From contig JAUWAE010000007.1 in NCBI GenBank assembly GCA_030602185.1, forward strand, positions 1-34,991: DNA of 34,991 nucleotides. The letters run 5' to 3'. The notes below the pieces were generated by a model that searched no databases, had not been told where the DNA came from, and saw only the letters and a list, made by a program, of their open reading frames with translations. Position 1 is the stretch's first letter, and the number at the start of each line of letters is the position of its first letter. Positions 1-34,991 of this stretch are shown here, in pieces. Position numbers and translations under genes: made by a program. This DNA comes from Comamonadaceae bacterium. Its GTDB lineage: Bacteria > Pseudomonadota > Gammaproteobacteria > Burkholderiales > Burkholderiaceae_C.

Positions 1-860
1 TCCTCCGCGAACGAGGCAAAGATGAAGTCGGTGGTGCGTTCGGGCACGAAATCGAGGTGCGTCTGCGTGCCCTGCATGAACCCCTTGCCCCAGAGGCCAC
101 CGGAGCCAATGGCGATCATGCCCTGGATGATGTGAAAGCCCTTGCCCAGCGGGTCCTTCATCGGGTCGAGCAGCGTGCACACCCGCTGGCGCTGGTATTC
201 GTGCAGCACCTGCCAGTCCACCCCGGGGGCACACCACTGCGGCTCCATCGCGATGAGCGTGACGATACCCACCACACCCAGCGCCACCGGCGGCAGGATC
301 AGCTTCCAGCTGAGGCCGGCGAAGTAGATCACGAACAGGCCGGAGGCAGCCACCAGCAGCGTGGTGCCCAGGTCGGGCTGGCGCAGGATGAGGAACGACG
401 GCACCGCAAGGATGAGGCCCGCCACCCCGAAGTCCAGCGGCCGCAGCTGGCCCTCGCGCCGCTGGAACCACCATGCCAGCATGAGGGGCATGGCGATCTT
501 CATGATCTCGCTGGGCTGGATGACGATGCCCACGTTCACCCAGCGCTGCGCCCCCTTCTTGGTGATGCCGAACAGCGCCACGGCAATCAACAGCGCCACC
601 CCCACGGTGTAGAGCGGTACGGCCAGGGCCATCAGCCGCTGCGGCGGCACCTGCGCCAGCACGAACATCACCCCCCCGGCGAGCGCCATGTTGCGGGCAT
701 GGACGAGGAAGCGTCCCTCCACGTCGTAACCGACGGAGTACATCACCCCGAGCCCGATGCCGGCGAGCACCAGCACCGCCAGCAGGAACGGGCCGTCGAA
801 CCCCTGGAACACCGGGGCCACACGTCGCCACAAGGGCGGTTTTTCGATCACGACTGCCAT
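1..860 (-). CDS. rodA: RodA, rod-shape SEDS peptidoglycan glycosyltransferase (3' part outside window)
   Basis: An inner-membrane SEDS-family protein that polymerises lipid II into glycan strands during lateral wall growth with its class B PBP partner. The start is the ATG read from 860 down, and 286 codons are present before the window edge. The family is usually about 370-380 residues, so the C-terminal quarter is missing. Translation shows a short cytoplasmic N-terminus, repeated hydrophobic segments, the SEDS motif GAQRWVNVG followed by QPSE at residues about 103-118, the conserved RQPDLGTT at about 160-167, and the GxGGLWGKG / [12 protein letters not shown] block near the edge. The RQPD aspartate belongs to the conserved SEDS active-site region. 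It is divergent from the esterase gene with only 22 bases between the two starts. FtsW, its division paralogue, is encoded further right in the window. Confidence 0.96.
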
Positions 861-868
861 GGGGGTGG

Positions 869-874
869 ATTATC
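869..874 (-). promoter_or_regulatory. -10-like hexamer GATAAT before rodA
   Basis: On the minus strand GATAAT matches the sigma-70 -10 consensus at five of six positions and is followed by eight bases and then the rodA ATG. Transcription would begin at or within a base or two of the start codon. No good -35 hexamer is visible at 16-18 bases upstream. The same 22-base gap carries a weaker TATCCT (871-876) facing the esterase gene. Confidence 0.45.
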
Positions 875-882
875 CTAGCCTG

Positions 883-1497
883 ATGGCCAACCCGAGCGAC
901 CTGTTACCTCCCGACACCACCACACACCTGCTGTACCTGCACGGTTTCCGCTCTTCGCCGCGCTCCATGAAGGCCGTGAAAATGGCCGAGCGCGTACGGC
1001 GCGACCACCCGGGCGTGACCTGGTGGTGCCCGCAACTGCCGCCCTCACCGCGCGAGGCGCTGGAACTGATCCACCAGGGCACGGCCGGCTGGCCGCGCAA
1101 CCACACGGCGGTGGTCGGGTCGTCGCTGGGCGGCTTCTACGCCACCCGGCTGGCACTCGACACCGGCTGCCGTGCGGTACTGCTCAACCCCGCCGTAGAC
1201 CCGGCGCGCGATCTGGCCAAGTACATCGGGGAGCAGACGAACTGGCACGACCCCGAAACTCGCTTTTTTTTCCGACCGGCGTACGTGGACGAACTGCGCA
1301 CCCTGGCTGGCGGCACCCTGCCCCATCCGGAACGGGTACTGGCCGTGATCGCCAAGGGCGACGAGGTGCTGGACTGGCGCGAAATGGTGGCCCGCTACCC
1401 CGGCGTGCACCTGAAGCTGCTGGACGGCAGCGACCACGCGCTGAGCGATTTTGACGACCACATCGACGAAGTGATTGCTCACTTGCAACTGGTCTGA
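883..1497 (+). CDS. yqiA: YqiA/UPF0227-family alpha/beta-hydrolase (esterase)
   Basis: A small cytoplasmic alpha/beta-hydrolase of 204 residues, the usual size for the YqiA family, for which short-chain acyl-esterase activity is described. The oxyanion-side motif LLYLHGFRSSP lies at residues 16-26. The nucleophile elbow GSSLGG is at 79-84, with Ser81 as the likely nucleophile. The acid is probably in AKGDEVLDW and the catalytic His in DGSDHALSDF near the C-terminus. The ATG at 883 is chosen because the reading frame upstream runs into rodA; an in-frame GTG at 865 is the only near alternative. It is divergent from rodA and 42 bases upstream of radA. An eight-T run at 1264-1271 lies inside the gene but the frame is intact. 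The physiological substrate cannot be told from the sequence. Confidence 0.88.
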   Translation: MANPSDLLPPDTTTHLLYLHGFRSSPRSMKAVKMAERVRRDHPGVTWWCPQLPPSPREALELIHQGTAGWPRNHTAVVGSSLGGFYATRLALDTGCRAVLLNPAVDPARDLAKYIGEQTNWHDPETRFFFRPAYVDELRTLAGGTLPHPERVLAVIAKGDEVLDWREMVARYPGVHLKLLDGSDHALSDFDDHIDEVIAHLQLV

Positions 1498-1525
1498 AAG
1501 CGGCAAAGCGAGCCGCCCCCACTGC

Positions 1526-1531
1526 TACAGT
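1526..1531 (+). promoter_or_regulatory. -10-like hexamer TACAGT before radA
   Basis: TACAGT is followed by eight pyrimidine-rich bases and then the radA ATG at 1540. There is no purine-rich ribosome-binding site in that gap, which fits a leaderless or nearly leaderless transcript. No clear -35 hexamer is visible. Confidence 0.35.
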
Positions 1532-1539
1532 TTCCTCCC

Positions 1540-2937
1540 ATGGCCAAAGACAAGACCCTGTACGCCTGCAACGAATGCGGCGGCACCACCCCGCGCTGGC
1601 TGGGCAAATGCCCGCACTGCAACGCCTGGAACAGCCTGGTGGAAACCGTGGCCGAAGCGCCCGCCGCCAGCAAGAACCGGCTGAGCAGCGGCACCAAAGG
1701 CCTGGCCCCCACCGCCGAGCTGGCGGTGCTCAGCGAGATCGAGGCCGCCGACGTGGCCCGGACTCCCACCGGCCTGGGCGAGCTCGACCGGGTGCTGGGC
1801 GGTGGCGTGGTGGAAGGCGGCGTGGTGCTGATCGGCGGTGACCCGGGCATCGGCAAATCGACCCTGTTGCTGCAGGCGCTGGACGCGTTGCAGCGCGCCG
1901 GGTTGGACACGCTCTACGTGACCGGCGAGGAAAGCGGCGCCCAGGTGGCGCTGCGCTCGCGCCGGCTGGGGCTGGAGCAGAGCCAGGTGAAGGTGCTGGC
2001 CGAAATCCAGCTCGAAAAAATCCTGGCCACGCTGGACGCGAAGCAGCCGGCCATCGCCGTGATCGACTCGATCCAGACGCTGTACTCCGACCAGCTGAGT
2101 TCTGCGCCGGGCTCGGTGGCGCAGGTGCGCGAATGCGCCGCCCACTTGACGCGCGCGGCCAAGGCCAGCGGCGTGGCCATCGTGCTGGTGGGCCACGTGA
2201 CCAAGGAAGGCGCGCTGGCCGGCCCGCGCGTGCTGGAACACATGGTGGACACGGTGCTGTACTTCGAGGGCGACACCCACAGCAGCTACCGGCTGATCCG
2301 CGCCATCAAGAACCGCTTCGGCGCGGTCAACGAGATCGGCGTGTTCGCCATGACCGAAAAAGGCCTCAAGGGCGTGAGCAACCCGAGCGCGATCTTTCTG
2401 TCGCAACATTCGGCCCCCGTGCCCGGCAGTTGCGTACTCGTGACGCTGGAGGGCACACGGCCCATGTTGGTGGAGATCCAGGCGCTGGTGGACAGTGGTG
2501 GCCCCAGCCCGCGCCGCCTTTCCGTGGGCCTGGACCGCGACCGGCTGGCCATGCTGCTGGCGGTGCTGCACCGCCACGCCGGCGTGGCCTGCATGGACCA
2601 GGACGTGTTCGTGAACGCGGTGGGCGGCGTGCGCATTGGCGAGCCCGCCGCCGACCTGGCGGTGATGCTGGCGATCACCAGCAGCCTGCGCGGCAAGGCG
2701 CTGCCCAAAGGCTTCATTGCCTTTGGCGAAGTGGGCCTGGCTGGCGAGGTGCGCCCTGCGCCGCGTGGGCAGGAGCGGCTGAAGGAAGCAGCCAAGCTGG
2801 GTTTCAGCGTGGCGGTGGTACCCAAGGCCAACCTGCCCAAAAAAGGCGACACCGCCATGGCCAAGGCGCTGGAGGGCATGACCATCCACGCCGTGGAGCG
2901 CATCGAGGACGCGCTGGAGGTGGTGCGGGGGCTGTGA
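1540..2937 (+). CDS. radA: RadA (Sms), recombination branch-migration ATPase
   Basis: A DNA-repair ATPase of 465 residues that promotes branch migration and D-loop processing with RecA. The N-terminal C4 zinc finger has Cys10, Cys13, Cys24 and Cys27. The RecA-like core has the Walker A GGDPGIGKST at about 99-108 and the RadA-specific KNRFG motif at about 257-261. The C-terminal third is a Lon-protease-like domain, starting around GLDRDRLAML and including the VGGVRIGEPAADLA segment. Length and domain order are typical and nothing is missing. It stands alone after the esterase gene and is followed by the leader of the queuosine block, with no obvious intrinsic terminator between them. Confidence 0.98.
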   Translation: MAKDKTLYACNECGGTTPRWLGKCPHCNAWNSLVETVAEAPAASKNRLSSGTKGLAPTAELAVLSEIEAADVARTPTGLGELDRVLGGGVVEGGVVLIGGDPGIGKSTLLLQALDALQRAGLDTLYVTGEESGAQVALRSRRLGLEQSQVKVLAEIQLEKILATLDAKQPAIAVIDSIQTLYSDQLSSAPGSVAQVRECAAHLTRAAKASGVAIVLVGHVTKEGALAGPRVLEHMVDTVLYFEGDTHSSYRLIRAIKNRFGAVNEIGVFAMTEKGLKGVSNPSAIFLSQHSAPVPGSCVLVTLEGTRPMLVEIQALVDSGGPSPRRLSVGLDRDRLAMLLAVLHRHAGVACMDQDVFVNAVGGVRIGEPAADLAVMLAITSSLRGKALPKGFIAFGEVGLAGEVRPAPRGQERLKEAAKLGFSVAVVPKANLPKKGDTAMAKALEGMTIHAVERIEDALEVVRGL

Positions 2938-2963
2938 ACACTGGACTGGCTTTCATCGGCTGT

Positions 2964-2985
2964 CCAAGTTAAAATTCCAACTTGG
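2964..2985 (+). promoter_or_regulatory. Candidate yhhQ-queCDE promoter -10 inside an inverted repeat
   Basis: TAAAAT (2970-2975) is a five-of-six match to the -10 consensus and would start RNA near 2982. It sits in a 7-bp inverted repeat, CCAAGTT (2964-2970) and AACTTGG (2979-2985), separated by eight bases. No T-run follows, so this is not a convincing radA terminator. An operator for an unknown regulator is possible. A -35 box is not clear. Confidence 0.4.
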
Positions 2986-3005
2986 CCGCCAGGTCATCAA
3001 TTCTT

Positions 3006-3046
3006 GATGGGTTCCCTCGCCCCCATCTGTCTTCAAAAAAAAGGAC
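3006..3046 (+). ncRNA. Putative preQ1 class-I riboswitch in the yhhQ leader
   Basis: A 6-bp stem GATGGG (3006-3011) / CCCATC (3022-3027) encloses a 10-base loop that begins TTCC and ends in C just before the 3' strand. It is followed by a tail with eight consecutive A residues (3035-3042) and GGA (3043-3045). The loop TCC can pair with the tail GGA to close an H-type pseudoknot. This is the preQ1-I layout: short P1, C-rich loop, A-rich L3, second helix with the 3' tail. The AGGA tail is also the Shine-Dalgarno of yhhQ, nine bases before its ATG, so ligand binding would block translation. The downstream genes are a queuosine-precursor transporter and queC/D/E, exactly the expected targets. The tail between P1 and GGA is somewhat longer than in the textbook Thermoanaerobacter example. 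Confidence 0.7.
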
Positions 3047-3053
3047 CCCCACC

Positions 3054-3722
3054 ATGACCCCCGTCCATGGCGCCGCCCCGTTGCGCGGCCGCTCCGTATT
3101 GCCGGCCCTCGTCGGCTTGCACATCGCCCTCATCATCGCCAGCAACTACCTGGTGCAACTCCCGTTCGAGCTGTGGGGGGTGCACACCACCTGGGGCTCG
3201 TTCACCTTCCCGCTGGTCTTCGTGGCCACCGACCTGACCGTGCGCCTGCTGGGCAAGGAAGTGGCCCGCGGCGTGATCACCCGCGTCATGCTGCCGGCGT
3301 TGGTGGCGTCGTACGCGGTGTCGGTGCTGTTTTTCGAAGGTGCGTTCAACGGCTGGCAGGCGCTGGGCGCGTTCAACGGCTTTGTTTTCCGCATTGCGCT
3401 GGCCAGCTTCGTGGCCTACGTGGCGGGGCAGTTGCTCGACATCGCGGTCTTTGACCGCTTGCGCCGGGTGAGCGCCTGGTGGGTGGCCCCGGCGGCATCC
3501 ACCGTGCTGGGCAGCCTCCTCGATACCGCACTGTTCTTCGCGGTGGCGTTCCATGCCAGCAGCGACCCGTTCATGGCCCAGCACTGGGTGGAAATTGCCA
3601 CGGTGGACTACTTCACCAAGCTGGCGGTGAGCCTGGCCTGCTTCCTGCCCCTGTATGGCGTGTTGCTGAGCACGCTGGTGCAACGCCTGCAGCCGGTGCC
3701 GCTGGCGGCGGGCCGCTGCTGA
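3054..3722 (+). CDS. yhhQ: YhhQ-type queuosine precursor transporter (VUT family)
   Basis: An inner-membrane importer of the 222-residue VUT/COG1738 family, whose E. coli member YhhQ takes up the queuosine precursors preQ0 and preQ1. Translation shows about six hydrophobic segments, including [16 protein letters not shown] near the N-terminus and [16 protein letters not shown] near the C-terminus. It also has the family block [22 protein letters not shown] and the polar helix SLLDTALFF. The ATG at 3054 is chosen because it follows AAGGA (3041-3045) at a good distance; an upstream in-frame start would run through the riboswitch-like leader. It is 13 bases ahead of queC and probably co-transcribed with queC-queD-queE, so salvage and synthesis would share one switch. 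Confidence 0.9.
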
Positions 3723-3735
3723 CGAGGGAGGCACC

Positions 3736-4443
3736 ATGCACACCCCTCCACCACCCGCTGTCGTCCTGCTCAGTGGTGGGCTGGACTCGACCACCGTGCT
3801 GGCCATGGCCAAGGCACAGGGCTACACCCCCTACGCGCTGAGCTTCCGCTACGGCCAACGCCACGCTCACGAACTGCAGGCCGCCGAGGCCGTGGCCCGC
3901 GCGTTGGGCGCGGCCAAGCACGTGGTCGCACAGATCGACCTGCGCGAATTTGGCGGCTCAGCCCTCACCGCCGACATCGCCGTGCCCAAGGGCCGGTCGG
4001 TGGACGACATGGGCCACGGCATCCCCGTGACCTACGTGCCCGCGCGCAACACCGTGTTCCTGAGCTTCGCGCTGGCCTGGGCCGAAACGCTGGGCGCATC
4101 GGACATCTTCATCGGCGTCAACGCGCTGGACTATTCGGGCTACCCCGACTGCCGCCCGGAGTACATCGCCGCCTTTGAAACCCTGGCCAACCTGGCCACC
4201 AAGGCCGGTGTGGAAGGCACCCAGAAGCTCAAGATCCACAGCCCGCTGATGGCCCTGAACAAGGCTCAGATCATCCAGGAAGGCCTGCGCCTGGGCGTGG
4301 ACTACGCACTCACCAGCAGCTGCTACGACCCGGGCCCGGACGGCAAACCCTGCGGCGGCTGCGATTCGTGTCTGCTGCGCGCCAAGGGCTTTGCCGAAGC
4401 AGGCCACGCGGACCCGCTGTGGGTGCGCTTTGGCATGGCCTGA
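3736..4443 (+). CDS. queC: QueC, 7-cyano-7-deazaguanine (preQ0) synthase
   Basis: A cytosolic ATP-dependent enzyme of 235 residues that converts 7-carboxy-7-deazaguanine and ammonia to preQ0. The PP-loop ATP-binding motif SGGLDS is at residues 13-18. The C-terminal zinc site has Cys196, Cys206, Cys209 and Cys212 in [19 protein letters not shown]. The family segments [17 protein letters not shown] and [16 protein letters not shown] are all present. GAGGGAGG at 3725-3732 precedes the ATG as the ribosome-binding site. It lies between yhhQ and queD in one transcription direction with short gaps. Confidence 0.98.
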
Positions 4444-4459
4444 GCGCGGAGGGTTGAAC

Positions 4460-5545
4460 ATGCACATCCTCCACACCGCCGAGGCGGGCTTTGAGGCCGC
4501 CCGGCGCATCGACGCGCTGCCCGCAGGGCACCCCAAGCAACGCCTGCACGGCCACAGCTTCGTGGCCCGCCTGCGCGGCACCACCGATGCGGGCTGGGCC
4601 GCCTTTGCCGGTGGCGAGGTGGACCAGCTGCGCCGCCAGCTGACCGCCGGCGTGCAGGTGCTGGACCACAGCTGCCTGAACGACCACGTGCCCAGCCCCA
4701 CCGACACGCAGCTGGCCCGGTGGCTGCACCAACGGCTGCAAGGCGACGGCCTGCACCTGCAACAGGTGGGCGTGCAGAGCACCCGCACCAGCGGCGTGGA
4801 GATTGACGCCCAGGGCCAGGCCCATGTGTGGCGCCGCTACGTGCTGCACGCCGCCCACCAGTTGCCCAACGTGCCGGAAGGGCACAAGTGCGGCCGCATG
4901 CATGGGCACGGCTTCGAAGTGCTGCTGCACGCCCGCCAAAGCGGCGCCACGCCAGTGGACGCCGACCAACTGGACGCCCAGTGGGCGCCGCTGCACCGGT
5001 TGCTGGACCATGCCTGCCTGAACGACATCCCCGGCCTGCAGAACCCGACGAGCGAGGTGATGTCGGGCTGGCTCTGGCGTCAGCTCAAGCCGCTGTTGCC
5101 GGAACTCTCGTGGGTGACGGTGTTTGAGACGGCATCGTGCGGTGCCAGCCACGACGGCCAGCACTACCGCATCTGGAAGGAAATGACGCTGGACAGCGCG
5201 GTGCGCCTGCGGCATGCGCCCGAACACAGCCCGCTGCAGCGCCTGCACGGGCACACCTTCACCCTGCGCCTGCACTTGTGTGCCCCGCTGGACGAAGTGA
5301 TGGGCTGGACCGTGGACTTTGGCGACGTGAAGCGGCTGTTCGACCCCATCTTCAAGGCCCTGGACCACCGCCCGCTGCACGAACTGGCCGGGCTGCCCGA
5401 CTGCGACTGCGCCAGCCTGGCGCGCTGGGTGCTGGGGCAGGCGCGCAGCGAGTTGCCCGCACTCAACCGCGTGGACCTGCACGAGACCCCGGGGTGCGGC
5501 GCCGTGGCCTTGCTGGGCGACAGCGAAGCCGCTTTGCCCATCTGA
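4460..5545 (+). CDS. queD: QueD-like protein with three tandem 6-pyruvoyl-tetrahydropterin-synthase repeats
   Basis: QueD makes 6-carboxy-5,6,7,8-tetrahydropterin from dihydroneopterin triphosphate. This protein is 361 residues, three times the usual ~120, and three PTPS repeats can be read. Repeat 2 (about 125-230) looks like a full QueD: zinc ligands His133, His148 and His150, catalytic Cys144 in GHKCGRMHGH, Asp183-His184 in LDHACLNDIPGL, and Glu223 in VFETASCG. Repeat 1 (about 1-118) keeps HGH (30-32) and LDH (68-70) but has Arg for the first zinc His, Lys26 at the Cys position and no terminal Glu. Repeat 3 (about 245-355) keeps HGH (263-265), VDFGDVKR, LDH (301-303) and the terminal Glu342 but has Leu259 at the Cys position. 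GGAGG at 4448-4452 sets the ATG at 4460. I infer that one site per chain is active and the outer repeats are structural. It lies between queC and queE. Confidence 0.88.
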   Translation: MHILHTAEAGFEAARRIDALPAGHPKQRLHGHSFVARLRGTTDAGWAAFAGGEVDQLRRQLTAGVQVLDHSCLNDHVPSPTDTQLARWLHQRLQGDGLHLQQVGVQSTRTSGVEIDAQGQAHVWRRYVLHAAHQLPNVPEGHKCGRMHGHGFEVLLHARQSGATPVDADQLDAQWAPLHRLLDHACLNDIPGLQNPTSEVMSGWLWRQLKPLLPELSWVTVFETASCGASHDGQHYRIWKEMTLDSAVRLRHAPEHSPLQRLHGHTFTLRLHLCAPLDEVMGWTVDFGDVKRLFDPIFKALDHRPLHELAGLPDCDCASLARWVLGQARSELPALNRVDLHETPGCGAVALLGDSEAALPI

Positions 5546-5561
5546 ACGCCAAGGCCCAAGC

Positions 5562-6197
5562 ATGACCTACGCCGTCAAGGAAATCTTCTACACCCTGCAA
5601 GGCGAAGGCGGGCAGGCGGGCCGCGCCGCCGTGTTCTGCCGTTTTGCAGGCTGCAACCTGTGGAGCGGGCGCGAGGAAGACCGCGCCCAGGCCATCTGCC
5701 GTTTTTGCGACACCGACTTCGTGGGCACCGACGGCACGGGCGGCGGCAAGTTTGCCACCGCCCAGGCGCTGGCTGAGGCCGTGCGCTCGCACTGGCCCAG
5801 TTCGGCAGGCGGCTCCCCGTTGGTGGTGTGCACCGGGGGTGAACCCCTGCTGCAGCTCGACGCACCGCTGATCGACGCCCTGCACGCGCAGGGGTTCGAG
5901 ATTGCCGTGGAAACCAACGGCACGCAGCCCATCCCCCCCGGGCTGGACTGGGTGTGCGTTAGCCCCAAGGCGGGCAGCGAACTGGTGGCCACGGCGGGCG
6001 ACGAGCTCAAGCTGGTGTTCCCGCAGCCGGGCGCACTGCCCGAGCAGTTCGAGCCGCTGGCGTTCCGCCACTTCTTCCTGCAGCCCATGGACGGCCCGTT
6101 GCGCGAGCAGCACACCGAGGCCGCCGTCGCGTACTGCATGGCCCACCCGCAGTGGCGCCTGTCGCTGCAGACGCACAAGCTGCTGGGGATTCCCTGA
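5562..6197 (+). CDS. queE: QueE, 7-carboxy-7-deazaguanine synthase (radical SAM)
   Basis: A radical-SAM enzyme of 211 residues that rearranges 6-carboxytetrahydropterin, the QueD product, to 7-carboxy-7-deazaguanine. The cluster motif is not the common CX3CX2C. The three cysteines are Cys31, Cys46 and Cys49, a CX14CX2C spacing known from the Burkholderia-type QueE. The substrate and cofactor elements EIFYTLQGEG at the N-terminus, CTGGEPLLQ in the middle and AVETNGTQ are present, as is SPKAG. The start is the ATG 16 bases after the queD stop, with only a weak Shine-Dalgarno, which suggests coupling to upstream translation. It is the last gene of the queuosine block. Confidence 0.97.
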   Translation: MTYAVKEIFYTLQGEGGQAGRAAVFCRFAGCNLWSGREEDRAQAICRFCDTDFVGTDGTGGGKFATAQALAEAVRSHWPSSAGGSPLVVCTGGEPLLQLDAPLIDALHAQGFEIAVETNGTQPIPPGLDWVCVSPKAGSELVATAGDELKLVFPQPGALPEQFEPLAFRHFFLQPMDGPLREQHTEAAVAYCMAHPQWRLSLQTHKLLGIP

Positions 6198-6304
6198 CGC
6201 TTTGACGCGCCCGCAGGAGCACCCACCCCGGTAAACTCGGGGTTTGGTCGGCGCCGCCCTGTAGGCTTCGGCCCCAGACCGCCCTTCCACCCGAAAGCCC
6301 CATT

Positions 6305-8398
6305 TTGTTTGCACTGTTCGATGAAGCCGGCAAGTTCCTGACCGGCCGCGTGTTGTCCGAAGCCGAAAGCTCCCTGCAGGTGGAGCTGGAATCGGGCAAG
6401 CGCGTCAAGGTCAAGGCGGCCAACGTGCTGCTCAAGTTCGACAAGCCCGCGCCCGCCACGCTGATGGCCGGTGCCCAGGCGCTGGCGCCCCAGATCGACC
6501 TCAACCTCGCCTGGGAATTCGCGCCCGAAGACGAATTCGGCTTTGCCGACCTGGCCGCCGACTACTTCCAGGACCCCGCCACGCTGGAGCAGCAGGTGGC
6601 CGCCCTGCTGTGCCTGACCGAGGCACCGCACTACTTCCGCCGCGCTGGCAAGGGCCGCTACAAAAAGGCGCCGGCCGAGATCCTGCAGCAGGCACTGGCG
6701 GCGATCGAGAAAAAGAAGCAGGTGCAGGCCCAGATCGATGCCTGGACCGCCGAACTGGCCGCCGGCACCTGCCCGGAACCGATCCGCCAGCAGCTCTACA
6801 AAATCCTGTTCAAGCCCGACAAGAACGCGCCCGAGTACAAGGCCGTGGTGCATGCCGCGCGCGAAACGCACCTGGCGCCGCTGGCGCTGCTGCAAAAAGC
6901 GGGCGCCATCTCCAACGCCTACCAGTTCCACTGGCAGCGCTTCCTGTTCGAGCACTTCCCCAAGGGCTCCGGCTTCCCGGCCCTGCAGGCCCCGCCGGTG
7001 GCCGACGACCTGCCGCTGGCCCGCGTGGAGGCGTTTTCGGTGGACGACTCCAGCACCACCGAAATCGACGACGCGCTCAGCGTGCAAGGTCTGGGCAGCG
7101 GCGACGTGACGCTGGGCATCCACATCGCCGCGCCGGCGCTGGCCATCCAGCCTGGCAGCCCGATCGACGAGGTGGCGCGCCAGCGCCTGTCCACCGTCTA
7201 CATGCCGGGCCACAAGGTGACCATGTTGCCCGACGCCGTGGTGCAGACCTACACGCTGGAAGCAGGCGGCCCGCGCCCGGCGCTGTCGCTCTACCTCACT
7301 TTCAACGAGGCGGACCTGACCCTGCTGCGCCACGAGAGCCGGCTCGAGCAGGTGCCCATCGTGCACAACCTGCGGCACGACCAGCTTGACCAGGCCATCA
7401 CCGCCGACTGGCTGCAGGACCCGGCGGCCGAGCCCGGTGCGCCGCTGGCCGACGAATTCGTTGCACTGCGGCCCGAACTCTCCTTCCTGTACCGGCTGGC
7501 GCTGGTGTGCAAGGCCCGCCGCGAGGTGGTCCGCGGCAAGCCCGAAACCTTCACCCGGCCCGACTACACCTTCAAACTCGAAGGCGTGCAGGGCGACGAG
7601 CCGCATGGCGACGAAACCGTGGTCATCGGCACCCGTTCACGCGGCGCCCCGCTGGACCTGATGGTGGCCGAGGCCATGATCCTGGCCAACAGCACCTGGG
7701 GCCAGCTGCTGGCCGACAGCGGCGTGCCCGGCATCTACCGCAGCCAGGCCAGCCTCGCGCCGGGGGTGAAGGTGCGCATGGGCGCCAAGGCCCTGCCGCA
7801 CGCGGGCATTGGCGTCAAGTGCTACGCCTGGAGCACCTCGCCCCTGCGCCGCTACACCGACCTGGTCAACCAATGGCAGATCATTGCCAGCGTGCGCCAT
7901 GGCGCCACCGCCGCGTTGGCCGCCCCGTTCAAGCCCAAGGACGCAGCGCTGTTCGCCGTGATCAGCGCCTTCGACGCCGCCTACACCGCCTACAACCAGT
8001 TCCAGAACGGCATGGAGCGCTACTGGACGCTGCACTACCTGCAGCAGCACGGCATCACCGAGCTCACCGCCACGGTCGTCAAGGACAACCTGGTGCGCGC
8101 CGACACGCTGCCGCTGGTGTTCAACGTGCTGGGCGCCGAAGGGCTGCAGCGCGGCGCCCACGTGCGGGTGCGGCTGGGCCAGATCGACGACATTTCGCTG
8201 GAAGTGACTGGCACGGTCGTGGAACGGCTGGATGCCGCCCCCGAGGCACTGGACGAAGAAGGCGACGACGAGCTGGAGCTCGCCACCTCGGTGGCCATTG
8301 CGATGGACCTGGACGAACCGGCCGGCCCCGAAGGCGGCCAGGGCACGGGCACAGCGGCGGGGTCGGCCATGGACCCGGCGCCCGGTACCGGCAACTGA
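6305..8398 (+). CDS. RNB-domain 3'-5' exoribonuclease (RNase II/R family)
   Basis: A 697-residue RNB-family protein that should degrade RNA from the 3' end with Mg2+. The catalytic segment VDDSSTTEIDDALS has the cluster of acidic residues of the family, followed by GIHIAAPALAI and the STVYMPGHKVTMLP block. The conserved SPLRRYTDLVNQWQI lies about two thirds along. An S1-like beta-rich tail (ELTATVVKDN to VTGTVVERL) is followed by an acidic and Gly/Ala-rich tail of about 60 residues. The N-terminus has a small beta domain rather than the two full cold-shock domains of RNase R. The start appears to be TTG at 6305, since the frame upstream offers no ATG or GTG near it. I cannot say from sequence whether it replaces RNase II or RNase R, so no symbol is given. 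Confidence 0.88.
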   Translation: MFALFDEAGKFLTGRVLSEAESSLQVELESGKRVKVKAANVLLKFDKPAPATLMAGAQALAPQIDLNLAWEFAPEDEFGFADLAADYFQDPATLEQQVAALLCLTEAPHYFRRAGKGRYKKAPAEILQQALAAIEKKKQVQAQIDAWTAELAAGTCPEPIRQQLYKILFKPDKNAPEYKAVVHAARETHLAPLALLQKAGAISNAYQFHWQRFLFEHFPKGSGFPALQAPPVADDLPLARVEAFSVDDSSTTEIDDALSVQGLGSGDVTLGIHIAAPALAIQPGSPIDEVARQRLSTVYMPGHKVTMLPDAVVQTYTLEAGGPRPALSLYLTFNEADLTLLRHESRLEQVPIVHNLRHDQLDQAITADWLQDPAAEPGAPLADEFVALRPELSFLYRLALVCKARREVVRGKPETFTRPDYTFKLEGVQGDEPHGDETVVIGTRSRGAPLDLMVAEAMILANSTWGQLLADSGVPGIYRSQASLAPGVKVRMGAKALPHAGIGVKCYAWSTSPLRRYTDLVNQWQIIASVRHGATAALAAPFKPKDAALFAVISAFDAAYTAYNQFQNGMERYWTLHYLQQHGITELTATVVKDNLVRADTLPLVFNVLGAEGLQRGAHVRVRLGQIDDISLEVTGTVVERLDAAPEALDEEGDDELELATSVAIAMDLDEPAGPEGGQGTGTAAGSAMDPAPGTGN

Positions 8399-8425
8399 AG
8401 GCCCTGGCGAGGCGGCCTGAAACCG

Positions 8426-8431
8426 GATAAT
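8426..8431 (+). promoter_or_regulatory. -10-like hexamer GATAAT before the TonB-like gene
   Basis: GATAAT is followed by eight bases and then the GTG start at 8440. A start of transcription seven or eight bases after the hexamer would fall on the GTG itself. No Shine-Dalgarno and no clear -35 hexamer are visible. Confidence 0.45.
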
Positions 8432-8439
8432 CGGGTGCC

Positions 8440-9291
8440 GTGAAGCTGCTCCGTACCCTCACCACCCTGCAGATCGCGCTGGCGGTCTCGGCACTGGTGC
8501 ACGCCGCTTTGCTGACGGTGCGTTTCGTCGACCCGGAACGCTTCAACCGCGTGTTCCAGGACACGCCGCTGGAAGTCATCCTGGTCAATGCCCGCAGCGA
8601 CGACGCCCCAGAGAAGGCGCAGGCGATTGCGCAGTTCAACCTGGCCGGCGGCGGCGAGGCCGAGCGCGGTCGCGCCACGTCACCACTGCCCCCGGCACCG
8701 CAGGCACGGCTGGGCGAGGCACTGGACGAGGACGAGCGCCGCATCGAAGCGATGAAGGAGCAGCAGAACCGCCTGCTGGCCCAGTTGCGCCAGCAGCTGG
8801 CCAGCCTGCCCCTGCCAGACCCGCGCAACGAACTCAGCCCGCAGGCGCAGGAACGCGAAGCGAAGCGGCAGGCGCTGGTGAAGGTGCTCGCCGAGATCGA
8901 ACGCCGCATCAACGAAGAGAACGCCCGCCCCCGCAAGCGCTACATCAGCCCGTCCACACGGGAAGCGGTGTACGCCATCTACTACGACGAATTGCGACGC
9001 AAGATCGAAGACCACGGCACGGCCAATTTCCCCGAGTCGGGCGGGCGCAAGCTCTACGGCGAACTGACCATGGTCATCACCGTCAACCACGATGGCCGGG
9101 TGCTGGGCACCGAGGTCGTGCAGGGTTCCGGGCAAACGCCACTGGACACGCGGGCGCAGGCCATCGTGCGCGGCCTGTCGTTCGGCCGGTTCACCGCAGA
9201 AATGCGCCGGCGCGCCGACCAGATCGTGGTGGTGTCGCGGTTCCGCTTCACCCGCGACGCCACACTGCAGACCCAGATGGGGGCGCCATGA
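8440..9291 (+). CDS. TonB-like energy-transducer / TonB C-terminal-domain protein
   Basis: A 283-residue inner-membrane-anchored periplasmic protein. One N-terminal hydrophobic anchor (about residues 9-28, LQIALAVSALVHAALLTV) is followed by a charged Gln/Arg/Glu-rich middle (about 95-170) that is probably helical or coiled coil. The C-terminal beta-alpha-beta domain of TonB type contains ELTMVITVNHDGRV and the ARAIVRGLSF-like segment. It lacks the long Pro/Lys-rich linker of classical TonB, and no exbB, exbD or receptor gene is nearby. The start is GTG at 8440. Its stop overlaps the mtgA start by four bases, so the two are translationally coupled; a cell-envelope rather than iron-uptake role is possible. 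I infer TonB-superfamily membership but not the substrate. Confidence 0.78.
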   Translation: MKLLRTLTTLQIALAVSALVHAALLTVRFVDPERFNRVFQDTPLEVILVNARSDDAPEKAQAIAQFNLAGGGEAERGRATSPLPPAPQARLGEALDEDERRIEAMKEQQNRLLAQLRQQLASLPLPDPRNELSPQAQEREAKRQALVKVLAEIERRINEENARPRKRYISPSTREAVYAIYYDELRRKIEDHGTANFPESGGRKLYGELTMVITVNHDGRVLGTEVVQGSGQTPLDTRAQAIVRGLSFGRFTAEMRRRADQIVVVSRFRFTRDATLQTQMGAP

Positions 9292-10040
9292 AGCCGGGCC
9301 TGCTGCGCGGGCTCATCCGCTGGGTGCTCTGGCTGCTGGCGGCCGGTGTGGCGCTGCAACTGGCCTTCGTGGGCCGCATCGCGCTGATGGCGGCGGTGGA
9401 CCCGCAGAGCACGGCGTTCCAGCGCTCCGAGGCCTGGCGCCTGGCCCGCAGCGACGGGGCGTTCCAATGGTCGCAGCAGTGGGTGCCCTACGCGCGCCTT
9501 TCCCCCCACCTCAAGCGGGCGGTGATCGCGTCGGAAGACGCCGGCTTCACCAGCCACGGGGGTGTGGACTGGTCGGCCATCGAACAGGCCTGGGAAAAGA
9601 ACGCTCGCCGCCGCGAACAGGCCGAACGGCGGGCCGCCCGCGCCGGTCAGCCATTGCACACCCGGCCACCCCGCATCGTGGGCGGCTCCACCATCACGCA
9701 GCAGCTGGCCAAGAACCTGCTGCTGTCGGGCGAACGCCACATGCTGCGCAAGGGCCAGGAGCTGGTGCTGGCCTTGCTGCTCGAAACCTTCCTGAGCAAG
9801 CAGCGCATCCTGGAGATCTACCTCAACAGCGTGGAATGGGGCAGCGGGGTGTTTGGCGCCGAAGCCGCGGCGCAGCGCTACTTCCGCAAGCCCGCCGAAC
9901 GCCTGAGCCCCCACGAAGCCGCCCGCCTGGCGGTGATGCTGCCGGCGCCCAAACTCTACGAAACCCGCCCCAATTCGGCCTACCTGGCCGGACGCACCGC
10001 CACCATCGTGGCGCGCATGGGCGCGGTGCAGCTGCCCTGA
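9288..10040 (+). CDS. mtgA: MtgA, monofunctional peptidoglycan glycosyltransferase
   Basis: A GT51 glycosyltransferase of 250 residues that polymerises lipid II but has no transpeptidase domain. One membrane anchor lies at about residues 11-31. The catalytic motif [15 protein letters not shown] has the likely catalytic Glu83. It is followed by [44 protein letters not shown] and the [13 protein letters not shown] segment, all hallmarks of GT51. Length is normal for MtgA. The ATG overlaps the TonB-like gene (ATGA) and the stop is four bases before ruvC. It complements the SEDS and PBP synthases (RodA, FtsW, FtsI) also encoded in this window. Confidence 0.97.
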
Positions 10041-10044
10041 CGCC

Positions 10045-10599
10045 ATGACGGTACGCATCCTCGGCATCGACCCCGGCCTGCAGGCCACCGGCTTCGGCGT
10101 GGTGGACGCCGACGGCCCGCGCATGAGCTACGTGGCCAGCGGCACCATCCGCACCAGCCCGAACGACGGCGCCCTGCTGCCGCAGCGGCTGGGGGTGATT
10201 TTCGACGGCATCAGCGAAGTGGTGCAACGCTACCAGCCGAACGTGGCGGCGTGCGAAATCGTGTTCGTGAACGTGAACCCGCAGGCCACCCTGATGCTGG
10301 GTCAGGCCCGCGGCTGCTGCCTCACGGCGCTGGTGGCCAACGGTTTGCCCGTGGCCGAATACACCGCGCTGCAGCTCAAGAAGGCCGTGACCGGCCACGG
10401 CAAGGCGCACAAGGACCAGGTGCAGGAGATGGTGCGCCGCCTGCTCAACCTGCCCGGCCTGCCCGGCAAGGACGCCGCCGACGCCCTGGGCCTGTGCATC
10501 ACCCACGCCCAGGTGGCCCGCACCACGGCAGCCATCAACCAGGTGAGCAAGCTGCAGGCGCGCACCCACGCCGCCTACAAGGGTGGCCGCAGTTACTGA
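10045..10599 (+). CDS. ruvC: RuvC, Holliday-junction resolvase
   Basis: A dimeric endonuclease of 184 residues that cuts Holliday junctions after RuvAB branch migration. The four acidic catalytic residues are visible: Asp9 in [10 protein letters not shown], Glu71 in ACEIVFVN, and Asp143 and Asp146 in [11 protein letters not shown]. Length is close to the E. coli protein. No ruvA or ruvB is in this window. The start lies four bases after the mtgA stop, so it is probably expressed from the same message. It is convergent with the minus-strand 58-residue membrane protein, with only three bases between their stop codons and no room for a separate terminator. Confidence 0.97.
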
Positions 10600-10602
10600 G
10601 GC

Positions 10603-10779
10603 TCAGGCGATGCGGCTGAGGATCAGCACGCCGAAGAACACCAGCGCAGCCACCACCGTCCATTTCAGGATGACCAGCCCCCAGTGCCGAAAGCGTGCCT
10701 GCCCGGTACCGATGTAGAACGCGAAACACAGGACCGAAGCGCCGAGCAGACTGAACAGGAGGAAGCGGAAGATCAGCAT
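10603..10779 (-). CDS. Small two-helix membrane protein (58 aa), downstream of lpxC
   Basis: A 58-residue open frame starting at the ATG read from 10779 down and ending in TGA at 10603-10605. Two hydrophobic segments are separated by a short polar turn: MLIFRFLLFSLLGASVL plus CFAFYIG near the N-terminus, and WTVVAALVFFGVLILSRI at the C-terminus. A GTGQARFRHWG loop with basic residues lies between them. It begins 25 bases after the lpxC stop, with GGAG about ten bases before the ATG, so it is likely the last gene of the ftsZ-lpxC transcript. I do not recognise the family and assign no function. The hydrophobic pattern and good codon use argue that it is real. Confidence 0.68.
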   Translation of the reverse strand: MLIFRFLLFSLLGASVLCFAFYIGTGQARFRHWGLVILKWTVVAALVFFGVLILSRIA

Positions 10780-10804
10780 GTGGGTGCTCCGCTACCGGTC
10801 CGCC

Positions 10805-11728
10805 TCACCAGGCCAGGGCCAGTTGCGCGAAGCCCTTGGGCGCGCGGCTGTCCTGCTCGAAGGAGACGATGTCGTAGCTCTCGGGCTGGGCCAGCAAGGC
10901 GCGCAGCAGCTGGTTGTTCATGGCATGGCCGCTGCGGTAGGCGCTGTAGGCGGCCAGCAAGGGCCGCCCCACGATGTAGAGGTCGCCCATCGCATCGAGG
11001 ATCTTGTGCTTGGCGAACTCGTCGGCGTAGCGCAGGCCGTCGGCGTTGAGCACCTTCACGTCGTCCATCACGATGGCGTTGTCCAGTCCGCCACCGAGCG
11101 CCAGGCCGTGCGAGCGCATCATTTCCACGTCCCGCGTGAAGCCGAAGGTACGGGCGCGGGCGATCTCGCGCGCGTACTGGCCCGTGCCCAGGTCAAATTC
11201 CACCCGCTGGCCGGTGGCGTTCACCGCGGGGTGGTCGAACTCGATCTCGAAACTGAGCTTGTAGCCGTGGTAGGGCTCCAGCCGCGCCCATTTGAGGTGG
11301 CGGCCCTCGCCCTCTCGCACTTCCACGGGCTTGAGCACGCGGATGAACCGCTTGGGCACCTTCTGCAACTCGATGCCAGCGCTCTGGATCAGGTAGACAA
11401 AGGACGCGGCCGAGCCGTCGAGGATGGGCACTTCCTCGGCGGTGATGTCGACGATCAGGTTGTCGATGCCCAGCCCGGCACAGGCGCTCATCAGGTGCTC
11501 GATGGTGTGCACCTTGGCACCGCCATTGGCAATGGTGGACGCCAGCCGCGTGTCGGACACGGCGTCGGCATTGACCGGGATGTCCACCGGCTCCGGCAGG
11601 TCCACCCGCCGGAACACGATGCCGGTGTCGGGCGCCGCAGGGCGCAACGTCAGCTCCACCCGCTGGCCGCTGTGCAGGCCCACGCCCACGGCTTTGGTCA
11701 GGGTTTTGAGGGTACGTTGCGCGATCAT
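10805..11728 (-). CDS. lpxC: LpxC, UDP-3-O-acyl-N-acetylglucosamine deacetylase
   Basis: The zinc-dependent committed step of lipid A synthesis, in the cytosol. The 307-residue protein has the expected duplicated fold. Zinc ligands are His78 in [16 protein letters not shown], and His241 and Asp245 in [11 protein letters not shown]. The general acid/base Glu77 and the catalytic His268 in YRSGHAMNN are in place. It begins [21 protein letters not shown], a standard N-terminus, so the ATG at 11728 is secure. It closes the dcw cluster as in many Gram-negatives. A -10-like TAAAAT lies seven bases before the start. Confidence 0.98.
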
Positions 11729-11735
11729 GCAGTCA

Positions 11736-11741
11736 ATTTTA
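11736..11741 (-). promoter_or_regulatory. -10-like hexamer TAAAAT before lpxC
   Basis: On the minus strand TAAAAT is followed by seven bases (TGACTGC) and the lpxC ATG, so transcription would begin at the start codon. It lies in an AT-rich pocket of the 110-base ftsZ-lpxC gap. No Shine-Dalgarno is present. It suggests lpxC has its own promoter in addition to read-through from ftsZ. Confidence 0.45.
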
Positions 11742-11838
11742 GTTTTTCAGCGTGCTTTCTGCCGAGGGTATTTCGGATGGCCCCGATAGCGAGAACCCAT
11801 TGTGGGGATGGCGGGCGCAATCGGTGCGCCCCGCCCCC

Positions 11839-13083
11839 TCAATCCGCCTGCTTGCGCAGGAAGGCCGGGATCTCGAAATCGTCCATGCCGCCAGACGACA
11901 GCGCGTCCACTTTGGCCGCGGCCGAGGTGCGGTCGCGGGTGCGCCACACGCTCGGCACGGCCGGGTTGCCGGCACCCGACGCAGCGCCCATGCCCACCGC
12001 CTGGGCCAGGCCCGAGCCGCCCACGGCCTGGTTCAGCGTGGGGATGAAAGGCATGTTGTCGGTGCCGGTGCGCAGGCCCGCCACGGCGGGCGTCTGCACC
12101 ACGGTCAGCGGCTGGCGCGCGCCCTGGCGGTTCAGGCCGGTGGCCACCACGGTCACGCGGATGGCATCGCCCAGCGACTCGTCGTAGGCGGTGCCGTAGA
12201 TCACGTGCGCGTCCGGCGCGGCAAAGGCGCGGATGGTGTTCATGGCCAGCTTGGACTCGTTGAGCTTGAGCGAGCCCTTGGCGGCGCTGATCAGCACCAG
12301 CACGCCTTTGGCGCCCTTCATGTCCACGCCTTCCAGCAGCGGGCAGGCCACGGCCTGCTCGGCGGCGATGCGGGCGCGGTCCGGGCCGCTGGCCACGGCC
12401 GTGCCCATCATGGCCTTGCCGGGCTCGCCCATCACGGTGCGCACGTCTTCAAAGTCCACGTTCACCAGCGCTTCCACGTTGATGATCTCGGCAATGCCGC
12501 CCACGGCGTTCTTGAGCACGTCGTTGGCTTCGGCAAAGGCCTCGTCCTGGGTGATGTCGTCGCCCAGCACCTCCAGCAGCTTGTCGTTGAGCACCACGAT
12601 GAGCGAGTCGACGTTCTGCTCGAGCTCGGCCAGGCCGGCGTCGGCGTTGGTCATGCGGCGGCCGCCCTCCCAGTCGAACGGCTTGGTCACCACGCCCACG
12701 GTGAGGATGCCCATTTCCTTGGCCACCTTGGCGATCACCGGCGCGGCGCCGGTGCCGGTGCCGCCGCCCATGCCGGCGGTGATGAAGAGCATGTGGGCGC
12801 CGTCGATCGCGGCACGGATGTCGGACTCGGCCATCTCGGCGGCGGCGCGACCCTTCTCGGGCTTGCTGCCGGCGCCCAGGCCGGTCTGGCCCAGCTGGAT
12901 CACGCGGTGTGCGGCCGTCTTGCTGAGCGCCTGCGCGTCGGTGTTGGCGCAAATGAATTCCACGCCCTGCACATGGCTCTGGATCATGTGCTCGACGGCA
13001 TTGCTGCCACCGCCGCCCACGCCGATCACCTTGATCTGCGTGCCCCGGTTGAACTCTTCAACCTCGATCATTTCGATGCTCAT
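11839..13083 (-). CDS. ftsZ: FtsZ, tubulin-like division GTPase
   Basis: The Z-ring-forming GTPase, 414 residues. The N-terminal KVIGVGGGGSNAV, the tubulin signature GGGTGTG at residues 106-112 and the synergy-loop NVDFEDVRTVM are intact. A variable Ala/Gly/Pro-rich linker leads to the conserved C-terminal peptide DDFEIPAFLRKQ that binds FtsA and ZipA. AAGGAG sits seven bases before the ATG at 13083, which fixes that start although the frame stays open further upstream. A 180-base gap separates it from ftsA; I see no clear promoter there but T-rich sequence just before the ribosome-binding site. Confidence 0.99.
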   Translation of the reverse strand: MSIEMIEVEEFNRGTQIKVIGVGGGGSNAVEHMIQSHVQGVEFICANTDAQALSKTAAHRVIQLGQTGLGAGSKPEKGRAAAEMAESDIRAAIDGAHMLFITAGMGGGTGTGAAPVIAKVAKEMGILTVGVVTKPFDWEGGRRMTNADAGLAELEQNVDSLIVVLNDKLLEVLGDDITQDEAFAEANDVLKNAVGGIAEIINVEALVNVDFEDVRTVMGEPGKAMMGTAVASGPDRARIAAEQAVACPLLEGVDMKGAKGVLVLISAAKGSLKLNESKLAMNTIRAFAAPDAHVIYGTAYDESLGDAIRVTVVATGLNRQGARQPLTVVQTPAVAGLRTGTDNMPFIPTLNQAVGGSGLAQAVGMGAASGAGNPAVPSVWRTRDRTSAAAKVDALSSGGMDDFEIPAFLRKQAD

Positions 13084-13263
13084 TTCGATACTCCTTGAAT
13101 GCCTTGAACTTGTGAAAAACCAAAAACGTGCGGACAACAGAAACCGGGGATCAGCCAGGCGGCGCATTGGCGCCGTGACTTCGTCGAAGGTGGGCGACTC
13201 GCGGACGGGATCGGCCAATGCGGGTGTGGCGGCAAGGCCACGGCAAGGTGCGTTGGAGGTGCA

Positions 13264-14493
13264 TCAGAAATTCCCCACAAACCAGTCCTTGATGCGGCCC
13301 AGGGCCGAGCCCACCGAGCCGGCCTTCTGGGCCACCTTGTGCCCGCGCAGGCGCGCCAGCCGCGCCTCTTCCAGCAAGCCCATGACGGTAGCCGCGCGCG
13401 GTTGGGCCACCATGTCGCTGAGCACGCCGGTGTACTTGGGCATGCCGCGGCGCACCGGCTTGAGGAAGATGTCCTCGCCCAGCTCGATCATCCCGGGCAT
13501 GACGGCGCTGCCACCGGTGAGCACGATGCCGCTCGACAGCAGCTCCTCGTGACCCGACTCGCGGATCACCTGCTGCACGAGGGCAAAAATCTCTTCCACC
13601 CGCGGCTCGATCACGCCGGCCAGGGCCTGGCGGCTGAGCATGCGGGGGCCGCGGTCGCCCAGGCCCGGCACCTCGACCTGCTGGTCCGGGTCGGCCAGCA
13701 GCTGCTTGGCGCAACCGCTTTCCACCTTGATGTCTTCCGCGTCCTTGGTGGGGGTGCGCAGCGCCATCGCGATGTCGTTGGTGATCAGGTCGCCGGCGAT
13801 CGGGATGGCAGCGGTGTGGCGGATCGCCCCCCCCTGGAAGATGGCCACATCGGTGGTGCCGGCGCCAATGTCCACCAGCGCCACCCCCAGCTCTTTCTCG
13901 TCGTCGGTCAGCACCGCCTGGCTGGCCGCCAGCGGGTTGAGCATGAGCTGGTCCACCTCCAGCCCGCAGCGGCGCACGCATTTGATGATGTTTTCCGCCG
14001 CGCTCTGCGCGCCGGTAACGATGTGCACCTTGGCTTCCAGCCGGATGCCACTCATGCCGATCGGCTCCTTGACTTCCTGCCCGTCGATGATGAATTCCTG
14101 CGGCTCCACCAACAGCAGGCGCTGGTCGGTGGAGATGTTGATGGCCTTGGCGGTTTCGATCACGCGCGCCACGTCGGTGGGCGTGACCTCGCGGTCCTTG
14201 ATGGCCACCATGCCGCTGCTGTTGATGCCGCGGATGTGGCTGCCGGTGATGCCCGTGTACACGCGGGCGATACGGCAGTCGGCCATCAGCTCGGCTTCCT
14301 TGAGCGCCTGCTGGATGCTGGCCACCGTGGCGTCGATGTTGACCACCACGCCCCGCTTGAGGCCGTTGCTTGGCGCCACGCCCAGCCCTGCGAGCTTGAG
14401 CGCCCCTCCCTGCTGGACTTCGGCCACCACCGCCATGATCTTAGCGGTGCCGATGTCCAGTCCGACGACGATGTCTTTGTATTCCTTGGCCAT
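13264..14493 (-). CDS. ftsA: FtsA, actin-like division protein
   Basis: An actin-family ATPase of 409 residues that anchors FtsZ to the membrane and recruits later divisome proteins. The phosphate-1 segment VVGLDIGTAKIMAVVAEV is near the N-terminus. The 1C domain follows (VTPTDVARVIETAKAI to PIGMSGIRLEAKVH). The phosphate-2 region LGVALVDIGAGTTDVAIFQGG and the adenosine motif GIVLTGGSAVMPGM come later. The C-terminal end (LGRIKDWFVGNF) is amphipathic, as expected of the membrane-targeting helix. It begins 21 bases after ftsQ and ends 180 bases before ftsZ. Confidence 0.98.
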   Translation of the reverse strand: MAKEYKDIVVGLDIGTAKIMAVVAEVQQGGALKLAGLGVAPSNGLKRGVVVNIDATVASIQQALKEAELMADCRIARVYTGITGSHIRGINSSGMVAIKDREVTPTDVARVIETAKAINISTDQRLLLVEPQEFIIDGQEVKEPIGMSGIRLEAKVHIVTGAQSAAENIIKCVRRCGLEVDQLMLNPLAASQAVLTDDEKELGVALVDIGAGTTDVAIFQGGAIRHTAAIPIAGDLITNDIAMALRTPTKDAEDIKVESGCAKQLLADPDQQVEVPGLGDRGPRMLSRQALAGVIEPRVEEIFALVQQVIRESGHEELLSSGIVLTGGSAVMPGMIELGEDIFLKPVRRGMPKYTGVLSDMVAQPRAATVMGLLEEARLARLRGHKVAQKAGSVGSALGRIKDWFVGNF

Positions 14494-14514
14494 GTTCGGT
14501 GTGTCGTGGTGTGT

Positions 14515-15303
14515 TCAGGATTTGCGGTTGCCCTTGGGCGGTTCGGTCAGCGTGGTGACGCCGCGCAGCCGCAGGGCGTAGCCGTTGGGGTAGCGCAGGT
14601 CGGCCGATTCGATGTCGCGCCCGCCGTAGCGCAGCGCCAGCGTCGGCACGGTGGCCACAAAGGTCTGCACCCGGGCCAGCAGTTCGTCGGTGTCGCCCCG
14701 ACCCAGCTCGAGCCGCGCGCCGTTGTCCAGCACCGCGCGCCAGCTGCCGCGGGCGTTGAGCTCCAGCCGTTCGAGGTCGCGGCCCATGCGCGCGAACAGG
14801 GGCTTGAGGGCCTGGTACACCGCATACACCTGGGCCGACTGGCCGTCGGGGCCGAGCAGTTCGCTCCATTGGTCGGCCTGGGGGTCGTCGGGGTTCGCCT
14901 CGAACACCTCGCCCTGCGCGTTGACCATGCGGCCACCACCGGACTCGCCCCACCAAGCCACGGCCTCGTGCTCCTGCAGCGTGACCTTGAGCCGGTTCGG
15001 GAACTCGCGCTGCACCACCGCCTGGCGCACCCATGGCATGGCCTCGAACAGGCGCTTGACCTGGGCCAGATCGGTGGTGAGGAAGGTGCCCTGCAATCTG
15101 GACACCACGTGGGCGCGGAAGGTGACGGCGTTCTGGTGTTCCACGTCGCCGACCACGGTGATCCCGCCGATGGCCCAGCCGGGATGGCGTGCCGCCCACA
15201 GGCCGAACGCGCCCAGCGCCATGGCGAGTGCCAGCCCGAACAGGGCGTTGGCGACCCAGCCCATGAGGCGGACGTCGATCGGCAGGGGCAGCGACGAGGC
15301 CAT
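14515..15303 (-). CDS. ftsQ: FtsQ, divisome scaffold with POTRA domain
   Basis: A bitopic inner-membrane protein of 262 residues that links FtsL/FtsB to the rest of the divisome. A short cytoplasmic start is followed by one membrane segment (about residues 16-36, ANALFGLALAMALGAFGLWA). A POTRA domain begins at AIGGITVVGDVEHQN and continues through the LAQVKRLFEAMPWVRQA segment. The FtsQ beta domain follows (LGPDGQSAQVYAVYQALKPL to RYPNGYALRL). The start lies one base after the ddl stop. Sequence outside these motifs is weakly conserved, as usual for FtsQ; position between ddl and ftsA supports the call. Confidence 0.95.
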   Translation of the reverse strand: MASSLPLPIDVRLMGWVANALFGLALAMALGAFGLWAARHPGWAIGGITVVGDVEHQNAVTFRAHVVSRLQGTFLTTDLAQVKRLFEAMPWVRQAVVQREFPNRLKVTLQEHEAVAWWGESGGGRMVNAQGEVFEANPDDPQADQWSELLGPDGQSAQVYAVYQALKPLFARMGRDLERLELNARGSWRAVLDNGARLELGRGDTDELLARVQTFVATVPTLALRYGGRDIESADLRYPNGYALRLRGVTTLTEPPKGNRKS

Positions 15304-15304
15304 C

Positions 15305-16282
15305 TCAGCTCACCACGCTCGCGGGCAGGGGGTTGTCCAGCGCCGCCGTGGCCAGCACCTGCAGGCACAGCGTCTCGTAGTCGATGCCCACCGCGCGGGC
15401 CGACATGGGCACCAGCGAGTGGCCCGTCATGCCCGGGGAGGTGTTGATCTCCAGCAGGTAAGGCTGGCGGGTGCGCGCGTCGATCATCACGTCGGCCCGG
15501 GCCCAGCCGCGGCAGCCCAGCGTCTGGTAAGCCTTGAGCACCAGCGCCTGGATGGCGGCCTCTTCGCCAGCCGGCAGGTCGCAGGGCACGATGTACTGGG
15601 TGTCGTCGGTGAAGTACTTGTGTTCGTAGTCGTAGTTGCCATCGGGCGCGACGATGTGGATCACCGGCAGCGCACGCGCCTCGGCGCCAGTGCCCAGTAC
15701 CGGGCAGGTCACTTCGTCGCCACCCACAAACTGCTCGCACAGCACCTCGGGGTCGTGCCGGGCGGCGAGGCGGTAGGCCTCGGCGCACTGGGCGGCGTCG
15801 GTCACCTTGGTCAGGCCGATGGTGGAACCCTCTCGTGCCGGCTTCACGATCATCGGGGCCCCCAGGGCCTGGAAAGCGGCCGCCGTGTCTTCGGCGCTGG
15901 CCACCTGCCGCCAGTCGGGCGTGGGCAGGCCTTCGGCCCGCCAGATGCGCTTGGTCATCACCTTGTCCATGGCCACGCTGGAGGCCAGCACGCCCGGGCC
16001 GGTGTACGGAATGCCCATCAACTCCAGCGCGCCCTGTACCGTGCCGTCTTCGCCGAAGCGGCCGTGCAGGGTGATGAAGGCACGTTGGTAGCCTTCGCGT
16101 TTCAGGTCGCACAGGTCGCGCTGCGCCGGGTCGAAGGCGTGGGCGTCCACGCCGCGGCGGCGCAGTGCTTCCAGCACACCGGTGCCAGACATCAGCGACA
16201 CCTCGCGTTCGGCGGAATGCCCGCCCATCAGCACCGCCACCTTGCCCAGGCGGCGGGGATCGATCGTCACATCGGCGCTCAT
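15305..16282 (-). CDS. ddl: Ddl, D-alanine--D-alanine ligase
   Basis: An ATP-grasp enzyme of 325 residues making the D-Ala-D-Ala dipeptide for MurF. The N-terminal [20 protein letters not shown], the middle [19 protein letters not shown] and the omega-loop [12 protein letters not shown] are present. The metal-binding end [17 protein letters not shown] completes the site. The ATG at 16282 is chosen because it overlaps the murC stop (ATGA); an open frame continues upstream but only as an out-of-frame shadow of murC. The dcw position suggests the DdlB type. Confidence 0.98.
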
Positions 16283-17703
16283 GCGCTCTCCTCTTTCTCT
16301 ACGCCGGCCTGCGCCAGCGCCATCACTTGCCCCGCCACCGCACCGATGGAGCCGGCCCCCATGCACAGCACCACGTCGCCGTCGCGGGCGTTGTCCAGAA
16401 TCGCCTGCGGCATGGCGGCGATGTCGTCCACGAACACCGGCTCCACCTTGCCGGCCACGCGCAGCGCGCGTGTGAGCGCCCGGCCGTCGGCGGCCACGAT
16501 GGGCGCCTCGCCCGCCGCGTACACCTCGGACAGCAGCACCGCGTCGGCCTGGCCGATCACCTTCACAAAATCCTCGAAACAGTCGCGCGTGCGGGTGTAG
16601 CGGTGCGGCTGGAAAGCCAGCACCAGACGCCGGCCCGGGAAGGCGCCGCGCGCGGCCGCCAGCGTCGCGGCCATCTCCACCGGGTGGTGGCCGTAGTCGT
16701 CCACCAGGGTCGCCGTGCCGCCGCTTGGAAGGGCCGCCTCGCCGTAGCGCTGGAAGCGCCGCCCCACGCCCTTGAAATGGGCCAGTGCATCCAGCACTGC
16801 CGTGTCGGGCACATTCAATTCCACCGCCACCGCGATCGCGGCCAAGGCATTGAGCACGTTGTGGTGGCCCGGCAGGTTGAGCACCACGTGCAGGTCGGGC
16901 AACTGCACACCGTTGCGACGTTGCACGCGGAAGTGCATCTGCCCCTCCACCGCGCGGATGTCCAAGGCCCGCACCTGCGCGTCCTCGCTCACGCCATAGG
17001 TGGTGATGGGCCGCTGGATTTCGCCCAGCAGGCCGCGGATGTTCGCATCGTCCACACACACGATCGCGGCGCCGTAAAACGGCATGTGGTGCAGAAAGTC
17101 CACAAAGGCCTGCTTGAGGCGACCGAAGTCGTGGCCATAGGTGTCCATGTGGTCGGCGTCGATGTTGGTGACGACCGCCATGACGGGCAGCAGGTTGAGG
17201 AAGGAGGCGTCGGACTCGTCGGCTTCGACCACGATGTGTTCGCCCGAACCCAGGCGGGCGTTGGCACCCGCGCTGTTGAGCTTGCCCCCAATGACGAAGG
17301 TCGGGTCCATCTCGGCCGCGGCCAGCACGCTGGCCACCAGGCTGGTGGTGGTGGTCTTGCCGTGGGTGCCCGCAATGGCGATGCCTCGTTTCATGCGCAT
17401 CAGCTCGGCGAGCATGATGGCGCGCGGCACCACCGGCAGCAGCTTGGCCTGCGCGGCCACCACCTCGGGGTTGTCGGCCTTGACCGCGGTGGAAGTGACG
17501 ATGCAGTCGGCGCCGTCGATGTGGGCGGCGTCGTGGCCGATGTGGATGCGCGCGCCGAGCTGCCGCAGACGGCGGGTGGTGGTGCTTTCACCCAGGTCGC
17601 TGCCGGAAATGGCATAGCCCTGGTTGAGCAGTACCTCGGCGATGCCGCTCATGCCGGCGCCGCCGATGCCAACGAAATGGATGTGGCGAATGGCGTGTTT
17701 CAT
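16279..17703 (-). CDS. murC: MurC, UDP-N-acetylmuramate--L-alanine ligase
   Basis: The first Mur ligase, 474 residues, adding L-Ala to UDP-MurNAc. The N-terminal nucleotide-binding [17 protein letters not shown] is followed by the ATP loop [16 protein letters not shown]. Further markers are [24 protein letters not shown] and the [14 protein letters not shown] segment, all MurC-specific. Length is normal. It overlaps murG and ddl by four bases each. Confidence 0.98.
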
Positions 17704-18797
17704 GTTTGGCCTCCAGCAGAGGCGTGGGGACGTTTTGCCAAGGCACGGCAGGCCGCCACCATGGCGGGTACGGCCTCGGTCTTGGCCTGGGCACGGGCTT
17801 TTTCGGCGCGGGCTTGGAGGTCGCTGCGGCTCAGGCCCTGCAACAACGTGGCCAGACCCGGGGCGGTGAGCTCGGTTTGCGGCACCAGCCAGGCGGCACC
17901 CTCATCGACCAGGAAGCGGGCGTTGTGGGTCTGGTGGTCGTCCACCGCGTGCGGGAAAGGCACAAAGATGGCCGCTGCACCCACCGCCGCCAGCTCGGTC
18001 ACCGTGCTGGCGCCGGCGCGGGCAATCACCACATCGGCGTCGGCAAAGGCGGCCGCCGTGTCCTGGATGAAGGGGGTCAGCGTGGCCTCCACGCCGGCCT
18101 GTGCGTAGGCGGCCTTGAGGGCCTCGATCTGCTTTTCGCCACTCTGGTGGGTGACCACCGGGCGTTGTTCGGCCGGGATCAGGGCCAGGGCCTGCGGCAC
18201 GGTGTCGTTCAAGGCCTTGGCGCCCAGGCTGCCGCCCACCACCAGCACCTTGAGCGGGCCACTGCGGCCGGCAAAGCGCTCGGCCGGGGCGGGTTGCCGC
18301 AAAAACTCGGCGCGCAGCGGGTTGCCGATCCACTCCCCCTTGGGCAAGGCGTTGGGGTAAGCGGTGTAGACCTTGTCGGCCACGCCGGCCAGCACCTTGT
18401 TGGCCATGCCCGCCACCGAATTCTGCTCGTGCAGCACCAGCGGCTTGCCTGCCAACACACCCATCATGCCGCCCGGGAAGGTGATGTAGCCGCCCAGGCC
18501 AAGCACCACGTCGGGCTGGACGCGGCGTACCACAGACAGGCTCTGCCAGAAGGCGCGCAACAGGCGCAGCGGCAGCAAGGCCAGCGTGAGCACGCCCTTG
18601 CCGCGCACGCCGCCAAACGCCACCGGTTCGAAAGCAAAACCGCGTGGCGGCACCAGGCGCTCTTCCATACTGCCGGGCGCGCCGAGCCAGTGCACGCGCC
18701 AGCCTTCGGCACGCAGGGCTTCGGCCACGGCAAGACCGGGGAAAATGTGCCCGCCGGTGCCTCCGGCCATCACGAGGGCGCAGGGTTGCTGGTTCAT
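17700..18797 (-). CDS. murG: MurG, lipid II-forming GlcNAc transferase
   Basis: A peripheral membrane GT28 glycosyltransferase of 365 residues that adds GlcNAc to lipid I on the inner face of the membrane. The Gly-rich loops [17 protein letters not shown] (N-terminal) and [11 protein letters not shown] (C-terminal domain) are present. So are [15 protein letters not shown] and the UDP-GlcNAc-binding [15 protein letters not shown]. The ATG at 18797 overlaps the ftsW stop and gives the standard N-terminus. The frame upstream is a shadow of ftsW. Confidence 0.98.
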
Positions 18798-20095
18798 ACC
18801 CGGCCTCCGTGCATGAGTTTTCGGTTTTCGTGGTCGATGCGCAGCACCACGGCCACCGCCACCAGGTTCATCAGGATGGCGGAGCCGCCGTAACTCATGA
18901 AGGGCAGCGTCAGGCCCTTGGTGGGCAACGCGCCCAGGTTCACCCCAATGTTGATGAACGCCTGGAAGCCGATCCACAGGCCCACGCCCTGCGCCACCAG
19001 CCCAGCAAACACCTGGTCCAGCGCGATGGCCTGGCGGCCGATGTGCATCATGCGGCGGGTCAGCCACATGAACAACGCGATCAGCACCAGCACCCCGATC
19101 AGCCCGAACTCTTCGCCAATCACCGCCAGCAGGAAATCGGTGTGGGCCTCGGGCAACCAGTGCAGTTTTTCCACACTGCCGCCCAACCCCACGCCGAAAA
19201 TCTCGCCGCGGCCGAACGCGATCAGCGAGTGCGACAGCTGGTAGCCCTTGCCCAGGGCGTGGTCCTCGCTGAACGGGTCGAGGTAGGCAAACACCCGCTC
19301 GCGCCGCCACGGCGAGCTCAGGATCATCAGCGCGAACAGCACCGCCAGCAGCCCGGCAATCAGGAAGAACATGCGTGCATTGACGCCGCCCAGGAACAGG
19401 ATGCCCATTGCAATCACGGCGATGACGATGAACGCCCCCATGTCGGGCTGCATCAGCAACAGCACACCCACCAGCGTGACCGCCACACCCATGGGAATGA
19501 CGGCGCGGAAGAAGCGTTCCTTGACCTCCATGCGGCGCACCATGTAGCCGGCCGCGTACATCAGCACCGCCAGCTTGGCCAGCTCCGAGGGCTGGAAGTT
19601 CATCACGCCCAACGGGATCCAGCGCCGCGCGCCGTTGACCCCCTTGCCGATGAAGGGCAACAACACCAGCACCAGCATCACCACCGCTAGGCCGAACAGC
19701 CAGGGCGACCACTTTTCCCAGCGGCTCACCGGCACCTGGAAGGCCAGCAGCGCGGCCACACCGCCGATCGCCATCGCCAGCGCGTGGCGCAGCAGGAAGT
19801 GGGTGGATTCGTAGTTGCGGAAGCGCGGGTTGTCGGGCAGGGCGATCGAGGCCGAGTACACCATCACCAGGCCCCAGCACAGCAGCGCCACGACCACCCA
19901 CAGGAGGGCCTGATCGAAGCCGAGCTGGCGCACGCTGGCGGTCTGGCCGCGGGCGTAGTCGCGGCTGGTCAGGCGGATGGGCAGCTCGCCCACCAGCTCG
20001 CGCGCGGCCCCGCCGGCGGCGCGGGCACTGCCGCCGAGCCAGCGGCTGGCGCGGCCCAGCAGGCCATGGGCGGGCGTGGCGCGGGCCTGGCTCAT
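18794..20095 (-). CDS. ftsW: FtsW, division SEDS peptidoglycan glycosyltransferase
   Basis: A polytopic SEDS polymerase of 433 residues that works with FtsI (PBP3) in septal wall synthesis. After about 55 cytoplasmic residues the protein has about ten hydrophobic segments. Motifs seen are [36 protein letters not shown] with the SEDS aspartate, and [16 protein letters not shown]. The N-terminal extension before the first helix is Ala/Arg-rich. It overlaps murD and murG by four bases. Its paralogue rodA is at the left edge of the window. Confidence 0.98.
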
Positions 20096-21633
20096 GTGGG
20101 GGTGCCCTCCGCGTGCTGCAGTTCACGCACGGCGTCCACGAACACCTGCGCCCGGTGGGCGTAGTCGCGGAACATGTCGAGGCTGGCACAAGCCGGCGAC
20201 AGCAGCACCGCGTCACCCGGCTGGGCCTGGGTGGCGCACCATTGCACCGCCTCGGGCAGCGAAGGGGCTTCGAACAGCGGCACGGCGACGCCCGTCAGGG
20301 CCTGGCGGAGCGCCCCGGCATCGCGACCGATCAGGGCCACGGCGCGGGCGTGCCGCGCCACCGCTGGCGCCAGCGGGGAGAAGTCCTGGCCCTTGCCGTC
20401 GCCCCCCAGGATGACGACCAGCCGGCGTTCCGCCCCCAGGCCGTTGAGTGCGGCCAGCGTGGCACCCACGTTGGTGCCCTTGCTGTCGTCGATGTACTCC
20501 ACCTCGCCCACGATGCCGACCGGCTCGACCCGGTGGGGCTCGCCACGGTAGTCGCGCAGGCCGTGCAGCATCGGGGCGAGCGGCGCGCCGGCCGCGGTGG
20601 CCAGGGCGAGCGCGGCCAGGGCGTTGCTGGCGTTGTGCCGCCCCCGGATGCGCAACGCCTCGGCGGGCATCAGGCGCTGCAGATAGACCTCCTCCGCCTC
20701 GGCCGCACCGCGCGCCTTGCGGCGGGTGTCGTCCACCGGCAGGGCGCGCACGAGCCAGCTCATGCCGTTGACGGTCTCCAGGCCCCAGTCGCCCGGGCGG
20801 TGGGGTGGCTCGGTGCCGAACGTGATGTACTCACGGGCCGGCTGGGTGCGGGTGCGACCGCCTTCGCGCACGGTGACCGGCTGCGGACGCCAGGCCATCA
20901 CGGTGTCGTCGTCGCGGTTGAGCACCATCAGCCCCTGCTGGCCGAAGATGCGCGCCTTCGCCCCGGCGTAGGCGGTCATGTTGCCGTGCCAGTCGAGGTG
21001 GTCCTGCGTGACGTTGAGCACGGTGGCGGCGGTGGGCTCGAAGCCCTGCACGCCTTCGAGCTGAAAACTGGAAAGCTCCAGCACCCAGGCGTCAGGCAGG
21101 TGCTGGGCCAGCAATCGCTCGCGCAACACATCGAGCAGGGTCGGCCCGATGTTGCCGGCCACGGCCACGTGCCAACCGGCTTCGGTGAGCAGGTGCCCGG
21201 TCAGCGACGTGGTGGTGGTCTTGCCATTGGTGCCCGTGATAGCAATGACCTTGGGCTGGTAGGGGTGGTCGGGCTGGGCGGCCAGCACCTGCAACGCCTG
21301 GGCAAACAGGCCCAGTTCGCCCACCACCGGCACGCCCACCGCCACGGCGGCCGACACCAGCGGAGCCATCTGGGCCGGCGCAATCCCCGGGCTGCGGCAG
21401 ACCATGGCCCACGGGGCACGCTGGAACAGCGCGTCATCGAACGGCGCGCACAACAGCGTCACGCCCGGGAGCTCGGCCGCCAGCGTGGCGGCATTGGGCG
21501 GCTGCGGCCGGGTGTCGGCCACCGTCACGCGTGCGCCCAGCCAGGCGCACCAGCGCGCCAGCGCCAGGCCCGAGGCCCCCAGGCCGAGCACCAGCACCTC
21601 GCGGTCTTGGAACAGTGCGGGCAAGGTGTTCAT
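20092..21633 (-). CDS. murD: MurD, UDP-MurNAc-L-Ala--D-glutamate ligase
   Basis: The second Mur ligase, 513 residues, slightly longer than E. coli MurD (438). The N-terminal [16 protein letters not shown] is followed by the ATP loop [19 protein letters not shown]. The central [21 protein letters not shown] and the [16 protein letters not shown] segment follow, then [15 protein letters not shown] and [12 protein letters not shown]. The extra length comes from an insert around residues 270-320 ([15 protein letters not shown] to [15 protein letters not shown]), rich in Arg and Glu. The ATG at 21633 overlaps the mraY stop by four bases. Confidence 0.98.
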
Positions 21634-22808
21634 CGCAGCTTCAGGGTCGACAGGCCGATCAGGCACAGCAGCATGGTGATGATCCAGAAGCGCACGACCA
21701 CCTGGGTCTCGCGCCAGCCGGATTTTTCGAAGTGGTGGTGCAGCGGCGCCATCTTGAAGAGGCGGCGGCCTTCGCCATAGCGGCGCTTGGTGTACTTGAA
21801 CCAGGTGACCTGCAGCATCACCGAGAGGGCTTCGACCACGAAAATGCCGCCCATGATGGCCAGCACGATTTCCTGCCGCACGATGACGGCGATGGTGCCC
21901 AGCGCCCCGCCCAGCGCGAGCGCGCCCACGTCGCCCATGAACACCTGGGCCGGGTAGGCGTTGAACCACAGGAACGCCAGGCCGGCGCCGGCCATGGCGG
22001 CACAGAAGATCAGCACCTCGCCGGTGCCGGGAATGTGCGGCAGCAGCAGGTACTTCGCGAAGACCGCGTTGCCGGTCACGTAGGCGAAGATGCCGAGGGC
22101 CGAGCCCACCATCACCACCGGCATGATGGCCAGCCCGTCCAGACCGTCGGTCAGGTTGACGGCGTTGCTGGAGCCGACGATCACCAAGTAGGTGAGGATC
22201 ACGAAGCCCAGCACCCCCAGCGGGTAGCTGATTTCCTTGAAGAAGGGCACCATCAGCCCGGCCTGGTCGGGCAGGTCGATGGTGAAGCCCGATGCGACCC
22301 AGTCCACGAACAGCTGGAACACCCGCTGGTTGGAGCCCTCGGATATCGCGAACACCAGGTAGAAGGCCGCCACCACGCCAATGAGCGACTGCCAGAAGTA
22401 CTTCTCGCGCGAGCGCATGCCCTCCGGGTCCTTGTTCACGACCTTGCGCCAGTCGTCCACCCAGCCGATGGCACCGTAGCCCAGCGTCACCACCAGCACG
22501 ATCCAGACGAAGCGGTTGCTCCAGTCGAACCACAGCAGGGTGGAGACCGCGATCGCGAACAAAATCAACACCCCACCCATGGTGGGTGTGCCGCTCTTGC
22601 TCAGGTGGCTCTGCATCGCGTACTCGCGGATCGGCTGGCCGATCTTGAGTTCGGTCAGCCGCCGGATGAAGTACGGGCCCGCTGCAACGCCCAGCAGCAG
22701 CGCCGTCATCGCTGCCATGACGGCGCGGAACGTCAGGTACTGGAACACCCGCAGGAAACTCAGGTCGGGGCTCAGCCCCTGCAGCCAAAGGGCCAGACTA
22801 GGCAGCAT
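21630..22808 (-). CDS. mraY: MraY, phospho-MurNAc-pentapeptide translocase (lipid I synthase)
   Basis: A ten-helix inner-membrane enzyme of 392 residues that joins UDP-MurNAc-pentapeptide to undecaprenyl phosphate. Family markers are [14 protein letters not shown], the aspartates of [30 protein letters not shown] and the C-terminal [17 protein letters not shown]. The ATG at 22808 gives the usual MraY N-terminus and length. It lies inside the end of murF, an 11-base overlap, the only one of that size in the cluster. Confidence 0.98.
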
Positions 22809-24213
22809 GCGCGCCCTCCTCGTGTGCTTGGGGTGGGTTGTCCAGCGCGGCCAACGCCTCCACCACCCGTTCCATCCGCATGAAGCGCGACCCCTTGACC
22901 AGTGCACTGCCCAGCGTCGGGGCAAGGGCGACGGCGCGGGCGATCAGGTCGGCCTGTTCGGCGCAGTGCAGCAGGCGGCCGGCCGCCCCGGGGGCCAGGG
23001 GCGCGGCGGCCTGCGCCATCCAGCTGCCCGTCACCAGCACGTGCTCCATGCCTTGTGCCAGCGCGTGGCGCAACACCTCGTCGTGGAACGCCAGGCCCTG
23101 GTCCCCCACCTCGCCCATGTCGCCCAGGGCCAGCAAGCGCGGGCCGGGCAACTCGGCCAGCACGTCGATGGCGGCGCGGACCGAATCGGGGTTGGCGTTG
23201 TAGCTGTCGTCCACCAGCGTGAGGACATGCCCACCGACGTGCACGGCCAGGGCACGGGAGCGGCCGTTGACTGGTACGAAGGCCGACAGGCCCTGGGCGA
23301 TGGCCGCCAGGGGCACACCCGCGGCCAGGGCAGAGGCGGTGGCCGCCAAGGCGTTGCGCACGTTGTGGCGGCCCGCGATGTGCAGCACCGCCTCGAAGGC
23401 CCCGGCGGGCGTGTGCACCTGCACCTGCCAGGTGCCGTCGCACCAGCGGGCTTCGCCGTGCACATCGGCGCCCGTGCCGGGGGCACCGAAGGTCAGCACC
23501 GGGCGACCGGCGGCCAGTTCTCGCCACAACGGGGTGTAGGTGTCGTCTGCCGGGAACACGGCGGTGCCATCCACCGGCAAGGCGGCGAAGCAGGCAGCGT
23601 TTTCCCGCGCCACCGCCTCCACCGTGGCCATGTATTCCTGGTGCTCGCGCTGCGCGTTGTTGACCAGCGCCACCGTGGGCTGGGCCATGGCGGCCAGGCC
23701 GGCGATCTCGCCCGGGTGGTTCATGCCCAGCTCCACCACCGCCATGCGGTGCGTCGGGCGCAGGCGCAGCAGCGTCAGCGGCACGCCAATGTCGTTGTTC
23801 AGGTTGCCTTGTGTGGCCAGTGCGGCGTCGCCGGCGGCGGCCCGCAGCACCGAGGCCACCATCTGGGTGACCGTGGTCTTGCCGTTGCTGCCAGTCACCG
23901 CGATCAGGGGCAGCTCAAACTGGCGGCGCCACAGAGCGGCCAGTTCGCCCAGGGCCCGCCGGCTGTCGGGCACTTCCACGCCGCCGAGCCCAGCCTCGGC
24001 GAGGCCGCGCTCGGCCACGGCCGCCACGGCACCGGCGGCGTGCGCCTGCGCGAGGTAGTCGTGGGCATCGAAGCGCTCGCCACGCAAGGCGACAAACAGG
24101 TCGCCCGGCTGCAGGCTGCGCGTGTCGGTGTGCACCCGCAGCACCGCCCCGGCGGTGCCGACCGGGCGCGCACCGCTCAGGCGGGGCAGCAATTCGGCAA
24201 TGGTGGTCATCAT
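22798..24213 (-). CDS. murF: MurF, UDP-MurNAc-tripeptide--D-Ala-D-Ala ligase
   Basis: The last cytoplasmic Mur ligase, 471 residues, adding the D-Ala-D-Ala made by Ddl. The N-terminal domain contains [23 protein letters not shown]. The ATP loop [14 protein letters not shown] is followed by [14 protein letters not shown], a MurF marker. [26 protein letters not shown] and [16 protein letters not shown] complete the set. Two consecutive ATG codons are available (24213 and 24210); the first overlaps the murE stop in the pattern of the neighbouring genes. Confidence 0.97.
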
Positions 24214-25736
24214 GGCTGGCCTCCCTGCACCGCCAGACGGGCCCGCAGGGCCTTGTGGCCTTCGAGCAGGTCAGAGAACGGGCGCTTCTCGCCACCGATC
24301 TCCTGGTAATCCTCGTGACCTTTGCCCGCCAGCAGCACCACGTCGCGGGCGTCGGCCTGCTGCACGGCGCGGGCGATGGCCTCGGCGCGGTCGGGCTCGA
24401 CGATGGCGCGCACCGGCTCGCTCAGACCGGCCTGCATCTGGTGCAGGATGGCCAGCGGGTCTTCGCTGCGGGGGTTGTCGCTGGTCAGCACCAGGCGTGC
24501 GGCCTCGCGCTCGGCTGCCGCGGCCATCAGTGGGCGCTTGCTGCGGTCGCGGTCGCCGCCGCAACCCACCACGCACCACAGGCGGCCGCCACGTTCGTGA
24601 GCCACGGGCTGCAGCGCCTGCAAGGCTTTTTCCAGCGCATCGGGGGTGTGGGCGTAATCCACCAGCACCAGCGGCAACTCGGCAGGGCCTTGGGGCCAAG
24701 CCGACTGCATGCGCCCTGGTACGGCGCCGAGTGCCCGGCTGGCGGCCGCGGCTTCGGCCAGGCCGTGGCCCGCGGCGCGCAACACCGCCAGGGCACAGAC
24801 CAGGTTGGCCACGTTGTAGGCCCCCACCACCGGCAGGGCGATGGCCACCTCATCGCCACCGGCCTCCTGCACGCGGAAGGCCAGGCCCTGCGCGGTCCAG
24901 TGCTGCTCGGTGACCTGCAGCCGGGCGGCGCGGGGGGCACGCGGGTCGGCCGACACCGTCCACAGGTCCATACGCCCCTGATCGGCGCGGGTTTGCATGG
25001 CCTGCGCCAGCGGCGGGCCCATGGGATCGTCCAGATTGACAACGGCCGCGCGCAGACCCGGCCAGTCAAACAAGGCGCGCTTGGCCCGCCAGTAGGCGTC
25101 CATGCTGCCGTGGTAGTCGAGGTGGTCCTGGGTGAAGTTGGTGAACACCGCGGTGTCGATGTGGGTGCCGTGCAGCCGCTGCTCCTCCAGCCCGATGGAC
25201 GAGGCCTCGATCACGCAGGCCAGCACACCGTCGGCCCGCAGCGCCCGCAGGGCGGTGGCCACCCGCACCGGGTCGGGCGTGGTCAGGCCGGTGGGCTCCA
25301 GCGCATCGCCCGGCCGGCCAATGCCCAGCGTGCCCATGACGGCGGCGCGCTCGCCAGCCGCGCCCAGCCACTGGGCCGTCCACCAGGCGGTAGAGGTCTT
25401 GCCATTCGTGCCGGTGATGGCCACCACCCGCACCGCCTGGCTCGGTTCCCCCTCAAAGGCGTGGGCCAGCGGACCGGCCAGCGCCTTGAGGCCCGCCAGC
25501 GCGGCAATGCGCTCATCGACGAAATTCCACAGCCCGATGCCGTCGGCCTCCACCACGCAGGCCACCGCGCCCGCACGCAGCGCGGCATTGACGAAGCGCC
25601 GGCCGTCCTGGGCCGCACCCGGCCAAGCCACGAACGCGTCGCCAGGGCGGACCAGGCGGCTGTCGCACACCAGGCGCTGCACGCCGAGCGCACGCAGCCA
25701 TGCCACGGCATCGGTGACGTGTTGCAGGGTGCGCAT
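24210..25736 (-). CDS. murE: MurE, UDP-MurNAc-L-Ala-D-Glu--meso-diaminopimelate ligase
   Basis: The third Mur ligase, 508 residues. The ATP loop [13 protein letters not shown] is at about 107-119. EASSIGLEEQRLHG, TNFTQDHLDYHG and DYAHTPDALEKAL are conserved. The specificity motif DNPR at 420-423 (TSDNPRSEDPL) indicates meso-diaminopimelate rather than lysine as substrate, as expected for a Gram-negative. The ATG at 25736 shares one base with the ftsI stop (TGATG). The open frame upstream is a shadow of ftsI. Confidence 0.97.
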   Translation of the reverse strand: MRTLQHVTDAVAWLRALGVQRLVCDSRLVRPGDAFVAWPGAAQDGRRFVNAALRAGAVACVVEADGIGLWNFVDERIAALAGLKALAGPLAHAFEGEPSQAVRVVAITGTNGKTSTAWWTAQWLGAAGERAAVMGTLGIGRPGDALEPTGLTTPDPVRVATALRALRADGVLACVIEASSIGLEEQRLHGTHIDTAVFTNFTQDHLDYHGSMDAYWRAKRALFDWPGLRAAVVNLDDPMGPPLAQAMQTRADQGRMDLWTVSADPRAPRAARLQVTEQHWTAQGLAFRVQEAGGDEVAIALPVVGAYNVANLVCALAVLRAAGHGLAEAAAASRALGAVPGRMQSAWPQGPAELPLVLVDYAHTPDALEKALQALQPVAHERGGRLWCVVGCGGDRDRSKRPLMAAAAEREAARLVLTSDNPRSEDPLAILHQMQAGLSEPVRAIVEPDRAEAIARAVQQADARDVVLLAGKGHEDYQEIGGEKRPFSDLLEGHKALRARLAVQGGQP

Positions 25737-27466
25737 CAGACCGACTCCTCCACCACGTCGGCCACGATGTGGGGCTTGACGTTGGTGTCGGGCTGCACGC
25801 CCATGAGGCGCAGGGTCTGCTGCACCGTTTCGCTGAACACCGGGGCGGCCACGGCGCCCCCGTAGATGACGCCGTTGCTGGGCTCGTCGACCATCACCGC
25901 GACCACGATGCGCGGCGCCTCCACCGGCGCCAGCCCCACGAAGAAGCTGCGGTACTTGCGTGCCGCGTAACCCTTGCCTTCCTGCTTGCGCGCGGTGCCC
26001 GACTTGCCGCCCACGGAATACCCCACCGTCTGCGCGCGCTGACCGGTGCCGCCAGGGCCGGCTGCCATTTCGAGCATGCGGCGCACGGCCATCGCGTTTT
26101 TCTCGCTGAACACCCGTACCCCCTGCACCGGCTGATCGGTCTTGAGCAGGGTGACCGGCACCATGTGGCCGTCGCGGGCGAACACGGTGTAGGCCTGCGC
26201 CAGCTGGAACAGCGAGGTGGACAGGCCGTAGCCGTAGCTCATCGTCGCCTGCTCGATCGGCTTCCACGTCTTGTAGGCCCGCAGGCGGCCGCTGACGGCG
26301 CCCGGGAACGGCAGGTGCGGCTTCTGGCCAAAGCCCGCCTGGGCATAGGCCTCCCACATGTCGCGTGGCTGCAACTGCATCGCCATCTTGACCGTGCCGA
26401 CGTTGCTGGATTTCTGGATCACCTCGTTGACGGTCAGCACGTTGTAGGCGTGCACGTCGGAAATCGTGAAGCCGCCCATCTGCAGCCGACCGGGCGCGGT
26501 CTGGATCGGCGTGTCAGGTCGCACCAGCCCTTTGTCCAGCGCGAGCGCGGCAATGAAGGGCTTCATGGTGGAGCCGGGCTCGAAGCTGTCGGTCAGGGCG
26601 CGGTTGCGCAGCTGCTCGCCGCTGAGGTTGCGGCGCTGGTTGGGGTTGTAGCTGGGGTAGTTGGCCAGCGCCAGCACCTCGCCGGTATGGGCGTCAAGCA
26701 CCACCGCACTGCCCCCCAGCGCCTTGTGCTCGGCCACCGCCTCGCGCAGCTTCTGGTAGGCAAAGAACTGGATCTTGCTGTCGATCGAGAGCTGGATGTC
26801 GTGGCCGTCCACCGGCGGGATCGCCTCGCGCACGTCTTCGATGACGCGGCCCAGGCGGTCCTTGATCACGCGGCGGGACCCGGATTTGCCCGACAGCTGC
26901 TGGTTGAAGGCAAGCTCCACCCCCTCCTGCCCCACATCTTCGACGTTGGTGAACCCCACCACGTGCGCCGCCGCCTCGCCCTCGGGGTACTGGCGCTTGT
27001 ATTCCTTGCGCAGGTACAGGCCCTTGATGTCCAGCGCCTTGAGCTGCAGCGCCAGCGGCTCGTCGACCTGGCGCTTGACCCAGACAAAGGTTTTTTCGGT
27101 GTTCAAACGGCGCTTGAGCTCGGCCAGCGGCATGTCAAGCAGCTTGGCCGCCTGGGCCAGCTTGGGCTCGTTCAGGTCCACGTCCTGCGGGATGGCCCAG
27201 ATGCTTTGCGCCACCACGCTGGTGGCCAGGATGAGGCCATTGCGGTCGAGCACGCGGCCGCGGTTGGGCGGCAGCTCCAGGGTGCGCGCAAACCGCACCT
27301 CGCCCTGGCGCTGAAAAAATTCGTTGCCGAACACCTGCACATAGGCAGCCCGTCCGGCCAGACCGACGAACGCCAGGGCCAGGGCCGCGACGATGAACTT
27401 GCTGCGCCACACCGGCGTGGCGCTGGTCAGCAGGGGGCTGGAGCTGTAGGCGATGCTGCGGCTCAC
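25736..27466 (-). CDS. ftsI: FtsI (PBP3), septal peptidoglycan transpeptidase
   Basis: A class B penicillin-binding protein of 576 residues, anchored by one membrane segment (about 22-42) with a periplasmic body. The non-penicillin-binding module starts at ELPPNRGRVLDRNG. The transpeptidase has all three active-site motifs: Ser299-Thr-Met-Lys302, Ser353-Ser-Asn355 and Lys488-Ser-Gly-Thr491. The start is GTG at 27466, overlapping the ftsL stop (GTGA). It cross-links glycan made by FtsW at the septum. Confidence 0.98.
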   Translation of the reverse strand: MSRSIAYSSSPLLTSATPVWRSKFIVAALALAFVGLAGRAAYVQVFGNEFFQRQGEVRFARTLELPPNRGRVLDRNGLILATSVVAQSIWAIPQDVDLNEPKLAQAAKLLDMPLAELKRRLNTEKTFVWVKRQVDEPLALQLKALDIKGLYLRKEYKRQYPEGEAAAHVVGFTNVEDVGQEGVELAFNQQLSGKSGSRRVIKDRLGRVIEDVREAIPPVDGHDIQLSIDSKIQFFAYQKLREAVAEHKALGGSAVVLDAHTGEVLALANYPSYNPNQRRNLSGEQLRNRALTDSFEPGSTMKPFIAALALDKGLVRPDTPIQTAPGRLQMGGFTISDVHAYNVLTVNEVIQKSSNVGTVKMAMQLQPRDMWEAYAQAGFGQKPHLPFPGAVSGRLRAYKTWKPIEQATMSYGYGLSTSLFQLAQAYTVFARDGHMVPVTLLKTDQPVQGVRVFSEKNAMAVRRMLEMAAGPGGTGQRAQTVGYSVGGKSGTARKQEGKGYAARKYRSFFVGLAPVEAPRIVVAVMVDEPSNGVIYGGAVAAPVFSETVQQTLRLMGVQPDTNVKPHIVADVVEESV

Positions 27467-27804
27467 GGGCGACCTCCTGCCGACAGGGGCCCCTTGAGCG
27501 TCTGCACCGCCCCGGCCACCGCACCATCGGCCCCGGTCGAGGCCGGCAAGGCGACGTATTCGGTGATGCCCGGGTGGGCGGCACGCATCTGCAGCTGCCG
27601 CGTCGCCAGCTGCTGCACCCGCGCCGGGGTGGCTTCGGCGCGTTTCTGCACCACCAGCTGCTCGTGGTCGGCCGCAAGGCGCTCGCTGTGGGACTTGGCC
27701 CGGTCGAGCGCCACGTACAGGCGACGCGACTCGTACTGCAGGTGCACGAGGTAGAAGGCGCTGCCCAGCACCGCCACCAGCAGCACCAGGTTGAGGCGGG
27801 TCAT
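27463..27804 (-). CDS. ftsL: FtsL, divisome bitopic protein
   Basis: A small division protein of 113 residues with a short cytoplasmic start, one membrane segment (about residues 4-22, [19 protein letters not shown]) and a periplasmic helical region (about 25-75) with a leucine/heptad-like pattern likely to pair with FtsB. The C-terminal 40 residues are Gly/Ala-rich. Sequence identity in this family is low, so the call rests on topology, size and position between rsmH and ftsI, both of which it overlaps by four bases. Confidence 0.92.
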
Positions 27805-28736
27805 GCCGAGCCCTCCAGCGCCGCAGCCGTGCGGCGGGCCACGCGCATCACGGCGCTGCGCGCGCGCGGGTTGGCGGCCACTTCGGCATCGGACGGCATC
27901 ACGCGCCCCACGCCATCGAGCGCCATGGGCTTGGGCGCGGCGAACGGAGCGCGGCGATCGAACACCTCTTTCGACTGCTGGGCCATGAACTGCTTGGTGA
28001 TGCGGTCCTCCAGCGAATGGAAGCTGATCACGACCAGCCAGCCACCGGGTTTGAGCACCCGCAGGCTCGCGCTCAGCGCTTGTTGCAACTCCTCAAGCTC
28101 GGCGTTGATGAAAATCCGAAGAGCCTGAAATGTGCGCGTTGCAGGGTCCTTGCCCGGCTCGCGGGTTTTGACCGCGCCAGCCACGATTTCGGCCAGCTCG
28201 GCGGTGGTTCGAACAGGGCCCCGTTCCTGTCGGCGACGATCAATCGCCTTTGCAATCTGTTGAGCAAACCGTTCTTCGCCGTATTCACGTATCACCTCCG
28301 CCATCTGGGCAATGTCGGCCTCTGCCAGCCACTCGGCCACGCTCATGCCCCGGGTCGGGTCCATGCGCATGTCCAGCGGTCCGTCATGCCGGAAGGAAAA
28401 TCCCCGGGTGGGGTCGTCAATCTGGGGCGAACTCACCCCCAAGTCCATCAGGATGCCGTCGGCACTGGCGGGTGGCAGTTCGCCCAGCGCCTTGAAGCCT
28501 TCGTGACGCACCGCCACACGGGAGTCTTCGGCGGCCAGCGCCTGGGCCACGGCAATCGCCTGCGGGTCCTTGTCGAACACCGTCAGCCGGCCGGCGGGCG
28601 ACAGACGCGACAGGATCAGCCGCGAATGACCACCACGCCCGAAGGTCGCGTCGATGTAATGGCCGTCTGGTTGGATCTGAAGGGCGTCGACCGCTTCATT
28701 CAACAAGACGGTGCAGTGTGTGTAGGACGCTTGCAC
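27801..28736 (-). CDS. rsmH: RsmH (MraW), 16S rRNA m4C1402 methyltransferase
   Basis: An S-adenosylmethionine-dependent enzyme of 311 residues that N4-methylates C1402 of 16S rRNA. The N-terminal [13 protein letters not shown] is followed by the SAM loop [47 protein letters not shown] and the C-terminal [18 protein letters not shown] are family hallmarks. The start is GTG at 28736, nine bases after the mraZ stop. Roughly residues 135-225 (28070-28330) use codons unlike the rest of the cluster and the GC content falls there. Confidence 0.98.
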
Positions 28737-28745
28737 CGCCGGGCC

Positions 28746-29174
28746 TCAGAAAGAAAAGTCCTTGAGGGCGTCGGGCAGGTCGCCCTGCATGGCCTCGGCC
28801 TCCTGGGCGGCGTAGGTCTCGGCATCCCAGAGCTCGAAGTGGTTGCCCATGCCCAGCAGCACGGCTTCCTTGGTCAGACCGGCAGCGGCGCGCAGTTCGG
28901 GCGAAATCAAGACGCGGCCGGTGCCGTCCATCTCGCAGTCCATGGCGTTGCCCAAGAAGATGCGCTTCCACCACTGGGCCGACATGGGCAGGGCCGCGAT
29001 GCGCTCGCGGAACTTTTCCCACTCGTTGCGGGGGAACACCATGAGGCAGCCGTGCGGGTGCTTGGTGATGGTGAGCTGGCCGCCCGCCGTCGCGCTCAGG
29101 ACGTCGCGGTGCCGGGTGGGCACCGAGAGCCGACCTTTGGCATCGAGACTGAGGGACGAGGCACCTTGGAACAC
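28746..29174 (-). CDS. mraZ: MraZ, transcriptional regulator of the dcw cluster
   Basis: A DNA-binding protein of 142 residues, normal for the family, made of two AbrB-like (SpoVT-AbrB) repeats. The first includes [18 protein letters not shown], the second [19 protein letters not shown]. In other bacteria MraZ forms a ring and binds 10-bp-spaced repeats in its own promoter; such repeats lie just upstream (29189-29228). The start is GTG at 29174 with AAGG about ten bases ahead. It is the first gene of the dcw cluster. Confidence 0.97.
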
Positions 29175-29188
29175 GGGAGTCAGACCTT

Positions 29189-29228
29189 AAAACCCACTTT
29201 TCACCACTAATTTGCACTTTTCACCACT
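29189..29228 (-). promoter_or_regulatory. MraZ operator: four tandem 10-bp AGTG(G/C) repeats
   Basis: Read on the minus strand, four successive decamers start at 29228, 29218, 29208 and 29198, each beginning AGTG followed by G, C, G and G. Decamers one and three are identical (AGTGGTGAAA). The phase is exactly one helical turn. E. coli MraZ binds TGGGN repeats separated by five bases, the same 10-bp period. The array ends 14 bases before the mraZ start. Confidence 0.72.
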
Positions 29229-29253
29229 GTAGCACCAAACCCCCTGCGTGCAA
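29226..29253 (-). promoter_or_regulatory. Candidate mraZ/dcw promoter
   Basis: On the minus strand TTGCAC (29253-29248) and TACAGT (29231-29226) are 16 bases apart. The -35 half is poor. The -10 half overlaps the first MraZ repeat, so MraZ binding would block it. This is the best pair I can find in the gap, but other placements are possible. Confidence 0.35.
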
Positions 29254-29275
29254 CAGGGGGGTTTGGATATTTTTC
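29235..29275 (+). terminator. GC-rich hairpin with T-run facing the + strand
   Basis: CCAAACCCCCTG (29235-29246) pairs with CAGGGGGGTTTGG (29254-29266) with one bulged G and a seven-base loop, and is followed on the + strand by ATATTTTT. It has the form of an intrinsic terminator for + strand RNA, yet no + strand gene precedes it. In the minus direction no T-run follows. Confidence 0.55.
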
Positions 29276-29280
29276 GAATG

Positions 29281-29329
29281 AAATCAAAGACTTAGGCCCG
29301 AATTACAAAGTAAATCGGGCCCAAAAGTC
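29281..29329 (-). terminator. Probable hslVU terminator
   Basis: A long imperfect hairpin: GACTT (29289-29293) and AAGTC (29325-29329) flank GGCCCGAATTAC (29295-29306) and GTAAATCGGGCC (29310-29321), with a three-base loop and one mismatch. On the minus strand it is followed by TTTGATTT. It lies about 64 bases after the hslU stop. Confidence 0.5.
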
Positions 29330-29352
29330 CAAGAAAAACAAGCACCTAGAAA

Positions 29353-29369
29353 CAGGACTGAAAGTCCTG
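29353..29369 (-). terminator. Small perfect hairpin after hslU
   Basis: CAGGACT and AGTCCTG form a 7-bp stem with a three-base loop, followed on the minus strand by TTTCT, 24 bases after the hslU stop. It may act with the larger hairpin downstream or protect the 3' end of the message. Confidence 0.35.
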
Positions 29370-29392
29370 CATGAGCTTGAAAGCAACAGGTG

Positions 29393-30721
29393 TCAGAGGA
29401 TGTAGCGCGACAGGTCCTCGTTGCGGCTGAGTTCGCCCAGCCGGGCGTCCACGTAGCCGGCGTCCACCACCACCGTCTGGCCTTCCAGCCTGGCAGCGTC
29501 GAAGCTCACCTCGTCGAGCAGGTGCTCCATCACCGTGGCCAGGCGGCGCGCGCCGATGTTCTCGGTGCGCTCGTTCACGTCGTGGGCGATCTGCGCCAGG
29601 CGGGTGATGCCCTCGGGCGTGAACGTGACCGTCACCCCTTCCGTGGCGAGCAGCGCCTGGTACTGGCGCACCAGGCTGGCGTGGGTCTGCGTCAGGATGG
29701 CCTCGAAGTCCGCCACCGAGAGCGACTGCAGCTCCACCCGGATGGGGAAGCGCCCCTGCAGTTCGGGGATCAGGTCGCTGGGCTTGCTCAGGTGGAAGGC
29801 GCCGCTGGCAATGAAGAGGATGTGGTCCGTCTTGATCGGGCCGTACTTGGTGGACACGGTGGTGCCCTCCACCAGCGGCAGCAGGTCGCGCTGCACGCCC
29901 TGGCGCGACACCTCGCCGGTGCTGGCGCCTTCGCTGCGGCTGGTGACCTTGTCGATCTCGTCGATGAAGACGATGCCGTTCTGCTCGGCGTTGTGCACCG
30001 CCTGCAGCTTGATCTCTTCCTCGTTGATGAGCTTGCCCGCTTCCTCGTCGATCAGCAGCTTGCGCGCCTCGGCAATTTTCAGCTTGCGCGTCTTGCGCCG
30101 GCCGGCGTTGAGCTGGCCGAACAGGCCCTTGAGCTGCTCGGCCATTTCCTCCATGCCTGCAGGCGTCATCACCTCCATCATGGGCTGGGCGGCCGCCAGT
30201 TCCAGCTCGATCTCCTTGTCGTCCAGCAGGCCTTCGCGCAGCTTCTTGCGGAACACCTGGCGGGCCGTGCTGTCGGTCGCGGGCTCATGGTCGCCGGTGC
30301 TGCGCGGCGGGGGCAGCAACGCGTCCAGAATGCGCTCCTCGGCCGCGTCTTCGGCGCGGGTGCGCAGCTTGGCCACCTCGGCCTCGCGCGTCTGCTTCAC
30401 GGCCATGTCCACCAGGTCGCGAATGATGCTGTCCACGTCCTTGCCCACATAGCCGACTTCAGTGAACTTGGTGGCCTCGACCTTGATGAAAGGGGCATTG
30501 GCGAGCCGGGCCAGGCGGCGCGCGATCTCGGTCTTGCCCACGCCGGTGGGGCCGATCATCAGGATGTTCTTGGGCGTGATCTCGGGGCGCAGCTTGGCGT
30601 CCACCTGCTGGCGGCGCCAGCGGTTGCGCAGCGCGATGGCCACGGCACGCTTGGCGGCCTTCTGACCGATGATGTGCGCGTCCAGTTCGGACACGATTTC
30701 CTGGGGGGTCATGCTGCTCAT
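29393..30721 (-). CDS. hslU: HslU, ATPase subunit of the HslUV protease
   Basis: A AAA+ unfoldase of 442 residues that feeds substrates to HslV. The N-terminal [17 protein letters not shown] is followed by Walker A GPTGVGKT at 57-64. An I-domain (about 110-240, charged and helical) precedes Walker [11 protein letters not shown]. The sensor and arginine-finger region has [11 protein letters not shown], and the C-terminal [16 protein letters not shown] and LSRYIL end are typical; the C-terminal tail inserts into HslV. The ATG at 30721 overlaps the hslV stop (ATGA), which sets the start though the frame is open further upstream. Confidence 0.98.
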
Positions 30722-31281
30722 GCCAGCACCTCGACCGTGTGGTTCATGTTGGTGTAAATGCACAGTTCACCGGCCACCTTGAGCGACTCGCGCACGATCT
30801 GCTCGGCGCTGAGCGCGGTGTGGTCCAGCAGGGCCTTGGCGGCCGACTGCGCGTAGGCGCCGCCCGAGCCGATGGCCACGAGGCCGTACTCGGGCTCCAG
30901 CACGTCGCCGTTGCCGGTGATGATGAGGCTGGCCGTCTTGTCGGCCACGGCCAGCATGGCTTCCAGGCGGCGCAGCACGCGGTCGGTGCGCCAGTCCTTG
31001 GTCAGCTCAATGGCCGCGCGCGTGAGGTGGCCCTGGTGTTTCTCCAGCTTGGCCTCGAAACGCTCGAACAGGGTGAAAGCATCGGCCGTGGCACCGGCAA
31101 AACCCGCCAGCACCTGGCCATGGTGCAGCTTGCGCACCTTGCGCGCCGTGCCCTTGACGACGATGTTGCCCAGCGTGACCTGGCCGTCGCCGCCGATGGC
31201 CACCTGCACGCCCTCGGGCGTTTCGCGGCGCACGCAGACGATGGTGGTGCCGTAGAAAAGCGAAGAATCCTTGTGTTCCAT
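30718..31281 (-). CDS. hslV: HslV, proteasome-like peptidase subunit
   Basis: A threonine peptidase of 187 residues forming a double hexamer with HslU. The catalytic Thr of TTIVCVRR is residue 12, so the precursor carries an 11-residue N-terminal extension ending in Gly that must be removed. E. coli HslV loses only Met. [32 protein letters not shown] and [14 protein letters not shown] are conserved. The frame starts two bases after the stop of the upstream STAS-domain gene. Confidence 0.97.
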
Positions 31282-31283
31282 GC

Positions 31284-33020
31284 TCAGTATTGTCGCAGGC
31301 GCACGGTCACGGCCTCGTCAATACCCACGACATGGAAGAACGCCCCCACCAGGCGGCTGACTTCGACCAGCTCCACCTTCAGCCCTTTGGAGGAAGCCGC
31401 CATGAACCACTGCAACAGGCTGCCGGCGGCCGCGAAATCCACCCTCAACAACCCATGGCAGTCGATCCGGAAGGGGCGGTCGATGGGGTGGGCATCCAGC
31501 GCGGCGTCAAGGCGGGCCAACGTACCGGGCACGTCGCCTTGCAGGGTGCCAGTCAAAGCCACCGCCGCCCCTTGGCGAAGCGGCTCGGTCGCGGCCCAGC
31601 CTTGCGGGTTCTGCAGCGCGGGGAATCGGGTCTCGGCCCCGGTCACCGTGGTGGCCATGGCCGGCCATTCCAGCACGTCCAGCCCCACGAGTTGGGTGTC
31701 GAGCGGGTGGATGGGCTCGTGGCCTGGCTCGGGCGCCGCCGCCTGGGCGTCCAGCCCTTCGGGGGCGGTTTCTGCCACCTGGAACCGGCACACCGGCTCT
31801 TCCCATTCGGGTGGCAGCACGCCGTAGGTGACGCAATAGTCCAGCGCCGCCAGGTCGAACTCATCGCGGCGCTGCATCAGCCGCAGCAGCGCCAGGCGCA
31901 GCAGCCACCACACCGGGTCGTTCTCGCGCCGACCCGACGGGGTACTGGCCTTGAGCCGACGACGCAACACCGCGGCACCGCGAAAATGGAACTCGATCGG
32001 CTGGCGCAGCCAGTTGTTGACCAGCGCCAGCAGCGCCTGGGCGGCGGGCAAGTCGGCCGACAGCAGGTCGGTCCAATCCAGCCAGGCCCGCCCGCCCGAC
32101 GCCGCCACCGTGGTGTGCAGCTGGGCCACCACCGAGGCATCGAGCAGCAGCGGGCAGCGCCAGCTGCCCCAGCGGGCTGGCACCGGGGTGGCGCCGCTGG
32201 TGGGCTCCCCCTCCTCGGCCACCGGCCCGGCGGCAGTCCCTTCTTCGGGCCAATGGCGCACCGGACCGCCAAAACGCTCGGCCCATTCGGCCGCGAATTC
32301 CTCGAAGCCTTCGAGGTTGCCCTGGGCATGCAGGGCATCGAGCAAGACCTCGCCGGCCGCGCGCGCGGTGGGCGACAGCGCCTCCTCCACCATCAGGGTG
32401 CGCAGGGCCCGTTCGGTGTCGGCGTACTGGGCGTTGGCAAACCGCACCGCCGCTTCCGCAATCGCAGGATGGGACAGCGCCGGCTCCCAGTCGGCGTTGC
32501 CGGCGTTCGGGTCCTCGGTGACGACGTCGATCGTCATCGGGAACCCCGAGGGGCCACTGCGCGCCTGCAGGTGGGCCGGCTGGGTGACGCCGCCCTCCAG
32601 CTGCGCCGGGATGGTGGTGCCGCTGCCGATGTGGGTGATGGGACGGGCCTCACCGGCGCCCCTCAGGCTCATCCAGTGGGACGCCATCTGCTCTTCGATG
32701 CGGGCGATCTGCTCGATCGTGCGGGTCTTGTCGGACGACCCGCCCCCCGCTGGCAGCGACGACCGCCCGTCGCCGCACGCCTGCCCATCGGCGGAAGAGT
32801 CGCCAGGCTGGCGGCGCATCAGCTCGCGCAGTTCGTTGAGTTCGCGGTGGCGAACCGCGTCGTTGCGGCGCTTGCGCTGGATGGCCGCTTTGAGGGCCTC
32901 GCGCTCTTCGTCAACGCCCTGGGTGCGCGCATCCAGCTCCGACCAGTCCACCGTCGGGTGGCGCACGAAGCGCGCCACTTTTGACAGGAAACCACCCTTG
33001 CCGGGGTCGGCCTTGGCCAT
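31284..33020 (-). CDS. Large protein with two STAS-like domains, function unknown
   Basis: A soluble 578-residue protein without membrane segments. The N-terminus (1-75) is basic and helical with a charged stretch rich in Arg, Glu and Asn. A Ser/Gly-rich linker and an all-helical alpha region (about 185-245) follow. Two segments resemble STAS folds: about 290-360 ([18 protein letters not shown] onward, with [20 protein letters not shown]) and the C-terminal 110 residues ([20 protein letters not shown], then [17 protein letters not shown]). The C-terminal one has the beta-strand / DFAAAG-type loop expected of STAS proteins. It starts 44 bases after dksA and ends two bases before hslV, so it shares their transcript. 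I do not recognise a characterised homologue. A scaffold or partner-switching role is only inference. Confidence 0.68.
31289..31294 (-). promoter_or_regulatory. -10-like hexamer GACAAT before hslV
   Basis: GACAAT on the minus strand, inside the last codons of the upstream gene, is followed by seven bases and the hslV ATG. It matches the spacing seen for rodA, radA, the TonB-like gene and lpxC, but it is a weaker four-of-six match. Confidence 0.25.
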
Positions 33021-33064
33021 GGTCGGTGTACGGGAAGACCGCGACGTGCGCAGGGCTGAGCCGG

Positions 33065-33547
33065 TCAGTCGCCGAACAGCTTCTGCTTGAGTTCGCGGCG
33101 CTGCTGGGCTTCGATGGACAGGCTGGCCGTGGGGCGGGCCAGCAGGCGGCCCACACCAATGGGTTCACCGGTTTCGTCGCAGTAGCCGTAGTCGCCGGAA
33201 TCGATGCGGGCAATCGACTGCTCGATCTTCTTGAGCAGCTTGCGCTCGCGGTCGCGGGTGCGCAGCTCCAGCGCGTGCTCTTCCTCGATGGTGGCACGGT
33301 CGGCCGGGTCGGGCACCACCACGGTGTCTTCGCGCAGGTGCTCGGTGGTTTCGCCGGCGTTGATCAGGATGTCCTGCTTGAGCTGTTCCAGCTTGCGCTT
33401 GAAGTAGGCCAGCTGGACGTCATTCATGTACTCGCTGTCGGGCATGGCCAGCACGTCGGCGTCGGTCAGCTCTTCCAGCGGCTTGGTCTTCCAGTGGTTC
33501 GCCAGCTTGGGGTCTTTCTTGACGGTGGAGTGTGCGGTGGTGGGCAT
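33065..33547 (-). CDS. dksA: DksA, RNA polymerase secondary-channel regulator (degenerate zinc finger)
   Basis: A 160-residue RNA polymerase-binding protein that acts with ppGpp. The long coiled coil spans about 38-115, with the tip sequence DPADRAT (Asp80, Asp83, Ala85) that carries the functional aspartate and alanine. The zinc-finger region has only one of four cysteines: Cys123, then Thr126, Ser144 and Ala147 where E. coli has cysteines. It therefore should fold without zinc. The C-terminal helix EAQQRRELKQKLFGD is intact. The ATG at 33547 gives the usual short N-terminal tail; the frame is open further upstream but that stretch is not DksA-like. Confidence 0.95.
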   Translation of the reverse strand: MPTTAHSTVKKDPKLANHWKTKPLEELTDADVLAMPDSEYMNDVQLAYFKRKLEQLKQDILINAGETTEHLREDTVVVPDPADRATIEEEHALELRTRDRERKLLKKIEQSIARIDSGDYGYCDETGEPIGVGRLLARPTASLSIEAQQRRELKQKLFGD

Positions 33548-33657
33548 GTCGCGTTCTCGAATCGGGGGCCGGTTCGGCCGGATGGGACGGGTCCCGCTGC
33601 ACCGCTGGAGCCTCCACACAGGGGAGCCTCGGGTGGTCGCCCAGTCGGTCGCGGTCG

Positions 33658-33663
33658 ATTGTA
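33658..33663 (-). promoter_or_regulatory. Candidate dksA promoter -10 (TACAAT)
   Basis: TACAAT on the minus strand lies 110 bases before the dksA ATG, followed by a GC-rich discriminator. The -35 region is not recognisable. This would give a leader of about 100 bases containing GAGGCTCC twice as a direct repeat. Confidence 0.4.
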
Positions 33664-33725
33664 CGGCCTGAAGGGCCCGCCGGCGACGGATCGACCGGCG
33701 GCGCATGACGAGTTCGGTTCGAGGC

Positions 33726-34829
33726 TCAGGCCAGCGACTGCTCCAGCCCCTGCACCAGGATGTCGCGCGGCAGGTCGATGCCGATGAACACCATCTTGCT
33801 CTGGCGCGGCTCGTCGGCCTTCCACTCGGGGCCCAGATCGGAGCCCATGAGCTGGTGCACGCCCTGGAAGATCACCTTGCGCTCGGTCCCCTTCATGTGC
33901 AGCACGCCCTTGTAGCGCAGCAGCTTGGGGCCGTACACCTGCACGATGGCGCCGAGAAAGTCCTCCAGCTTGGCCGGGTCGAACGGGCGCTCGGCACGGT
34001 AGACGAAGCTTTTCACGTCGTCGTCGTGATGGTGGTGGTGGGCGTGCGAGGGGTGGTCGCAGTGCTCGCCGTGGGCATGGTCGTGGTGACCGTGACCGTG
34101 GCCTTCGTGCTCGCAGTGGCCGTGGTCATGGTCGCAATGGCTGTGGTCGTGGTGGTCGTGCCCGTGGTCGTCGGCCTTGAGGAAATCGGGGTCGATGTCT
34201 AGCTTGGCGTTGAGGTTGAAGCCGCGCAGGTCGAGCACCTTGTTGAGCGCCACTTCCCCGAAGTGCACCGTCTCGATCGGGGCGCGCGGGTTCATGTGCT
34301 TGAGGCGGTGGGTCAGCGCGTCCAGTGCCTCGGCGTCCACCAGGTCGGCCTTGCTGATGAAGATCTGGTCGGCAAAACCCACTTGGCGCTGCGCCTCGAC
34401 CCGGTGGTCGAGCTGCTGCATGGCGTGCTTGGCGTCCACCAGCGTCACGATGGAGTCCAGCAGGTAGCTCTCGGCCACCTCGTCGTCCATGAAGAAGGTC
34501 TGCGCCACCGGGCCGGGGTCGGCCAGACCGGTGGTTTCGATCACCACCCGCTCGAAGTCGAGCTGGCCCTTGCGCTTCTTGGCCGCCAGCAGCTGCAGCG
34601 TGCTGCGCAGGTCCTCGCGGATGGTGCAGCAGACGCAGCCGTTGCTCATCTGGATGATCTGCTCCTCGGTGTCGGCCACCAGGATGTCGTTGTCGATGTT
34701 CTCTTCGCCGAACTCGTTTTCGATGACGGCGATCTTCTGGCCGTGCGCTTCGGACAGCACGCGCTTGAGCAGGGTGGTTTTGCCGGAACCGAGGAAGCCG
34801 GTGAGGATGGTGGCGGGAATCAGGGCCAT
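33726..34829 (-). CDS. COG0523 (CobW/YjiA/ZNG-type) metal-chaperone GTPase with His-rich insert
   Basis: A G3E-family P-loop GTPase of 367 residues. Walker A GFLGSGKT is at 11-18, the metal-binding CXCC motif (NGCVCC) at 63-68 with Cys65, Cys67 and Cys68, the ETTGLADPGP segment at about 98-107 and the guanine-specificity SKAD at 159-162. A His/Asp-rich stretch at about 220-271 has some 24 histidines plus three cysteines and separates the GTPase from the C-terminal CobW domain (about 272-367). Such proteins hand zinc, cobalt or nickel to client proteins. The metal cannot be told from sequence, and no cobalamin genes are near, so CobW in the B12 sense is unlikely. It lies 178 bases before dksA. 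Confidence 0.93.
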   Translation of the reverse strand: MALIPATILTGFLGSGKTTLLKRVLSEAHGQKIAVIENEFGEENIDNDILVADTEEQIIQMSNGCVCCTIREDLRSTLQLLAAKKRKGQLDFERVVIETTGLADPGPVAQTFFMDDEVAESYLLDSIVTLVDAKHAMQQLDHRVEAQRQVGFADQIFISKADLVDAEALDALTHRLKHMNPRAPIETVHFGEVALNKVLDLRGFNLNAKLDIDPDFLKADDHGHDHHDHSHCDHDHGHCEHEGHGHGHHDHAHGEHCDHPSHAHHHHHDDDVKSFVYRAERPFDPAKLEDFLGAIVQVYGPKLLRYKGVLHMKGTERKVIFQGVHQLMGSDLGPEWKADEPRQSKMVFIGIDLPRDILVQGLEQSLA

Positions 34830-34850
34830 GGTGTGTCAGGACAAGTGGGG

Positions 34851-34870
34851 AACGGGCCGCAACGGGCCCC
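34851..34870. repeat. Tandem 10-bp direct repeat in the GTPase leader
   Basis: AACGGGCCGC is followed at once by AACGGGCCCC, two decamers differing at one position. They lie 22 bases before the COG0523 GTPase start. They may be a duplication or a binding site; no function can be assigned. Confidence 0.4.
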
Positions 34871-34941
34871 TTGAAAGCAGTGTAGTGCGGCTGTCAAGTG
34901 CCCGGTGGGCGTGTGGCCTCGCTCGCGGAGGCCTTGCGGGC

Positions 34942-34991
34942 TCAATGGCGCCGCACCAGCACCAGCCCTTTGAGGTACTCGCCCTCGGGGA
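34942..34991 (-). CDS. 3' end of an unidentified minus-strand gene
   Basis: The last 15 codons and a TGA (34942-34944) of a frame that enters from the right edge. The peptide is PEGEYLKGLVLVRRH. It is in the same direction as the COG0523 gene, 112 bases upstream of it. Too little is present to name the family. Confidence 0.5.
   Translation of the reverse strand, partial: PEGEYLKGLVLVRRH

Follow-up and report, generated by a model that had tools for sequence, protein, structure and literature searches.

The type III form of the preQ1 class I (preQ1-I) riboswitch was reportedly defined in a paper of McCown from 2014. As characterized in the available parts of two later texts (PMC10622847, PMC11625349), it has a P1 stem of 5-6 bp, a pyrimidine-rich loop with UU directly after P1, an A-rich L3, and a terminal AAGG that serves both as Shine-Dalgarno (SD) sequence and as one strand of P2. 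The review PMC11625349 also describes, in the parts available, an AC motif for type III. The yhhQ aptamer of E. coli has been solved by crystallography (PDB 8fza, as cited in PMC11625349), has a KD of 58 nM, and forms P2 from the pairs U11-A28, C10-G29 and C9-G30 (PMC10622847). In the same partial texts, type III is given as almost exclusively gammaproteobacterial and located on yhhQ (PMC10622847), and as almost exclusively restricted to Pseudomonadota (PMC11625349). Among the papers listed by literature searches, none reports type III in betaproteobacteria or on queC in its title or abstract, and the sequences discussed here may nevertheless have been listed before.

The window, that is, the whole stretch of 34,991 nucleotides analysed here, comes from a Comamonadaceae bacterium and carries on its forward strand, at 3006-3045, a leader that we hold with great confidence to be a preQ1 class I type III riboswitch. 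It opens with the P1 5' strand GATGGG (3006-3011), followed by the 10-nt pyrimidine-rich loop TTCCCTCGCC (3012-3021), the P1 3' strand CCCATC (3022-3027), the linker TGTCTTC (3028-3034), which varies among relatives, and the L3 run of eight A (3035-3042); AAGGA (3041-3045) closes the element. The sequence-only reading had described a 6-bp P1, a 10-base loop, eight A and a GGA tail, and all of these were found at the positions it gave. The stem lies within the type III range of 5-6 bp and covaries among relatives (see below). As in type III, the loop, UUCCCUCGCC, is short and pyrimidine-rich with UU after the P1 5' strand, and the tail, A8-GGA, presents AAGG after at least 4-5 A as both SD and partner of the loop CCU. 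The pairing of tail and loop proposed in the sequence-only reading also fits a pseudoknot, with a register one base away from the UCC-GGA suggested there: in the register of the E. coli crystal structure (available text of PMC10622847), the loop CCU (3015-3017) is the anti-SD strand of P2 and AGG (3042-3044) its 3' strand, giving the predicted pairs C3015-G3044, C3016-G3043 and U3017-A3042. By the same comparison, G3019 occupies the position of E. coli A13, the candidate for the specificity base being C3020 or C3021.

In E. coli K-12, the leader of yhhQ has the sequence ATTGGGTTCCCTCACCCCAAT-GGTTAATC-AAAAAGG and contains the linker GGUUAAUC that is quoted for the solved aptamer in the available text of PMC10622847. 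Sequence and published structure thus support the preQ1-I reading of our leader as a homologue of this aptamer, the two having in common P1, the pyrimidine loop UUCCCUC, the A-rich L3, the SD AAGG as P2 strand and yhhQ downstream. They differ in that the window has a loop of 10 rather than 9 nt, another linker, a longer A run (A8) and a four-gene run with queC-queD-queE behind the leader, whereas dcrB follows yhhQ in E. coli. The AC motif before the P1 3' strand, the majority consensus of type III, is absent from the window, which has GCC instead. AC is present before the same gene in relatives of the same family (L018, L019 and L028), and A with an extra C in L017; GCC may therefore be read as variation inside the type III family. 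Leaders of yhhQ in Vibrionaceae and other gammaproteobacteria share the window's core GGGTTCCCTCGCCCCC, and in many Vibrionaceae species GGGUUCCCUCGCCCCC is identical, with different outer P1 bases and linker; a tblastn search for queC near these Vibrionaceae leaders found none in the stretches searched, some of which were short. The queC leader of Serpentinimonas barnesii (L100) has the identical core, a 6-bp P1, A8 and AAGGAC, but stands directly on queC with no yhhQ between.

Conservation was assessed by pattern searches and from YhhQ itself. The window's own genome (2.8 Mb, about 91% complete) has a single occurrence of the pattern GGTTCCCTNRCCC-N3-30-AAAAGG. After removal of two duplicate loci (L214, which repeats L199, and L220, which repeats L205), this pattern was found at 52 places in 51 of the 399 family genomes, against 2 genomes for the reversed control. 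Forty-six of these places lie before yhhQ, as in the window, and four before queC without detectable yhhQ; the remaining two (L193, L205) have neither gene downstream and were judged to be chance matches. Anchoring the sampling on YhhQ gave 32 genomes with a match among 120 of the family, yielding 30 loci, from which the 24 with a local tblastn E below 1e-10 were used and the six weaker ones excluded. The core GGTTCCCT[CT][AG]CCC lies within 350 nt upstream of all 14 strong YhhQ orthologues (own included), and within the same distance upstream of none of 10 more distant YhhQ homologues. With NN replacing NR, this looser pattern matched 9 of 369 genomes at the level of the class (7 places before yhhQ, own included, and 2 not; reversed control 5) and 8 of 399 at the level of the order (5 of them followed by yhhQ, own included, and 3 not; reversed control 6). 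Since the reversed control was nearly as frequent, lone matches of this kind mean little without gene context, and those with neither yhhQ nor queC downstream (L051, L053 and L054 in the order scan, L174 and L175 in the class scan) were judged to be chance. In another order of the same class, the order around G837, the stricter pattern matched 116 of 247 genomes, with none for the reversed control, and yhhQ lay within 500 nt at all 30 places examined of the 116. The exact form of the window, with G and five C in the loop (G/5C), was present in at least 115 stretches of named genomes; among the matches listed, 112 were before yhhQ (78/80 and 34/35) and one before queC (L100), no downstream gene being assigned in L124, where yhhQ is interrupted by N, or in L137, where the contig ends. 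Hosts among the matches listed include Vibrio, Aliivibrio, Comamonas, Acidovorax, Herbaspirillum, Marinospirillum and Thiothrix. Two individual loci are unusual in their spacing: L029 has a long linker, and L023 (forward strand, 1291 and 1473) has an intact P1 loop about 160 nt from the A run and the yhhQ SD, and could represent a naturally broken switch.

Relatives thus keep the stem, the loop and the A run, conservation having been named as a check in the sequence-only reading, and P1 covaries. Because two MAFFT alignments misplaced the variable linker and tail, covariation was counted by register scripts rather than by a covariance model, under a fixed rule in which the number of loop C sets the register and the outer bases are not used. 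Among 103 unique P1 contexts, which include G/5C-search loci whose pattern fixes GGG/CCCCC and leaves pairs 4-6 free, pairs 1-3 pair in every context and are mostly G-C, pairs 1-2 being fixed by the search pattern. Pair 4 pairs in 102 and pair 5 in 94 of the 103, with U-A, A-U, G-C and C-G all represented; pair 6, which is present in the window, pairs in 44. Taken together, pairs 4 and 5 pair in 196 of 206 cells, and sliding by -1, 1, 2 or 3 lowers this to 35, 73, 51 and 66, respectively. When the 3' strands were shuffled, none of 2000 permutations reached the observed count for either of the two loop lengths, represented by 22 and 10 unique stems; the sequences are kin and the shuffles ignore kinship, for which the slid control corrects in part. 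P2 stood outside this analysis because its bases are invariant in the places compared.

A further trait of the window leader is the G that replaces A13 of E. coli, a base that contacts U11 in the pocket ceiling (PMC10622847, available text). Of the family places that precede yhhQ or queC, 50 in all, 30 have G, all with five C, and 20 have A, made up of 5 with five C, 11 with four, and 4 with three, the last four having another third P1 pair. Around G837, 5 of the 116 matches, whose downstream regions are mostly unchecked, have G, all with five C, and 111 have A, of which 10 carry five C and the other 101 at most four; the G/5C-form search was left out of these counts, as its pattern demanded G and five C. 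The sole match with G and four C, L054, is among those without yhhQ or queC downstream. G is thus seen only where the extra C is present too, and this in two distant groups; it could make a functional difference at this point of the pocket. One reading would go further and take G/5C as a distinct functional sub-form of Comamonadaceae and Vibrionaceae, which links two changes of the pocket and alters ligand kinetics or preQ1/preQ0 choice, together with a recruitment of type III in the window's clade to give feedback on de novo synthesis of preQ0 (queC-queD-queE) beside yhhQ import; as a whole, we consider it unlikely. Nor do we give much credit, and rather less than an even chance by a wide measure, to the same fold with a ligand preference shifted by the G and the extra C, for instance to preQ0, which is the product of QueC and the favoured cargo of YhhQ. 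Such a shift would agree with the location of the deviation in the pocket ceiling, with the coupling of G to the extra C, and with the preferential import of preQ0 reported for YhhQ (cited in the available text of PMC10622847). However, a sister genus (L017/L211) combines A and the extra C before the same gene, so that the two forms look interchangeable, a specificity C is kept, and the E. coli type III aptamer shows an approximately 138-fold preference for preQ1 despite standing on yhhQ as well (PMC10622847, same text). In our judgement the ligand is quite likely preQ1 rather than preQ0.

Rfam models the class I PreQ1 element as RF00522, presumably with the H-type pseudoknot plan of P1, loop and A-rich tail that it has in common with the window. 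A match to this model had been put forward as a check on the sequence-only reading; none was obtained in the window, either at the gathering score or at E up to 10 (301 and 57 bases searched), nor in 14 loci comprising its own and 13 relatives, nor in 200 family genomes, where the hits (L001-L015) all stayed below the cut-off. Run as positive control, the yhhQ leader of E. coli (L046:5150-5230) likewise gave no match at E up to 10, and since this structurally solved example is equally missed, the negative result does not discriminate and was dropped as counter-evidence. A weak archaeal snoRNA sR1 match at 3091-3140 on the reverse strand, within the coding sequence of yhhQ, scored 19.1 bits against a cut-off of 45 and was regarded as a chance hit. 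Single-sequence folding gave a weak energy (z = -1.63, with 8 of 200 shuffles equally good), and because this is unimpressive alone, the case was built on conservation, covariation and gene context. The predicted fold also contains a small competing hairpin, GUCUU/AAGGAC, which was considered and rejected as an expression platform. Together with the long A run (of 78 unique aptamers, 59 have A5, 8 have A8 and one has A9), this hairpin could speak for an element that in the own genome has decayed into a relic unable to switch or is simply a plain SD leader, a reading that we find very improbable: the core bases are intact, the GATGGG/CCCATC stem is kept with differing linkers in four related genera whose tails are A8 or A9 (L211-L218), and the hairpin, by eye, is not present in all of these near relatives.

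Upstream of the leader, radA/sms ends at 2937, and a box resembling a -10 element, TAAAAT (2970-2975, forward strand), marks a putative promoter with no -35 partner found; a consensus scan of 2880-3080 detected no sigma-70 pair. In 43 of 50 unique family leaders, a TAnnnT box that agrees with TATAAT at no fewer than 5 of the 6 positions lies within 110 nt upstream of the motif, against a mean of 3.3 and a maximum of 9 in base-shuffled controls. The GGA (3043-3045), claimed in the sequence-only reading as the ribosome-binding site of yhhQ, holds that role well, as the last G of AAGGA is 9 nt from the ATG at 3054 and a spacing of 5-9 nt is common to 46 of the 50 unique leaders (the ATG follows immediately in two, and none is found within 20 nt in two). 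A terminator scan of 2880-3080 found none on the forward strand and one terminator-like site on the reverse strand that reflects the A run; this favours control of translation. That the hairpin in the 5' leader belongs to another kind of regulator, such as a transcription attenuator, a protein-binding site or a thermosensor, is extremely improbable given the lack of a forward-strand terminator in that interval, the match of the conserved loop and A-AAGG tail to a solved preQ1 aptamer, and the queuosine precursor genes that follow nearly all places examined.

Behind the riboswitch, four genes follow on the forward strand with gaps of 13, 16 and 16 bases: yhhQ, the preQ0/preQ1 transporter (3054-3722; NF008406, PRK11212, E = 1.5e-94, and TIGR00697), queC, 7-cyano-7-deazaguanine synthase (3736-4443; TIGR00364, E = 3.1e-61), a queD-like gene for a protein with three PTPS domains (4460-5545; three stretches each of TIGR03367 and PF01242), and queE, 7-carboxy-7-deazaguanine synthase (5562-6197; TIGR04508, E = 5.8e-111). 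NCBIfam (PRK11212, QueC, QueD, QueE) thereby bears out the gene identities given from the sequence. In the queD-like chain, by eye, only the middle PTPS domain has the cysteine (GHKCGRMHGH), the outer two reading QRLHGH; a match to the three-domain queD follows queC in L097, L100 and L214-L218. The order yhhQ-queC-queD-queE recurs in Macromonas nakdongensis (L097), and queC lies within 1000 nt of the motif at 18 of 44 yhhQ places, 42 of which have more than 1400 nt of sequence. In four further genomes the switch precedes queC-queD-queE without detectable yhhQ: L216-L218 (genus g73, Serpentinimonas-type) and L215 (G088, genus g89). The frame behind the SD in L215, downstream of the motif at 365, starts MIALHGVPLWCAR, by eye like the YhhQ start MTSLHGAVELRAR of L017, and thereafter has no similarity to YhhQ; it looks like a deleted yhhQ that left a short YhhQ-like N-terminus between riboswitch and queC. 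In L217, a 34-codon frame stands directly behind the riboswitch SD, and the overlap of its TGA with the queC ATG suggests translational coupling. These genomes speak for a role of the switch in governing the synthesis genes of this clade. The proposal that one switch covers both salvage and synthesis is plausible in view of the four genomes in which the switch stands before queC and yhhQ is missing or a remnant, and its reach over queC-queD-queE in the own genome, which we infer, is in our judgement somewhat probable. The own genome also contains queF, queG and two contig-end pieces of tgt, so that preQ1 can probably be made there.

With the anatomy, the homology to E. coli type III, the covariation of P1, the overlap with the SD, the gene context and the relatives with the switch before queC established, the element would work as follows. 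When preQ1 is plentiful, it would bind between P1 and P2, the loop CCU would pair with the AGG of the SD, and ribosomes would be blocked from starting on yhhQ; when it is scarce, AAGGA would be free and yhhQ translated. Repression of translation by preQ1 is thus the presumed direction. As gaps of 13-16 nt separate yhhQ, queC, queD and queE on a single strand, this switch would probably lower queC-queD-queE too in this genome, through translational coupling or loss of untranslated mRNA. Very probably, then, it turns down both import and synthesis genes when the precursor is plentiful.

The element type itself is known; its lineage and operon context here go beyond the descriptions in the available parts of PMC10622847 and PMC11625349. 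Annotation with Rfam alone is likely to miss further type III riboswitches, since the PreQ1 model missed every type III example tried. In the family that includes the Comamonadaceae, type III is present in 50 of 399 genomes, and in one clade it stands before queC-queD-queE. The natural series A/4C, A/5C and G/5C offers a ready set for relating the pocket ceiling to ligand preference, and one tiny aptamer embedded in a Shine-Dalgarno sequence may govern both the import and the synthesis of the same base.
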